Below are positions 1 to 64,000 of a DNA stretch of 64,000 bases, one piece after another. Source of the DNA: Synergistaceae bacterium (GTDB lineage Bacteria > Synergistota > Synergistia > Synergistales > Aminobacteriaceae); contig JAISLU010000071.1 of assembly GCA_031277095.1 (NCBI GenBank), positions 47,843-111,842 on the forward strand, written 5' to 3'. Below the pieces are notes generated by a model. That model was not told the origin of the DNA and did no database searches. It worked only from the letters and a program-made list of their open reading frames with translations. The first letter of the stretch is position 1. Each line of letters begins with the position of its first letter. Both the position numbers and the translations under genes were made by a program.

Positions 1-413
1 GAGGCGGTTTTCGTGCCCATCAGGGCGACGCCGGCACCCCGCTTCGTCACCTTCGGCATGGGGCACGCCATGTTGATCCCCAGCGCCGCAAACCGGGCGT
101 TCAATTCGTTCAATTTATTTAATCGGGCATTCATTGCCAAGGCCACCTGGGCCCCTTGGGTCAGGGTATCGGCGTCGCCGGCGAAAAGCTGCAAAATCAC
201 GGGCCCCTCGCCGGGTAAAAGCCGCAGCATACCCTCGGTTTTGCGGTTGTCCCGGATCAGTCCCATGCAACTGACCATCTCGGTGTGGGTCAGCCCCGCC
301 CCCAGCAGCGTAAAAAACTCCCGAAGGGGAGGGAGGGTCACACCGGCCAAGGGGGCGAGCCAAAGCCCGTTGTCGAGCTTCAGGCCGCCCACCTGGATTG
401 CTGTTGCACTCAT
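1..413 (-). CDS. tRNA-dihydrouridine synthase (DusB-like), N-terminal part; runs off the window edge
   Basis: Reverse-strand reading from ATG at 413: MSATAIQVGGLKLDNGLWLAPLAGVTLPPLREFFTLLGAGLTHTEMVSCMGL...QLFAGDAD...INMACPMPKVTKRGAG, typical of the Dus family; ATGA overlap with coaX stop. Confidence 0.85.
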   Translation of the reverse strand, partial: MSATAIQVGGLKLDNGLWLAPLAGVTLPPLREFFTLLGAGLTHTEMVSCMGLIRDNRKTEGMLRLLPGEGPVILQLFAGDADTLTQGAQVALAMNARLNKLNELNARFAALGINMACPMPKVTKRGAGVALMGTKTA

Positions 414-1183
414 ATTTTCTTTTTTCGGTTGCGCTCGTAGATGACACGCAGGCCATCCAGGGTCAGCCAGGGATCCACGTAATCTATGGTGCGCGTCAGG
501 GTCGCCATCAGCTCCGCGTGCCCTCCCGTGGCCACAACCATAGCTTTTTCCCCCAGCTCTTCGCATATTTTCTCCACCAGATGGTCCGTCAGCCCCGCGT
601 TGCCGTGAAGGATGCCGGCCTGAGTGGATTCGTTGGTGTTGCGGCCAATGACCGAGGGCGGCAGCTCCAGGCCCACCTGGGGCATTTTGGCCGCCCGGCT
701 GAAAAGGGCCTGTACGCCTGTGACCAGCCCCGGGGCGATGACCCCGCCCAAGTACGCCCCATCCCTGGATACCACGTCCAGGGTGATGGCCGTTCCGTAG
801 TCCACGACAATCAGGGGAGAGCCGTATTTGTGGTACCCTCCCACCGCGTTGACGATTCGGTCCGCGCCGACTTCATGAGGGGCGGCGTAACGGATCTCCA
901 TCCCGATGTCGGTGAAGGCGTCGACCCTGAGACAGTCGGTGCCCAGATAGGTTTTGAGCGCCTCGCAGATGGGCAGGTCCAAGGGCGGCACCACGCTCGC
1001 CAAAACCGCGCTGTGGATTTTGTCTGGCGCCACGTCGATCGTGGAAAAAAGGGTCAGAAGGTAGACCCCGAACTCGTCCGAGGTGTGCAAAATAGAGGAC
1101 AGACGCCAATGGGCGATCATTTTGTCGCCGTCGAAAATACCCACCACCGTGGTGGTGTTCCCCGCGTCTATGACCAGCAGCAT
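410..1183 (-). CDS. coaX: Type III pantothenate kinase
   Basis: MLLVIDAGNTTTVVGIFDGDKM...DYGTAITLDVVSRDGAYLGGVIAPG, CoaX motifs. Confidence 0.95.
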   Translation of the reverse strand: MLLVIDAGNTTTVVGIFDGDKMIAHWRLSSILHTSDEFGVYLLTLFSTIDVAPDKIHSAVLASVVPPLDLPICEALKTYLGTDCLRVDAFTDIGMEIRYAAPHEVGADRIVNAVGGYHKYGSPLIVVDYGTAITLDVVSRDGAYLGGVIAPGLVTGVQALFSRAAKMPQVGLELPPSVIGRNTNESTQAGILHGNAGLTDHLVEKICEELGEKAMVVATGGHAELMATLTRTIDYVDPWLTLDGLRVIYERNRKKKI

Positions 1184-1198
1184 GGAAAATCCTCCGAG

Positions 1199-3940
1199 TC
1201 AGCGAGCCCGCCGCTTGTACAAAAGAACCGCGCTCAACGTCGAAGCCAGAAGGAAAAGGATGCTGAATCCTCCGTTGCAGCCTCCCCCCGATTTCTGACT
1301 CGGCCCCGGGCTCGGGCTCGGATTGGGTTTCGGCGTCGGTTTCGGAGACGGGGTGGGCACAGGAGACGGGTCGTAGCCTGTCGTCAACAACCAGGCGGGA
1401 TCCCGGACAGTGCCGTCCTGAACCCCATCGGGAACGATCAGATACCCTCCCCCTTCTCCCTCTTCCACCCAGGGCCAGCCGGAGGTGTCGGCGGCCAGGA
1501 AGGCCAGAGCGATGGTCAACTGCCCTCCCCCCGCAAGACGCAGGCTTCCGCTGTTCGAGGATATATAAGAGGAAAGGGTTCCGGGCACGAGGTTTATCAT
1601 CTCGCTGGAGCCGGCGATTTCCTTCTGTATGGAAATTTTCTGGAAAATACGGGAACTCTGTCTGAGGGGGTCCGTGAGAATGGCGCGGGCCGTCTCTTCC
1701 CCGAAAAGGGCGACCAGCTCCCTAGCAGACAGGGTGTACTGCAGCACAATGGGCACGAGAGCCACGCCGCCGGCGCTGTAGACGGAGGACACGTCCACCG
1801 CGATGGCCGCGGACGGCTTTCCCGTGGTGACGTAGCCGCCGGGAACCCGGGAGGGATAGTCCTGCCTGGTCACCGTCGCGCTCCCCACGTAGTCGACCAC
1901 GGTCCACCCCTGGGGCGTGTAAGGGGCAGCGCCCTTCAGTCCGCCGAAGTCCACCTGCACCCCGGAGCCCACCTGTCCGTTGAACAGGTCGATCTGATTG
2001 TCCACGGCCGGATCGCGTCTGATGGGGCTTGTCTCGATAGGTGCAGGAGTTGGTGTGGGCGTGGGGGGCGGTGTGGGAGTGGGGGGCGGCACGGGCGTCG
2101 GTCCCGGGGCGGGGGCGGGGGGATTGGGCGGCGTGGATTTCGTTACGGCAATGATCGCGTTCCCGGAGACGCTGTTGCCCCCCAGGGCATGCGCGGAAAT
2201 GATCGTCGTGCCCTCGGACAGAGCCGTCACCAGGCCCGTTTCGGTGACGGTGGCGACCGTCACCTCGCTGCTGCTCCATACGACGCTGGTGTCGGTGGCG
2301 TTGTCGGGAGTCAGGGCGGCGTAAAGCTGCAGAGTCTTCCCTACGTTCAAGGAAGAGGAGGCGGGGGTCACCGTGACGCCCGTGACGGGGATCGTGGGCA
2401 CTTCGACCGCCAACGCGGCGCTGACGTTCAAGAGGCCGTATTTCGAAAGGGCTCTGTCGGGGACGTTCTGAGGAGGAAGGGTAAAGGATCCGCATTTCCC
2501 GGAAGATTTGGGGTTGATATCCGGGCTTGCCGTGGCGCAGAGCAGGTTTTTCAACTGACTCGCCTTCAAGCTGCGCCGGTGGGATGCCACCAGTGCCACG
2601 GCGCCGGCGACGTGGGGCGCCGCCATGGACGTCCCGCTCTCGCCGTCGTAGAGGAGTTGCCCCAGGCCCTGTGCCAGGGGGGAGAACGTACTCGTAATAT
2701 TCGTTCCCGGAGCGACCAGATGCACGGCATTGCTGCCCCAGTTGCTGAAATAGGGGGCTTCGTCGTTTTCGTCGAGGGCACTCACCACAAGGAGGTTGTT
2801 CAGGCCCGTATAGGAAGCGGGATAGCAATAAGTTCCCTTGACAATCCCACGGTCCTCTATAGTGTACGGAGCGGGGGCCCCCACTTGATGGGTCTCGTTG
2901 CCCGCCGCCACCACGATGACGCTTCGGTTGGTGCTGTCTATGGCCTGGTAGGCCTCCCAGGAGGGCGTACTCCGCGCCTTTTCCGGCGTCTCAAGGGCCC
3001 AGCCCCCCAAGGAGAGGTTGATGGCCGGGATTCGCATATTGGGGTTTTTCTTCAAAAGATCGAGGAGGTACTCTAAGGCGGCCAGGACAAAGGAATCATG
3101 TCCCTTGCCCTCCTCGTCGAGGACCCTCAAAGCGATGATTTTGGCGTTCCAGTTGACCCCCGCCACCCCGACGCCGTTGTTCCCCACGGCGGCGATCGTG
3201 CCCGCCACGTGGGTTCCGTGCCCGTTGCCGTCGCTGAAATTTTGGTCGTTGACGGGGTCCGAGGTTCCCTTGGGGTTGACGAAGTTCCGGCTCAGGGTTT
3301 TGTCCACGTTGGGGGCCAGGTCCTCGTGCTCGGCGTACACCCCGCTGTCTATCACGGCGACGTAGATATCGTCGCTGCCCGTCGCTGTCTCCCAGGCCGC
3401 CTCCGCATTGATGCGTTTCATGCCCCATTGGCGTTTCATGCCCCATTGTTCCCCGTTCTCATAGAGCGGGTCGTTGGGTTTTCTGGCGGCCCACACCCTG
3501 TAGTTGGGGGACGCGCACACCACGTTGGGGTTCTTTTCGAGGTCGGCGAGCAATTCTTCCGTAGTTTTCGTCTCGGACCGCACCAAAGTGAAGATGTTGC
3601 CCTGGGCCTCAGACAGGATGGCGTAGGTGGCGACGGCCCTGGCTCCCACGCTTGCGGCGAGGCTCGAAACGTAACGCTCCCCCGCGGCGCTGGACAAGGA
3701 TGCGGCGCTCATCCGCCCCACGGGGCTTTTAAACACCACGATGGCCTCCCCGGGCGCGTATTGGGCCAGTTTCGCCCGTTGTTCGGGATGAGCGGACTCC
3801 GCAGCCCCCGAACTTTGCCCGAGCCCAGGGGAAAAGGGGAAAAATGAGAAAAATGGAAAGGATGGGAAAGCAAGGGATAATAAGATCGATCCTACCAGGA
3901 CAAACCCGACGAACTTCCACCTTGAAATTTTCACGTTCAC
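1199..3940 (-). CDS. Secreted S8 (subtilisin-like) serine peptidase with Big2-type Ig domain, Pro/Thr linkers and Synergist-CTERM-like tail
   Basis: Signal peptide; VAVIDSGV, GHGTHVAGTIAA, GTSMAAPHVAGA catalytic motifs; VTGVTVTPASSSLNVGKTLQL Big2; C-term SGGGCNGGFSILFLLASTLSAVLLYKRRAR. Confidence 0.93.
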   Translation of the reverse strand: MNVKISRWKFVGFVLVGSILLSLAFPSFPFFSFFPFSPGLGQSSGAAESAHPEQRAKLAQYAPGEAIVVFKSPVGRMSAASLSSAAGERYVSSLAASVGARAVATYAILSEAQGNIFTLVRSETKTTEELLADLEKNPNVVCASPNYRVWAARKPNDPLYENGEQWGMKRQWGMKRINAEAAWETATGSDDIYVAVIDSGVYAEHEDLAPNVDKTLSRNFVNPKGTSDPVNDQNFSDGNGHGTHVAGTIAAVGNNGVGVAGVNWNAKIIALRVLDEEGKGHDSFVLAALEYLLDLLKKNPNMRIPAINLSLGGWALETPEKARSTPSWEAYQAIDSTNRSVIVVAAGNETHQVGAPAPYTIEDRGIVKGTYCYPASYTGLNNLLVVSALDENDEAPYFSNWGSNAVHLVAPGTNITSTFSPLAQGLGQLLYDGESGTSMAAPHVAGAVALVASHRRSLKASQLKNLLCATASPDINPKSSGKCGSFTLPPQNVPDRALSKYGLLNVSAALAVEVPTIPVTGVTVTPASSSLNVGKTLQLYAALTPDNATDTSVVWSSSEVTVATVTETGLVTALSEGTTIISAHALGGNSVSGNAIIAVTKSTPPNPPAPAPGPTPVPPPTPTPPPTPTPTPAPIETSPIRRDPAVDNQIDLFNGQVGSGVQVDFGGLKGAAPYTPQGWTVVDYVGSATVTRQDYPSRVPGGYVTTGKPSAAIAVDVSSVYSAGGVALVPIVLQYTLSARELVALFGEETARAILTDPLRQSSRIFQKISIQKEIAGSSEMINLVPGTLSSYISSNSGSLRLAGGGQLTIALAFLAADTSGWPWVEEGEGGGYLIVPDGVQDGTVRDPAWLLTTGYDPSPVPTPSPKPTPKPNPSPSPGPSQKSGGGCNGGFSILFLLASTLSAVLLYKRRAR

Positions 3941-3982
3941 ACAGTCTCCCTCGAAATTAAATTTATTGAGATTAAAATCGAA

Positions 3983-4076
3983 TTTAAAAATTTTCTCATT
4001 TAAAATTTTCTCATTTTAAAACACTCTCGTTTAAAATTTTCTCGTTTAAAAAATTCTCTCATTAAAAAAATTTTCT
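3983..4076. repeat. Degenerate ~15-16 bp tandem array (TTTAAAATTTTCTCR), about 6 units
   Basis: Consecutive units tttaaaaattttctca / tttaaaattttctca / ttttaaaacactctcg / tttaaaattttctcg / tttaaaaaattctctca / ttaaaaaaattttctt. Confidence 0.85.
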
Positions 4077-4098
4077 TGGCCGGGACTTGGGCCTTAAG

Positions 4099-5319
4099 TT
4101 AAATTATTTGCCCCGCCAACTGACCGCACGCCGCCATGATATCCGTTCCTTTTTCCCGCCGGACCTCGAACTCGATGGAAAGGTCCGTCAGCGCGGAACA
4201 AAACGCCTTGATCCGGGCTTCGCTCGGCCGCCTCAGCCCGCTGCCAGAAGCGTTTGGAGGAGCGTTATTGTTTGAAGGAGCGTTATTTACAGGATTATAA
4301 GGAATGACGTTGACATAGACCCCAAGTCCGTCCAAAAGCGCGGCCATTTCAAACGCGAGCTGGGGATCGTCGTTGAGCCCCTCCACTAAAACATATTCGA
4401 CGGTGATACGTTCACCTGTACGTTTTTTATAGTAGCGCATCGCTTCCACAAGCGCGACGAGAGAATACTGGTTGTTCACGGGCATCAGTTTGCTGCGCAG
4501 GGCGTCGTTGGGCGCGTGGAGGGAAACGGACAGCCGCACGGGGACCTCGAAATCCGCAAGATCGCGGATACCGGGCACGATGCCCGACGTGGAGACGGTG
4601 ACATGTCGAGCGCCCAAGTCGCGCATCTTGGGGTGATTCAAAATCCGGATGCTTTTGAAAACGTTGGCGTCGTTCAGCAGCGGCTCTCCCATCCCCATGA
4701 AAACCACGTTGTTGATGTTTCTCCCCAGGCGCTGCTCCATGAGCAAAAATTGCGCCACGATCTCCCCGGCCGTGAGGTTGCGCCCGTAGCCTCCCTGGCC
4801 TGTGGCGCAAAATACGCAGGCCAGAGGGCATCCCACCTGGCTGGATATGCAGGCCGTGGTGTGGTTGGCGTGGTCCAGCAGGACGGACTCCACGCGGCTG
4901 CCGTCCTCCATCTGCCACAAATATTTCCGCGTTCCGTCCTTGGACTTCAGAGCCTTGATTTGAATGGGGAGTTTCACCCGGGACTCGTAGATCAATTTGT
5001 CCCTCAGCGTCTTCGAAAGGTTCGTCATCCCGTGGCAGTCGAAAACTTTTTTTCCGTAGATCCACCCGCAAATCTGGTCGGCCCGGAAGCGGGGCTCCTT
5101 CCAATCTTCCACCACCAGCTTTCTCCATTCCTCGTAGGACAGAGAAAGGGCGTCGTGCAACGTCGTTTCCGCCCCGTCGGTCTCCACAGCCTCACCTCCA
5201 CTTTTCTCCCAATTTTTTATCCCAAACTCACTCGCGCTTCGCCGTAATTGAATCGTGATTTGGTCATAATTTCGTCTCAATTTACGTACTTTTATACAAA
5301 TCTTTTTATTTTCGGGCAA
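4099..5319 (-). CDS. rlmN: 23S rRNA (adenine(2503)-C(2))-methyltransferase RlmN
   Basis: CPLACVFCATGQGGYGRNLTAGEI radical SAM motif, NNVVFMGMGEPLLN; N-terminal extension upstream of conserved region probably over-called. Confidence 0.93.
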   Translation of the reverse strand: MPENKKICIKVRKLRRNYDQITIQLRRSASEFGIKNWEKSGGEAVETDGAETTLHDALSLSYEEWRKLVVEDWKEPRFRADQICGWIYGKKVFDCHGMTNLSKTLRDKLIYESRVKLPIQIKALKSKDGTRKYLWQMEDGSRVESVLLDHANHTTACISSQVGCPLACVFCATGQGGYGRNLTAGEIVAQFLLMEQRLGRNINNVVFMGMGEPLLNDANVFKSIRILNHPKMRDLGARHVTVSTSGIVPGIRDLADFEVPVRLSVSLHAPNDALRSKLMPVNNQYSLVALVEAMRYYKKRTGERITVEYVLVEGLNDDPQLAFEMAALLDGLGVYVNVIPYNPVNNAPSNNNAPPNASGSGLRRPSEARIKAFCSALTDLSIEFEVRREKGTDIMAACGQLAGQII

Positions 5320-5360
5320 AATACTTTATACTTGTGCCGCGCCGCAGTCTGACGCATTTT

Positions 5361-5399
5361 GAATCACCGACGGGAATCACTGATCGAAATCACCAAAGT
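5361..5399. repeat. 13 bp tandem triplicate
   Basis: gaatcaccgacgg / gaatcactgatcg / aaatcaccaaagt. Confidence 0.7.
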
Positions 5400-5479
5400 G
5401 AAAACGGTTACGGGATTCGTATCGGTAAATAAAAAAAATAAAAATAAAAATTATTATAACGCAACGAGGTGCAGACCCG

Positions 5480-6877
5480 ATGTTGGAAAATCAATCGCTT
5501 TTGCCCGTGGCGGAACGAGGGGCTTTCAAACGGATCTTGTTCGGCATTTTTTTCCTGCTGATCGACTGGATCGGCCTTTACTACGGCAATCTGTACATTG
5601 CCCACGTCACGGAGCGTTTGCGGGAGCGAGAGTTCGGACCCATGTTCTTCGGTTCCTCCTTCAGCCTCCTGGTACACGGTTCCCAGGTACTCCTGCTGCT
5701 CCTGGGGTGGGTCTTGATCGGCAAGGGCGTGGGCTATTACTTCCGCCGGGTGGAGCTTGCCATCAGCCTCGTCTTTTCCTCCATAGGGATATGGGCGACG
5801 TGGACGGTGCTTCCCCTGCTCTCCAACAGACTCCGATACACTTTTCCCCTGAGCCTGTTCATCATGATTCTGCTGCTGGCTCTTTTTCAGCTTTTGACCA
5901 TGCAGGTGGAAAACTGGGTCGACAAGGGCGCCGCCATTCTGCTTTGGGTCTACTCCTTCCAGAGCCTCGAACTTTTGCCCAGCTTCCCCACCAATACCCA
6001 GGCTTTGTCGACGCTTTTCCAGGGCATGTACCGCTCCAACGAGGAGGTCGCCATCGCCAGCATGACGGGCACGGCGCTGTTTTTGAGCTTCATGGCGGGG
6101 GCGATGACCTCCACCTGGCTTCTGACACGTTATTCCATTCGCCTGCGGCAGGTGCGGCAGTTATGGGAGAACGAACAGCAGAGGGCGTCCATGGAAAAGG
6201 ACGGGCTTCGGGAGATCAGCATGGTGGACATGCGAAGCCTGGTTCACGACCTCCGAAACCCCCTTGCCGCCATCAAGGGCATGTCCCTCATGCTCCAGAG
6301 CGAAAAACTGAACGAAGGCACCCCGGAGAAGGCCGAAATCATGCTCAAAGCCGCCAATTACATGGAACACATGATCGGCGAGATTCTCCACGAGGACCGG
6401 CAGAGCATCGTCAAGGTGGAGTCGTTTTTCGACAACCTGGAAAAGCACATCCGCCCGTTTCCCTGGAGCGAGTACTTCTCCATCGTCATGGCCCCCGACG
6501 CCGCCCATCTTCTGCTGTCTCTCAACGAGATCCGTTTCATGCGGGCGCTTCTCAACATCCTGGACAACGCCTGGCGCGCCAACCTCACGGCGGGGGCGAA
6601 AGACATTGTCCTCAGGGTCAGGAGCAGCGGCTGCTACCTGGAGATCGAGGTGCTGGACAACGGCCCCGGCCCCGGGAGCGTTCAAAACCACGCGTACCAG
6701 AAGTCGGGATGGGGCTCCACGGGATTGGGGCTGGCGTTTACCCGGAAAGTCGTCACCGCCCACGGAGGGAATCTCGTACTCATGCCGCGCACGGACAACG
6801 TCAACGGAGCGAGCGTTTTGATTTCTCTGCCCACGGCGTCACCTTCGTTAGAGCGCGCAGACCCCGCGAATGCGTAA
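5480..6877 (+). CDS. Membrane sensor histidine kinase
   Basis: N-terminal TM segments; VHDLRNPLAAIKGMSLML (HisKA) and NILDNAWRAN...LEVLDNGPGPG...GLGLAFTRKVV (HATPase). Confidence 0.9.
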   Translation: MLENQSLLPVAERGAFKRILFGIFFLLIDWIGLYYGNLYIAHVTERLREREFGPMFFGSSFSLLVHGSQVLLLLLGWVLIGKGVGYYFRRVELAISLVFSSIGIWATWTVLPLLSNRLRYTFPLSLFIMILLLALFQLLTMQVENWVDKGAAILLWVYSFQSLELLPSFPTNTQALSTLFQGMYRSNEEVAIASMTGTALFLSFMAGAMTSTWLLTRYSIRLRQVRQLWENEQQRASMEKDGLREISMVDMRSLVHDLRNPLAAIKGMSLMLQSEKLNEGTPEKAEIMLKAANYMEHMIGEILHEDRQSIVKVESFFDNLEKHIRPFPWSEYFSIVMAPDAAHLLLSLNEIRFMRALLNILDNAWRANLTAGAKDIVLRVRSSGCYLEIEVLDNGPGPGSVQNHAYQKSGWGSTGLGLAFTRKVVTAHGGNLVLMPRTDNVNGASVLISLPTASPSLERADPANA

Positions 6878-6912
6878 ACCCGAGCTTCCCCGCTACTCCC
6901 ATCGAGGAAATT

Positions 6913-6968
6913 CAGCGATACAAATCTCAGCGATACAAATCCCAGTCTCAAATATCAGTCTCAAATCC
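6913..6968. repeat. 15 bp and 13 bp tandem duplications upstream of rlmH
   Basis: cagcgatacaaatct / cagcgatacaaatcc followed by cagtctcaaatat / cagtctcaaatcc. Confidence 0.8.
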
Positions 6969-6993
6969 AATCTCATGCCGATTATTGACTCTC

Positions 6994-7458
6994 GTGTCTA
7001 AAATCATCGTTCTTTCCGTGGGGAAAATCAGGGACAAGCGCATCGCCTCCCTGTCCAAAGAATATCTGGAGCGCATTTACCCCGGCGGCGTCGTTTCGGC
7101 GGAGAGCATCCCCGACCGGACGGGCTCGCCCGAGGAGCGGGTAGAACGGGAAGGCCAGGAGATATTGAAGTATCTCCGCCCCCGAGACCGTCTGCTTCTC
7201 CTTCGGGAGGACGGCGAAGAACAGGGGAGTATGGATTTTGCCCGCCTGCTGTCCAGTGAGATGGCGTCCGCCGCCGGCAGGGTTGTCCTGTCCATAGGGG
7301 GGCCCTGGGGGACCTCCCAGGCCGTGAAAAATCGGGCCGACAAGGGCATCGCCCTCTCGCGGATGACCTTTCCCCACGAAATGTGCTTTCTTTTTCTCAC
7401 CGAACAGCTTTACCGCGCCTTTTCAATTTTACGGGGTTCGGAGTATCATCATGATTGA
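6994..7458 (+). CDS. rlmH: 23S rRNA (pseudouridine(1915)-N(3))-methyltransferase RlmH
   Basis: GTG start at 6994: VSKIIVLSVGKIRDKRI...VVLSIGGPWGTSQAVKNRADKGIALSRMTFPHEMCFLFLTEQLYRAFSILRGSEYHH; the 699 aa ORF in the track is an upstream run-on of this frame. Confidence 0.9.
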   Translation: MSKIIVLSVGKIRDKRIASLSKEYLERIYPGGVVSAESIPDRTGSPEERVEREGQEILKYLRPRDRLLLLREDGEEQGSMDFARLLSSEMASAAGRVVLSIGGPWGTSQAVKNRADKGIALSRMTFPHEMCFLFLTEQLYRAFSILRGSEYHHD

Positions 7459-7546
7459 AGAGATGGATGATTGAAGAGAGGATTGCAGAGCAAAAGTCCG
7501 GGTACAGGAATATTATGAATATTACGCGATACAGGAGGTCGTAACC

Positions 7547-7858
7547 GTGAAAATCAACAACATGATGAAACAGGCTCAAAAAATGCAGGCCCAGATGATG
7601 CAGATTCAAGAGCAGTTGGCGGACGAACGGGTCGAGGGCAACGCCGGCGGAGGGATGGTCAAGGCGGTTTTCACGGGGCAGGGGGAGCTGCTGGCGGTCA
7701 AGATCGACCCCGAGGTGATCAAACCCGACGACGCGGAGATGCTGGAGGACCTGGTGACGGTCGCCGTCAACGACGGAATTCATAAAAGCAAAGAGCTGGC
7801 GGAATCGCGCATGGGCATGCTCTCGGGTATGCTGGGCTCTTTGGGGCTGGGGGATTAA
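7547..7858 (+). CDS. YbaB/EbfC family nucleoid-associated protein
   Basis: MNNMMKQAQKMQAQMMQIQEQLADERVEGNAGGGMVKAVFTGQGELLAVKIDPE. Confidence 0.92.
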   Translation: MKINNMMKQAQKMQAQMMQIQEQLADERVEGNAGGGMVKAVFTGQGELLAVKIDPEVIKPDDAEMLEDLVTVAVNDGIHKSKELAESRMGMLSGMLGSLGLGD

Positions 7859-7886
7859 ACATTTTTGGCCCCTGGGTTGCCGGCTC

Positions 7887-8537
7887 ATGATGAATTCGAT
7901 TGGGAGGAATTCGATTGGGAGGGATTTGACTGGTAGGGATTCGATTGGGCGGTTGGTGGCTTTCTTCAACAAATTTCCGGGCATAGGGAACAAAAGCGCC
8001 AGGAGAATGGCCTTTTTTTTGCTTCGTCAGGAAGAATCCTTTCTCCGGGCTATGGGCAACACCATCGCCGAGCTGAAAGACCACCTTTTCACCTGCGGCG
8101 AGTGCGGCAACATCTCCGATTCCGACCCTTGCCCCATCTGCGGGGACCCGCTGAGGGACAGGTCCGTTCTCTGCGTAGTGGAAAGCATCGACGACCTGGC
8201 ATCCTTCGAGCAGGCGGGGGTCTACAACGGCCTGTATCACGTTCTGGGCGGCAGGGTCTCTCCCCTGGAGGATCAGGAGCTGAGCGAAGAGTGCGTGGAG
8301 TCCCTGCTGCGGCACATGGAGAACACGAAAGCCGGGGAGATCATCATCGCCACGAACCCCCGAATGGAAGGGGACCTGACCTATTACACGCTTTTGGAAA
8401 TTTTGAAACCCCAAATGGCGGAAAAGGGACTCAAGGTCTCCCGCCTGGCCTTTGGGCTGCCTGTGGGAGGGTCCATCGAGTTCGCGGACCGAATGACCCT
8501 CCATACGGCCCTGGAATCCAGAATCGCAAGCCGATGA
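7887..8537 (+). CDS. recR: Recombination protein RecR with repeat-derived N-terminus
   Basis: FNKFPGIGNKSARRMAFFLL, CGECGNISDSDPCPICGD zinc motif, Toprim VVESIDDLASFEQ...YHVLGG. Confidence 0.93.
   Translation: MMNSIGRNSIGRDLTGRDSIGRLVAFFNKFPGIGNKSARRMAFFLLRQEESFLRAMGNTIAELKDHLFTCGECGNISDSDPCPICGDPLRDRSVLCVVESIDDLASFEQAGVYNGLYHVLGGRVSPLEDQELSEECVESLLRHMENTKAGEIIIATNPRMEGDLTYYTLLEILKPQMAEKGLKVSRLAFGLPVGGSIEFADRMTLHTALESRIASR
7893..7952. repeat. Four 15 bp in-frame tandem units at 5' end of recR
   Basis: aattcgattgggagg x2, gatttgactggtagg, gattcgattgggcgg, encoding NSIGR NSIGR DLTGR DSIGR. Confidence 0.92.
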
Positions 8538-8541
8538 GTCC

Positions 8542-9828
8542 ATGAAGATTCTGCATACGTCGGACTGGCACCTGGGACGCACCCTTTACGGCAGAAAGCG
8601 CACCGCTGAGTTCGAGGCGTTTCTGGAATGGCTGCTGGCGGTGCTGAGAGAGCAGAAAATCGACGTTCTGCTTGTGGCGGGGGATATTTTCGACACCATC
8701 GCCCCCCCCAACCGCGCGCAGCAGCTTTATTACCGTTTTTTGTGCCGGGCATCGGAATCTGGCTGCCGTCACGCGGTGATCGTGGGCGGCAACCACGACT
8801 CCCCCTCTTTTCTGGACGCGCCCAAAGAGCTTTTGAGCTTCCTGGACGTACACGTGGTGGGGGCCGTCCCGGAAAAAATCGAGGAAGAACTTCTGATTCT
8901 TCGGGGCTCCGACGGTCTTCCGGAGTTGCTGGTCTGCGCGGTGCCTTATCTGCGGGACAAAGACGTCCGCATTTTCTCGGCGAACGAAAGCCTCGACGAC
9001 AAAGAGCGCAGCTTGACGACGGGAATCGAGGGGCACTATGGCGAAATCGGGCGTTTGGCCGTGGAAAGGCTGGCGCAGTTGAGGGACTCGGGGGAGGTGG
9101 GGGCAAACAAACACGTCCCCATCGTCGCCACGGGGCATCTTTTTGCCGCCAGCGGCCAAACGGTGGAAGGCGACGGCGTCCGGGACCTGTACGTGGGGTC
9201 TCTGGGCTGCGTGGACGTGAAGCGATTCCCCCCCTGTTTCGACTATCTCGCCCTGGGACACCTCCACTCCCCTCAGAAAATAGGAGAGACCGCGCGTTAC
9301 AGCGGCTCCCCCTTGCCCATGAACGCAAAAGAGGCGGAACAGGGAAGAAAAAGCGTTTTGGTGATCGATTTCGATGCGATAGATTTTAATGCGGGAGCAA
9401 AAATACCTGAGACAAAAATAGGTGACGCCCAAAAGCCCTCGATAACTGAGCTGGCGGTTCCGCTCTTTCAGGAGCTGGCGATCATCGAAGGGGATATGGA
9501 ATTTTTGGAATCCCGTTTGGTAGAATTACGTGAGCGCGAGAGCAGCGCCTGGCTGGAAATCATCTACACAGGAGAGACTTTCGTTCCGGACCTGCGGGAG
9601 CGTTTGAGGGCGCTGACCGCCGGCTCGGGGCTGGAGATCCTTCGGGTGAAGGACGCGCGGGCCCTCAAGGACGTTCCTGGGGCTTGGGGCGTGGGGGAGA
9701 TGCTGGACGAATTGGACGTTTCGGATGTGTTTTTGCGCTGCCTGGATGTTCGGAAAGTTCCCGACGAAGCGCGAGCCGAACTGTTGAACGCTTACCGCGA
9801 GGTCCTGGCCTCGTTACAGGAGATGTGA
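8542..9828 (+). CDS. sbcD: Exonuclease subunit SbcD
   Basis: MKILHTSDWHLGRTLYGRKRT...LVAGDIFDTIAPPNRA...VGGNHDSPSFL...YLALGHLHSPQ. Confidence 0.95.
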   Translation: MKILHTSDWHLGRTLYGRKRTAEFEAFLEWLLAVLREQKIDVLLVAGDIFDTIAPPNRAQQLYYRFLCRASESGCRHAVIVGGNHDSPSFLDAPKELLSFLDVHVVGAVPEKIEEELLILRGSDGLPELLVCAVPYLRDKDVRIFSANESLDDKERSLTTGIEGHYGEIGRLAVERLAQLRDSGEVGANKHVPIVATGHLFAASGQTVEGDGVRDLYVGSLGCVDVKRFPPCFDYLALGHLHSPQKIGETARYSGSPLPMNAKEAEQGRKSVLVIDFDAIDFNAGAKIPETKIGDAQKPSITELAVPLFQELAIIEGDMEFLESRLVELRERESSAWLEIIYTGETFVPDLRERLRALTAGSGLEILRVKDARALKDVPGAWGVGEMLDELDVSDVFLRCLDVRKVPDEARAELLNAYREVLASLQEM

Positions 9829-9829
9829 A

Positions 9830-12800
9830 ATGCGCATACTCAACGTTCGTTTCAAAAACCTCAACTCCCTTGCCGGGGAGTGGAAAATAGATTTTACGAA
9901 CCCCGCCTACGCCTCCGACGGGATTTTTGCCATAACGGGCCCCACGGGGGCGGGCAAAACCACCATTCTGGACGCGATATGTCTGGCGCTTTACGGTCGG
10001 ACGCCGCGTCTGAAAGACGTGACTCAAAACACCAACGAGGTCATGTCCCGCCAAACCGGCGAGTGTTTTGCCGAGATTCTCTTCGAGACGGGCCTCGCAA
10101 CGAATACCAGCGGTCTAAATGGCTTAAATAGCTTAAATTATAAAGGCTCCCGAGACGGGTTCAAGAGGTACAGCGTCTTTTGGGGGCAGCACCGCGCCCG
10201 CAGAAGCCCCCAGGGCGCCCTGCAACAGCCTCGGCACGAGATCGCGGACGCCGAGACGGGGGAGATCCTGGAGACCCGCCAGCGCGATACCGCCGAAAAA
10301 ATTAAGGAGGTGACCGGGCTCACCTTCGACCAATTCGTCCGCTCCATTCTGCTGGCGCAGGGAAGTTTTTCCGCGTTTCTCCAGAGCGAGCCCGGGGAGC
10401 GATCTCCCATCCTGGAGCAAATTACGGGGACGGAGATCTACAGCCAAATTTCCATGCGGGTGCATGAAATCCGCGCCGCCGAACGCGCGGCCCTCGCCGC
10501 TCTGGAGGCCGAGACGTCGAGCTTCAAGATCCTGGAGCCGGAAGAAAGAGATGAACTGGAGTCTCAACTGGAGTTCCAGCTCCGGGAGGAGATCGAGTCG
10601 GAAAAAATTCTGGAGCAGTGCAGCGCCGAGCTCGACTGGCTGGAGAACATGGCGGCGCTTCAGAAGGAGCTGGACGCCCTGGAGGACCGGCGGCGGGACC
10701 TGACCCGGCGGCAGGAGGGGTTCGAGCCGGAGCGCCAGCGATTGGAGCGGGCCCAGCAGGCCCTGGAGTTCGGCAGCGCCCACGCCGCGCTGGTCATGCT
10801 GCGAAAAGAGCAGGAGTCGGAAAAACGCGCGCTTTTGGAGTGCCAGGCAAAACTGCCGGAGCTGGAGGCCGACGTCCGGCGCTCGGAAGAGTCCCTGCAG
10901 CTGGCCGTCTCCCTTCACATGGAAAAACAGGCGGAACAAAAGAACGTTCTGGACCTTTTACGTAAAATTCGGGAACTGGACCTCAAAGAGAAAGAAAAAG
11001 AAGCCCCGATCCAGGAGATCCAGGCCGCCGTCAAAGAGCTGACGGAGAGGGCCGAGGTGTTCCGCGCCCGATTGAACAAAGAACAATCCCGATTCGAAAC
11101 CGCCCAGATCCGCGCCAGGGACATCCGAAAATTTCTGCAGGACAACGTCTCCGACGAAAGATTGGTGGAGCAGTTGACGGGGATACGGACCCGTTTCGAC
11201 GCTCTGTGCGCGCTGCTGGAAAAACGGCAGAGTTCGGACAAAGAGCGCGTCGTGGCCGAGAGCCGCCGCCAGGAGGCGCAAAACCGGCTGAGCGGGCAAA
11301 GCGTTCTCTACGAAACGGCAAAGTCGAAGTTTGCGGCCAGCGAGGACGCCCTCCGAAAACAAAAAGCTGCCTTGAACGAAATCCTCGGAAAACGCACCAT
11401 AGGGGAGTGGCGGGAGGAGCGGGAGGCACTGGTCGAGGGGAAAATGAAACAAGGCCAGGCCGAAGAAGTGCTCAGGCGCCGTGCCGAGACCCTGGAGGCG
11501 CGGGAAAAGGCGAAAACGCGGCTCGCCGCCCTCGAATCCTCTCGAAAAGAATGGCAGCAGCGCATCGCCGAGCAGAGGGGCAAGATACTGAACACGGAAA
11601 AGGAAGTTCAGTACCTGGAGGTACAGACGGAGCTGGTTCAGCGCATCAAAGATTTGGAGGAGGCCAGAGGTCGGCTCCAGGACGGAGAGCCTTGTCCTTT
11701 GTGCGGATCCAGAGAGCATCCCTACGCCTCGGGCAACATCCCCCAGTCGGACGAGGTGCGGCTGGCCCTGCGTCAGATGAAAGACGAGCTGGCGAGGGAG
11801 AACGATACCCTTTCGGCCCTGCAGATCAAAAACGCCCAGATTGATCAGGAAATACTTCAGGTCCAGGACGAAGACGCGCGCCTTCTATCCAACCTCCAGG
11901 ACCTGGAGAGCCGGCTGGCCCAGGATTTGTCGGCGCTGCAGATGGTGCTGCAGATGGACGGCGATCCCCTGGCGGCCATTGTGCGGCTGCGGCAGAAAAC
12001 GGAAGAAATCCTGCAAAAAACTCGCCTGACCGTGGAACGCGCGGAAAAACTGGAGAAAGAACACACTTTGGCCCGGGAGGAACTGGAGAGAAACAAGGAA
12101 GAACGGGACCAATTGGCCCGCTCTCAGCAGGAGGCGGAGTTCGTCAAGGAAACCGCGGCCCGGGAGTGGGAGCGTTTGGTGCAGGAGATTCGCCTTCAGG
12201 ACGAGGAGCTGAAAAACATCCGCGTCGACTTGGTCCATCAGGTGGCCCCCTTCGGCTTCAAAAACCTTCCCGACGAACGGCCGGAACAGGTTTTGGAGTC
12301 CCTGGAGGCCCGGTCGCAAAAGTGGCAGGAATACCACCGGTCCCGGACGGAACTCGAAAAAGAACTTTCCGTGCAGGAGCGGGACCTGCACCACATGCGC
12401 ACCGATCTGGACAAGACGAACCTGGAATTGAAGGAAAAAACGGAGGCGGCGAAGAAACTGCGCTCCGAAAAAGACTCCCTCAGGCAGCAGCGGGTCAGCC
12501 TCTTCGGAGAGAAGGACCCGGACGCGGAAGAAGCGGCCCAGGCCGCGCTGGTGGAGGCCGCTCGGAAACAGGTGGACGCGAAACGCGACGAGCGGGAGGC
12601 CGTGCTTCAGGAGTTTTCGAATATGCGTTCCCGCATGGAAGAACTGGGAAAATCCATTCACATCCGATCCGACAGCCTGCAAAAGGCGGATATTTCCTTC
12701 AAGAAACAGCTCGTCGCCAGTGACTTCAGGAATGAAGACGCCTATCTCTCGGCCTGTCTGCCCGAGGCGGAACGCAGGGTATTGCAGGAACGGGCCCAAT

Positions 12801-13576
12801 CCCTTGCCGTGGAGCGGGCGGAGCTGGACGCCAGGCAGATGGACAAAAAATTCGGGCTGGAAGAACTTCGCCGCCGGCACCTGACGGACAGTTCACTGGA
12901 GGAAACGAGGGAGCGAAAGGCCCAGAGCTCCGCCCGGGTGAAAGAACTGCAGCAGTCGATCGGGGCTCTTCGCGGGCGTCTGAAGAGCGAGGAGGATTTC
13001 GCCCTGAAAAAACGGGAGCGCATGGCGGCCCTGGAAAAACAAAAGAGCGAATGCCACCGGTGGGAGAAATTGCACGAACTGATCGGCTCCGCCGACGGGC
13101 AAAAATACCGCAACTTCGCGCAAAGCCTGACTTTCGAGATGGTCATACGGCACGCGAACCAGCAGCTCCAAAAGATGATGGACCGCTATTTCCTCACCTG
13201 CGACGAAGAACAGGTTCTGGGGCTGAAAGTCGTGGACAACTATCAGGCCGGCGAGATCCGATCCGCCAAAAACCTTTCGGGGGGCGAAAGTTTCATCGTC
13301 AGCCTCGCTCTGGCGCTGGGCCTTTCCCAGATAGCCAGCCAGAAAGTGCGGGTCGACTCCCTTTTCCTGGACGAGGGTTTCGGCACCTTGGACGAAGAGG
13401 CCCTGGACACGGCTCTCTCCACTCTGACCAGCCTGCGGCAGGAGGGCAAGCTGATCGGCGTCATTTCTCACGTGGAGGCCCTGAAAGAGCGCATCGCCAC
13501 CCAGATCGAGGTCATCCCCCTGGGAGATGGACGCAGCATCATCCGAGCCCCCGGCTGCGTAGGCCCTCTGGAATAA
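9830..13576 (+). CDS. sbcC: Exonuclease subunit SbcC (SMC-like ATPase)
   Basis: MRILNVRFKNLNSLAGEWKIDFT...GPTGAGKTTILDAICLALYGRTPRL; CPLCGSREHPY zinc hook; NLSGGESFIVSLALALGLSQ, FLDEGFGTLDEEALDTALSTL. Confidence 0.95.
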   Translation: MRILNVRFKNLNSLAGEWKIDFTNPAYASDGIFAITGPTGAGKTTILDAICLALYGRTPRLKDVTQNTNEVMSRQTGECFAEILFETGLATNTSGLNGLNSLNYKGSRDGFKRYSVFWGQHRARRSPQGALQQPRHEIADAETGEILETRQRDTAEKIKEVTGLTFDQFVRSILLAQGSFSAFLQSEPGERSPILEQITGTEIYSQISMRVHEIRAAERAALAALEAETSSFKILEPEERDELESQLEFQLREEIESEKILEQCSAELDWLENMAALQKELDALEDRRRDLTRRQEGFEPERQRLERAQQALEFGSAHAALVMLRKEQESEKRALLECQAKLPELEADVRRSEESLQLAVSLHMEKQAEQKNVLDLLRKIRELDLKEKEKEAPIQEIQAAVKELTERAEVFRARLNKEQSRFETAQIRARDIRKFLQDNVSDERLVEQLTGIRTRFDALCALLEKRQSSDKERVVAESRRQEAQNRLSGQSVLYETAKSKFAASEDALRKQKAALNEILGKRTIGEWREEREALVEGKMKQGQAEEVLRRRAETLEAREKAKTRLAALESSRKEWQQRIAEQRGKILNTEKEVQYLEVQTELVQRIKDLEEARGRLQDGEPCPLCGSREHPYASGNIPQSDEVRLALRQMKDELARENDTLSALQIKNAQIDQEILQVQDEDARLLSNLQDLESRLAQDLSALQMVLQMDGDPLAAIVRLRQKTEEILQKTRLTVERAEKLEKEHTLAREELERNKEERDQLARSQQEAEFVKETAAREWERLVQEIRLQDEELKNIRVDLVHQVAPFGFKNLPDERPEQVLESLEARSQKWQEYHRSRTELEKELSVQERDLHHMRTDLDKTNLELKEKTEAAKKLRSEKDSLRQQRVSLFGEKDPDAEEAAQAALVEAARKQVDAKRDEREAVLQEFSNMRSRMEELGKSIHIRSDSLQKADISFKKQLVASDFRNEDAYLSACLPEAERRVLQERAQSLAVERAELDARQMDKKFGLEELRRRHLTDSSLEETRERKAQSSARVKELQQSIGALRGRLKSEEDFALKKRERMAALEKQKSECHRWEKLHELIGSADGQKYRNFAQSLTFEMVIRHANQQLQKMMDRYFLTCDEEQVLGLKVVDNYQAGEIRSAKNLSGGESFIVSLALALGLSQIASQKVRVDSLFLDEGFGTLDEEALDTALSTLTSLRQEGKLIGVISHVEALKERIATQIEVIPLGDGRSIIRAPGCVGPLE

Positions 13577-13597
13577 CGAGGGCAAGAAAATGGGGTC

Positions 13598-13667
13598 AGG
13601 GGACTAAGTCCCCTGAGACGAGTCTCCTGAGACGAGTCTCCTGCGGGGTGTGGGGTGGCGCCCCACG
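13598..13667. repeat. Compound palindromic/direct-repeat intergenic element
   Basis: 17 bp near-perfect palindrome AGGGGACTAAGTCCCCT (13598-13614), perfect 14 bp tandem duplication GAGACGAGTCTCCT (13615-13642), then GTGGGGTGGCGCCCCAC palindrome. Confidence 0.85.
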
Positions 13668-13803
13668 ATCTTCGTTCGAGCTGCTTGCTTGGGTTAGATT
13701 TAGATTGGATATTGGAGAGGAAAAGCGGGAAGCGTCTTATAAAGTATCCTATAATGTGGGAAAGACCTTTGCTCTTATTCTTAAAAATCAATGAATTTAT
13801 GAG

Positions 13804-14601
13804 GTGATTTTTTTGTCGGGACAGTCCAAGTGGGCAAACATCAAACACAGAAAGGCGGCTCAAGACGCCAAACGCGGCAACCTTTTCCAGAAGCTGGTGC
13901 GGGCGGTGATCGTCGCGGCCAAGGAGGGGGGCGGGGACCCCTCCATGAACATGCGATTGAAAACCGCCATCGAACGGGCCAAGGCCGTCAGCGTACCCAT
14001 CGAGAATATCACGCGGGGAATCAAGCGGGGGACCGGTGAAATCGAGGGCGCGTCCTACGAAGAACTGACCTACGAAGCCTATGGGCCCAGCGGAATCGCC
14101 CTTTTGATCGAGGTAATGACCGACAACCGCAATCGAACCACGCCCGAGATCCGGGCGCTCCTCACACGAAACGGCGGGCAGATGGGCGACGCGGGCAGCG
14201 TGGGCTGGATGTTCGAGCGCAAGGGCGTTATTGAAGTCAAAAACGAAATAAAAAGTGAAGTCAAAGGCGGGGCCAAGGGTCAGAGTTTGGACGAGGACGC
14301 TCTGATGTCCTGCGGACTGGAGGCGGGCATGACCGATATGGAGCCCTCCGACGAGGGCTACACCCTCTACTGCGAGCCCACCGACCTTCACGCCCTGCAG
14401 GCGGCTCTCGAAAAGGCGAAATACGTGGTGGAGAGCGCCGAGACCCCCATGGTCCCCAAAAACCTCGTGGAGATCTCCGACGTGGAGGCCGCCCGCAAAA
14501 TTTTCCGTCTCATCGACGTCCTGGAAGAACACGACGACACCCAAAACGTCTACTCCAACTTCGACGTTCCTGACGACGTTGCCGCCCAGCTTGAAGAATA
14601 A
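13804..14601 (+). CDS. YebC/PmpR family transcriptional/translation regulator
   Basis: SGQSKWANIKHRKAAQDAKRGNLFQKLVR...YEAYGPSGIALLIEVMTDNRNRT. Confidence 0.93.
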   Translation: MIFLSGQSKWANIKHRKAAQDAKRGNLFQKLVRAVIVAAKEGGGDPSMNMRLKTAIERAKAVSVPIENITRGIKRGTGEIEGASYEELTYEAYGPSGIALLIEVMTDNRNRTTPEIRALLTRNGGQMGDAGSVGWMFERKGVIEVKNEIKSEVKGGAKGQSLDEDALMSCGLEAGMTDMEPSDEGYTLYCEPTDLHALQAALEKAKYVVESAETPMVPKNLVEISDVEAARKIFRLIDVLEEHDDTQNVYSNFDVPDDVAAQLEE

Positions 14602-14664
14602 CCAGAGCAAGTTCTGCGGAACTCGTTCTGCAAGCTCTGAAAAAAGCATGGGGGGATAAAGAGG

Positions 14665-15195
14665 GTGCAGACCGGTAAAACACAGGCAGCGCCTGGACTT
14701 GTTTGCCTGGGGGTCGATCCGGGTCTGGCACGTTTGGGATATGGGTTGGTGAGGCAGTCGGGCTCGGTTGTTCGCGCAATCGCGTTCGGTTGCATAGAGA
14801 CGAATCCCGATATGGCTTTTACGCAGCGTCTTTTGCGCCTGTACCAAGCCCTCGGGGAGCAGCTGGAAAACTGCTCCCCCGATTTTATGTGTGTGGAGCG
14901 GCTTTTTTTCGGGCGCAACATCACGACGGCGGAGTTCGTCTGGCAGGCGCGGGGTGTGGTGATGCTGTTGGCCGCCCAAAGGGGACTCGACGTCCTGGAG
15001 CCCAAGCCCAACCAGGTGAAAATGGCCGTTTGCGGGACGGGAAGCGCCGACAAAACGCAAGTTCAGAAGATGGTGCAGCGGCTTCTGGCGCTGGAGGTTT
15101 TGCCGCGGCCGGACGACGCCGCCGACGCTTTGGCCGTGGCTCTGACGGGTTTGGCGTATTACAGACACGAACAAAAAACGGGACAGCATGTCTGA
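14665..15195 (+). CDS. ruvC: Crossover junction endodeoxyribonuclease RuvC
   Basis: VCLGVDPGLARLGYGLV...VERLFFGRNITTAEFVWQARGVVMLLAAQRGL...DDAADALAVALT. Confidence 0.93.
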   Translation: MQTGKTQAAPGLVCLGVDPGLARLGYGLVRQSGSVVRAIAFGCIETNPDMAFTQRLLRLYQALGEQLENCSPDFMCVERLFFGRNITTAEFVWQARGVVMLLAAQRGLDVLEPKPNQVKMAVCGTGSADKTQVQKMVQRLLALEVLPRPDDAADALAVALTGLAYYRHEQKTGQHV

Positions 15196-15210
15196 AGGAG
15201 TCGATGGCGC

Positions 15211-15813
15211 ATGATTCGCTCTCTTTGCGGCGAAGTGCTTTCCGTGACGGAAACCTCCGCGGTTCTGGACGTGGGAGGCTTGGGGTTCGACGTTCTGTGT
15301 TCCCGGGGGGCCCTCGCCCTTTGCCTTCCCGGGGAACGGGCGCGTCTCACGGCTTATTTGCAGATCTCGGAGGCGGGGGTCGCCCTGTTCGGGTTCGCGA
15401 ACGAGACGGAGCGGGAAATTTTTCTGAAGATCACCGCAATCAAGGGGATCGGGGGCCGCACGGGAATGACGATCTTGAGCGTGCTGTCCGCCGACGAAAT
15501 CGTCCGCGCCGTCTCTTTGTCCGACGTCAACGCCTTTGTGCGCGTCCCGGGCGTGGGGCGCAAAACGGCGGAGCGGATTTGTTTCGAGCTGAAAAACAGC
15601 CTTCCCAAGGAATTCGCCTCTATGGCCGGCGCTCCTTCTCCCCCGAGCCGGGTGGCGGACACGGTGGGGGACGCGCTGCGGTCTTTGGGGTTCGGGCAGG
15701 GGGACGTGGTGGGCGCCCTGAGCGTGGTGCGCGCGGCTCTGGGCGGGGACTTCGACAAGCTGAACGAGGAAAGCCTCTTGAAGGCGGCGTTGAAAGAGTT
15801 GCAGCGCAAATGA
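15211..15813 (+). CDS. ruvA: Holliday junction branch migration protein RuvA
   Basis: MIRSLCGEVLSVTETSAVLDVGGLGFDV...ITAIKGIGGRTGMTILS...VPGVGRKTAERICFELK. Confidence 0.93.
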   Translation: MIRSLCGEVLSVTETSAVLDVGGLGFDVLCSRGALALCLPGERARLTAYLQISEAGVALFGFANETEREIFLKITAIKGIGGRTGMTILSVLSADEIVRAVSLSDVNAFVRVPGVGRKTAERICFELKNSLPKEFASMAGAPSPPSRVADTVGDALRSLGFGQGDVVGALSVVRAALGGDFDKLNEESLLKAALKELQRK

Positions 15814-15817
15814 CGGA

Positions 15818-15926
15818 TATAGTGAATGATAAAAAGCCTTGGGTAAAAAGTTAGAATAGCTAAAAAACAAGTCCATTGCGCTATTGAGCGCGTGTACATT
15901 TAACATTTTTAAGTTAAAGGACTATA
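15818..15926 (-). mobile_element. MITE-like dispersed repeat, copy between ruvA and ruvB
   Basis: Reverse complement shares ACGCGCTCAATAGCGCAATGGACTTGTTTTTTAGCTATTCTAACTTT...AGGCTTTTTATC-ATTCACTATA with the 23608 copy; ends TATAGTG...GACTATA. Confidence 0.7.
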
Positions 15927-15958
15927 CCCGAAAAGTCTTTTGAACGAGGAATCGATCG

Positions 15959-17020
15959 ATGCCGGAACATAAAAAATCAGATAACGAACCGAATCAGGAA
16001 GACCGCGTTTTTTCGCCCCCCCGGGACCCTGAGGACTTGTCCCTTCGCCCCGCCACCCTGGGGGAATTCATCGGGCAGGAAAAGGTGAGGGAGAAGCTCC
16101 AAATTTACATGCAGGCGGCGAAGGGCCGCAAGGAGCCCCTGGACCACGCTCTTTTCTACGGGCCGCCCGGCCTGGGCAAGACGACCCTGGCGGGCATTAT
16201 CGCCCGCGAGATGGGTGGCCAGCTCCGCACGACCACGGGGCCGGCGTTGGAGCGCGCCGGAGACCTGGCCGCCATCGTTTCCAACGTGGAAAACAACGAC
16301 GTTCTGTTCATCGACGAGATCCACCGCCTTCCCGCCCAGGTAGAGGAAATTCTCTATCCCGCAATGGAGGATTTTTCCCTGCACATTGTGGTGGGCAAAG
16401 GCCCGTTGGCCAAGACCATATGCCTTTCTCTGCCGCGCTTTACCCTTTGCGGGGCGACGACCCGCCTGGGGCTTTTGACGTCGCCCCTGCGGGCCCGCTT
16501 CGGCATTGTGGAGCAGCTCTCTCTTTACACGGACGAGGAGTTGACCCTCATTGTCCAGCGAGGCAGCCGGGCCTTCGGCGTGGAAATTCTGGAGGAGGCC
16601 GCGGTGGAAATCGCGAGGCGGTCGCGGGGGACGCCCCGGGTGGCTTTGCGTTTGCTGCGGCGGGTGCGGGACGTGGCGGCGGTGAAGGGAACGGGAGTCA
16701 TCACGGCCGAGATGGCGGACCGGGCACTGGACATGCTGGAAATAGACCTTCAAGGGCTGGATGAAAGCGACCGCCGTATTTTGAGCAAAATCATCGACTT
16801 TTTCGAGGGAGGCCCCGTGGGGCTGTCCACCATCGCCGCGGCGTTGAACGAGGACCCTCAGACCATCGAGGACATTTACGAACCCTACCTCATTCAAAAG
16901 GGTTTTTTGGAACGAACCCCCCGGGGCCGCAAAGTCACCGCGGGAGCCTATGGGTATCTGGGAAGAAAAATCCCCCCCGAGCCCGGAGAAACGCTGCCCC
17001 TGCCCTTGGAGGAAAAATAG
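15959..17020 (+). CDS. ruvB: Holliday junction branch migration ATPase RuvB
   Basis: [19 protein letters not shown]...[24 protein letters not shown]...[23 protein letters not shown]. Confidence 0.97.
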
Positions 17021-17230
17021 AGAAACAGGTATGTGACCTGACGGGTCATGGCGAGCGTCGAACATGCTTAGTCTCTTTTACAGAATATGCAGTTCTGACA
17101 GGCATTTTCAGCCAAACACCTTTGACCTCTCCCATTTCCTATGCCAAACTGAAAAGTGAAAACTAGTTTTCAGGATATTTTTGTTACTGTACGTCATTTT
17201 TCAGCGTTTCCCATTTTTTCATTGTTTTCA

Positions 17231-17263
17231 TTCTTATATCCTTCTTATATCCTTCTTACATCC
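17231..17263. repeat. 11 bp tandem triplicate
   Basis: ttcttatatcc / ttcttatatcc / ttcttacatcc. Confidence 0.8.
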
Positions 17264-17307
17264 TCACATCGCCGCTCTGGATACGGAAGCCACTGGAATG
17301 AGTTGGC

Positions 17308-18615
17308 TTGAATGAGTCGGGTTTGGATGGGTCGGATTGGGGGGAGAACATGTTGAAATGGGGTGGGAGTAATTTGAATGGAGGAATTTTTATGTCAGAA
17401 GGAATGCAGGGAAGGGGCGCAAAAAGAATAGGGCTTCTTCCTCGATTGATCTTGGCCATTCTTGCCGGTATCCTCATTGGAACTTACGCTTCCGAATTTT
17501 TCGTTCGCCTGGTGATTACCCTCAGCGGAATTTTCGGCAACTTTTTGAGCTTCGTGATTCCCTTGATCATCATTGGGTTCGTGGCCCCGGGGATCGGAGA
17601 CCTGGGACGCGGCGCGGGGAAAATTTTGATCCTCACCGTGGTTATCGCCTACGCTTCCACGATTTTCGCGGGCAGCAGCGCTTTCTTCGTGGATTCTGCG
17701 ATTTTCCCCAAAATCGTGGAAACCGTGGCCCTCACGGTGGAAAATCCGGAAGAAGCCCTTCTGGCTCCCTTTTTTGTGGTGGAGATGCCGCCTTTGATGA
17801 GCGTCATGACGGCATTGCTTCTGGCCTTCGTTTTGGGGATAGGCATGTCCGCTATCGGCAGCAAGTCCCTTTCCGCCGGAATGCACGAAATCCAAAACAT
17901 CGTTGAAAAACTTCTTTCCGGCGTCATCATTCCGCTGCTGCCTCTTTTGATTTGCGGGACCTTCGCCAATATGACCTATGCGGGCCAAGTGCAGACGCTC
18001 CTCAAGACCTTCGTGAAAGTCTACTTGGTCATCATCGCGCTGCACTGCGCGGTGATTTTCATTCAATATTTCCTTGCCTGCGCCGTCGCCGCAAAAAACC
18101 CCTTCCGCAGCATCGCCACGATGTTCCCGGCCTACATGACAGCCATCGGGACGCAATCCTCCGCCGCAACCATTCCCGTAACGCTGCGCCAGACCAAGAA
18201 AAATGGGGTGCGCGAGGACGTCGCGGACTTTGTCGTTCCTCTTTGCGCCACCATTCACCTTTCAGGCAGCACGATCACCCTGACGAGCTGCTCGATAGCG
18301 GTGATGATGATGCACAATTTCCCAGTGACGTGGAACGCGATGTTTCCCTTTGTCCTGATGCTGGGCGTCGTCATGGTGGCGGCCCCCGGCGTTCCCGGAG
18401 GGGCTGTCATGGCCGCTCTCGGAATCCTGGAGAGTATGCTCCATTTTTCCCCCGACATGCTTTCTTTGATGATCGCCCTCTATCTGGCGCAAGACAGCTT
18501 CGGTACCGCCTGCAACGTCACCGGCGACGGCGCGATTGCGATATTGGTGGACAAGCTGACAGGGAAAAGCAAACCCGCAAATCCTGTAGATTCGGCAGCT
18601 CAGCCAAGTATTTAG
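17308..18615 (+). CDS. Dicarboxylate/amino acid:cation symporter (DAACS family)
   Basis: LILAILAGILIGTYA...FLSFVIPLIIIGFVAPGIGDLGR...AIGTQSSAATIPVTL...LSGSTITLT...CNVTGDGAIAILVDKL; start may lie at the ATG at 17392. Confidence 0.88.
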   Translation: MNESGLDGSDWGENMLKWGGSNLNGGIFMSEGMQGRGAKRIGLLPRLILAILAGILIGTYASEFFVRLVITLSGIFGNFLSFVIPLIIIGFVAPGIGDLGRGAGKILILTVVIAYASTIFAGSSAFFVDSAIFPKIVETVALTVENPEEALLAPFFVVEMPPLMSVMTALLLAFVLGIGMSAIGSKSLSAGMHEIQNIVEKLLSGVIIPLLPLLICGTFANMTYAGQVQTLLKTFVKVYLVIIALHCAVIFIQYFLACAVAAKNPFRSIATMFPAYMTAIGTQSSAATIPVTLRQTKKNGVREDVADFVVPLCATIHLSGSTITLTSCSIAVMMMHNFPVTWNAMFPFVLMLGVVMVAAPGVPGGAVMAALGILESMLHFSPDMLSLMIALYLAQDSFGTACNVTGDGAIAILVDKLTGKSKPANPVDSAAQPSI

Positions 18616-18764
18616 TATTTAATATTTAGCCGTGGAGATTTGATTCAGCCGCCCCGTAGTGGAAGTAAAAGTCAAGTATCCATAAAAGTGTGGAGTCGGC
18701 TGTTGCGGCCGGCTTCACCCACCCCATGTCCGTATTGTATCGCCAGATTGACCGCCGGGGGGGC

Positions 18765-18789
18765 AAAAGGCCGGGGCGTGGGCCTTTAT
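18765..18789. terminator. Possible intrinsic terminator (AAAGGCC...GGCCTTT)
   Basis: 7 bp inverted repeat 18766-18772/18781-18787 followed by short T-rich tract; immediately 3' of the minus-strand ORF ending at 18801. Confidence 0.4.
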
Positions 18790-18800
18790 TTCTCCCTTCA

Positions 18801-19391
18801 TTACCATGCCCGTGGCTTGAAGCCTTCCGGCACGTCGATTTTCATAGTGTCTCCAGACTGAGAAATCACAAAAAAACCCGTTTTCAAAGCATATTCTTTT
18901 ACATTTTCGAACATGATCGCCCCTGCCACGGCGCCGTACAACTTTCGCCTGTCCTGGCGCGCATCCGCGTAGCGCCTCAGCGTTGCCATCCTTTTTACGT
19001 GTTCTTTGATATCGTCAATTTTCAATTGCGCCTTGACTTCAACGGCTATGGCACAGTCTCCGTTTTCCAGAAAAATATCTACTTCGGCCGCGATATTCTT
19101 TGATGTATCCGCAATCATGATATTCGGCCCGTATCGGGTGAAGTTAAAGCCCAGAGCGTTGAATTTCTTCAGAAGATTGGGCGCGACCAGGTGTTCTACC
19201 GTGCTGCCGAATTTTCTGCCCAAATCTCCAATTTGTCGGTCGGTCTCCCGCATCCGCCGGTCAGCTTCCCGCGTTCGCCGGTCGAACTCCTCTTGTGACT
19301 TCACGAACGCCGCCCAAAACTCTTCGAGGGTGGGCAAAGTTTGCGGTTTATTCGTTCCCGCTTTCCCCATCGCTTTCTCCATCGCGTTCAC
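18801..19391 (-). CDS. DUF3782-like / PD-(D/E)XK-type hypothetical protein
   Basis: EEFDRRTREADRRMRETDRQIGDLGRKFGSTVEHLVAPNLLKKFNALGF...AAEVDIFLENGDCAIAVEVKAQL, E-x-K nuclease-like core. Confidence 0.7.
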   Translation of the reverse strand: MNAMEKAMGKAGTNKPQTLPTLEEFWAAFVKSQEEFDRRTREADRRMRETDRQIGDLGRKFGSTVEHLVAPNLLKKFNALGFNFTRYGPNIMIADTSKNIAAEVDIFLENGDCAIAVEVKAQLKIDDIKEHVKRMATLRRYADARQDRRKLYGAVAGAIMFENVKEYALKTGFFVISQSGDTMKIDVPEGFKPRAW

Positions 19392-19553
19392 ACTCCCTTC
19401 TGTCTTTCGTAAATTATTTTATCTCAAGAGCGGCAGGCGCGGCGCAAAAGGCTGGGAAATTTTTCCTTATTCACTATATGAGCCGCTCATCTGTTATAAT
19501 TTTTTGAAAGTGGACACTCTTGGCGGACGCGGGAAACGGAGAGAAGGAGACAA

Positions 19554-20216
19554 ATGGGGACGAAGACCTTTTTGTCGTTTGGCGAGCAAATCTATCAGAC
19601 TTTGAAAGAGCGCATCCTCAGCAACTATTACGCGCCGGGGACGTTGCTCCAGATCGAAAAATTGGCGGCCGAAATGGGCGTCAGCAGCACCCCCATACGG
19701 GAAACTCTCTTCAAGCTGCACAGTATCGGCTTGGTCAATATCGTGCGCAACAAGGGCGCGCTGGTCTCCGGGATCGACGCGGTGATGGCGCGGAACGTCT
19801 GGCAGTTCCGGATGCTTCTCGAAACCTTCGTCGCGCGAGAGGCCGTCCCCAACATTCAGGCCGCGGACCTGAAGAACCTGAAAACCACCATCGAGGGCTA
19901 TCTGGAGAACCTCTCGGACTTCGACCTCTACCAGCGGATCGACCGGGAGCTTCATTTGCTGTTGTGCGACAACGCCGAGAACGACCTCGTCAAAGAGGCG
20001 CTCAAAAACCTGCTGGACCAATCCCGGCGGGTGCGGTACTTCGCGGAGAGCCACCCCCCGGTGGAGGACATTCTGATCACGATTTCCCAAGAGCACATGG
20101 CCATTGTGGAGGCCCTGGAGAGCCGCGACCCGGACGCCGTCGTCCGCGCCCTGGAGCATCATCTGGCCCAGGGGGAGAAGCGCGTCCTGCGGGCGCTGGA
20201 GAAACATAAGCTATAA
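19554..20216 (+). CDS. GntR family transcriptional regulator (FCD domain)
   Basis: QTLKERILSNYYAPGTLLQIEKLAAEMGVSSTPIRETLFKLHSIGLVNIVRNKGALVSGID wHTH; FCD-type C-terminus. Confidence 0.9.
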   Translation: MGTKTFLSFGEQIYQTLKERILSNYYAPGTLLQIEKLAAEMGVSSTPIRETLFKLHSIGLVNIVRNKGALVSGIDAVMARNVWQFRMLLETFVAREAVPNIQAADLKNLKTTIEGYLENLSDFDLYQRIDRELHLLLCDNAENDLVKEALKNLLDQSRRVRYFAESHPPVEDILITISQEHMAIVEALESRDPDAVVRALEHHLAQGEKRVLRALEKHKL

Positions 20217-20380
20217 TATCGCTGAGTATTGCAGCCATTCACGAGGGAGGGCCGGCCGATAAGCAGACGACAAAGTGAGTTTTGCCGGCCGCTTGGTTTC
20301 TTCGTCAGCGAGCCGCGCCCCCCTGAGTTTGAATGTTTGCGGAGTGTTTGGGTATTTTGTATTTTGCAGGAGGAACTTTT

Positions 20381-20908
20381 ATGGTGGAAAACGAGACAAT
20401 CAAGGCAATTTTGGCGCGGCGGAGCATCCGTCGTTTCGAGGCCAAGCCGGTGGAGCGGGAGAAGATCGACGCGCTCTTGGCCTGCGCCACCGCCGCGCCC
20501 AGCGCGAACAACTTCCGCCCGTGGCACTTCGTCGAGACCACGGACCCCGCCGCTCTCAGGGCGTTGGCGGACGCGCACCCCTACGGGAAGATGACGGCGG
20601 AGGCCGGGGTGGCCATTGTCGTTTGCGCGGAGAAGGAGCGGGACAAGGTGCCCGACGTCTGGTGGGAGCAGGACTGCGGCGCGGCGATGGAGAACATTCT
20701 CGTGGCCGCCGTGGCGTTGGGGTTGGGCGGCGTGTGGCTCGGTGTCCATCATCATGGGCCCAGCGGGCTGCCGGAGAAGGTGCGGAAGGTTTTGGGCATA
20801 CCCGCCCATATTCAGGTCATGGGCATTGCCGCCATCGGCTACGGCGCGGAGGTCAAGCCCCCCTACGGAGCGGCCGACCCTGCCCTCGTCCACAAGGGCC
20901 GTTGGTGA
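20381..20908 (+). CDS. Nitroreductase family protein
   Basis: RBS aggaggaac then MVENETIKAILARRSIRRFEAKPVEREKIDALLACATAAPSANNFRPWHFV. Confidence 0.92.
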   Translation: MVENETIKAILARRSIRRFEAKPVEREKIDALLACATAAPSANNFRPWHFVETTDPAALRALADAHPYGKMTAEAGVAIVVCAEKERDKVPDVWWEQDCGAAMENILVAAVALGLGGVWLGVHHHGPSGLPEKVRKVLGIPAHIQVMGIAAIGYGAEVKPPYGAADPALVHKGRW

Positions 20909-20948
20909 GAAATTTGTTTGATATGGACTCTATCGAGGAGGTTTTATT

Positions 20949-22961
20949 GTGAAAAATGCAAGTGTGAAATGGCGGGTAATCATAGGTATAGCCCTCTGCG
21001 CCTTCCTGCTGACCGCAAGCGGCGCTTGGGCGGCGAACTCGTGGGACCCTGATACGGGAACTTTGATCATTGATCAGCGTTTGCCAGGAGTCAGTAGTCC
21101 CCCCCCTAGAGGTGGTCTACAGAAAGCGATTGAGGCTATCGGAACAGTAGACTCAGTTGATGTGCGTTCGCTAATCATAAAACCCAGCGCCACTCCTGGT
21201 GGGGGGACCCCCACGACCGGTGGCATCATCACGTCGGGAGATATTTTGTACATTGCGTCAGGGCAAAGCTATGCCCCGTCACCTCTTCCTTATAATGGAA
21301 TGAATAATCTCGTAAGTCTCGACTGTACAGGCGCGACAAGTACAACTGGAGGGTCTCTTTCAGCGGATCTCGGAATCTTTTTCCCAAAGTTGAAGTTTTT
21401 TTCCGTGCCCGAGGGAGTAAATACAATCAGCAATGACGCTTTAGCGGGGGCTACTAATCTTAAGATGGTGATTTTACCGACCACTGTCACGTTAATCAGC
21501 AAGGACGCTTTTCCAACAAGCATCGACAGAATCGTCTTCACAAGTCCATCGCCACCGGTGATGGATCTAGATATATTTTCTCCTGATAAGACTTCTTCTT
21601 TAACTATTATAGTTCCTCAGGGTGCGGTGTCGTCCTATGAAACTGCATTGTTGAATTCAGCAGGAATATCTTTTGATAATATAACTGTAAAATCCGCGAA
21701 GGTAAATTCAATTACCCCGAGTAAGAAGGCCCTTTCTTCTGCAGGTGGGAGTGTGACGGCAAGTATCGAGGGAGCTGACTTACGGGGACAGAAGATCACA
21801 GTCTTGCGTGGAGGAATAGACTCGTTTCCAGCGGATATTGTCACTGACACGGCGGCCTCGGCGGACGTACTTATTCCGCCGAATGACGGAACCGCAGCCG
21901 TTACGCATACGTTGACGGTAATGTTGAACGGTGCGTTGGTCGTCCCTACTGTCTCTACCACGGTGGTGGTGAGTGCTGACGAAGAGCCCGACGACCCGTA
22001 TAACCCCCTTGATGATGTAGAATTAACACCGAGTTCGTTATCCTTGGCGGTAGGCGAAACGAAAACTTTGACGGCAACGCTCGCTCCATCTAATACGACC
22101 AGCAAGGACATTACCGCGAAGTGGCAGTCAGGTAACGCCGCCGTCGCGACGGTCACAGAGGTGAAAAATACGGGAATCACCCGAACAGCCACAGTCACGG
22201 GGGTCTCGAAAGGGTCGGCTCGCGTCACGATCTGGATTGGTGATATCATTAAAGAATGCGTCGTCACCGTAACCGATGCCCCGTTTACGCCGCCCACACC
22301 CACTGGCATCAACTTCGTCTTGCCCAACCAGACGTTGCAGGTCGGGCAGACCAAACCTCTGGCGTGGAACTTGGTTCCGACCGGCGCGACTGCGACGGTA
22401 ACGTTGACGTCCAGCAATCCGGCAGTTGTCACGGTCAGCCCATCCACTACTACAGGACTGACGGCCACGCTAACGGGCTTGACCCCAGGATCGGCGATCA
22501 TTACGGCGAGTACCGACAATGGCAAGACAACAACCTGCACGGTCCAGGTCACGGGCGAAGCGGGGGTGACGGGCACTATCAACAGGGTGGCTTTGAGTAC
22601 ACAGAACCTTGCCGCCGGCAGACCCTTCGATATCCAAGTGAGCTTGGCCAGCGTCCCGAATACGGTGAGAATTGACGTGCTGCGCCCGGACTGGCTGACC
22701 GACAGCTTGACCGCCAGGATAGAGGGCCTGACGGCCTGGGTCTCCTATACGCCGCCCCAAGAGGGCACCTACACCATCACCGCGACGGCGTATAACTCCA
22801 GCGGCGTACCGACCGGAAGCGGCACTCAGTCCTTTGTGGTGACGTCGGGAGGCAGAAGCGGCCACGGCAGCGGCGGTGGTGGCGGATGCAGCGCGGCGGG
22901 GATAGGGCTGTTGGCTCTCGCCCTCGTGCCGGTGGTTTGGAAAATCAAAAAGAGCAAATAA
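20949..22961 (+). CDS. Secreted BspA-like/Big2 Ig-domain protein with Synergist-CTERM-like tail
   Basis: Signal peptide; LTPSSLSLAVGETKTLTATLAPSNTTSKDITAKWQSGNAAVATV Big2; C-term SGHGSGGGGGCSAAGIGLLALALVPVVWKIKKSK. Confidence 0.85.
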   Translation: MKNASVKWRVIIGIALCAFLLTASGAWAANSWDPDTGTLIIDQRLPGVSSPPPRGGLQKAIEAIGTVDSVDVRSLIIKPSATPGGGTPTTGGIITSGDILYIASGQSYAPSPLPYNGMNNLVSLDCTGATSTTGGSLSADLGIFFPKLKFFSVPEGVNTISNDALAGATNLKMVILPTTVTLISKDAFPTSIDRIVFTSPSPPVMDLDIFSPDKTSSLTIIVPQGAVSSYETALLNSAGISFDNITVKSAKVNSITPSKKALSSAGGSVTASIEGADLRGQKITVLRGGIDSFPADIVTDTAASADVLIPPNDGTAAVTHTLTVMLNGALVVPTVSTTVVVSADEEPDDPYNPLDDVELTPSSLSLAVGETKTLTATLAPSNTTSKDITAKWQSGNAAVATVTEVKNTGITRTATVTGVSKGSARVTIWIGDIIKECVVTVTDAPFTPPTPTGINFVLPNQTLQVGQTKPLAWNLVPTGATATVTLTSSNPAVVTVSPSTTTGLTATLTGLTPGSAIITASTDNGKTTTCTVQVTGEAGVTGTINRVALSTQNLAAGRPFDIQVSLASVPNTVRIDVLRPDWLTDSLTARIEGLTAWVSYTPPQEGTYTITATAYNSSGVPTGSGTQSFVVTSGGRSGHGSGGGGGCSAAGIGLLALALVPVVWKIKKSK

Positions 22962-22991
22962 AGAGCAACGCGTTTTATATCCAGTAAACCT

Positions 22992-23027
22992 TTCGGGAGT
23001 TCGGCTTCGGGCTCCCGAATTTTTTTT
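22992..23027 (+). terminator. Rho-independent terminator
   Basis: TTCGGGAG-ttcggcttcggg-CTCCCGAA followed by 8 T. Confidence 0.85.
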
Positions 23028-23103
23028 GTCTCCGGCGTCCCCGACATCTGCGGCGTTGCCTTCTGCTTTGTTTCATCTTCCTTGGTATAATTAAATAGAA
23101 GAG

Positions 23104-23366
23104 GTGATTGTCATCCCAAAGCGGACAATGTTTGAAGTGATCTTTTACGAGGAGAATCACGGACGGCAACCTGTAAAAGAAGTACTCATTGAATTGCGTG
23201 ATAAGGCGAAAACCAGCAAAGATGTACGCATCCAATACGAGAAGTTGCTGACGTACATCCGGGCTTTGTTCTGTTGCACCACTTCATCAAAAAGACACAG
23301 AAAACACCCGTCAAAGAAATTGATCAGGCCAAACGTAATCTAAAAGATTTCCTTGATAAGGAATAA
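23104..23366 (+). pseudogene. RelE/HigB (phage Gp49-like) toxin, internally deleted and frameshifted
   Basis: N-part MFEVIFYEENHGRQPVKEVLIELRDKAKTSKDVRIQYEKLLTYIRAL; C-part in a different frame GFVLLHHFIKKTQKTPVKEIDQAKRNLKDFLDKE*; the central family region is missing. Confidence 0.8.
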
Positions 23367-23373
23367 ATAAAAA

Positions 23374-23571
23374 ATGGCAAAAACGAACAGTGTCCGTTTC
23401 AGAGATTTTTATAATGACAACGTTACCCCCGCCGAGCGCGCAAAAATTGAGTGCGAGGTCGAGTTGATCGGCAAGTCGATCGATGGGCGGGAGAGCAAAA
23501 GACTGACCCAGGGCCAATTGGCCGAGGTTATCGACGGAGACACGGAGGCGGGCGGCAATTTTGGGCAATAA
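23374..23571 (+). pseudogene. HigA-like Xre antitoxin remnant, truncated in the HTH
   Basis: MAKTNSVRFRDFYNDNVTPAERAKIECEVELIGKSIDGRESKRLTQGQLAEV, then departs from the family; a +1-frame ILGNNFAL resembles the lost ILAPLGKTLA tail. Confidence 0.7.
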
Positions 23572-23607
23572 CTTTGCGCTATTCTACACTGGCGGTATAA
23601 TAAGAAA

Positions 23608-23709
23608 TATAGTCGTTTTAAAAAACGTTAAAATTAGACGCGCTAAATAGAGCAATTGACTTGTTTTTTAGATATTCTAACTTTAGGCTTTTTATCTTAA
23701 TTCACTATA
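23608..23709 (+). mobile_element. MITE-like dispersed repeat, fullest copy
   Basis: TATAGTCGTTTTAAAAAACGTTAAAATTAGACGCGCTAAATAGAGCAATTGACTTGTTTTTTAGATATTCTAACTTTAGGCTTTTTATCTTAATTCACTATA; TATAGTS inverted termini; similar to copies at 15818-15926 (minus) and 33509-33560. Confidence 0.75.
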
Positions 23710-23798
23710 TTGCGGTAACTGTTCAAGCCTCCCAGGTCGATTTTCTCTGCCCTCCGAGCTTGAATGGGCAAATTTGCGGGACTGAGGAGGAACCTTCC

Positions 23799-25442
23799 AT
23801 GGCCTTCACTATCAAGTTCAAGGATGGAAAATATGTGACCAGCGAATCGCCCATCGCGGGGCGCAGCGTTATGGCCGAGTTGGGCGTACCGGCCGACAGC
23901 GGGATCGTCGCGTGGCGGGTCAACAACTATACGCGGCCTCTGGAATGGCTTGTGGAGGACGACTGCGTGGCGGAGTTCGTCACCACCACCTCCAGCGAGG
24001 GGCTGCAGATCTATCGGCGGTCTCTCGATTTTCTTTTCGTCATCGCCTGCGAAAAGACCCTGAAACGCAAGGCCATTTTGCGGCACTCCATCAGCGAGGG
24101 GCACTATTGGGAGTTCGAGGGCGAGAAGGCAACCCAGTCCGACGCCTATAGACTGCACGCGGAGATGAGCGAGATCGTGCGGCAGGACATCCCCTTCATA
24201 CGGAAGATCCTGCCCATCGACAAGGCCCGGCGCATTTTCGAGGAACAGGGCGAACCGGAGATCGCGGAGCTGTTCGTGCGGGCGAACTTGGACCCCGTGG
24301 AAGTATACCGCTGCGGCTCCCAGTACGGCTATTTCTGCGGCACTATGGCCCCGTCCACCGGGGTGCTGAAGACCTTCGACGTCGTGCCTTTCTCCTACGG
24401 CATCGTTTTGCAGTTTCCCACCCTGGCCCTGCCCGACGGCATCCTTCCCTTTCGGGGGAACAAGGCGCTGGCGGAGGTCTTTTTCGACTACGCCCACTGG
24501 CTGGAGGTGCTGGACCTGAACTATCTCAGCAGCCTGCACCGCCACGTGACCCGCGGCAGGTCTCAGGAACTCATTTTGATCTCCGAGGCCTTCCATTCCC
24601 AGCGGCTTTCAGGTATCGCGGAGGAAATAGCCTCCCGCCCGGAAGTGAAGGTCGTCACCGTCGCCGGGCCGTCGGGCTCGGGGAAAACCACCTTTTCGGA
24701 GCGCCTCAAGATCCAGTTGATCGTCTGCGGCAAAAACCCCGTGACACTGCCTATGGACAACTATTTTTTGGAGCGGGAGGACGCGCCCGAAGACGAAAAC
24801 GGGGACCCTGATTACGAAATTTTGGAGGCCCTGGACCTTCCCCTTTTGGCGGACAACCTGGCCCGCATTCTCAAGGGCGAGGAGGTGGTGGCCCCCCGCT
24901 ACGATTTCGTGCTGGGCAAGAAAAAGCCGGGCAAGGTCATACAATTGAAGGCCGACGACATACTGATCATGGAGGGCATCCACGGGCTCAACGAGCGGAT
25001 TATGGAAATGCTGCCCGAGGGGAACCGGTTCACCCTCTTCGTTTCGCCTCTGACGGGGATCTGCATCGACCCCCACAACCGAACCAGCACCGGCGACAAC
25101 CGGCTGCTTCGGCGCATCGTCCGCGATTACCGCACCCGGGGCAAGTCCGCCCAGATCACCCTGGAAATGTACCCCAAGGTGGTGCAGGGCGCCATGCGCT
25201 ATATTTTCCCCCTCCAAAGCCGGGCGAACATGGTCTTCAACTCGGCCCTGCCCTACGAGCTGGGGGTGCTGAAGGGGTACGTGGAGCCCATTTTGCACAC
25301 GGTGGACGAGGAGTCGCCGGTGTTCGGGGACGCCCTGCGATTGCTGAACATTCTGAAATTCGTTCCCTCCATCCAATCCGAGGGAATCCCCAACAACTCC
25401 GTCATCCGCGAGTTCATCGGCGGAAGCTGCCTGGACGTATGA
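23799..25442 (+). CDS. Nucleoside (uridine) kinase with N-terminal TGS/ThrRS-like region
   Basis: RBS gaggagg; VVTVAGPSGSGKTTFSERLKIQL...LPMDNYFLEREDAPEDENGDPDYEILEALDLPLL...ILIMEGIHGLNE. Confidence 0.9.
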   Translation: MAFTIKFKDGKYVTSESPIAGRSVMAELGVPADSGIVAWRVNNYTRPLEWLVEDDCVAEFVTTTSSEGLQIYRRSLDFLFVIACEKTLKRKAILRHSISEGHYWEFEGEKATQSDAYRLHAEMSEIVRQDIPFIRKILPIDKARRIFEEQGEPEIAELFVRANLDPVEVYRCGSQYGYFCGTMAPSTGVLKTFDVVPFSYGIVLQFPTLALPDGILPFRGNKALAEVFFDYAHWLEVLDLNYLSSLHRHVTRGRSQELILISEAFHSQRLSGIAEEIASRPEVKVVTVAGPSGSGKTTFSERLKIQLIVCGKNPVTLPMDNYFLEREDAPEDENGDPDYEILEALDLPLLADNLARILKGEEVVAPRYDFVLGKKKPGKVIQLKADDILIMEGIHGLNERIMEMLPEGNRFTLFVSPLTGICIDPHNRTSTGDNRLLRRIVRDYRTRGKSAQITLEMYPKVVQGAMRYIFPLQSRANMVFNSALPYELGVLKGYVEPILHTVDEESPVFGDALRLLNILKFVPSIQSEGIPNNSVIREFIGGSCLDV

Positions 25443-25457
25443 ACGACAAGGGGGTTA

Positions 25458-25594
25458 GGGGGTTTCAGGGGGGCCAGTAAGGATTGCGAAGCAACCGAAC
25501 AAGCTCCGCCCCCCTGAGCTTTAATCCGGGGGTTTCAGGGGGGCCAGTGAGGATTGCGAAGCAACCGAACAAGTTCCGCCCCCCTGAGCTTTAA
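25458..25594. repeat. 67 bp direct repeat x2 (70 bp period), each bounded by a 9 bp inverted repeat
   Basis: gggggtttcaggggggccagtRaggattgcgaagcaaccgaacaagYtccgcccccctgagctttaa at 25458-25524 and 25528-25594, two mismatches. Confidence 0.95.
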
Positions 25595-25614
25595 ATACGA
25601 AAGGGGTTAGCTTA

Positions 25615-27345
25615 ATGAAGGATCTGCTGGCCGTGGCCCGTGGAGAAAAGCCCGCGGATTTTGTGGTGAAAGGGGCGCGCGTCGCCAACGTCTTCACCCT
25701 GGAGTACGAGGACGCCGACGTCGCCGTTTATGGGGAGAAGATTGCCGGCGTGGGCAAGGGATACGAAGGGAGGTCCGTGGTCGACGGCAAAGGGAAAGTT
25801 CTGATACCGGGCATGATCGACGGACATGTCCACATCGAAAGCTCCATGCTGGTCCCGGAGGTCTTCGCCGATCAGGTGGCCCTGCACGGCACCACGGCGG
25901 TGATGTCCGACCCCCACGAAATCGCCAACGTGCTGGGCATGAGGGGCGTGGAGTATATGTACATGGCCAGCCGGGGCCTGCCCGTGGACGTTTTTCTGGG
26001 CGCGCCCTCCTGCGTCCCCGCTTCGGAGTTCGAGACGCCCTTCGAGGGGCTGGAGATGGACCGCATACGGGAGATGTTCCGGCGGGGATGGTGCCAGCAC
26101 TTGGGGGAGGTCATGAACTTTCCCGGGGTGATCGGCGGGGACGACGCCATCTGGGGGAAAATACAGGCAGCCGGCGACGTGCCTTTGACGGGACACGCGC
26201 CGGGGGTGAGCGGCTCCGGGCTTTGCGCCTATATCGCGGGCGGTATCTCCTCCGACCACGAGAGTTCGAGGCCGGAGGAGGGGCTGGAGAAGCTGCGCCG
26301 GGGCATGTGGCTGATGATGCGGGAGGGGTCCTCCACCCACGACCTGGGGCGCCTGCTGCCTCTGGTGCTGGAGCGGCCTCAGCTTTCTTCCCGCTGCATG
26401 GTGGTGTCGGACGACGTCTCGGCCCAGGACCTTCTGAAGGGGCACATGGACGAAAAAATACGGATCATGGCGGGGAATGGCCTGGACCCCCTGGTCGCCC
26501 TGCGGATGGTCACCCTGTCCCCGGCGGAATATTTCGGCCTGAAAGATCGGGGGGCCATAGGCCCGGGCCGCCTGGCCGACATGGCGCTGGTGAAGGACCT
26601 GGAAACCTGCGAAATCGAGAAAGTATGGAAGAACGGGCAGTTGACGGTGGACGGGGGCAGACGATGCTCCTCCGAGGAAAACTCCAGGAGGGAAAGCGTT
26701 TTGTTCATAAAACCCGCCACGGTGAAGGCTCCCACGCTGTCCCAACTGGCGATCCCCTTCCCCCACGGGGCGGAGCTGAACGTGATCGGCCTGAACGAGG
26801 GGCTGCTGTCCACCCGGAAACTGACGTTGCGCCCGTCCATCCGCGACGGGCTGGCCGTGGCGGACGCGAAAAGAGACATCGCCAAGATCGTCGTGCAGAA
26901 CCGGCACCGGGAGACGGAGCATTTCGCCTTGGGGTTCGTGTGCGGGCTGGGGTTGACTAAAGGCGCCATCGCCTCCTCCGTGGCCCATGACGCCCATAAT
27001 TTCATCGCGGTGGGGATGGACGACCTGTCTATCGCCACGGCCCTCGCTCAAATGGGAGAGAACGGCGGCGGCCTGGTGGCGGCGGAGGGCTCGACGGTGA
27101 CGGGCTATTTCCCCCTTCCCGTGGCGGGGCTGATGACGACGCTGGACGTGGCGACGGCGGCCCGGGGGCTCCGGGAAGTGGAGAAAAGAGCCTGCGCCCT
27201 GGGGATGGAGGTCCCTCATCCCTTCATGGTGCTGTCCTTTTTGTCGCTGTCCGTCATCCCGGAGCTGAGAATCACGGACAAAGGTTACGTGGACATCACC
27301 AAGGGCGGGATTCAGCCTATTTTCAGCTTTGTGGAGTTTCGCTGA
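25615..27345 (+). CDS. ade: Adenine deaminase
   Basis: DFVVKGARVANVFTLEYEDADVAVYGEKIAGVG...LIPGMIDGHVHIESSMLVPEVFADQVALHGTTAVMSDPHEIANVLG. Confidence 0.93.
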   Translation: MKDLLAVARGEKPADFVVKGARVANVFTLEYEDADVAVYGEKIAGVGKGYEGRSVVDGKGKVLIPGMIDGHVHIESSMLVPEVFADQVALHGTTAVMSDPHEIANVLGMRGVEYMYMASRGLPVDVFLGAPSCVPASEFETPFEGLEMDRIREMFRRGWCQHLGEVMNFPGVIGGDDAIWGKIQAAGDVPLTGHAPGVSGSGLCAYIAGGISSDHESSRPEEGLEKLRRGMWLMMREGSSTHDLGRLLPLVLERPQLSSRCMVVSDDVSAQDLLKGHMDEKIRIMAGNGLDPLVALRMVTLSPAEYFGLKDRGAIGPGRLADMALVKDLETCEIEKVWKNGQLTVDGGRRCSSEENSRRESVLFIKPATVKAPTLSQLAIPFPHGAELNVIGLNEGLLSTRKLTLRPSIRDGLAVADAKRDIAKIVVQNRHRETEHFALGFVCGLGLTKGAIASSVAHDAHNFIAVGMDDLSIATALAQMGENGGGLVAAEGSTVTGYFPLPVAGLMTTLDVATAARGLREVEKRACALGMEVPHPFMVLSFLSLSVIPELRITDKGYVDITKGGIQPIFSFVEFR

Positions 27346-27407
27346 TTCCGTTGGGACTTTTAGTTTTAATTTTATTTTTTAGTTTTAATTAGAAAGAGGG
27401 ACGTGTC

Positions 27408-29564
27408 ATGTCGTATCCGAGCGCGTATCCGAATAAAACCGTGGCCCCGAGAGATAAGAACGGCTTCGAGTCCTTTTTGGCCCTGACCGCCCATGCGGAC
27501 CGGGAGTTTCTCTCATTGAACGCCCTGCATCGGTTTTTGCCGGTCTGCTGCGGCATGGCCAACGGCGCCGGCGGATGGGTGATTTTGGGCGCGTTTCAGG
27601 AAGGCGACACTTTCCTTGAAGACCGGCCCGAGGCGGCAGTGATGCAGGTGAAAGTGGAAGGTGTGCCGGATACTGCCCAGCTGGAGCGGGAACTGAGACT
27701 TTCTCTGGAGGACAGGGGACAGATCTCCGCGAACCCGGTGTCCTCTTTTCGCTCCCTTTCCATTGGTGACAAGAACGGCGACAAGAACGTACTGGTCGCC
27801 CGTGTGGAGGCGGCAGATTGGTTTTTGCGCCCTCTCTGCGTGGGCGCGGATTATTTGCGGGGCGCCTATCGCCGCATCGGAGGGGCGGACGTGGCCTCGG
27901 GCCATCACGCCCGTCTGCGCATGGCCCTGGACGCCCTGGAGATCACCCGAGACGACCTCCCCGTCCAGAACCTCGGCGTCTCGGACCTGGACGCCGGGAG
28001 CGTGGCTTCTTTCCGGGCCGCGGTGACGGAGCGTTTTCCCCAGTGGAAAGAGCTTTCTCAGGAGGAATTTTTGAGGCGCGCCCTGGTGCTGACGCCTCTG
28101 GACCCTTTACAAGCCTCGGAGGAGATAACCGTGACCCGCGCCGGGGAGCTTCTCTTGGGGAAAGGAGAGGTCAGGGTCCGGCTGACCCGACGGGACGAGT
28201 CCCAGGGGACCAAGGTCTGGGAGGCCCAAAATCTTTGGTCGGCTTGGACGGACCTTTTTTTACCGCGGCTGGCGAAAGGCGCACCCTGCGAGGACGCTTT
28301 GCGGGAGTGTTTCATGAACGCGCTGCTCCACGCCGAACACGACGAAGGGTGCGTCGAGATCGAGCTGCGGGACGCGACGGTGACTTTCCTCAACCCCGGC
28401 CTGCCTCGCGTTCAGATCGACGGGCCGCGCCCCGACGGAACGAGTTCCGAGGGGGTTTGCCCCGCGCGCAACGGCCGCCTGCTGCGGATGTTTAAACTGG
28501 CGGGGCTCGCCCACGGGGAAGGACGCGGGCTCCCCATCATCCGGGCTTTCCACGAGAACTTCCACCTCCAGTTGAACACGCTGGAACTGTCCACTTTCGC
28601 GGAACTGCCCCTGCAAGAACCCGACATCCCCCCCGGAATGCCCATAGTGCAAGTGTCACAAGTGACACAAGCACCGCGTGCGGCGCAAGTGCCTCAAGTG
28701 ACACAAGTCCCGCGAGCGGTGCAGGAAGTGCCCGAAGCGACACAAGCCCCGTCGCCCCAAAAATCTCCGTCCCTTCTGGACCTCATGCCCCTGCTCTTGG
28801 CCCCCATCGAAAGAGCGATCCCCCCCGGCCTGATTCTGGCGGCGCTTCCCGTCACCCAACCGGCAACACTGGAGATCGCAGAACTGGAAGTTGCGGAGCT
28901 GGAAGTTTTAGAACCGGAAGCCCCAGAACCGGAAATTGCGGAGCCAGAAATTTTAGAGCCCGAAAGCCAGGAGCCCGAGGAGCCGGAACCCGAGAGTTTA
29001 GAACCCGAGGGCTTTGAGCCCGAGAGCTTTGAGCCCGATAGTTTTGAACCCGAGAGCCTGACTCCAGTCAATTCCGAACCCGAAAGCCTGGAGCCAGAAG
29101 TTCTGGAACCGGAAGTTCTGGAGGACGAGGAGCCGAATTTGGAGCCGGAAAATTTGGAGGAACCGGAGTTTTTCGACGCCGAGACCGGCGTCACAGAAGA
29201 AGAGAAAGAAGAGAAAGAAGAAGAAGAAGAAGAGGAAGAGACGGGCGAGGACGAAGAAGAGAACGAAGAGGACGAGTATGAGGCCCCCGAAGTCGATATA
29301 TCGGAGATATCGCCGGAATCGTCGGCTCAGGAGCAGGTCCTCAGAAGCGCCCGCACATCGCCGCCCGTGGTGCGCCAGGCCATCTTGGAGCTGTGCGGCG
29401 AATATAGAAGTCTCTCCGCCCTGTCGTCGATGCTGGCGCGCTCCGAGGGGTCCCTGCGGCGGCACTACATCACCGCCATGGTCCGGGAGGGGCTGTTGGA
29501 AATGGAGTTCCCCGACAGAGTCGGGCACCCGGACCAGAGGTACAGAACCCGGAACCTCAACTGA
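27408..29564 (+). CDS. Schlafen/AlbA_2-like putative ATP-binding regulator with Glu-Pro pentapeptide tract and C-terminal winged helix-like region
   Basis: FESFLALTAHADREFLSLNALHRFLPVCCGMANGAGGWVILGAFQEGD; FMNALLHAEHDEGCVEIEL; repeated EPESL/EPESF; poly-E; C-term VRQAILELCGEYRSLSALSSMLARSEGSLRRHYITAMVREGLLE. Confidence 0.7.
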   Translation: MSYPSAYPNKTVAPRDKNGFESFLALTAHADREFLSLNALHRFLPVCCGMANGAGGWVILGAFQEGDTFLEDRPEAAVMQVKVEGVPDTAQLERELRLSLEDRGQISANPVSSFRSLSIGDKNGDKNVLVARVEAADWFLRPLCVGADYLRGAYRRIGGADVASGHHARLRMALDALEITRDDLPVQNLGVSDLDAGSVASFRAAVTERFPQWKELSQEEFLRRALVLTPLDPLQASEEITVTRAGELLLGKGEVRVRLTRRDESQGTKVWEAQNLWSAWTDLFLPRLAKGAPCEDALRECFMNALLHAEHDEGCVEIELRDATVTFLNPGLPRVQIDGPRPDGTSSEGVCPARNGRLLRMFKLAGLAHGEGRGLPIIRAFHENFHLQLNTLELSTFAELPLQEPDIPPGMPIVQVSQVTQAPRAAQVPQVTQVPRAVQEVPEATQAPSPQKSPSLLDLMPLLLAPIERAIPPGLILAALPVTQPATLEIAELEVAELEVLEPEAPEPEIAEPEILEPESQEPEEPEPESLEPEGFEPESFEPDSFEPESLTPVNSEPESLEPEVLEPEVLEDEEPNLEPENLEEPEFFDAETGVTEEEKEEKEEEEEEEETGEDEEENEEDEYEAPEVDISEISPESSAQEQVLRSARTSPPVVRQAILELCGEYRSLSALSSMLARSEGSLRRHYITAMVREGLLEMEFPDRVGHPDQRYRTRNLN
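28866..29160 (+). repeat. 15 bp-period coding repeat (E-P-E-x-L/F pentapeptides)
   Basis: LEPESQEPEEPEPESLEPEGFEPESFEPDSFEPESLTPVNSEPESLEPEVLEPEVLEDEEPNLEPENLEEPEF. Confidence 0.9.
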
Positions 29565-30354
29565 GAATCAATTTTACCGACGAGGCCAGGGCCAGAACCA
29601 GTATGAGCTTTCTGAATGCCTTCTGCGGCAGCTTTTTTGCAAAAACGATCCCCGCAAGCCCTCCCACCACGATGATGGGAATCGCGGCGGCGTCCAGCTT
29701 CAAGGTCTCGATGCTGATCATGTTCAGGAACAGAAACAGAGGGATCTTGAACCAGTTCATGCAAAAAGAACAGATCGCCGTGGTGCCCAATATCTGAAAC
29801 TTGTCCAGCCGCGCGATGACCACGTAAAGAGCCATAATGGGGCTTGCCGCGTTGGCCAGAGCCGAGACCAGCCCCGCCGTCGTCCCGAACAAAACGGACA
29901 TGGCCAGAGGGGGGGCTTCGGCGGGCGCCATGTCTTTTTTCCGTTTCTGCAGAAAGTCCGCCCCGACGCTCAATACGACCAAAATCGTCACCGTCCACCC
30001 GATGATGACGCCGAACGTCCGGTCGTCCACCGCCCCGGCCACGAAGGACGCGCTCCAGACCCCCAGCCCCACGAACAGCAGGTAGGGGAAACAATAACGC
30101 CATTGGGCGAAGCGCCGGTAGTTCCACACCGACAAAACGTCGGACATGAGGTAGATGGGAAGCATCAGCCCCACCGAGATCTTCGGAGGAAAGACCATCG
30201 CCATCATGGGAACGGCGACGATGGCGGCGCCGGGCAGCCCGGTTTTCGAGAACCCCACGATAAAGACGGCAAGACAAAAAATCCCCCAGGACGAAAAAGA
30301 AAGCTCCCACCGGCTCAACGACAGGAACTCATAGAGACTGACCACAGGCAACAA
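29557..30354 (-). CDS. Sulfite exporter TauE/SafE family membrane protein
   Basis: FSKTGLPGAAIVAVPMMAMVFPPKISVGLMLPIYLMSDVLSVWNYRR...polytopic membrane protein. Confidence 0.85.
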   Translation of the reverse strand: MLPVVSLYEFLSLSRWELSFSSWGIFCLAVFIVGFSKTGLPGAAIVAVPMMAMVFPPKISVGLMLPIYLMSDVLSVWNYRRFAQWRYCFPYLLFVGLGVWSASFVAGAVDDRTFGVIIGWTVTILVVLSVGADFLQKRKKDMAPAEAPPLAMSVLFGTTAGLVSALANAASPIMALYVVIARLDKFQILGTTAICSFCMNWFKIPLFLFLNMISIETLKLDAAAIPIIVVGGLAGIVFAKKLPQKAFRKLILVLALASSVKLILS

Positions 30355-30406
30355 CTCCTTAAATATTTACGTTGTTGTATTATACTGCCTACGTGCGAGT
30401 CCGCAG

Positions 30407-30505
30407 TTCTACGAAAACACGTTCTACGAAATAGACGTTTTACGTAGTTTGCGGGTCGTTCGTTTAAATTTCGCTTATTCAAATTTCGCTCGTTTAAAAA
30501 TTCGG
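30407..30505. repeat. 15 bp tandem arrays upstream of bacteriohemerythrin gene
   Basis: ttctacgaaaacacg / ttctacgaaatagacg; cgtttaaatttcgct / tattcaaatttcgct / cgtttaaaaattcgg. Confidence 0.8.
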
Positions 30506-30527
30506 ACAAAAAGGCGGAGGGGTTTGT

Positions 30528-31376
30528 ATGTGGAAAGAATCATACCGTCTGGGTGTGGAAACGATAGACAACCAGCATCGGCAGCTTTTCAAAATGGTGG
30601 ATGACCTGCTCGAAGTGGTCAACGGCGGCGAAGGGGAGGACTACAAGCAGAAGTGCGCCGACGCCGTGACTTTTCTGTACGATTACACGGTGAAACATTT
30701 TCAGTTCGAGGAAGGGTATCAGGCGTCTATCGGATATCCGGACATCGAGGCCCACAAACTCCAGCATAAGCGGTTCATCGTCACGGTCGATAATTTCGCG
30801 AGGAGAATGACCGACTCGCAGTACGACATGCCGGTGGTGAAGGCATTCTGCGGGTCGCTGGTGGCGTGGCTGAACTACCACGTCGCCGATACCGACCAGA
30901 AAATCGTGGGCAAAAACCTCTCGAAGGAACACGATTCCCTGCTAACCTGCCTGGGCAGTTTCTCCTCCGGCGCTCTGGGCGTCGCATCCACCATGCTGGG
31001 TCTCAGCGCGGACGAGATCACAAAAACAATGTCCCCCAGCAGGCATTTCAAAGGCGACATCGCCTATGAAATAGGGCTTGTCGGGGACATCGCCGGCAAG
31101 GCGCTCTTCGAGTATTCCATCGACTTTGCGTATTCCATGGTCAGGGCGCTCATCTCGAAGGACATGGAGGACGTGGACGAAATCGCCCGCTCCGCTATGG
31201 CGGAAACGTCGAACATCATCGGCGGGAAAGCCGCCATGACCATGTCCGCCAGCGGGAAGCTGTGCGACATCACCACCCCCCTCCTGGTCCCCGTCCGCCG
31301 TGAAACGTGGACTTTCGAGGGCTTCCACCTCCACACCCCAAAAGGCGACATGCAAGTCCTGCTCTCGGTTGAATGA
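30528..31376 (+). CDS. Bacteriohemerythrin domain fused to CheX-like domain
   Basis: MWKESYRLGVETIDNQHRQLFKMVDDL...HFQFEEGYQASIGYPDIEAHKLQHKRF...NYHVADTD (hemerythrin); GDIAYEIGLVGDIAGKALFEYSIDFAYSMVRALISKDMEDVDEIARSAMAETSNIIGGKAAMTMSA (CheX/CheC-like). Confidence 0.87.
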   Translation: MWKESYRLGVETIDNQHRQLFKMVDDLLEVVNGGEGEDYKQKCADAVTFLYDYTVKHFQFEEGYQASIGYPDIEAHKLQHKRFIVTVDNFARRMTDSQYDMPVVKAFCGSLVAWLNYHVADTDQKIVGKNLSKEHDSLLTCLGSFSSGALGVASTMLGLSADEITKTMSPSRHFKGDIAYEIGLVGDIAGKALFEYSIDFAYSMVRALISKDMEDVDEIARSAMAETSNIIGGKAAMTMSASGKLCDITTPLLVPVRRETWTFEGFHLHTPKGDMQVLLSVE

Positions 31377-31506
31377 ACCCGGAATGAGCTGGAATGAGCC
31401 TTGGGGGTCTCAGGACTTCAAATGATTCAGGGCTTCAATTTCAGTTTCGTTCGGACACGGTACATCGGCCGCAATATTGCAAAAAATATTGCAAAAAAAT
31501 ATTGCA

Positions 31507-31540
31507 AAGAAGGCCGCTTGTCGATCGAACGGCCTTCTTT
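31507..31540. terminator. Bidirectional intrinsic terminator
   Basis: AAGAAGGCCG-cttgtcgatcgaa-CGGCCTTCTTT between converging genes. Confidence 0.8.
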
Positions 31541-31584
31541 GTCATTATGCGTGCAGTGTGTCCACGGGAAATTTCCCCTCTGCG

Positions 31585-32436
31585 CTATTTTAATGACGCA
31601 ATGATTTTTTCCGTCAGGCTTTGCCCTTTTTCGGCCGTCAGCAGAACGGCTCTCATCATCGCGGCCCGCGCGCCCACACGTTCTATTTCGTAGACACCCT
31701 CGATGGTCATGCCGCCGGGAGTGCAGACGTTGTCCCGCAGCTCCGCCGGATGTTTCCCGGACTCCATCGCAAGGCGCGCGGCCCCCAGCATGGCGCTCAT
31801 GGCTCCTTTGTAAGCCAGGTCTTTGGGAAGCCCGGCGTGGATGCCGCCCATCGCGGCCGCCTCCATCAGCGACACGAAGAACGCGGGCGTGGCGCCGGTC
31901 AACGCCGTCAGGGCGTCCAGGCTTTTTTCCTCAGACTCCTCCACAGGGCCCAGCAGGGCAAAGGCCTCTTTCATCCACGCCATGTCGGCCTCCGTGGTGA
32001 CGTCAGACCGAGTGATGCCCGTGAAGGCGCAGTTGATCGCCGCGCAGATATTCGTCATCGCCCGCGCCCATCGCGCCTCGGGAACGGCCGCCCGAAACAT
32101 GTGGAGCGGGATCACGGCGGCCAGAGATATACAGAGCTTTCCCTTCAAAAATTGAGCCTGCTCCTTGACGGCCCCCAAAACAAGATGGGGTTTCAGGGCA
32201 AACATCACGATTTCGCCCTCTTGGGCGGCCTTTGCGTTGTCCGCGATCAGCTCGACTCCATCCGCGCTCACGTGTCCAAGGCGCTCGGGATGTACATCCG
32301 ACGCCAAAACTTTACAGCCTGCTTTCGCCAGTCCCCTGGCGACGGCGCCTCCCAACGCTCCCGCCCCGATAATGGATATGCGGGTTTCTTTAACGTTCAC
32401 ATTCTTCATTTCAACCATTTCAACCATCCTTTTCAT
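31585..32436 (-). CDS. proC: Pyrroline-5-carboxylate reductase
   Basis: ISIIGAGALGGAVARGLAKAGCKVLASD...ALTGATPAFFVSLMEAAAMGGIHAGLPKDLAYKGA...LRDNVCTPGGMTIEGV. Confidence 0.92.
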   Translation of the reverse strand: MKRMVEMVEMKNVNVKETRISIIGAGALGGAVARGLAKAGCKVLASDVHPERLGHVSADGVELIADNAKAAQEGEIVMFALKPHLVLGAVKEQAQFLKGKLCISLAAVIPLHMFRAAVPEARWARAMTNICAAINCAFTGITRSDVTTEADMAWMKEAFALLGPVEESEEKSLDALTALTGATPAFFVSLMEAAAMGGIHAGLPKDLAYKGAMSAMLGAARLAMESGKHPAELRDNVCTPGGMTIEGVYEIERVGARAAMMRAVLLTAEKGQSLTEKIIASLK

Positions 32437-32473
32437 TTATCTTTTCCCTTTATCTTTTCCCTTTATCTCTTCC
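32436..32473. repeat. 13 bp tandem triplicate upstream of proC
   Basis: tttatcttttccc x2 + tttatctcttcc; adjacent 9 bp duplication atttcaacc at 32408-32425. Confidence 0.85.
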
Positions 32474-32503
32474 TGTACCCAGAGGCCCAAGGAAGAGCCC
32501 CGT

Positions 32504-33307
32504 CTACTTGCGCGGTTCGAAACGGGAGAGTGAAGCTGCCAACAGGATGACCCAAATCAACCCTCCTGCCCCTGCGTCACAACCCCCGCCGCTTTTGGAA
32601 TTTTGAGGAGCGGGGCTGGGATTGGGTGCCGGGGGTGTCTTTTCGGTAACGACAAGAGTGAACGTCACGGAGCGATCCGCGGCCGCAGTGTGCCGCGCGC
32701 CCTGATAAACGGGAAGTTCCACCGAGATTGTGATGGTATAGCTCCCCGGCACGACGACAGCGCCGGATAAGTGCCCGTCCTCGGTCAAGACGAGATTCGC
32801 GGGCAAGGGAGTTGAAGTGAATCTCCCCCTCAGCGCCGAGGACAATTGAACGTCGATGAATTGTCCCGTTGTAATGCGCAGCACGCCGTTGCTGAGACCT
32901 ATGCCCTCGAGTCCGGACAAGTCGATGGGGACGGGAGGCTCAGCGTACACCTCGAAACTCAAGGTTGGTTCCGACAGTTTGGTGTCGGATTCGATCAAGG
33001 TGAAACCCAAAATATATGTTCCCGCCATCGGCGGCGTAAAGGTGAAAGTCAAGATACTCTCCGCCTTCTGCAGATCGACGGAATGGACGCTGCCGTCCGG
33101 GTAGGTGATCGACAGAACCGCATTTTCCACAGGCGCACTCATCTGTACAGAACAGGTGAGAGGCGAGCCGACGGATGCGAAGGGCGGCATGAGAAAGTTG
33201 ACCGTGACGTTTCCCGGCGGCAGCGCGGCAAAAGCCGTTCCCGAGAAAAAGAAGCAGCCTGATAGAACCCCTGCTAAAAACACCCGCAAATACTTTCGTT
33301 TACCCAT
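32504..33307 (-). CDS. Secreted Ig-like protein with Synergist-CTERM-like tail
   Basis: MGKRKYLRVFLAGVLSGCFFFSGTAFA signal peptide; C-term NSKSGGGCDAGAGGLIWVILLAASLSRFEPRK. Confidence 0.85.
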   Translation of the reverse strand: MGKRKYLRVFLAGVLSGCFFFSGTAFAALPPGNVTVNFLMPPFASVGSPLTCSVQMSAPVENAVLSITYPDGSVHSVDLQKAESILTFTFTPPMAGTYILGFTLIESDTKLSEPTLSFEVYAEPPVPIDLSGLEGIGLSNGVLRITTGQFIDVQLSSALRGRFTSTPLPANLVLTEDGHLSGAVVVPGSYTITISVELPVYQGARHTAAADRSVTFTLVVTEKTPPAPNPSPAPQNSKSGGGCDAGAGGLIWVILLAASLSRFEPRK

Positions 33308-33513
33308 TACAAAAACCCCTCCCCTTTGTGTAAAACCACGAAAGCTATCTTTCTGCCGTCCGGTGAACTGAGTCCAAGCAAGATCAGAACGACCAGAGCA
33401 GGCAAGATCGACCCGATCAGCGCGTAGAAAAAATATTGGCGTATGAGGCTGAAAATCTCTCTTAATATAGACAGTTTTCCCTGCCGCGAAAGTTCCCGAA
33501 TAAATTCACGGTC
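33307..33513 (-). pseudogene. Decapitated membrane-protein ORF whose stop overlaps the next start (TAATG)
   Basis: Open frame REFIRELSRQGKLSILREIFSLIRQYFFYALIGSILPALVVLILLGLSSPDGRKIAFVVLHKGEGFL*, no conventional start; upstream sequence is dispersed repeat. Confidence 0.55.
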
Positions 33514-33560
33514 TGTTTTTTAGCTATTCTAACTTTAGGCTTTTTATCTTAATTCACTAT
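33509..33560 (+). mobile_element. Partial copy of the MITE-like dispersed repeat
   Basis: ggtctgttttttagctattctaactttaggctttttatcttaattcactat nearly identical to 23655-23708. Confidence 0.75.
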
Positions 33561-33573
33561 GCATGGCCGCAAG

Positions 33574-36273
33574 TCACACGTCCGCCAGAGATCGGCCCGA
33601 TTTCAACTCGACCTCCAGGGGGACGGCAAGGGTTGCCGCCGCTTTCATGATGGAGGCCAGAGCTTCTCCCACCTCCGAAGCCCGTTCTTGAGGGCATTCG
33701 CACACCAGGGAGTCGTGGATTTGCAGGAAAAGCCGCACGTCGCCGTCCGCGGCGAAATGGCGGTCGAAATCGAGCATCGCCTTGCGGGCAATATCGGCGG
33801 CAGTTCCCTGTATCGGCGTGTTGACGGCAATGCGTTTCAGTCCGTTCCGATCCCGAACGCCCTCCATTGCCTCGCAGATAGGGCGAATACGCCCGAAAAG
33901 GGTCTGAGTGTAGCCCCTGGACTGGGCCAGGGCCGCGCTTTCCTCCAGATATTTCTTGACCCCGGGAAGGGCGGCGAAATAACGGGATATTATTCCTCCC
34001 GCGTCGCCCCGGGCGATACCCAGACGTTCCGCGAGGCCGAAAGAACTCATTCCGTAGAGGAGGCCGAAGTTGATCATTTTCGCCACCCGCCGCAGCTCCG
34101 GGGTCACGTCTTCGGGAAGAATGGAGAACACCCAAGACGCCGTCTCCCGATGTATGTCTCGGCCGCCCTTGCGAAAGGCCTCCTGCAGGCGTTCTTCTCC
34201 CGAAAAATGGGCCAAAACGCGCAGCTCTATCTGAGAATAGTCCGCCGCCACGAAAACGCGCCCGGGGTCGCCGGGGGTCAATCCTTCCTTGATGCGGCGC
34301 GACCACTGTCCGAAAGCCGGCAGGTTCTGCAGGTTCGGGTCCCGGCTGCTGAGGCGTCCCGTCCCCGTAAACGCGGCCTCGAACATGGTGTGTACCACGC
34401 CGCCTCCGAAGTTCGCCGCCTTCTGCAGGGGCACCACGAAACCGCTCAGCATCTTCGACAGCTCGCGATGCTCCAGCATCGAGCGAGGCACGTGGGAGTG
34501 AGGAAGGTTCAGGGACGCCAGGCTTTCCAACACCGACGCGCTTGTGGAAAAACCCGTCTTCCCCTTCGTCTTCGCTCCGCTGGGGAGGCCCAATCCCTCG
34601 AACAACAGCCATGCCACCTGTTTGGGGGAGTTGAGATTGATCTCCTCCGAAAGCCCCGCGGCCTTGGCCGCCGTGTCGATCTCCTTTTCGATATCCACGA
34701 GCCGCGCCTCCAGCTCCCGCTGAAGTTCCACGAAGGTCTTGGGCGCCAGGCGGATTCCTCCGCGCTCCATATCCACCAACAGGGGAATCAGGGGCAGATC
34801 CACTTGTTCCATCAAATAGGGAAGACGTTCGTAACGCCGGATCTCCAAGTTCAGCTCTCGCGCCGCGCGTCTGAGGGCAAGCGCCGGAACCTTGTCGGGC
34901 TTTCTGTGAGGCAGATCCTCCAGCGTGTGGCTGAGCTTGTCGGGATGAAGAAGGTAGTGAGCCGTTTTCAGGTCCCATATCCTGCATTTCTCGAAGGGGC
35001 GGAAGCGCGTCTCTCCCGACCCCGCGGCGAAGCAGGCCGTCAGGTCTTTGTAGTCGTTCACCAGGAGCTTTTTGCCCTCCAGCCGCCTCCAAAAGTCGAG
35101 TTCGATCTCGATGCCCTGCAAAACGGCGTAACGGCCGTCGGCATCGGCCAACTGAAGCTCGACGCTTCCGGGGTCGGGGGGGTATTTCCCGGAGTGCAGC
35201 AGGGCTATCGACAGCTCGTCCGCGTCCAGAAGGCTCTCCGCGCTCACTTGTTCGTATCCCGATCTCTTGTCGTCCTCGATTTTACCGTCGAAGCCGTTGG
35301 AGCCGTCGGAAATGCTTTCGGAAGAACCAACGGAAATTCCACCGGAAAGGCCCTGCTTCACAGGAGTTTCCTCCGGAAGCATGGGGGCGCGGTTTTTCAG
35401 CTTGTCCATGAGCTTCGTCAGTCCCAGTCGTTTGCAAAGGGAGAAAACCTCATTGGGCTGCGCTTTCGAGAGAGGCAAAGACACCGGCAGATCGAGTTTC
35501 AGGCGAATCAGCACGCGGCTTTGAAAGGCGCTCTCCCTTCCCGCGGCGAGCTTCTTGCCCAGTGCCGGTTTTTGGTCCTCCAGAGACTCGAAAAGCTGTT
35601 CCAGGGTTTTGGTCTCTCCTATCAGCTGCAGGGCGGTCTTCTCTCCTATTCCGGCGACGCCGGGAACGTTGTCCGAGGAGTCGCCCAGAAGAGCCAGATA
35701 ATCGGGCATGGAGCCGGGGGGAAAGCCGAACTCCTCCGTAAAGACGTTCTCGTCGTAGAGTTTCAGGGTAGCTATCCCTTTCAGGGGACGCAGCATCTTC
35801 ACCCCCGGCCCCAGCACCTGAAAGAGGTCTTTGTCCGAGGTGACGATCAAGGCTTCCTCCCCCTCCCGGGCGACGGCCAAGGCCAGGGAAGCTATGACGT
35901 CGTCGGCCTCCACCCCCGGCTCCATCACCACGGGATAGCCCAAAGCGGTCAGCAGCTCCCTCAGCAGAGGGACCTGGGGCTTGAAGTCCTCGGGCGTCGG
36001 TTTGCGCCCTGCCTTGTATTCCTTGTATAATTCATGACGAAAGGTCGGGCCGGGGGCGTCGAAAACGATGACGCAGCGTTGCGGAGAAAAATCGTGCTCC
36101 ACCTTCGTCAGCATGTTCATAAACCCCATAATGGCGTTGGTCGGGGTTCCGTCCGGGGCGTTCAGGGAGGGCACGGCGTAAAAGGCCCGAAACGCCAGCC
36201 CGTGTCCATCGACGATCAGCACCTTGCCCTTCGCGTTTCCATTTGCGTTCATCTTTATCGTGTTCTCATCCAT
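33574..36273 (-). CDS. polA: DNA polymerase I
   Basis: VLIVDGHGLAFRAFYAVPSLNAPDGTPTNAIMGFMNML; DYSQIELRVLAHFS, INFGLLYGMSSFGLA, LQIHDSLVCE. Confidence 0.96.
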   Translation of the reverse strand: MDENTIKMNANGNAKGKVLIVDGHGLAFRAFYAVPSLNAPDGTPTNAIMGFMNMLTKVEHDFSPQRCVIVFDAPGPTFRHELYKEYKAGRKPTPEDFKPQVPLLRELLTALGYPVVMEPGVEADDVIASLALAVAREGEEALIVTSDKDLFQVLGPGVKMLRPLKGIATLKLYDENVFTEEFGFPPGSMPDYLALLGDSSDNVPGVAGIGEKTALQLIGETKTLEQLFESLEDQKPALGKKLAAGRESAFQSRVLIRLKLDLPVSLPLSKAQPNEVFSLCKRLGLTKLMDKLKNRAPMLPEETPVKQGLSGGISVGSSESISDGSNGFDGKIEDDKRSGYEQVSAESLLDADELSIALLHSGKYPPDPGSVELQLADADGRYAVLQGIEIELDFWRRLEGKKLLVNDYKDLTACFAAGSGETRFRPFEKCRIWDLKTAHYLLHPDKLSHTLEDLPHRKPDKVPALALRRAARELNLEIRRYERLPYLMEQVDLPLIPLLVDMERGGIRLAPKTFVELQRELEARLVDIEKEIDTAAKAAGLSEEINLNSPKQVAWLLFEGLGLPSGAKTKGKTGFSTSASVLESLASLNLPHSHVPRSMLEHRELSKMLSGFVVPLQKAANFGGGVVHTMFEAAFTGTGRLSSRDPNLQNLPAFGQWSRRIKEGLTPGDPGRVFVAADYSQIELRVLAHFSGEERLQEAFRKGGRDIHRETASWVFSILPEDVTPELRRVAKMINFGLLYGMSSFGLAERLGIARGDAGGIISRYFAALPGVKKYLEESAALAQSRGYTQTLFGRIRPICEAMEGVRDRNGLKRIAVNTPIQGTAADIARKAMLDFDRHFAADGDVRLFLQIHDSLVCECPQERASEVGEALASIMKAAATLAVPLEVELKSGRSLADV

Positions 36274-36397
36274 ATTGACAGTCGATGCTCCCTTCTATTC
36301 GACTCCCCTGTTCATCTCTTCGCTGCTTGGCTGTACGTTAGGTTATAATAGCTCATCATTACGACCCGGTAAATATAAGCAGGGAGGCCAAAGAGAC

Positions 36398-37729
36398 ATG
36401 GAGACACGCGTACGGTTCGCCCCGAGCCCCACGGGCGCTTTGCACATCGGGGGAGGGCACACCGCTCTTTTCAACTGGCTTTGGGCCAGGCGCACCGGCG
36501 GCAAATTCGTCCTTCGTATAGAGGACACGGACAGAGAGCGCTCCACGCAAGAATACGAAGACACCATCATGTCCGGCATGAAATGGCTGGGATTGGACTG
36601 GGACGAAGGCCCGGACTGCGAGGGCCCCTGCGGCCCCTACCGCCAGTCCGCCAGGCTGGACCTGTATCGGGAAAACGCCGAGAAGCTCTTGGCGGACGGC
36701 CGCGCCTACAGAGACGGGGGCGCTGTGATCTTCAAGGTCCTCCCCGACGTGGAGCTTTCCTTCGACGACGTGGTTTACGGACGTATCGAGACGAAAAGCG
36801 ACGGGCTGAGGGAAAGGGCGTCGGGCGAACTCAAAGACATCGTTCTGCTCAAGAGCGACGGCATGCCCACCTACAACTACGCCGTGGTCATCGACGATCA
36901 TTTCATGAAGATCACTCACGTCATCCGGGGCGAAGACCACATTTCGAACACCCCCAAACAGCTTCTCGTCTACAAGGCCTTTGGCTGGGAGCCGCCTCTT
37001 TTTGCGCACCTGCCGATGATTCTGGGCAAGGACAAAAAAAAGCTGAGCAAGCGCCACGGTGCCACAAGCGTTTACGAGTTTCGGGACATGGGCTACATGC
37101 CGGACTCCGTTTTCAATTTTCTGGCCAACCTGGGCTGGTCCGCCGGCGAAGACAAGGAAATCTTCAACCGGGGCGAGGCCGTGGAGATGTTCGAACTTTC
37201 CCGTGTGACCCGCAAGCCCGCCGTTTTCGACCTGGACAAGCTGAATTTCATCAATCAGGAACACCTGAAGCGTATGGACCCGTCGGCGAGGCTCGACTTG
37301 GTAAAGCCCTTCTGGAGGGAGGCGGGGCTCCCCGTGGAAAAACACGGCGACGCCTATCTGGCCGATGCCCTGACTCTTATGGGAGGACGCGGGCAGACCG
37401 CCAAAGAGCTGGCCTCCTTTGCGGACTATTACGTGTCCTTCGAGCCGGTGAAGGACCGCTGGAAGGCCGAGAACATATCGGAGGAAATGCGCCCCGGGCT
37501 GAAGGAATTCTTCACCGAACTGCTGGCCGAGCCCAACTGGACCGCGGAGGCGCTGGAGGCCCGAGCCCGGGCTTGGGTGGAGAAAAAAGGAGTCAAGATG
37601 AAGGACTACGCGATGACCCTGCGCTTTGCCTTGACGGGCATGAAGGTCAGCCCCGGCATTTTTGAAGTCTCGACGCTTCTGGGACGCGACGAAGTGAGGC
37701 TCAGGCTGGAATTTTACGGACTCCTGTAG
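36398..37729 (+). CDS. gltX: Glutamyl-tRNA synthetase
   Basis: METRVRFAPSPTGALHIGGGHTALFNWLWAR...RIEDTDRERSTQEYE...KKLSKRHGATSV. Confidence 0.96.
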   Translation: METRVRFAPSPTGALHIGGGHTALFNWLWARRTGGKFVLRIEDTDRERSTQEYEDTIMSGMKWLGLDWDEGPDCEGPCGPYRQSARLDLYRENAEKLLADGRAYRDGGAVIFKVLPDVELSFDDVVYGRIETKSDGLRERASGELKDIVLLKSDGMPTYNYAVVIDDHFMKITHVIRGEDHISNTPKQLLVYKAFGWEPPLFAHLPMILGKDKKKLSKRHGATSVYEFRDMGYMPDSVFNFLANLGWSAGEDKEIFNRGEAVEMFELSRVTRKPAVFDLDKLNFINQEHLKRMDPSARLDLVKPFWREAGLPVEKHGDAYLADALTLMGGRGQTAKELASFADYYVSFEPVKDRWKAENISEEMRPGLKEFFTELLAEPNWTAEALEARARAWVEKKGVKMKDYAMTLRFALTGMKVSPGIFEVSTLLGRDEVRLRLEFYGLL

Positions 37730-37817
37730 CGCCGGTACAGCCATCGACTTTAAAAACGCGCATGTTCTCTGCTGAGAAAATCGAGCAGAAAAATCAATAA
37801 CAAGAAAGAGCCTGCCC

Positions 37818-38657
37818 ATGGAAATCACAGAGAAAAATTCAATAAAAACTGCCTACGAACACGTGTCGATCATTTTATTTTTTGTCTGGCTCGTGGGCGG
37901 GACATTCATGTTTTCAGGATTGAATCCTTTGATTTCCATAATTTTGGGCATGTTGGGCGTAAATACTCCGTGGATTTATTTGTTTTTGGGTACGCTGGCA
38001 GATAAACGATGGATCTTTTATGCCTTAGGGATCGACCCCATCGACCCGCAAATTCCTGTGGCGGCTTCGATAACATTTCCTCCGGAGATGTGTCTCAGGG
38101 TGCCTTTAATGATAGCCTCTTTTCCCAAAATAGCTTCCAGTCTGTCTGGAGGCTTATATTTGCTCATGATAATTTCGACTGTCTGGGCTGTGAATCATAT
38201 ATTTGTGCGAATGCTGGGGATGTATCTTTATCTCGACTCACAAATAAAAGACAACAAGCATAACGAAACGATAGCGGCAGAGGGTTTCCTCTATGAGAGA
38301 TTATTGAAATGGGGGCATGGCGGCAACGTCTGCCTGCGGATAGGGGCAATGCTGATGTTCGTTTTCGTGTTTGTCCTGCTGACTTTCGCGCAAGCGCCAT
38401 TTTCCATGGTGCTTTTGCTGTTTGGTTTTGTCGTATGGGTGAATTTTATTGTCTTGGCCATCTCTTTGTCGAAACGATTCATTGTCAGCCATATATTGCT
38501 TTACACATGTTCGAAAATCAATGCGCATACCCGAAAAGAATTTGAAGAAATGATATCGAGCTTGATATCACGCCAATTGAAGTCAATGAAATTAGAGGTT
38601 ATACCGTTGTTTTTCATTTATGTATTGACGGGGATATTGATTTACAAATCTGTTTAA
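37818..38657 (+). CDS. Hypothetical polytopic membrane protein
   Basis: ATG ORF with several hydrophobic segments, no family recognised; visibly more AT-rich than neighbours. Confidence 0.6.
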   Translation: MEITEKNSIKTAYEHVSIILFFVWLVGGTFMFSGLNPLISIILGMLGVNTPWIYLFLGTLADKRWIFYALGIDPIDPQIPVAASITFPPEMCLRVPLMIASFPKIASSLSGGLYLLMIISTVWAVNHIFVRMLGMYLYLDSQIKDNKHNETIAAEGFLYERLLKWGHGGNVCLRIGAMLMFVFVFVLLTFAQAPFSMVLLLFGFVVWVNFIVLAISLSKRFIVSHILLYTCSKINAHTRKEFEEMISSLISRQLKSMKLEVIPLFFIYVLTGILIYKSV

Positions 38658-38677
38658 ACAAGTCACCATCACGACCA

Positions 38678-39625
38678 TTGAGAGCCAGCAGGGCAGGGCG
38701 CGGAAAAACCGTCGAGCAGGTCAACCCCACACCTGTGTCCATTTCATCCGATTTTGAACGTTTGCAAAATATGATAAGATGTATGTTGTTCAGACTCCTC
38801 GTGATGGCTTTGAACGGTTGCGCGTTCATTGGGAAATCCGTTTCCGGTCTTTTGAGGCTTCGTCGGCCGATTTTCCGCAAAGTTGCCTCTTGCGCGGTCG
38901 AAAGGAGAGTGTGCTATTTGTTTTCATGTTTGAGAACTTACGGGCTATGGAGCGCGTTTTTCATTGTTTCTCTCGGATTTTTTTCGGGCGCCTTTGCCGA
39001 AGAGGCCCCCCGGCCTCCGGGGCTGGTGGAGATCCCATCTCTGCCGCCCCTACAGGTTTTCGGGACCCCCAACCCCCCCAATATCTCTCACGACGCGTTC
39101 GGCGTCATGCCCCACATGACCTTTTGGCAAAAAAGCGCCGCTGTTCCTTCCGAGGCCAAGGCTTCGGGGCCCAAGGCTCCCAAGGCCAAGGCAATTCCCG
39201 TCGATCCCGGCAAGTACCCTGCCCTGGCGTGGCCTGTGCGGGGTAAAGTCTCCTCGGGTTACGGCCTGCGGGGGGCCGGGCTGCGCAGGCGTATGCACCA
39301 GGGAATCGATATCCCCGTCCCTGTAGGGACCCCTATACAGGCCGCTCTGGCGGGCGTGGTCGCGGAGGCCCGCCAGTACAACGGGTACGGAAAAACCGTC
39401 ATTCTCGCCCACGGCAAGGGCACAAAAACCCTTTACGCCCATTGTTCGGAGTTTGCGGTGAAGCAGGGCGATCAGGTGGAGCAGGGGCAGGTCATCGCTT
39501 ACGCGGGCGATACGGGCCGGGCGACCACCTCGCACCTCCATTTCGGCGTCATGGTAGAGGGTTCTTTCCGAGACCCGCGAGCCCTCCTCCAAAACAAACC
39601 CCAGCAGCTTGCACAAAAACCTTAG
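38678..39625 (+). CDS. M23 family metallopeptidase (LytM-type murein hydrolase activator)
   Basis: WPVRGKVSSGYGLRGAGLRRRMHQGIDIPVPVGTPIQAALAGVV...HGKGTKTLYAHCSEF...GDTGRATTSHLHFGVMVEG; true start probably nearer the signal-peptide region (~38.9 kb). Confidence 0.9.
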   Translation: MRASRAGRGKTVEQVNPTPVSISSDFERLQNMIRCMLFRLLVMALNGCAFIGKSVSGLLRLRRPIFRKVASCAVERRVCYLFSCLRTYGLWSAFFIVSLGFFSGAFAEEAPRPPGLVEIPSLPPLQVFGTPNPPNISHDAFGVMPHMTFWQKSAAVPSEAKASGPKAPKAKAIPVDPGKYPALAWPVRGKVSSGYGLRGAGLRRRMHQGIDIPVPVGTPIQAALAGVVAEARQYNGYGKTVILAHGKGTKTLYAHCSEFAVKQGDQVEQGQVIAYAGDTGRATTSHLHFGVMVEGSFRDPRALLQNKPQQLAQKP

Positions 39626-39681
39626 CCAGAAATCACACTGCTCGGCCATTGTATTGTCCAATGTGAGATTTTTAAAGCCGA

Positions 39682-40335
39682 TTGACGATTTTTTTAGAAG
39701 GAAAGGTCATGGAAGATAGAAGGGGATTCTGGGTTGCCGCAGTAGTGTTGTCCCCGTTTCTGTTTCTTCTGCTGTGGGCAGATCCTCCTTCCTGGATTGC
39801 CAGTAGCTATGACACGATGTTTATGTCGGGGTTCAAATCCGCTGAGGGGGGATTTGCTATCGACGTCCCTAAGCGGTGGAAAGTGGGAGAGCCGTCCCAA
39901 TCCAAAGCGTGGCGGTCTTTTGCATATAAACTCGGATGGTTGCGCGAGAACTCATATCTCGATGCGTGGTATTTGAGTTTGAGACACGGAGGCCATTACT
40001 ATTATGCGTTGGTTCGTGTCCACAAAATAGCCTATGGCGCCAATGAAGTCCCGCCTATGGAAGAATTCGCCAAAGAATTGCTCTATAAACGCGGCATAGG
40101 TGGGCGATTGACAAAAATACAATTTAAGGCCCAAAGACTGAAAAGTTATCCATCGTCTAAAATGACCCTGGCCGCTGGGAGGGATACCTTCGTTTGCTGG
40201 CAGGTACTCGACGACAAATCAAATCGTTACGTCATCCAGTTTTACACAAACCGCTTCCGCGATTATGAAAAAGTTTTCGAGAAAATGATGCAATCTTTCT
40301 CGTTCAGAATACAACACCTACGTTCGCCCATGTAA
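39682..40335 (+). CDS. Hypothetical membrane-anchored protein
   Basis: MEDRRGFWVAAVVLSPFLFLLLWADPPSW N-terminal TM; start probably ATG at 39709; no family recognised. Confidence 0.6.
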   Translation: MTIFLEGKVMEDRRGFWVAAVVLSPFLFLLLWADPPSWIASSYDTMFMSGFKSAEGGFAIDVPKRWKVGEPSQSKAWRSFAYKLGWLRENSYLDAWYLSLRHGGHYYYALVRVHKIAYGANEVPPMEEFAKELLYKRGIGGRLTKIQFKAQRLKSYPSSKMTLAAGRDTFVCWQVLDDKSNRYVIQFYTNRFRDYEKVFEKMMQSFSFRIQHLRSPM

Positions 40336-40369
40336 AAACGGCCGCCCGGAGAATGAGCGACCGTTTTTT
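40335..40369. terminator. Bidirectional intrinsic terminator
   Basis: AAAACGGCCGC...GCGACCGTTTTTT between convergent genes. Confidence 0.75.
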
Positions 40370-40411
40370 CGGTTTCGATATTCGTGAAAGATCGAGCCGC
40401 GGGAGAGCCAG

Positions 40412-42499
40412 CTAGATGAAAAGAGGCGCCAGCACCAACGCGACCACCGTCATGAGTTTTATCAGGATATTCAGGCTGGGGCCGGCGGTGTCCTTGAAAG
40501 GATCCCCCACTGTGTCCCCCACCACCGCCGCCGCGTGGTTGGCGGTTCCCTTGCCGCCGAAGTTTCCCTCTTCGATGTATTTTTTGGCGTTATCCCAAGC
40601 TCCGCCGGAATTTGCCATGAAAAGCGCCAGCATAACCCCCGTGACGATCGAGCCGCCCAAAAGGCCCCCCAGCGCCGCCTTGCCGAGAACGAGGCCCACA
40701 AGCAACGGACACACCAGCGCCAAAACACCAGGGATCACCATCTCCTTGAGCGCCGCGCTGGTGGAAATGGCCACACATTTTTCGTAGTCCGGCGGGGTCG
40801 TTCCCTCCATAAGGCCTGCAACTTCACGGAATTGACGGCGAACCTCCTCGATCATGGCCTGAGCCGCGCGCCCCACGGCCTCGATTGAAAGAGCGCAAAA
40901 GATGAAGGGCAGCACACCGCCCAGCAACATGCCGACGATGACTCCCGGATTCAGGATGTCGATGGCCGACAGCTCGGCGGCCTGAGCGTAGGCGATGAAC
41001 AGCGACAACGCCGTGAGCGCCGCGGAACCGATCGCCAGCCCCTTGCCCATAGCCGCGGTGGTGTTGCCGATGGAATCCAGCTTATCCGTGATTTTACGCA
41101 CCTCCGGAGGAAGCTGGCTCATCTGAGCGATGCCCCCCGCGTTATCCGATATGGGGCCATAAGCGTCCACGGAAAGGGCAATGCCGGTGATGGAAAGCAT
41201 CCCCACCGCCGCGCAGGCCACTCCAAAAACCCCGGCCAGGAAATGGCTGATCAACGTGGCCAGGCAGATCAGCACCACGGGGAACAAAGCGGACTTCATG
41301 CCTAGGGAGAGCCCCGACAAGACCACCGTGGCGGGACCTGTCTCCGAGGACTGGGCGACGTTTCGGACGGGAGGATAGTCGCTGGAGGTGTAGCATTCCG
41401 TGACGAACCCGATCAGCACGCCGGCAAGAACGCCCGAGGTCACGGCCAAAAACACGTTGAAGGTTTTGGTGAAAAAACAGATCAGACTCAAAACGAAAGT
41501 GCCGGCAATCATCATGCCGCCGGCGACGAAAATGCCAATCCGAAGGGCAAAAGCGGCGTCGCCGCTGCGGATGCGGTCCAAAATTCTTTTGACGGAGCCT
41601 AATTTTTCGGCGTAAGACAACACCCAGTCAACCCCCTTGGAAAGATAGGGAACGTTGGTGCTGATCAGAAGACAGCCCGCAATGGACGAAAGAATGCCCC
41701 AGCCCGCGAGAAGCAGGGGGAACGCCGCGCCCCACAGTCCCAGGGCCGTGCCGTCGTTGTAGAGGTCCGTGCATAAGAACCCCACGGCCATCGCAGCGAT
41801 GACGGAGTTCACGTAGGACTCGAAGAGGTCCGCGCTCATTCCCGCCACGTCGCCCACGTTGTCCCCTACGTTGTCCGCGATCACCGCCGGGTTGCGCGGG
41901 TCGTCCTCGGGAATCCCCGCCTCCACCTTGCCGACCAGATCGGCGCCTACGTCCGCGGCCTTGGTGTAGATACCCCCGCCTACCCGGGCGAACAGGGCGA
42001 TACTGCTGGCCCCCATGCCGAAGGCCGCCAGCGACTTCACGCTCAAGAACAGGTATGCCACGGCGATTCCGCCCAAACCGATCCCCACCACCAGCATCCC
42101 CACGATGCTGCCGCCGGAAAATGCCATATCCAGCGCCTCGCCGGAGCTTTTAGTGGCCGCGAAGGTTGTACGCCCATTGGCCTGGGTGGCGACGTACATC
42201 CCCAGCCAACCGGCCGCCGCGCTGCAAAAAGCTCCAAGCAAAAAAGCGAAGGCGGGCCCGCCGCCAAAACCTATTTTCCACATCCCCAGCAAAAGGAGAA
42301 AAACCCCGCCCACAAAAAACGCCAGCCATGTGTATTCCTTTTTGATAAAGGCCATGGCCCCTTTGTGGATAATCAGGGAAAGTTCCGCCACACGCGGGTT
42401 GTCGATGGTCAAAACCATCATCTTCTTATAAATCAGCCACGCATAACCTATCGCTGTCAAACCCAAGATCAAAGTCAACAGCACCAGTAAAATCGTCAC
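40412..42499 (-). CDS. hppA: Membrane-bound ion-translocating pyrophosphatase
   Basis: [84 protein letters not shown]. Confidence 0.95.
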
Positions 42500-42867
42500 C
42501 TCTGAAACCTCCTTAAAATTCTGCCTTCAAATTCTTTCCCGTACTTTTTCTTTCCCATACTTTCTGATCTTTTACTTTCTGTCTTCTTACCTGCTTTACT
42601 CTGCAATTCGATATCATTATCGATTATAGCTCAAATATCAGCAATCATTCAAACCCGCTGCGATCAATCCTCTATGATCAATTTTCTGTGACCAATTTTC
42701 ATCAATCTTCATTTGACAGGCGTTGTCGTTACAAATATAGCTCACAGCTTTCTCAAAAAAAGCCCCAGAGAAAATCTTTGCCGAAGGGGAATCGAAGGCA
42801 GTGGTCAAGCGCGGTGATCCAGAGCGGTGTTTTGAGCGGTTCTTTTCCCATATCTTTTCAAAATTTT

Positions 42868-45030
42868 TCAAACTCCGGAGAGCATTTCCGGGGGGAGCCA
42901 TTTTTGAAGAATTTTATTCAGTTGATCGAGTTCTATCGGTTTACTGATGAAATCGCTCATGCCCTTGCTCAAAAAAAGCTCTTTCATCCCCGAAATCGCG
43001 TTCGCCGTCAAGGCCACCACAGGGACGTCGGCCCGCCAGTCTTCGTGGGTGCGTATCCGCTCTGTGACCTCGATCCCATCCATTTCGGGCATCATGTGAT
43101 CCATGAAAATGAGGTCGTACCGTTTTTCGTCCATCATTTGAAGCGCCTCCGCGCCGCTTTGTGCCGTTTCGGCCTGTATATCGTATTGCCTCAGCAGCTC
43201 GGATGCGACGAGGAGATTGATTTCGTTGTCGTCCACAACGAGAATTTGGGCGTTCTCCGCTTTGAAAGAACCCAAGACGTCGTCGGCCTCCCGCGCCGAG
43301 TCTCGATGCTTCTCGGAAGATTTATCGAGGGCCCGGGCGAGGGCGGTGATCAAAACCGGCTCGAAAAGGGCCTCCACATCGGCTCCGATTTCTCTTTCGT
43401 CGGTATACTGCAAACTTTTGACGGAAATTTTTCTCAGCGACTTCATTTCCGAAAGCCGCGCGACGATGTCTCCGCACCCTTCGTCTTCGAGAAGCTCACG
43501 CTGATAAATCAAGTGGGTATAGTCCTCGAAACCCGGAACCTGGAAGATACCCCGCGGGTTCTCGATATGGGAAACCGCGATCCCCAGTTTTCTCAATTTC
43601 TCCTGAAGGCTTTCCTTCATCAGCCCTCTGGCGAGGAGTATCACCTTGTGGGTATGGGGGTTTTCGACGAAGGCCAAAGGTTTGTCCGAGTCCGCAATCT
43701 GAGGGATGATACAGGTAAAGACAGACCCCTTGCCGTATGCGCTGGTCAGGCCCACCGTTCCCCCCATCAGTTCCGACAGTTTCCGGGTTATGGCGAGCCC
43801 CAGGCCCGTTCCCTGAATGCCTCGATGTTTTTTCACGTCCATTTGGGAGAAAGCGTCGAAGAGATGCGGGATATCCTCTTCTTTGATCCCAGAACCCGTG
43901 TCTTCCACCGCAAAAGAAAGAACTATCTTTTCGCCGTCTCTCGTCTCTCCGGCCTCCCCCATGTTTTCGGGAAGGTCGGAGAGACGCGAAACCGAGAGCT
44001 TGACGTAGCCTTCCTGGGTAAATTTCACGGAGTTTCCCAGGAGGTTCAAAAGGATCTGCTTGATCCTCACGTCGTCGCCGATCACCTTCGAAGGAATGGA
44101 GGGATCGATATTCGTCAAGAACCGAATCCCTTTTTCGAACGCCCGAATCTGGATCATTCCGGCCACGTCCGATATCATGGACGAGAAGTCGTAAGACACC
44201 GCGGTGATTTCCATCTTGTTGGCGTCGATCTTCGAAAAATCGAGGATGTCGTTGATGATGGTGAGGAGGGAATCGGAGGCCCGCGAAAGGTTTTGCGCAT
44301 AGCCATGCTGAACGTCGTCCAGCCTCGTGTGGAGAAGGAGGTCGCTCATCCCCTTGATGGCGTTCATGGGGGTACGGATCTCATGGCTCATGTTGGCCAG
44401 AAAGATCCCCTTGGTCATGGAGGCCTCTTCGGCTTTTTCCTTCGCCTTGTACAACTCGGTGACGTCGTGAAAAACACACACGGCTCCGTGCAGGTTGCCG
44501 TTTTTATCGACGGCGGGCGAAAGCGCGCAGTTGACGGTGATTTCGTCGCCTCCCGACAAGAGCAGCCTTTGGGTGTAGCTGACGGGAAGAGAGGTATCCA
44601 GGACGGTTCGGCACCTGCCCAGAAGACTTTGTATTTGCTCCGGCGATATTTTCCGCGAAAAAAGAGCCTCCATGGAGTGGTTGACTATTTCTCCCACGTC
44701 GGAAAAGCCCAAAAAATTCACCAGGGTATCCGTGGCGAGCGCGATATTCATATTTTTATCCAGGACAAAAATGAAGTCGGCGCACGTTTGCAGCAAAAGC
44801 CTATTGTAAAAATACTGCAGGTCCTTTTCGGATTCGTTGAAGTCACGAAGGCGCTCGGCGGTTTTATACATAATCCCCACGCGCTTGTAGTCGCTCTCCA
44901 GACGATTATGACGCCGCTGAAGTTTCTTATATTCATTTTGAAGCTTCTTGTATTCCTCTCTCAGCTCGTCAAACTGCCGATCGTCGTTGGATTCTTCGAC
45001 AGCGCGTTCCATCAGAGTATCGTCTTCCAC
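42868..45030 (-). CDS. Hybrid sensor histidine kinase/response regulator (PAS-HisKA-HATPase-REC)
   Basis: [63 protein letters not shown]...[14 protein letters not shown]. Confidence 0.93.
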
Positions 45031-45066
45031 GTCGCTACGCCTTCGAACTTTTCAAAGATCAGACCA

Positions 45067-46272
45067 TTACAAGGCGCACATAACGATAGACTCGTTGTGA
45101 ACCCGGTTGACGGCTTTGCCGTCGCGAACGGCCGTGGGGCATATCTCTCCATAAGCGTAAAAGCCCGAAAGAGTCAGGCTTTTCGGGAGGTGTTCGACGA
45201 TGATATTCCCCTCGATGTCCTTGTCGTCGGCCATGACCATGTAACGCCCTCCGCAGGAAACGCAGATGAGGGTCGTGTAGGTGTAATCTTCCCCGGCGGC
45301 GCTGATTTTTTCCAGGATTCCCTTCATGGCCATCCTGCAAGAATCTTGGATGTCCTGTCTTTTCATCGTGGCGATGGAGACGGTGGATTTTTCCGAAATC
45401 GAGCCGAAGAGAATGCCGGACCCGTCCTCCGGATTCAGGGTTTTGATGGTGCGCACCACGGGAATCCCATCGTTGTAATCGTTTTTGTTCAGATAAACTT
45501 TAAGGGGAGTCGAAACATACACCGCCAGGTCTCCTTGGTCGATGAGGTCGTCCACGTCCATCCCCACGGATTTCAGGTAATCCACGAAGGGCATGTTCTC
45601 GACGGTATGGACGACATTGTTTTGGGCTTTCGTAACGGTGCCTTTTTGTTCGGAGAAGGCGCTCAAAACGTTCTGCACGGAGAAAAGAGGTCGGACGTTT
45701 CCCCCCACCAGAACCACAGCCGCGCGATCTATGTAAGACCGTCCGTTGGCGTACATCAAAATGTCTCCATCCGCGATGTTCGACGAGGGCAGTCCCCCGA
45801 AAATAGGTATGTCTCCCGACACTTCACTCAAGATATCCACATAGTCGTCCAGGGGAGCGGTGTCGTTGAAAGGGGGGACGAGAAACAAAAGTTTTCCCTG
45901 CCCGCCCAGGGCGGAGGAGGTTTTCTTGTAGACCCCTTCCAGCTCTTGCTGCAGGTTGTCTGCTGTAAGCGTGTCCGTCAGGGCAACGGCGAACTCGGCG
46001 TCGTCGGCCGTCAAAACCACCAGAACGGCCGACATGATCTGAGAGCCGTGTTCCGTGTCGAAGTTGGCGATACTGGTGCAACCCGTTATCTCAAAAGGGA
46101 ACTTCTTCTTGAGCATGGCCGTAAAGGCCTCGTGGTCCATCTCCACGTCACAATACACGAATCCGCAGCTATTTTTGGCCAGAGGGCCCTTGTCGTTCAC
46201 CTGTTGCAGAAGATCTGCCACGGCTTTTTCGGCATCATCCATTTCGCTGGTTACGGCGACAATCGAACGCAT
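45067..46272 (-). CDS. FIST domain-containing protein
   Basis: Whole-length resemblance to FIST_N/FIST_C (GCTSIANFDTEHG...IFGGLPSSNIADG...VGMDVDDLIDQGDLAVYVSTPLKV). Confidence 0.75.
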   Translation of the reverse strand: MRSIVAVTSEMDDAEKAVADLLQQVNDKGPLAKNSCGFVYCDVEMDHEAFTAMLKKKFPFEITGCTSIANFDTEHGSQIMSAVLVVLTADDAEFAVALTDTLTADNLQQELEGVYKKTSSALGGQGKLLFLVPPFNDTAPLDDYVDILSEVSGDIPIFGGLPSSNIADGDILMYANGRSYIDRAAVVLVGGNVRPLFSVQNVLSAFSEQKGTVTKAQNNVVHTVENMPFVDYLKSVGMDVDDLIDQGDLAVYVSTPLKVYLNKNDYNDGIPVVRTIKTLNPEDGSGILFGSISEKSTVSIATMKRQDIQDSCRMAMKGILEKISAAGEDYTYTTLICVSCGGRYMVMADDKDIEGNIIVEHLPKSLTLSGFYAYGEICPTAVRDGKAVNRVHNESIVMCAL

Positions 46273-46288
46273 TCATGTCATCTCCTTT

Positions 46289-46897
46289 TTATTTATGATA
46301 GGTTTCCCAGACTTTACCGGAGTTTTCATAAGTAGGTTGGATCGTCGGCGATCCAGGATTCCAGCAGGCGGGGACGACGTTGCCTTTGTCTCGAAACTCT
46401 TTCAACGCCCGGATGCAGCGAACGATCTCTCCCGGATGGCGCCCGATAGCCGCGGCGTTGACGTAAATCAACTGGACTATCCCATCGGGATCGATGACGA
46501 CGGTTCCTCGATGGTCTATACCCTGCTCTGCATCGTAGAAATCGTAAACTTTACCCAACGCTCCCGTTTGATCGGTCAGCATGGGAAACGTCATTCCTCC
46601 CTCGATCATCTTGGAAAGCTCGTACTCGTTCCATTGTTTATGGGAAAACTTACTGTCTGTGCTGATTAAAAATACCTGAACCTTCAGCTCTTCAAAATCC
46701 CGTTTGTAGTCCACAAGAGACTGCAGCTCCGTCGGACAGACGTAAGTGAAATCCCCCGGGTAGAAAAACAAAAGCACCCATTTCCCCTTCCACTCGGAAA
46801 GCACGTATCTCTGAAACTTTTTATCTTTCGCGGAAAACCCTTCCACCGAAAAATTAGGAGCTTCCTCTCCCAAGCTCGCTTTTTTACCATACTCCAT
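46289..46897 (-). CDS. Peroxiredoxin (AhpC/Prx family)
   Basis: FFYPGDFTYVCPTELQSLVD...ISTDSKFSHKQW...GNVVPACWNPG. Confidence 0.93.
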   Translation of the reverse strand: MEYGKKASLGEEAPNFSVEGFSAKDKKFQRYVLSEWKGKWVLLFFYPGDFTYVCPTELQSLVDYKRDFEELKVQVFLISTDSKFSHKQWNEYELSKMIEGGMTFPMLTDQTGALGKVYDFYDAEQGIDHRGTVVIDPDGIVQLIYVNAAAIGRHPGEIVRCIRALKEFRDKGNVVPACWNPGSPTIQPTYENSGKVWETYHK

Positions 46898-47028
46898 TAT
46901 AGCCCCTCCTTGTCCTCATAACGGCGCCTTTCTTTATTTTTCACTTTATTTTCCCTTTATTTTCTCTTTTTCTTCCATAATTCTTCCATAATCCCGCTTG
47001 CAATTCGCCGCTCAAGCAAACTTTTCCC

Positions 47029-47071
47029 TCAAACAATTTTCACTCATACAATTTTCACTCAAACAATCTCC
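47029..47071. repeat. 15 bp tandem triplicate
   Basis: tcaaacaattttcac / tcatacaattttcac / tcaaacaatctcc. Confidence 0.85.
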
Positions 47072-47097
47072 TTAATTTATTATTCACTCAATTATAT

Positions 47098-47922
47098 TCA
47101 CTCAGGCAAACCCTGCCGGCAGCGAAGGGCAAGAGAGTGCAGACGAAGCCACTCCTCACCCCTCAGGTCTTCCCCGCGGATTTTCAGGTCGAGTTCCGCT
47201 TCGTCGAGAAGCGGGCGCCAATCTCCGATGCCGGCGAAATCTTTAAGGTTGTTGACCAGGGTTTTACGACGCTGGCGAAATCCGGCGTGCAAAAGATCGC
47301 TCCAAAAAGAGGTTTCCATCAAATGCAAGTTCCGTCGAAGCTGAATCTCAACCACGGCGGAGTACACCCTGGGCATAGGGCGAAAGCAGGAAGGCGGCAC
47401 CCGGCGCACCAGGGTCACCTTTCCCATGACCTCCAGCGCCACCCCCAGAGGATACCTCTCTTTTGTGTCGGGCTCCGCGGTCAGGCGGTCCGCCGCCTCT
47501 TTCTGCACCATATACAAGTGGTAATTCAGGCCTCTCGGCGCGAAGGCGAGCAGTTTCCAGATCAAAGGCGTCGTGATATTGTAAGGGATGTTCGCCACGA
47601 CCTTGCTGGGAAAGGGAAAAAGCGCCCCATAATCGATCTTCATCGCGTCGCCCCAGATGACGTGGAGCCGGGGTTCCACGGCCCTCAGTTTCTCCAAAAT
47701 ATCTTTCAAACGGAGGTCCAATTCCACCGTATAGAGGCGGTCGCAGCCCTCCAGAAGCAGTTCTTTCGTCAGCACGCCCATTCCGGGGCCGACCTCCAAC
47801 ACCACCTGCCCCGCCACGTCCGCCCGTTCCGTCATTTCCAAAAGAATGCCGCGGTCGGCAAGGAAGTTCTGTCCCAAACGTTTTCTGGGGCGGAACGCCC
47901 TGCCCGAGTTGTCAAGGTACAC
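47098..47922 (-). CDS. rsmA: 16S rRNA (adenine(1518)-N(6)/adenine(1519)-N(6))-dimethyltransferase
   Basis: RPRKRLGQNFLADRGILLEMTERADVAGQVVLEVGPGMGVLTKELL...VVANIPYNITTPLIWKLL. Confidence 0.95.
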   Translation of the reverse strand: MYLDNSGRAFRPRKRLGQNFLADRGILLEMTERADVAGQVVLEVGPGMGVLTKELLLEGCDRLYTVELDLRLKDILEKLRAVEPRLHVIWGDAMKIDYGALFPFPSKVVANIPYNITTPLIWKLLAFAPRGLNYHLYMVQKEAADRLTAEPDTKERYPLGVALEVMGKVTLVRRVPPSCFRPMPRVYSAVVEIQLRRNLHLMETSFWSDLLHAGFRQRRKTLVNNLKDFAGIGDWRPLLDEAELDLKIRGEDLRGEEWLRLHSLALRCRQGLPE

Positions 47923-48493
47923 TGCCGCTTCGTGCCTCGTTTTTCCTGAGAAAGGCCTTTGTGCCGTTCGTGAGTTCCAACAGGCGCGCCGGCTCTATAG
48001 GAAAAAAAGCGTGATCCGTACCCGCGGCGGACCACACCACAGGGTACTGAAAAAGGTCTTCGTCCAAAAGAGCCTGCATCCGTATGGGATAACCGATGGG
48101 GGGCACGCCTCCGACCTTGAATCCAAAATGTTCGAATACGTAATCCGGCGGCGCCATCTTCACTTTTTTGCCCTTCGCTTCCCTGGCCACCGCCTTGAGG
48201 TCCACTCGGTTCGCGCCGCTCATCAGCACCAGCGTGGGGCGCTCGTCCACCAGAAAGACGAGGCTCTTCAAGATTTCCTCCGCAGGGGCGCCCACCGCTT
48301 CGGTGGCGTCCTCCACAGTGAAAATGGTTTTTTCCGTCATTTTTATTTTCACGTCAGCACACCCGGCGGAGTCCAACGCCGCCCGCACTTTTCCGACCGC
48401 CTCTTGTTCGGATTTTTGCCCAGCTTTTTCTCTCGATCCTTCTCCTGATCCTTCTACCGATTCTTGTTTAAAGACGTTTCGATCGTCGCGCAT
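47912..48493 (-). CDS. YbaK/EbsC family aminoacyl-tRNA deacylase-like protein
   Basis: TVEDATEAVGAPAEEILKSLVFLVDERPTLVLMSGANRVDLKAVAREAKGKKVKMAPPDYV...GGVPPIGYP. Confidence 0.9.
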   Translation of the reverse strand: MRDDRNVFKQESVEGSGEGSREKAGQKSEQEAVGKVRAALDSAGCADVKIKMTEKTIFTVEDATEAVGAPAEEILKSLVFLVDERPTLVLMSGANRVDLKAVAREAKGKKVKMAPPDYVFEHFGFKVGGVPPIGYPIRMQALLDEDLFQYPVVWSAAGTDHAFFPIEPARLLELTNGTKAFLRKNEARSGSVP

Positions 48494-48535
48494 CGCCGTT
48501 ATTCTCCTCTCAGATCGAGTCGGGGCAAAACCCGA

Positions 48536-49477
48536 TCAAACTGCCCCATATTTTCGCGGGTGTCTGGGACCGCCGGACGGTTCGTGGGGTTCCGTGTGAA
48601 GGGTGATCAGGGCGTTTCGGCCCAACAGGTGTTCCAGCTTGTCCTCCAGAACGGTGGCGATGTCGTGGGCCCGTTTCAGCGTCAGATTCCCGTCCAGAAC
48701 GATGTGGGCTTCCACCGCCACGTAAAAACCGATCCGCCGCGTCCTGATTTTGTGGATATCGAAAATCTCGGGGAACTCCAGGGCCAGCTTCTCGATGGAG
48801 TCCAACTGCGACGGGGCCAAAGAGGTGTCCAGAACCTCCTTGACGCTGTTCCCAAAAATCCCGGCGCCCGCTCGAAGAATGAAAACACTGACCACGACGG
48901 CCGCCGCGGAATCGAGAATCGCCCACTGGCCTCCTCCGGCGAGACTTCCGCCGATTCCCAGAAACGATCCCACGGACGACATGGCGTCTGTCCGGTGGTG
49001 CCAGGCGTTGGCCTCCAAAGACGGGCTGTTCAGCCTGCGCCCGGCAGCGAAAGTATACCGGTACAAAAATTCTTTGGACAAAATAGAAACCAGAGCCGCC
49101 CCTAAAGCCACGCTTCCCGGCTTCGGCGGCACGCGCCCCTGGGTGGCATGGAAGATCGTGACGCTCCCCTCAAAAAAAATGCCCAAACCCACCACGAGCA
49201 ATATCAGGCCGCAAAAGGCCGTGACTACCGTTTCGACCCTGCCGTGTCCGTAGGCGTGATCCTCATCCGCCGGTTTGTGGGTGTAACGCAGCCCCAGAAG
49301 GACGGCGAAATCCGTCAGCAGATCCGACAGGGAGTGCGTCGCGTCGGCGACCATCGCGCCGCTGTGTCCCAGAACCCCGGCCGCGTACTTCCCTATCGTC
49401 AGAAGGACGTTGACCCCAAGCCCCACCAGGGTCACCCATACCCCTTCCCGCCTTCGCTGTTCCGGCGAATAGTCCAT
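48536..49477 (-). CDS. Cation diffusion facilitator family transporter
   Basis: From MDYSPEQRRREGVWVTLVGLGVNVLLTIGKYAAGVLGHSGAMVADATHSLSDLLTDFAVLLGLR; ANAWHHRTDAMSS. Confidence 0.93.
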   Translation of the reverse strand: MDYSPEQRRREGVWVTLVGLGVNVLLTIGKYAAGVLGHSGAMVADATHSLSDLLTDFAVLLGLRYTHKPADEDHAYGHGRVETVVTAFCGLILLVVGLGIFFEGSVTIFHATQGRVPPKPGSVALGAALVSILSKEFLYRYTFAAGRRLNSPSLEANAWHHRTDAMSSVGSFLGIGGSLAGGGQWAILDSAAAVVVSVFILRAGAGIFGNSVKEVLDTSLAPSQLDSIEKLALEFPEIFDIHKIRTRRIGFYVAVEAHIVLDGNLTLKRAHDIATVLEDKLEHLLGRNALITLHTEPHEPSGGPRHPRKYGAV

Positions 49478-49487
49478 TATGAAACAC

Positions 49488-50651
49488 TTACTTGCCGAAC
49501 GCGGCCTCGATTTTCTCCAGTCCCTCCTGAATGAGGGCCCTGGTTGTTCCGATGTTGAGGCGGACATGGCCTTTTCCCTCTTTTCCGAAGGTGACGCCGT
49601 CGTTGAGGGCCACACGCGCCTCTTTGCGCATTTTTCCCATCAAGGCCTCCTGAGTGAGACCGTATGCGGAGAAATCGAGCCACATCAGGTAAGTGCTCTC
49701 GGGCAGGTACGCCCCCACCCGGGGCAAACGGGACTCCAAGAAAGACACCACAAACTTCGCGTTGTCTTCGAGATAGACAAGAAGCTCCTCCAGCCACTTT
49801 TCCCCTTCGCGGTACACGACCTCCGCGGCTTTGTAGCCGAACAGGCCGACGCCTACGTGAAATTGATCCAGCAGCGTCCGTATCCGTTTCCGCAGGTCCG
49901 GGTTCTTGACGAGCAGCATGGAGGCCTTGAGACCCGCCACATTGAATGTTTTGCTGGGGGCCGAGACGATGAGGGAGATATCCCGCGCCTCGGGGGAAAC
50001 GTTCAGAATCGGAATGTGCTTATGCCCGGAAAAAATCAGATCGGAGTGGATCTCGTCCGAGACGATGAGCGTGCCGTACCGGGCGCACAGCTTCACGATA
50101 TTTTCCAGCTCCTCTTTCTCCCAGACGCGCCCCACAGGATTGTGGGGGCTGCAAAAAATAAAGGCTTTCGCGCCTTCCCTCAGCTTCGCCTCGAAGTCGT
50201 CGAAGTCTATTTCGTATCTTTCTTTTCCCCGGCGTAAAGGCGAAAGCAGCAATGGACGACCCTGAGATTTCGGAACGCTGAAAAAGGGGGGATACACAGG
50301 CGTATTGATCAGCACCTTGTCCTCCGGGCCCGTCAACGCGGCGATCACAAAGCTGAGGCCGCAGACGACCCCCGGAACGTCCAAGATATCTTCCTTCGTC
50401 AGGCTCAGGCCGTTGCGCTTCAAATGCCAGTCGGTCACGCTTTTATAATAGCCCTCTCCCGCAAAAGTATAACCAAAAGTGGAGTTTACCGACCTTGCCG
50501 CAAGGGCTTTCTCCAGCTCGGGCAAAACGGGGAAATCCATATCCGCCACCCACAGCGGAACCAAATCGGGATTTCCGTAGACCTGCTCCAACGCGTCCCA
50601 CTTGCTGCAATGGGTTCCCTTTCTCGCCAACAATCGATCGAATTCGTACAC
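49488..50651 (-). CDS. MalY/PatB family aminotransferase (C-S beta-lyase type)
   Basis: LPLWVADMDFP-like VPLWVADMDFPVLPELEKAL; FCSPHNPVGRVWEKEEL; SAPSKTFNVAGLKAS. Confidence 0.92.
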   Translation of the reverse strand: MYEFDRLLARKGTHCSKWDALEQVYGNPDLVPLWVADMDFPVLPELEKALAARSVNSTFGYTFAGEGYYKSVTDWHLKRNGLSLTKEDILDVPGVVCGLSFVIAALTGPEDKVLINTPVYPPFFSVPKSQGRPLLLSPLRRGKERYEIDFDDFEAKLREGAKAFIFCSPHNPVGRVWEKEELENIVKLCARYGTLIVSDEIHSDLIFSGHKHIPILNVSPEARDISLIVSAPSKTFNVAGLKASMLLVKNPDLRKRIRTLLDQFHVGVGLFGYKAAEVVYREGEKWLEELLVYLEDNAKFVVSFLESRLPRVGAYLPESTYLMWLDFSAYGLTQEALMGKMRKEARVALNDGVTFGKEGKGHVRLNIGTTRALIQEGLEKIEAAFGK

Positions 50652-51007
50652 AGATGACCATCCTCTTTATTGTTTTACATTTACACATTCACATTCGCAT
50701 ATTTTCTTGCGGAGCGGGGCCTCGTTGTCCGTAAACAGCAAAACTTCCGCGGACTCTCGCTAACATGGACGGAATTTATCTACATTATACCTGATCTCTG
50801 CCCCCGAAATCTCTGGCTGGATATCTGCAACGAAAGGTCCATAAGATACAACAAGGTACAACAAAGGATCAAGCCGTTAAAATTTTTGTAAACGTTCACC
50901 TGCGATCATGATAAAATATAGGGCAACCGTTTGAACCTTGTATATAATATTTAACGGCTCATACGGCCCTGTACGAGCGAACGCCCCGTATGATTTTGCC
51001 CGTATTA

Positions 51008-51033
51008 TATATAATACTTGTATATAATACTTG
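51008..51033. repeat. Perfect 13 bp tandem duplication containing TATAAT
   Basis: tatataatacttg x2 followed by tataataatg, directly upstream of the 51067 gene. Confidence 0.9.
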
Positions 51034-51066
51034 TATAATAATGTAGGAAAGGAGCGGACTTTGGAA

Positions 51067-52062
51067 ATGAACGTGACTTCCATGCTGTCGCAGGGTTATC
51101 TTCAGCCCTCCCAGAAGGTGTTGAACGACATCAAGAAGCAGGGAGAGGCTGCTTCTCTGGCCATGCAGGAACAACAGGTTCTCGCCCAGGAAAGGGCCCT
51201 GAAGGCGAAGTCGGCCGGTTCCAAAGTCTCCACCCTGTATCGTTACTCCATCGGGCCGAACGGACGCCGCTATATCACAGGGGCCGAGGTCACCATCGCG
51301 GGCGACGAACAAGCCATCGATCGTGTACCCGGAGGCGTCAAGCACGAGAACATCGCGCCCCGGGAGTCTGCGGGAAATCCCAGAACCGATTTGAAGGCTG
51401 AAAAGGCGGAAAGAACGGACAATACTCTGCCCTTCCCGGGAGAACTGGAAGACTCGGAGCGGGCGGCCATACAGGAACTCAAACAGATCGAACAGGAGGT
51501 CATCGCTCATGAGGCGGCGCATCAGGCCGCGGGCGGGCGTTTCGCCGGAGCCGTGAGCTACAGCTACACCCAGGGCCCCGACGGCAAGCGCTACATCACA
51601 GGGGGCGAGGTCCCCATCAACGTCCCGCCCAGCAGCGACCCCGAACAAGCGATACGGGACATGGAGCAGGTTCAGCGGGCGGCGTTGGCTCCCGGCAATC
51701 CCTCGGGACAGGACCGGAGCGTCGCGGCTGCCGCGGCGGCTGCGGCTGCCCAAGCCAGGCAGCAATTGTTGGTCTCGAAAGCGAAAGAAGCCTCCTCTTT
51801 CGGTTCCTCGGAGTCCTCTTCCCGCGAGTTCAAAACGGGCGCGGCATCCGTTCAGGCGGGTCTGCGTTTCGAAGACATACGGTCCCAAAATATTCCCCAG
51901 AACGAGTCTAATATTGAATCCCAGAACGATTCCTCCTCTTCGGCCGAACCCATAGACGCCTACTCCCGTCACGCTTCGAAACAGGGTTTTTGGTCTTGGG
52001 GGCGGGGCTTCGAACCGATTGCCGCGAAGGAAGTCAAGCCGCGTTTCGACCTCGCCGCCTGA
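51067..52062 (+). CDS. SprA-related putative metalloprotease (CatX/CJM1_0395-like) with HEAAH motif
   Basis: LKQIEQEVIAHEAAHQAAGGRFAGAVSYSYTQGPDGKRYITGGEVPINVPPSSDPEQAI; upstream paralogous motif YRYSIGPNGRRYITGAEVTIAGDEQAI. Confidence 0.8.
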   Translation: MNVTSMLSQGYLQPSQKVLNDIKKQGEAASLAMQEQQVLAQERALKAKSAGSKVSTLYRYSIGPNGRRYITGAEVTIAGDEQAIDRVPGGVKHENIAPRESAGNPRTDLKAEKAERTDNTLPFPGELEDSERAAIQELKQIEQEVIAHEAAHQAAGGRFAGAVSYSYTQGPDGKRYITGGEVPINVPPSSDPEQAIRDMEQVQRAALAPGNPSGQDRSVAAAAAAAAAQARQQLLVSKAKEASSFGSSESSSREFKTGAASVQAGLRFEDIRSQNIPQNESNIESQNDSSSSAEPIDAYSRHASKQGFWSWGRGFEPIAAKEVKPRFDLAA

Positions 52063-52089
52063 TCGCTCCAGTTTTTCGCGGTAAAGGTC

Positions 52090-52788
52090 ATGGAGGAGTT
52101 TTACGCTCATTGTTACTCTGTTTTGGGCCTTTCCCCCGGAGCCGATCCCGAGGAGGTTCGTTCCGCATACCGCCGCCTGATCAAACGCTATCACCCCGAC
52201 CACGACAAGTCCGCGCACGCCCAAACCACATATTTCGAAGTCCGCGCCGCTTACGAGTCACTGCACAACAGACCCGTCATAGCGATACCCCCTCCCCGCC
52301 GGGATACCCCGCCGCGTCAGAAGGCCCCGCCTCAGAAGGCCGCCCCCTGTTCCAGGAAATCCCCGTTTACCCGCCCGGCGGGGAAAACACCTTTTTCATG
52401 GACTGCGCTGCCGAACGTCCTGTGGAAATCGGTGAACGAGGTCGCCGGGGTGCAAATAATGGTGAGGTCCGCTTTGACGTGCTATATCCTTTGGTCGGTC
52501 ATCGCGCCCATGACGAAAACCCTGGCGTTTTTCGCCATGCCTCTTTCCCTTTGCGGTTCCGCCGTGTTTCGCTATTATTACCCGCGCCCCCCTCAAGACA
52601 AAGGGGTTTATTTTTTTGCGTCCCTTTGTTACGGCGTAGGATTGAGCGCCGTTTTCACGGTGTGGATCTTTTTTCTCGAACTCACCTGGAATTTCCTTCT
52701 CACCAAGTTCGTGTACCATTCTCTCGTCTTTTACACGGCGATATTGCCTTTGTGGATACATCCGCTCATCTGGACGATTTTTCGATGA
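52090..52788 (+). CDS. J-domain protein with C-terminal transmembrane region
   Basis: HCYSVLGLSPGADPEEVRSAYRRLIKRYHPDHDKSAHAQTTYFEVRAAYESL, HPD motif; hydrophobic C-terminus. Confidence 0.85.
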   Translation: MEEFYAHCYSVLGLSPGADPEEVRSAYRRLIKRYHPDHDKSAHAQTTYFEVRAAYESLHNRPVIAIPPPRRDTPPRQKAPPQKAAPCSRKSPFTRPAGKTPFSWTALPNVLWKSVNEVAGVQIMVRSALTCYILWSVIAPMTKTLAFFAMPLSLCGSAVFRYYYPRPPQDKGVYFFASLCYGVGLSAVFTVWIFFLELTWNFLLTKFVYHSLVFYTAILPLWIHPLIWTIFR

Positions 52789-52930
52789 TTTGGCGTCTTC
52801 TATCGATATTTGTTGCTGTTATAATAAATGCTCGATAGGATTTTGGCAAAAAGGCAAAAAAGCAAAAAAGATGGAAATTTCATATTTTGCGGGAATCCAG
52901 TGCCGAATGACGTGAAGAGGGTGAGCAAAC

Positions 52931-53455
52931 GTGACTGTACCGACAAGCAGAGGAGCGGCCGAAAACGCCTCCCAAAAGGAGATCAATGTAGAGTCCTTGG
53001 GGCAAGAACATATCAATCTTGTTTTCGCGCTGGGAAATGAAGATTTTGGAGTGGACGTGAACATCGTGCGGGAAATCGTGAGGGTTCCGCCGTTTATCAC
53101 GCGCGTGCCCAACGCTCCGGATTACATTCGAGGCGTCATCAACTTGCGGGGAACGATCGTTCCGGTGTTCGACATGGAACTCAAAATCGGGATGCTGCCT
53201 ACGTCCTTGACCGAAGAGGCCCGGATTATCGTCCTTTCCGTCAGTGACGTGATGTTCGGAATCATTGTGAACTCCGTGCGGGAGGTTCGGACGATTTACG
53301 ACTCCCAACTGGAACCGGCGAGCAAACTGTCCACTACTATGGACAAACGCTACGTTCTATGGGTAGCCAAGCCGGCCGATGGGCGCCTGATCGTGCTTTT
53401 GGACGTATCGACACTTTTCGATCTGGACCAGATTTTACTCGAGGAAGCCGAATAA
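52931..53455 (+). CDS. cheW: Chemotaxis protein CheW
   Basis: NLVFALGNEDFGVDVNIVREIVRVPPFITRVPNAPDYIRGVINLRGTIVPVFDMELKIG. Confidence 0.93.
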   Translation: MTVPTSRGAAENASQKEINVESLGQEHINLVFALGNEDFGVDVNIVREIVRVPPFITRVPNAPDYIRGVINLRGTIVPVFDMELKIGMLPTSLTEEARIIVLSVSDVMFGIIVNSVREVRTIYDSQLEPASKLSTTMDKRYVLWVAKPADGRLIVLLDVSTLFDLDQILLEEAE

Positions 53456-53470
53456 TGCCCCCGATTCTGG

Positions 53471-53536
53471 GAAAAAGATTATGAAAAGGTTATGAAAAGA
53501 TTGTCAAGAGATTGTCAGAGATTGTTAAAAGATTGC
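53471..53536. repeat. Degenerate ~11 bp tandem array (GAAAAGATTGT), about 6 units
   Basis: gaaaaagattat/gaaaaggttat/gaaaagattgt/caagagattgt/cagagattgtt/aaaagattgct. Confidence 0.85.
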
Positions 53537-53546
53537 TGAAAAAAAA

Positions 53547-54374
53547 TTGTTAAAAATAGACCTCCACCTTCACAGTTCCTGTTCGGACGGCGTTCTCTCC
53601 CCCGGCGATCTCGTCAGGGAACTGCGGGCAAAGAGGGTCTCCATCGCCAGTTTGACGGACCACGATACCCTGGACGGGGTGAAGCTCTTTCTGGCCCGGT
53701 GCCGGAAGGCCTCCATCAAAGGCGTGTCTGGCGTGGAGTTGTCCGCTGCCCACGACGGGGTGCTGCATATATTGGGGTACCGCTTCAACACGGAAAACGA
53801 GGCTTTCATAAGCGCGTTGACGCAAAATCGGAAGGCCCGTGACGCGCGCAACGTTCTCATCTGTGAAAAATTACGGGATTTGGGTTTCGACATCTCCCTG
53901 GAGGAAGTGAAGTCCTGCGCGGGCGCCGACTCCGTGGGGCGGCCCCATATAGCGCGGGTTCTGTGGAGCAAAGGGTACGTCCCGAACCTCAAAGCCGCCT
54001 TCGACAGATACCTGAAACGGGGAGCGGAGGCCTATTTTCCGCGTACTTTGTTGTCGGCGGAGGAATGTATTCGGTTGATTCGCGAGGCCGGAGGTTTGGC
54101 GGTTTTGGCCCATCCCCGGCAGACGACCCCCGATCTCGGCGACCTTCCCCCCCTTCTGTCCCGTTTGAAAAACAGCGGCCTGTGGGGGCTGGAGTGTTGG
54201 TCTTCCGGGAACAGCAACGTGGAAATCTATCGCTGTCTGGAAATCGCCGACTCCTTCTGTTTAGCCCCCACGGCGGGGTCCGATTTTCACGGCAACGGTC
54301 ATTCTTCCTCCTCGGTGGGAGTTACCGTGAGGGAGGATCTTTTGCCCTGGAGCCATCTGTGCGGCGGACTTTAG
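53547..54374 (+). CDS. PHP domain phosphoesterase (TrpH/YciV-like)
   Basis: IDLHLHSSCSDGVLSPGDLVRELRAKRVSIASLTDHDTLDGV; GLAVLAHPRQ; PTAGSDFHGNGHS. Confidence 0.9.
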   Translation: MLKIDLHLHSSCSDGVLSPGDLVRELRAKRVSIASLTDHDTLDGVKLFLARCRKASIKGVSGVELSAAHDGVLHILGYRFNTENEAFISALTQNRKARDARNVLICEKLRDLGFDISLEEVKSCAGADSVGRPHIARVLWSKGYVPNLKAAFDRYLKRGAEAYFPRTLLSAEECIRLIREAGGLAVLAHPRQTTPDLGDLPPLLSRLKNSGLWGLECWSSGNSNVEIYRCLEIADSFCLAPTAGSDFHGNGHSSSSVGVTVREDLLPWSHLCGGL

Positions 54375-54463
54375 AAATTCGCAAACGTTTCGGCCCGGGG
54401 TACGGAGTTCGTCCGCCCATTGCTCGTCATTATAAATATAAAAAATGAGGAGGTGCGTTTCTT

Positions 54464-55531
54464 GTGTCTTCTGTAGATTATTTGACAGATTATTTGACGG
54501 AAGAACCCATAGATTTGAAAAGCGACACGATAACCAAGCCCAGCGCCGAGATGCGCAAAGCGATGAGTCAGGCCGAGGTCGGCGATGACGTCTACGGCGA
54601 GGACCCCACGGTGGTGCGGCTGGAGGAGAAGGGAGCGGAGCTTTTGGGTAAAGAGGCGGCACTTTACGTGACCTCGGGAACCCAGGGCAATCTGGTCTCT
54701 CTTTTGACCCACTGCGGCAGAGGCGACGGGGCTATCGTGGGGAAAGACTCTCACATTCTGAACAACGAGGGCGGAGGATTGTGCGCCCTGGGGGGTATCG
54801 TGGCCATGCAGGTCGAGGACAGGGGAAGCCTTCCCTCCGTCTCCGACCTGAATTACCTTCTGCACCCCAAAGACAACGTTCATTTCGCCCAGGCCAGGCT
54901 GTTGTGCCTGGAAAACACTCACAACCGAGGCGGAGGGTACGCCGCTTCCCCCGAGGAGGTCGCCGAGCTGGTGGGCTGGGCCCACGGGCATGGACTGGCC
55001 GTTCACGTGGACGGGGCGCGCCTTTTCAACGCCGCCGTCGCCCAGAACGTCGAGCCGTCGGCTCTGGTGAAGGACGTGGATTCCGTTCAGATCTGCCTTT
55101 CAAAAGGTCTTGGCGCGCCAATGGGAAGTTTGATCTGCGCTTCGAGAGATTTCGTGGAGCGGGCGCGTTTTTGGCGGAAAAAAGTCGGAGGCGGACTGCG
55201 TCAGGCGGGTATCGTGGCGGCCGCGGGTCTCTACGCTTTGGAACACAACATCGATCGTTTGGCGGAGGACCACGAAAACGCCCGCCGGGTCAAAGATATC
55301 CTGCAAAAAGGCGGTTTGCGCGTCCCCGAGGTCGGCAGGCCGACAAATATGGTGTACTTTGGCACGCCGGACGAGGCGAGGGCGGACAAACTGCTTGCCG
55401 CCTGTCGGAAACGGCGGGTCATCTTCAATAAAACCGCGCCGGATACTTTCCGCCTGGTGATGCACCTGGACGTCGGCCAAGAGCGGGCGGCGGCAGCGGC
55501 GAAAATCATCGTCGAGGAATACCGGGGCTGA
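54464..55531 (+). CDS. ltaE: Low-specificity L-threonine aldolase
   Basis: DLKSDTITKPSAEMRKAMSQAEVGDDVYGEDPTVVRLEEKGAELLGKEAALYVTSGTQGN; SICLSKGLGAPMGS-like region. Confidence 0.9.
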   Translation: MSSVDYLTDYLTEEPIDLKSDTITKPSAEMRKAMSQAEVGDDVYGEDPTVVRLEEKGAELLGKEAALYVTSGTQGNLVSLLTHCGRGDGAIVGKDSHILNNEGGGLCALGGIVAMQVEDRGSLPSVSDLNYLLHPKDNVHFAQARLLCLENTHNRGGGYAASPEEVAELVGWAHGHGLAVHVDGARLFNAAVAQNVEPSALVKDVDSVQICLSKGLGAPMGSLICASRDFVERARFWRKKVGGGLRQAGIVAAAGLYALEHNIDRLAEDHENARRVKDILQKGGLRVPEVGRPTNMVYFGTPDEARADKLLAACRKRRVIFNKTAPDTFRLVMHLDVGQERAAAAAKIIVEEYRG

Positions 55532-55533
55532 CA

Positions 55534-57312
55534 ATGTCCTTTACAGCCAACAGGAGTCGGGACCGGGTCGGAAAATCCGTGAAGTTTATCGCCATTTCCC
55601 TGCTCCTCGCCGCGTTGGCCCTGCTTGCCCCCTGGGAGGCCCAGGCCCGGACGGGCACCCTTTATAAGGGGAACACCGTCTTGGGGGCGATCCCCGTGAT
55701 GGATGGAGAGAGAGAACTCGTCATCTCCATAGCGGACGCGGGGGCGCTTTTGGGGTTGAACGCCGCGGTGGCAGGGGAAGAACTGCTGCTCACCCGCGGG
55801 GCCGACAGGCTGAGGATCGTGTTAAATGCCGTCGCGGCCTGGTATAACACTCAGTTGGTACCGCTCTATGGGGCCAGTTACGTTCAGGACGGAAGATGGT
55901 GGCTGGACGTTCCCTCCTCTTTGAGCCTTTTGCAGCGCTTTGCGGGGCGCGGAAGCGGGGACAGGCTCCGCGTGGAAGACGGCGGAGCCGCAAAAGGAAG
56001 TTCCCGAGAAGTTTCCCCGAAAGTTTCCCAAACAGCTTCCCAAGAAACTTTCAAGGGAAGCTCTAAAGGAAGCTCCAAGGGAAACGAGGTGTCTAATGTC
56101 CCGCCGGCGAAGCGGGTTACCGTCGTCTCGGAGCCCGTGAAAACGCCAGAGACAGGGGGAAACATAGACAAAAATCTTTCGGCGCCTCCTTCCGTTCAGC
56201 CTCCAGCGCAGCCTCCTGTTCAATCCTCCGCCGCCCAGGCGGCAGGGGAAATTCTGGCCATTCGCTGGAGTACTTCCCGTGAAAAGATCCGCATGGTTGC
56301 CGATTGCGGCGAGGGGACCAATCCGGAAATAAAAGTCGCTTCGGGGAAGATCTCAATGACGTTCACAAAGGTGGCGGACAGCTTCAAGGGCCTCCCTTCC
56401 CCCTACGACAACGTCAGGGCGGAGCTTGCCAGCGACGCGAAGGGGGTTACACTCACTTTCTCCGCCGCCAACGTCAGGGTGGAGAAGTTGATTTTGGACA
56501 ATCCCAGGCGCATCGTTCTAGACTTCATTTTCCCGTCCTCCTCCCATATCCGGGAGACCGCGCCCCCCCAACAGGCCGAAGCGGCCGCGGCCGCAAAAAC
56601 TCCAGAGACCTGGCGGGAGGCGCCGAAAAAGCAGGGCAAACTTCTCGTGGTTCTGGACCCCGGCCACGGCGGCAAAGACCCGGGAGCGGTAGGAAACGGC
56701 CTTAGAGAAAAGGACATCAACCTCGCCATTGGCCTGAAGATGGAAAAGGTCTTGAAAAACAAGGGATTCAACGTCAAAATGACGCGAAATACAGACGTTT
56801 ACCTGAAGCTCCAGGAGCGGACGGATATCGCCAACAAGGCGAACGCGGACATGTTCGTCAGCATCCACGTCAATTCTCTGCCGCCGGGAAAGAACTCCTC
56901 CGGGTTCGAGATCTACCTGATGGCGCTGCCCACGGACAAGGACGCCTTGGCTTTGGCGAAAATCGAGAACCGGGAATATGTGGAAGACAAAAGCGCCAAC
57001 GGCGAAATTTCGGACCGCAGAACGGAGCTTTTGCTGAAGATTTTGGGAGACATGCAGCAAAACAACAAAATCAACGAAAGCACCGTTGTGGCCGAAGTTC
57101 TTTTCAAATCCGGCAACCGTCAGGGCATCCCCATGAAACGTGTGGCCCAGGCCCCGTTTTTTGTCCTCCGGGGCGCGGGTATGCCGGCCGTTTTGCTGGA
57201 GACAGGCTTTATCACCAACGTCAAAGAAGCGAAGCTGCTGGCGCATCCCGGTTATCAGCAGAAGATCGCCGATGCGATGGCGGAAGGCATTCAGAATTAT
57301 TTCAAGCCATAG
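55534..57312 (+). CDS. N-acetylmuramoyl-L-alanine amidase with AMIN domain
   Basis: LLVVLDPGHGGKDPGAVGNGLREKDINLAIGLKMEKVL...MFVSIHVNSLPP...PAVLLETGFITN; AMIN-like LILDNPRRIVLDF. Confidence 0.92.
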   Translation: MSFTANRSRDRVGKSVKFIAISLLLAALALLAPWEAQARTGTLYKGNTVLGAIPVMDGERELVISIADAGALLGLNAAVAGEELLLTRGADRLRIVLNAVAAWYNTQLVPLYGASYVQDGRWWLDVPSSLSLLQRFAGRGSGDRLRVEDGGAAKGSSREVSPKVSQTASQETFKGSSKGSSKGNEVSNVPPAKRVTVVSEPVKTPETGGNIDKNLSAPPSVQPPAQPPVQSSAAQAAGEILAIRWSTSREKIRMVADCGEGTNPEIKVASGKISMTFTKVADSFKGLPSPYDNVRAELASDAKGVTLTFSAANVRVEKLILDNPRRIVLDFIFPSSSHIRETAPPQQAEAAAAAKTPETWREAPKKQGKLLVVLDPGHGGKDPGAVGNGLREKDINLAIGLKMEKVLKNKGFNVKMTRNTDVYLKLQERTDIANKANADMFVSIHVNSLPPGKNSSGFEIYLMALPTDKDALALAKIENREYVEDKSANGEISDRRTELLLKILGDMQQNNKINESTVVAEVLFKSGNRQGIPMKRVAQAPFFVLRGAGMPAVLLETGFITNVKEAKLLAHPGYQQKIADAMAEGIQNYFKP

Positions 57313-57324
57313 AAATCGAAGAGG

Positions 57325-58068
57325 GTGAAAAACATGGCCCGTCGTAAAGACGACAGCCCCTCCTCGCGGTATCGGGAGGAGTTGATGGAGCGGGAGATCG
57401 AAGAGCGCATAGAGACAAAACGCAAACATTCTTCCCATTTTTCGGAACCGCAAAGGCGCGAAAAGAACAAGACCAAACCCCCCATTCTTCTGCGCGTCTT
57501 GACGTGGTGCGGAGTGATTTTGCTGTGCTTCGTGGGAGGGTACCTCGGGACCTCCTACTTGCTGAAGGTGCTGGACCAACCCATCTTCGACAAGCGGGAG
57601 AAGGGCGGGCCAAGTGAAAAAAGTGAAAATTATGCCGCCGCTTTTCTCAGCCCCGACAGTTCCGCCGACCCCAAGCTGGACATGCAGAAAGTCGTTCTTT
57701 CTCTTTTTTATCCGAAAGGCAGCGATTTGGTGCAGGAGAAGGCCGAGATCATCGCCCATACCCGGGAGGACAACATTCGGGAGGCGGTTCTCCGGCTCCT
57801 CCGGGGCAGCGGATTTTTCAACGACGAGACCTACGTGAAACATGTCTTCAGGAACGTGGACGTGGTTTATTTGGATTTTTCCAGCGCTTTTCTCCCCGCC
57901 TTGAACGCCGCCGGCGCCGAGGCCAGTACGCTTTTCATCACAGGCGTCGTGCGCACGATGCGCGAGAATTTTTCTCCGATAACCAAAGTGCGTTTTCTCG
58001 TGAACTCCCAAGTCGTGAACGCAGGGGCCCCCGTGGATCTGACGGCGGTCTGGCAGTTGTCCAGGTGA
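57325..58068 (+). CDS. GerMN domain-containing membrane protein
   Basis: N-terminal TM; LSLFYPKGSDLVQEKAEIIAHTREDNIREAVLRLLRG...VYLDFSSAFLPALNAAGAEASTLFITGVVRTMRENFSPITKVRFLVNSQVV. Confidence 0.85.
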   Translation: MKNMARRKDDSPSSRYREELMEREIEERIETKRKHSSHFSEPQRREKNKTKPPILLRVLTWCGVILLCFVGGYLGTSYLLKVLDQPIFDKREKGGPSEKSENYAAAFLSPDSSADPKLDMQKVVLSLFYPKGSDLVQEKAEIIAHTREDNIREAVLRLLRGSGFFNDETYVKHVFRNVDVVYLDFSSAFLPALNAAGAEASTLFITGVVRTMRENFSPITKVRFLVNSQVVNAGAPVDLTAVWQLSR

Positions 58069-58787
58069 CGCGCTTGTTTTTCAAATCCCTTCTATTGGCG
58101 ACCGGCAACCGCGGCAAATACAGAGAATTTCTGGATCTGCTTCCTCCCTCTGTGATGGGGGAGCTTCTTTTCGCTCCAGACGCCCTGGGGCGAAAAGCGG
58201 CGCGCCAGGACCTGGGCGAGAACGGATTGGACGTGAAAAAATCCAGTGGGGAAAAATCCAGTGGGGAAAATTTTACTGTGGGAAATTTTACTGTGGAAGA
58301 AACGGGCAGTACCTACGCCATGAATGCCTTCTTGAAAGCGCAGGGGTGGGCCCTCGCTTCCGGGCTTCCCAGCCTGGGAGACGACAGCGGCATAGAGGTG
58401 GAGGCCCTTTCTTGGGCTCCGGGGGTAAGATCCGCCCGAATCGTGGAAGGAAGCGACGCGGACCGTAATCGGTGGCTTTTGTCGCAGATGGACAAGCTCG
58501 AGAAGATGAACACGGGGGAGAACTCCAGGCGCGCCCGTTTCGTCGCGGCGGTGGCCTTGTCCGTTCCTTTTTCCCCCGCCGAGGGAGAGTGGACGATCAT
58601 TTGCGAAGGCGCCTGCGACGGGCACCTGGGGGAACGGGAAGCCGGCGGGCATGGCTTTGGCTACGATTCCATTTTCATTCCCGACGGCTACGATGTATCC
58701 TTTGGAGAACTGCCCTCCGCCGTGAAAAACAAAATATCCCACCGGGCGAAAGCCGTACAGGCCCTTGTGGAGATATTGCTTTCTTAA
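58065..58787 (+). CDS. XTP/dITP diphosphatase (RdgB/HAM1 family)
   Basis: LLATGNRGKYREFLDLL...GLPSLGDDSGIEVEALSWAPGVRSARI...HGFGYDSIFIPDGYDVSFGEL...KNKISHRAKAVQAL. Confidence 0.93.
   Translation: MTRLFFKSLLLATGNRGKYREFLDLLPPSVMGELLFAPDALGRKAARQDLGENGLDVKKSSGEKSSGENFTVGNFTVEETGSTYAMNAFLKAQGWALASGLPSLGDDSGIEVEALSWAPGVRSARIVEGSDADRNRWLLSQMDKLEKMNTGENSRRARFVAAVALSVPFSPAEGEWTIICEGACDGHLGEREAGGHGFGYDSIFIPDGYDVSFGELPSAVKNKISHRAKAVQALVEILLS
58240..58299 (+). repeat. Two adjacent 15 bp in-frame tandem duplications inside rdgB-like gene
   Basis: aatccagtggggaaa x2, then attttactgtggga(a) x2; protein KSSGEKSSGE-NFTVGNFTVE. Confidence 0.93.
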
Positions 58788-58822
58788 ATATAACGCCCGA
58801 GGGCGAGGCCCCGTCGGCCGGT

Positions 58823-59728
58823 TCAACGCAGTGAAACAGGTTGGAGCCCGGCAGATAGGACCTCGGACAGGGTGGGGATGGACGAGGACGCGCCCTTGCG
58901 GGATACGGCCAGGGAGGACGCTATCGATGCCAGGCGCAGTGCCTCGGCGATAGGCTTATCCGCGGCCAGGGAGGCGATGAAGTAGCCCAAAAAAGTGTCG
59001 CCGGCGGCGGTGGTGTCCACGACCTTCACCTCGTACACGCCATGACCCAGAACCTCATTCGCGTCTTTGTAAAGGGCTCCGTCGCCGCCCAAGGTGAGAA
59101 CCACAGAGGCCCTGGGGAAGCGAGACCTCATTTCATTCAAAATTTCCTCCGGTTTGTCTTTCCCAGAAAGGCCGTTTCCCTCTATTTCGTTGAGTACGAA
59201 GCAGTCCACCCGGTCCAGAGGATAGCGCGCCACCTCGGGGCTAAAAGGCGCGGGATTGAAGACCAGGTAAAGCCCTCGGGCGGCTGCCGACTCCATCATG
59301 TAGGCGATTTCGTTCACCTCGTTTTGCAGCACCAGGAAGTCGCCTTTCCCGAACCCGGAAAACGCCCTGTCGATGTAGGCCCGGTCCAACTCTCGGTTGG
59401 CGCCGCCAAAGAGGAGGATACAGTTTTCGCCTTTGCCGTCGACCTGAATGATGGCGTGTCCCGTGTTCGTGCCGGAGGAGTCCACCCTGTCCACGTTCAC
59501 CCCCGCCCTTTCCATCAGCTCCGCCATCCCCCGTCCGTCGCCGCCGGTCCTCCCCGCGTGAAAAACAGACGCGCCGGCCCGGGCGAGGGCGATGGACTGG
59601 TTCAGCCCCTTGCCTCCCGGAAAAATATTCAGGGCCGTGGCCGAGAGGGTCTCGCCGGGCCGAACGAAATGCCGGACATCGTAAACATAGTCGATATTGA
59701 TAGAGCCGATGTTCAATACTCTGCGCAT
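58823..59728 (-). CDS. rbsK: Ribokinase (PfkB family)
   Basis: NIDYVYDVRHFVRPGETLSATALNIFPGGKGLNQSIALARAG...VVDTTAAGDTFLGYF. Confidence 0.92.
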   Translation of the reverse strand: MRRVLNIGSINIDYVYDVRHFVRPGETLSATALNIFPGGKGLNQSIALARAGASVFHAGRTGGDGRGMAELMERAGVNVDRVDSSGTNTGHAIIQVDGKGENCILLFGGANRELDRAYIDRAFSGFGKGDFLVLQNEVNEIAYMMESAAARGLYLVFNPAPFSPEVARYPLDRVDCFVLNEIEGNGLSGKDKPEEILNEMRSRFPRASVVLTLGGDGALYKDANEVLGHGVYEVKVVDTTAAGDTFLGYFIASLAADKPIAEALRLASIASSLAVSRKGASSSIPTLSEVLSAGLQPVSLR

Positions 59729-59767
59729 AGCTATTCCCCTTTTTGAAAAACTCTTCTCCTTTGAATT

Positions 59768-61042
59768 TTAAGGTTTACGAGTACGGTCCAACCCAGCGTA
59801 GACGAGATCCCAGAACTTGTCTCCATCCACCGCGTTGACAATGCGAACTTTTTGCGTTCCGACAGGACCTTGATTCGCGTAACCTAGGCTTCTGCCGTAG
59901 TCGATATTGTAATTGGTGTCGACGTCGATCCACCAATCGAAATATCCGGTTGCGTCCAGGTTTTCGTCGTAAGGCAAAACGATGTCGTTGTTATCGATCT
60001 CGCCGATCAGGATGCCCGCGGTTATGGCATCCCATACGTAAGAATCTGCCGTAGAACCGGGAGCGGCGAAAGCGGCGTATTTTTTCTCGAACATCGCTTT
60101 GATGCCGGGGGCGATACCGGGCAAATTGACGATTTTTTTATACTCTTTGGGGGTAAAGTGCAGTTTTTTGCATGCGTCGAGCGGTACGACGTACTGAGTG
60201 ATCTTATCTTCGCCTAAGGCGGTTTTGCCCCATGGAGTACGCAGGGCGAACTTCGCGGCCTCCGGATCGAACCACCAGTTGAACTCACCCGCCGGAGTCG
60301 TGTTGCCCGCTACGTTTATCGCGCCTCCCATGTAAATGACCTTCTTGACCTTGGAAATGATGGTCGGGTCCAGCATCACGGCCATTTGAAGATTCGTGCA
60401 GGGCCCGATGGCGACAATCGTTATTTCGTCGGGATATTTGTTCACCATTTCGACGATGAACTCGGAGGCGTGCCGATACTTTCCGCGGAAACCCCCTCCC
60501 TCATTTTTTTCGAGGTCGTATTTGGGCTCTTCGCCGTAATTCGCTTTATAAACGGTCTTCCACCCCAATTCCGGAGAAGGGTCGACCGGCTCCTTGTGAC
60601 CCCAGGACGAAAATGCTCCGGCATAGGTGAATTCCCCGATTCCAAAGAGTTTGCTCTCGTAACCGGACCATTCCAGCCCCGTGACCGAGGGAGGCGCGAC
60701 TGCCTCGTAACGCCCTGCCCTCATCGGCCATCGGGCTCCCGCCACAATAGGCACGTCCTTCAGGCCGGCGAATTCCAGTTGGCGAATACCGGCGGAAAGC
60801 CCGTCTTGAAGCCACTGGTTGCCCGCCACGACCGTCACGCCCAAGAGTTCGATCTTGGGGTGATTCGCCAACATAAGCATCGCCACGCCATCGTCGAAAA
60901 GCTCCACCATATCCGAATCCAAAATAACTTTTTCCCCAGAAAGCGCCGAGTGGGTTCCAGTTAAAACGACAAACACCATCAAGAAACTTGCAATCAAGGT
61001 TTTACATCTCACTTTTTTCGTGCCTCCTAAAAGTTTCGACAA
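59768..61042 (-). CDS. Secreted nucleoside hydrolase (IU-NH family)
   Basis: Signal peptide; VILDSDMVELFDDGVAMLMLANHPKIELLGVTVVAGN; ITIVAIGPCTNLQMAVMLDP; IYMGGAINVAGNTTPAGEFNWWFDPEAA. Confidence 0.9.
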   Translation of the reverse strand: MSKLLGGTKKVRCKTLIASFLMVFVVLTGTHSALSGEKVILDSDMVELFDDGVAMLMLANHPKIELLGVTVVAGNQWLQDGLSAGIRQLEFAGLKDVPIVAGARWPMRAGRYEAVAPPSVTGLEWSGYESKLFGIGEFTYAGAFSSWGHKEPVDPSPELGWKTVYKANYGEEPKYDLEKNEGGGFRGKYRHASEFIVEMVNKYPDEITIVAIGPCTNLQMAVMLDPTIISKVKKVIYMGGAINVAGNTTPAGEFNWWFDPEAAKFALRTPWGKTALGEDKITQYVVPLDACKKLHFTPKEYKKIVNLPGIAPGIKAMFEKKYAAFAAPGSTADSYVWDAITAGILIGEIDNNDIVLPYDENLDATGYFDWWIDVDTNYNIDYGRSLGYANQGPVGTQKVRIVNAVDGDKFWDLVYAGLDRTRKP

Positions 61043-61063
61043 AACGAAACGGCCGTTGCTGGC

Positions 61064-62035
61064 TTACGACAGCGTAAGAGAAAGTTTCGCCCTGTAAGTA
61101 TCCAGGACCACGGCACCCACGATGATCGCCCCGGTCACGATCTGCCGCGCGAAATCGCTCATCCCCAGAAGCAAGAGGCCGTTGTTCAGAACGCCGATGA
61201 TGGCCGCGCCGAAGAGGGTCCCCATAAGGCTTCCCTTTCCGCCGCTCATACTGGTGCCCCCTATGACCACCGCGGCTATGGCGGACAGCTCGAACCCGTT
61301 GCCCAGTATGGGGGAGGCGATGTTTAACCGCAGCATGTACAAAATTGCCGCCATGCCCACCGTCGCCCCGCATATGACAAACGCGGCGACTTTATAGATT
61401 TTCGTGTTGTGCCCGGAAAGCCGGACCGCTTCTTCGTTGTTTCCGATGGCGTAGATCATGCGCCCGAAGACGGTCTTTTCCAGAATGAAGTGCCCCACCG
61501 CCACCAGGAGTATGGCCATCATGAAGATGACGGGTATCCCAAAGCAGGAGAGGGTCCCGAAAGAGTTGAACGCCCTGGGAAAGGAGAAGATCGTCCGGGA
61601 TCCGCTCACCTGCAGCGCCGCGCCGCGGGCCATGTTCAGCATCCCCAGAGTGACGACGAAAGAGTGTATTTTCCACCGCTCGCAGACCCAACCGTTGAAA
61701 AGGCCGCATGCCATGCCCGCCGCCATCGAGGCCAGCACGGCCAGAAAGATGGCGCTTCCCGGAGGGAGGGACTTTTCTGTAATGACCAAACCGGCGAGGA
61801 TCGTACACAGAGCCAGCACCGAACCCACGGACAGGTCTATCCCTCCCAAGAGGATCACGAAGGTCATCCCCACCGCTATCACCGTGTTGATGCTTATTTG
61901 AGTGAAAATATTCGAGATGTTGTTGATGGACGCGAAGGCCGGAACGAAATAGGAGAACAGAAAGCAGAGCAGTACAAGAACCAACCCGATCCCGGCCTCG
62001 TTGAGCATCAGATAGACGATGCGCTTGGTGTTCAT
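61064..62035 (-). CDS. Ribose-type ABC transporter permease
   Basis: TFVILLGGIDLSVGSVLALCTILAGLV...SAIAAVVIGGTSMSGGKGSLMGTLFGA. Confidence 0.93.
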   Translation of the reverse strand: MNTKRIVYLMLNEAGIGLVLVLLCFLFSYFVPAFASINNISNIFTQISINTVIAVGMTFVILLGGIDLSVGSVLALCTILAGLVITEKSLPPGSAIFLAVLASMAAGMACGLFNGWVCERWKIHSFVVTLGMLNMARGAALQVSGSRTIFSFPRAFNSFGTLSCFGIPVIFMMAILLVAVGHFILEKTVFGRMIYAIGNNEEAVRLSGHNTKIYKVAAFVICGATVGMAAILYMLRLNIASPILGNGFELSAIAAVVIGGTSMSGGKGSLMGTLFGAAIIGVLNNGLLLLGMSDFARQIVTGAIIVGAVVLDTYRAKLSLTLS

Positions 62036-63567
62036 TCCGCGTCGCTCCCTTCATGCGATACCCGATACGCGTATTCCAAAATTTTCTCCTGCTGGAAGTC
62101 GCGGCGCAAAACCTCGCCGGACACGGCGCCGTTGGAGAAAACCACGATCCTGTGACAGATACCGACGAGTTCGTTCAGGTCCGAGGAGACGATCACAATT
62201 CCCTTGCCCTCCGCGAGAAGCCGCCAGAGAAGCAAGTATATCTCGTATTTCGCCCCCACGTCGATGCCCCGGGTGGGCTCGTCGAAGATCAGCACCCTGG
62301 CGTCCCGGAGAATCCACTTCGCCAGAACCACCTTCTGCTGGTTCCCCCCCGACAGGTTCCGAGTCAACTGGAGCATGGACGGCGTCTTTATGGCCAGCTC
62401 GGTCGCCATATTTTCGGCCGCGGCCCGTTCCTTTTTTTTGTCGATCAACCCCAAACGCGAGAATTTATCCAGGGCGGCCAGGGAAATATTGGCCTCCACG
62501 GACATGTCCAGAACGAGCCCCTGAGATTTTCTGTCCTCGGTGAGCAGACATATCCCCTCCCTCACCGCGTCCCCCGGCGACGCGACGTTCAGTAGCCTGC
62601 CCTCCAGGGACACCGAGCCGCCGAATTTTTTGTCCGCGCCGAAAACGGCTCTCACCGTTTCTGTTCTCCGGGAACCCACAAGTCCCGAAATCCCCAAGAT
62701 CTCTCCTTTTTTCAAATGGAAGGATATCTCGTGCGGGCTGCTGGCGATACGAAGGCCCTTCACCTCCAGCAGCGGTTCGTCGGTGGGCTCGGGAGAATCC
62801 ATAAAAGGGTATTCGGCGTCCATTTGCCGTCCCACCATCATGGAGACGATCCGGGGAATGTCGATCTCCTCGGTTTTCTTCGTACCCACAAGTTCCCCGT
62901 TGCGCAGAACCGTGATACGGTCGCCGATCTCGTAGATCTCCTTCAGGTGGTGGGAGATGTAAATGACGGTCAGTCCCTGTCGTTTCTCGGTTCTGATGAT
63001 CTCGAAAAGGCGGGAAATCTCCCCGGGGGACAAGGTGGCTGTAGGCTCGTCCAGAATCAGCACCCGACACTTGGAGGACACGGCTTTGGCGATCTCCACA
63101 AGCTGCATCTGGGCCACGCCCAAAAGCTCCACCGGCGCCCAGGGGTCCACGTCCAACCCTACCCGCCTCAAGGTCTCCACCGCGTCCCGAAAGAGCTTTT
63201 TCCTGTCGACCCATATCCCTCCCCTGCGAGGGAGCCGGTCGAAAAAGATATTTTCGGCCACCGACAGATAGGAGAGAAGGTTGAACTCCTGATAGACCAC
63301 GCGAATGCCCTTGTCGATGGCCTCCCGGGGAGTGCGGGGGGAGTAGGGATCGCCGGCCAGGACCATCGTACCGCCGTCGGGGGCGTAAATACCGCAGATG
63401 ATTTTGATCAGCGTGGACTTGCCGGCCCCGTTTTCTCCCACCAAAACGTGGACCTCCCCCTTTCGGACGGATAGACTCACATCCGAAAGGGCCCGGACGC
63501 CGGGAAAATATTTCGACAGGTTCCGTATAGAAAGGATGTCCGGCTCCATTTCATACCCCCCAAACAT
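62032..63567 (-). CDS. Ribose-type sugar ABC transporter, duplicated ATP-binding protein
   Basis: LVGENGAGKSTLIKIICGIYAPDGG; LILDEPTATLSPGEISRLFEII; NLSGGNQQKVVLAKWILRDARVLIFDEPTRGIDVGAKYEIY. Confidence 0.95.
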   Translation of the reverse strand: MFGGYEMEPDILSIRNLSKYFPGVRALSDVSLSVRKGEVHVLVGENGAGKSTLIKIICGIYAPDGGTMVLAGDPYSPRTPREAIDKGIRVVYQEFNLLSYLSVAENIFFDRLPRRGGIWVDRKKLFRDAVETLRRVGLDVDPWAPVELLGVAQMQLVEIAKAVSSKCRVLILDEPTATLSPGEISRLFEIIRTEKRQGLTVIYISHHLKEIYEIGDRITVLRNGELVGTKKTEEIDIPRIVSMMVGRQMDAEYPFMDSPEPTDEPLLEVKGLRIASSPHEISFHLKKGEILGISGLVGSRRTETVRAVFGADKKFGGSVSLEGRLLNVASPGDAVREGICLLTEDRKSQGLVLDMSVEANISLAALDKFSRLGLIDKKKERAAAENMATELAIKTPSMLQLTRNLSGGNQQKVVLAKWILRDARVLIFDEPTRGIDVGAKYEIYLLLWRLLAEGKGIVIVSSDLNELVGICHRIVVFSNGAVSGEVLRRDFQQEKILEYAYRVSHEGSDAE

Positions 63568-64000
63568 GAATATCTCTTGCCGTGCCTATTTCCGGGCGTT
63601 GAATATGGTCGTAAATCTTTTCATCCCAGCCGCGCCCGGCTCGTTCGTCGCAGACAATCAAGTGGGCCTCCTCCGCTCCGGACTGTTCCGCGTAGCGGGC
63701 CGTCTGCTCCAATCCTTCGGAAAGCGCCCTCTCTGGGTCGTGAGAGGAAGGGCGGATCGTTTTCAGCTCCAGCACGATTCTTTGTTCACGCTGCTCCCGT
63801 CTGTCCGCGCCCCGAGGGTAGCGCCAGCGGACCAGCAGGTCCACGCGGCCGCTTCCCAATGCGTATTCCCGCCCGATCAGACCGCCGCCGTTGACGATCC
63901 GCTGTAAAAACGCCTGCAGCAATAATTGAAATCCCGCTTCTTTGTAGTCGAAACGCTCCAGCCAGCTCTCGGAGTTTTCTCTGAAAAACTGCTGAAAGGC
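63551..64000 (-). CDS. C-terminal part of an AAA-ATPase-like/PD-(D/E)XK nuclease-superfamily protein, runs off the window
   Basis: Open frame continues to the edge: AFQQFFRENSESWLERFDYKEAGFQLLLQAFLQRIVNGGGLIGREYALGSGRVDLLVRWRYP...RIVLELKTIR (D-x-n-E-x-K). Confidence 0.65.
   Translation of the reverse strand, partial: AFQQFFRENSESWLERFDYKEAGFQLLLQAFLQRIVNGGGLIGREYALGSGRVDLLVRWRYPRGADRREQREQRIVLELKTIRPSSHDPERALSEGLEQTARYAEQSGAEEAHLIVCDERAGRGWDEKIYDHIQRPEIGTARDIHVWGV

Follow-up and report, generated by a model that had tools for sequence, protein, structure and literature searches.

The closest described system in anatomy to the repeat analysed here is RUP of Streptococcus pneumoniae, an A+T-rich, non-coding element of 107 bp that targets TA, is present in about 108–110 copies, and has TIRs resembling those of IS630-Spn1 (PMC2229807, PMC3049150). 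The BOX elements, also of streptococci, are modular: the internal boxB can be missing or repeated several times, S. suis has two types of element, with boxA/C and boxE/F ends, around the same boxB modules, and BOX modules can alter the expression of downstream genes (PMC3049150). The Correia elements (NEMIS) of Neisseria have TA at their termini, are often found upstream of genes, and may contain promoters as well as an IHF site (PMC2229807, PMC10969869).

The 64-kb stretch of DNA analysed here (the window) is part of contig 39 of a Synergistaceae assembly of 2.72 Mb in 113 contigs (G000). It contains copies of a repeat, type A, that is close to RUP in its length, its TA target, and its IS630-like ends. 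With Correia elements, which have a TATAGTG-like end, type A shares the TA at the termini, a likeness by description and not by sequence; unlike them, the one copy scanned, in the ruvA-ruvB spacer, has no sigma-70-like promoter or terminator. Type A is new as a member and ordinary in kind. Its unusual feature is a near-invariant core of 29 bp (TTTTAGCTATTCTAACTTTAGGCYTTTTA), which lies near one end and which, in contrast with RUP, is common to elements with other ends.

A dispersed repeat with IS630-like ends

Two copies in the window run from TATAGTC to (T)CACTATA, and both lie at the coordinates and on the strands given by the earlier note, which had also reported these ends. One, of 102 bp, is at 23608–23709 on the forward strand, upstream of a uridine kinase/PRK-domain gene whose start codon is at about 23799. 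Its core, TTTTAG[C>A]TATTCTAACTTTAGGC, is at 23666–23688 (+; G000:C39:71508-71530) and has one mismatch; it is followed at 23689–23709 (+) by the right end TTTTTATCTTAATTCACTATA, with 0 mismatches to the end pattern. The other, of 109 bp, is at 15818–15926 on the reverse strand, inserted in the spacer between ruvA (15211–15813, +) and ruvB (15959–17020, +), and has a small insertion in its core (TTTTTACCC). A third, partial copy had also been announced, and is found as a left-truncated right module at about 33512–33561 (+), adjoining the 3′ end of polA; its core, TTTTAGCTATTCTAACTTTAGGC, is intact (33518–33540, +; G000:C39:81360-81382; 0 mismatches) and its right end, at 33541–33561, has one mismatch. 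The expected number of such right ends is 0.00, from 100 shuffles. Two elements of the earlier description have to be dropped. The weaker match at 19467–19479 is a 13-base sequence, TTATTCACTATAT, with neither core nor left end, and is not a copy, and the internal GCGCT...AGCGC hairpin is not conserved, being perfect in 4 of the 39 testable copies and interrupted by a G.A mismatch in 32 of the 39. The repeat does lack an internal ORF, as had been noted, and none of the cores falls within a called gene, genes representing 86% of the window according to a simple gene caller.

Genome-wide, G000 contains dozens of copies, with 63 matches to the right end (≤3 mismatches), 59 to the left end, and 56 to the core, and the reversed-pattern control gives 0 in each case. 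Among the 46 copies having both ends, 32 measure 105–106 bp (the modal lengths being 105 and 106), and the median divergence from the consensus of 106 bp, TATAGTCGTTTAACTTAAAAAATGTTAAATTTACACGCGCTAAATAGAGCAATTGACTTGTTTTTTAGCTATTCTAACTTTAGGCTTTTTATCTTAATTCACTATA, is 3.8%. Type A is then a short (<200 bp), non-coding MITE with inverted termini TATAGTC...CACTATA. The core is carried by 10 of 83 Synergistaceae genomes, in 6 of 20 genera (≤2 mismatches; control hits 0), and the named database records with the same core are all Synergistaceae MAGs. No match was found to the core in the viral contigs searched, nor to the 23608 copy in the plasmids and phages searched.

Several lines of evidence point to mobility. 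The outer TA is identical on both sides in 31 of the 46 two-ended copies, with no longer duplication, so the target-site duplication that the earlier note proposed to look for is there, and apart from TA the flanks of the copies are unrelated. At locus L060 the insertion interrupts a perfect 12-bp tandem repeat (ATGAACAACAG N), and keeping one TA restores the repeat. The ruvA-ruvB spacer measures 145 bp in G000 and is shorter in its two congeners (55 bp in G001, 49 bp in G002), both of which lack the element, as do the other relatives with a readable ruvA-ruvB spacer. In G004 this spacer has 133 bp of unrelated GC-rich sequence. The element is also absent from G001 and/or G002 at L058, L013, L060, and L069, which makes five empty orthologous sites, in intergenic DNA that has diverged too far to place the TA junction of the relatives to the base. 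Hence, the picture is not one of few copies with no empty sites in relatives. A search with the flanks for empty sites among the loci already collected gave hardly anything but self-matches, arrays, and further copies of the repeat.

One type A copy contains a nested insertion of 89 bp, and the 8-bp repeat that flanks it (AAAAAGCC) is type A sequence. The inserted DNA is a second small element, GGTCGTGGG...GACACTACC (L235:2799-2887, G000:C73), to which a partial copy at L068:1390-1474, beside another type A remnant, is related with 85% identity. A GC-rich palindromic repeat, CAGGGGACAAGTCCCCTG...TATGGGGCGGAGCCCC, resembling a REP-like family, is found in intergenic positions of several genomes (L257, the ruvA-ruvB spacer of G004; L047; L035; L242).

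A family of conserved structured small RNA genes, or a riboswitch, would also be short and intergenic, with a strongly conserved internal block and termini able to pair, as is the case here. RUP is predicted to fold tightly, whereas the type A consensus is no more stable than its shuffles (z of −1.0 and −0.6), and neither the rarely perfect hairpin nor the absence of any Rfam match in the window is what one would expect of such an RNA. Nor are the TA duplication and the empty sites. The structured-RNA explanation, which the earlier note had held in reserve, is therefore already largely refuted, and we regard it as very improbable. The repeat is very probably mobile DNA of IS630 type, a non-autonomous MITE.

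The putative IS630-type assignment rests on the ends and the target site, no partner having been observed in G000. No IS630 with matching ends was found in that genome, whose sole DDE_3 hit, lying at the edge of a contig, is of a different subgroup and shows no such ends; this differs from RUP. Because the MAG is fragmented, the absence of an autonomous partner is weak evidence. A candidate exists in another genus (g4), where G032 has an intact IS630-family element of 933 bp (L132) coding for a protein of 289 amino acids that matches the Pfam profiles DDE_3 (1e-25) and HTH_Tnp_IS630 (2e-23). Its ends, TATAGTCATGCAACTTAA / TATAGTCATGCAACTTAATTAAC at one side and TATAGTGCTTTAACTTAAG at the other, fit the TATAGTS-TTTAACTTAA pattern of the left ends of type A and of the related type B. 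For the autonomous partner that the earlier note proposed to look for, the candidate is thus an IS630 with TATAGTS ends in a different genus and not in G000. An IS630-family transposase recognising TATAGTS ends would move the MITE in trans, by cut-and-paste. Two more IS630-family elements, L139 (G011:C63; 1026 bp) and L140 (G030:C40; 1043 bp), have ends of a related but distinct group, TATAGCAATTTGAC / TATAGCATTTTGAC.

One core with several left halves

The most conserved part of the repeat is its internal core, which is common to elements with other ends, a fact that the earlier note had missed. Besides type A one finds type B in G002, with a left half beginning TATAGTGCTTTAACAAAAGAACG, type C, whose ends are TACCAATTTG...CAAATTGGTA, in G018, G011, and Th196, type D in Pq454, and type E in G002. 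The core is 90–100% identical between types from several genera, and the left halves are 40–69% identical (null about 48%), i.e., from chance level to a modest resemblance: 47% between types A and C (shuffled null 48%), 49% between types B and E (null 50%), which reside in one genome, and 69% between the most similar types. The left half consists of an IS-like end and, behind it, variable sequence, and the right ~42 bp holds the core, which has been joined to several left halves and to at least two classes of ends.

Elements of the IS1031 group (IS5) characteristically give a TNA duplication of 3 bp. Such a duplication is present in 20 of 22 copies of type C, which, being ~99 bp long with short TIRs, is the one type here that resembles IS5/IS1031-type MITEs. 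It differs from them in that a search of nine genomes with the PF01609 profile gave no IS5-family transposase having TACCAATTTG ends. The ends and the TNA duplication of type C imply a putative transposase class other than that of type A. There is thus one core in two end/target classes, TATAGTS with TA and TACCAATTTG with TNA.

G018 also has a type C variant of 155 bp (L324/L325; G018:C6:17218-17372 and C18:14791-14945), in which 54 extra bases (TAAGCAGCGAACCGG...TTCATCA) lie between the CTTTA and the GGCC of the core. A DDE_Tnp_1 (IS4/IS5-type) element of ~848 bp in G011 (L333, G011:C114) is flanked by TA and has perfect 20-bp ends, GATAGTGTCGTCACGAGATA.

Such an organisation recalls BOX, in that a tandemly repeatable module is common to elements with different ends, here types A and B versus type C, the units of the tandem arrays being of ~35–71 bp. 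The likeness is in organisation only, and there are several differences. The host is another one, the core is at the right end and boxB is between two constant ends, the end types of Synergistaceae differ also in target duplication (TA versus TNA), and the type A consensus has no stable predicted structure.

Because the core is common to two end/target classes, it is probably not the binding site of one transposase. The two classes should need different transposases, which suggests that the core is kept for a role on the side of the host; that it has such a function is a serious possibility, to which we give somewhat less than an even chance. The same distribution, which makes a one-transposase site unlikely, would also be obtained if the core were the binding site of a host DNA-bending or transcription factor aiding the transposition of any carrier, the copies in front of genes being by-products. 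For this there is a precedent in Neisseria, where IHF has been proposed for Correia elements (PMC2229807). However, an aid to transposition does not by itself predict that copies lacking the left half cluster in sense orientation and form arrays before start codons (see following), and the window has no background of weaker sites. We find this explanation rather unlikely. Finally, the core might have no function and be exchanged among types by recombination, its identity reflecting recent spread. Tandem duplication and nesting are indeed frequent in these genomes, but the core is conserved across genera when the left halves of many pairs of types are near or at chance level, and multiple independent arrays keep a core in each unit, so that functionless exchange seems unlikely.

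Cores without left half in front of genes

The core also occurs alone in front of genes, another point missed by the earlier note. Cores lacking the left half are found either as single copies or in tandem arrays, whose units measure about 35, 41–42, 60, and 52/71 bp. Counting each locus once, and only where both an SD and an ORF are present (simple gene caller), by criteria that were set after the pattern had been seen, 14 left-less loci with a start codon directly downstream are in sense orientation and 0 in antisense (binomial p = 1.2e-4). In the same test the full elements give 17 sense and 11 antisense (p = 0.34), and the difference between the two sets is significant (Fisher p = 0.0075). 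The arrays at L196 and L203 are sense-oriented by eye and failed the automatic test. Left-less sense copies directly before an SD are present in at least six genomes. The downstream genes, from translations read by eye, include rplL, tsf, lepA, enolase, threonine synthase, pyrR, and transporters; before some of these (tsf, lepA) there are copies that retain the left half.

The orientation of full elements relative to starts is inconsistent, with 31 versus 21 in G000 and 8 versus 21 in G002. Since they lack a consistent bias, most insertions look neutral, and the inconsistency speaks against the intact element having a strong promoter; a uniform promoter role of full elements was rejected for this reason.

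The sense bias of left-less copies has a possible trivial cause, namely that gene-distal loss is less harmful, or easier, than gene-proximal loss, with no function of the core involved. The core is U-rich (55% U), and most likely it would be harmless or helpful as a U-rich leader, co-transcribed in sense just upstream of the ribosome-binding site, left-deleted copies being retained at such leaders and sometimes amplified in tandem. That the function of the core is that of a translation leader we put forward tentatively, as unlikely to be correct as it stands. With equal reserve we propose the fuller version, in which one 29-bp DNA/RNA module resides on two classes of MITEs and the freed core is co-opted and amplified as a sense 5′ leader raising the translation of housekeeping genes in operons, e.g., rplL, tsf, and enolase.

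The direction could also be the reverse, the core having begun as a 5′ leader of the Synergistaceae host or of a plasmid and having been captured several times by IS ends. This would fit the left-less sense copies before SDs, some of which have no recognisable right TIR (e.g., L199, L226, L212). However, several others keep a remnant of the right TIR, TTCACTA, no general leader motif is present in the window, and the core is in too few genomes of the family to be an ancient host leader. Capture from a host leader is therefore improbable.

Other roles considered for the core were rejected. Its complementarity to 16S rRNA, of the T7 epsilon type (CTAACTTTAG), is an 8-base match to one partial 16S sequence and is at chance level. 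A general host promoter motif should leave sites of intermediate score, and the window has none. A peptide-coding core is contradicted by reading frames that, by eye, are broken by indels and stops. Short tandem repeats, e.g., TTTGAAGCGGTTTGTTTGA, lie directly upstream of left-less cores at L128/L213 (G004) and at L063 and L075 (G000), and slippage at tandem repeats seems to be common in these leaders.

In open-access full text, no paper combining Synergistetes, MITE, and repeat was found, and in that literature we found no description of one core spanning different target-duplication classes and occurring alone before ribosome-binding sites. The usual definition of a MITE family is by its ends, the interior being free to drift; in the present one, conservation is greatest in the interior. 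As the core crosses ends and target duplications that imply different transposases, the needs of the transposase can be told apart from what is tolerated or used by the host. The cores in 5′ leaders offer a testable case, in an uncultured lineage, of how mobile DNA may turn into regulatory DNA.
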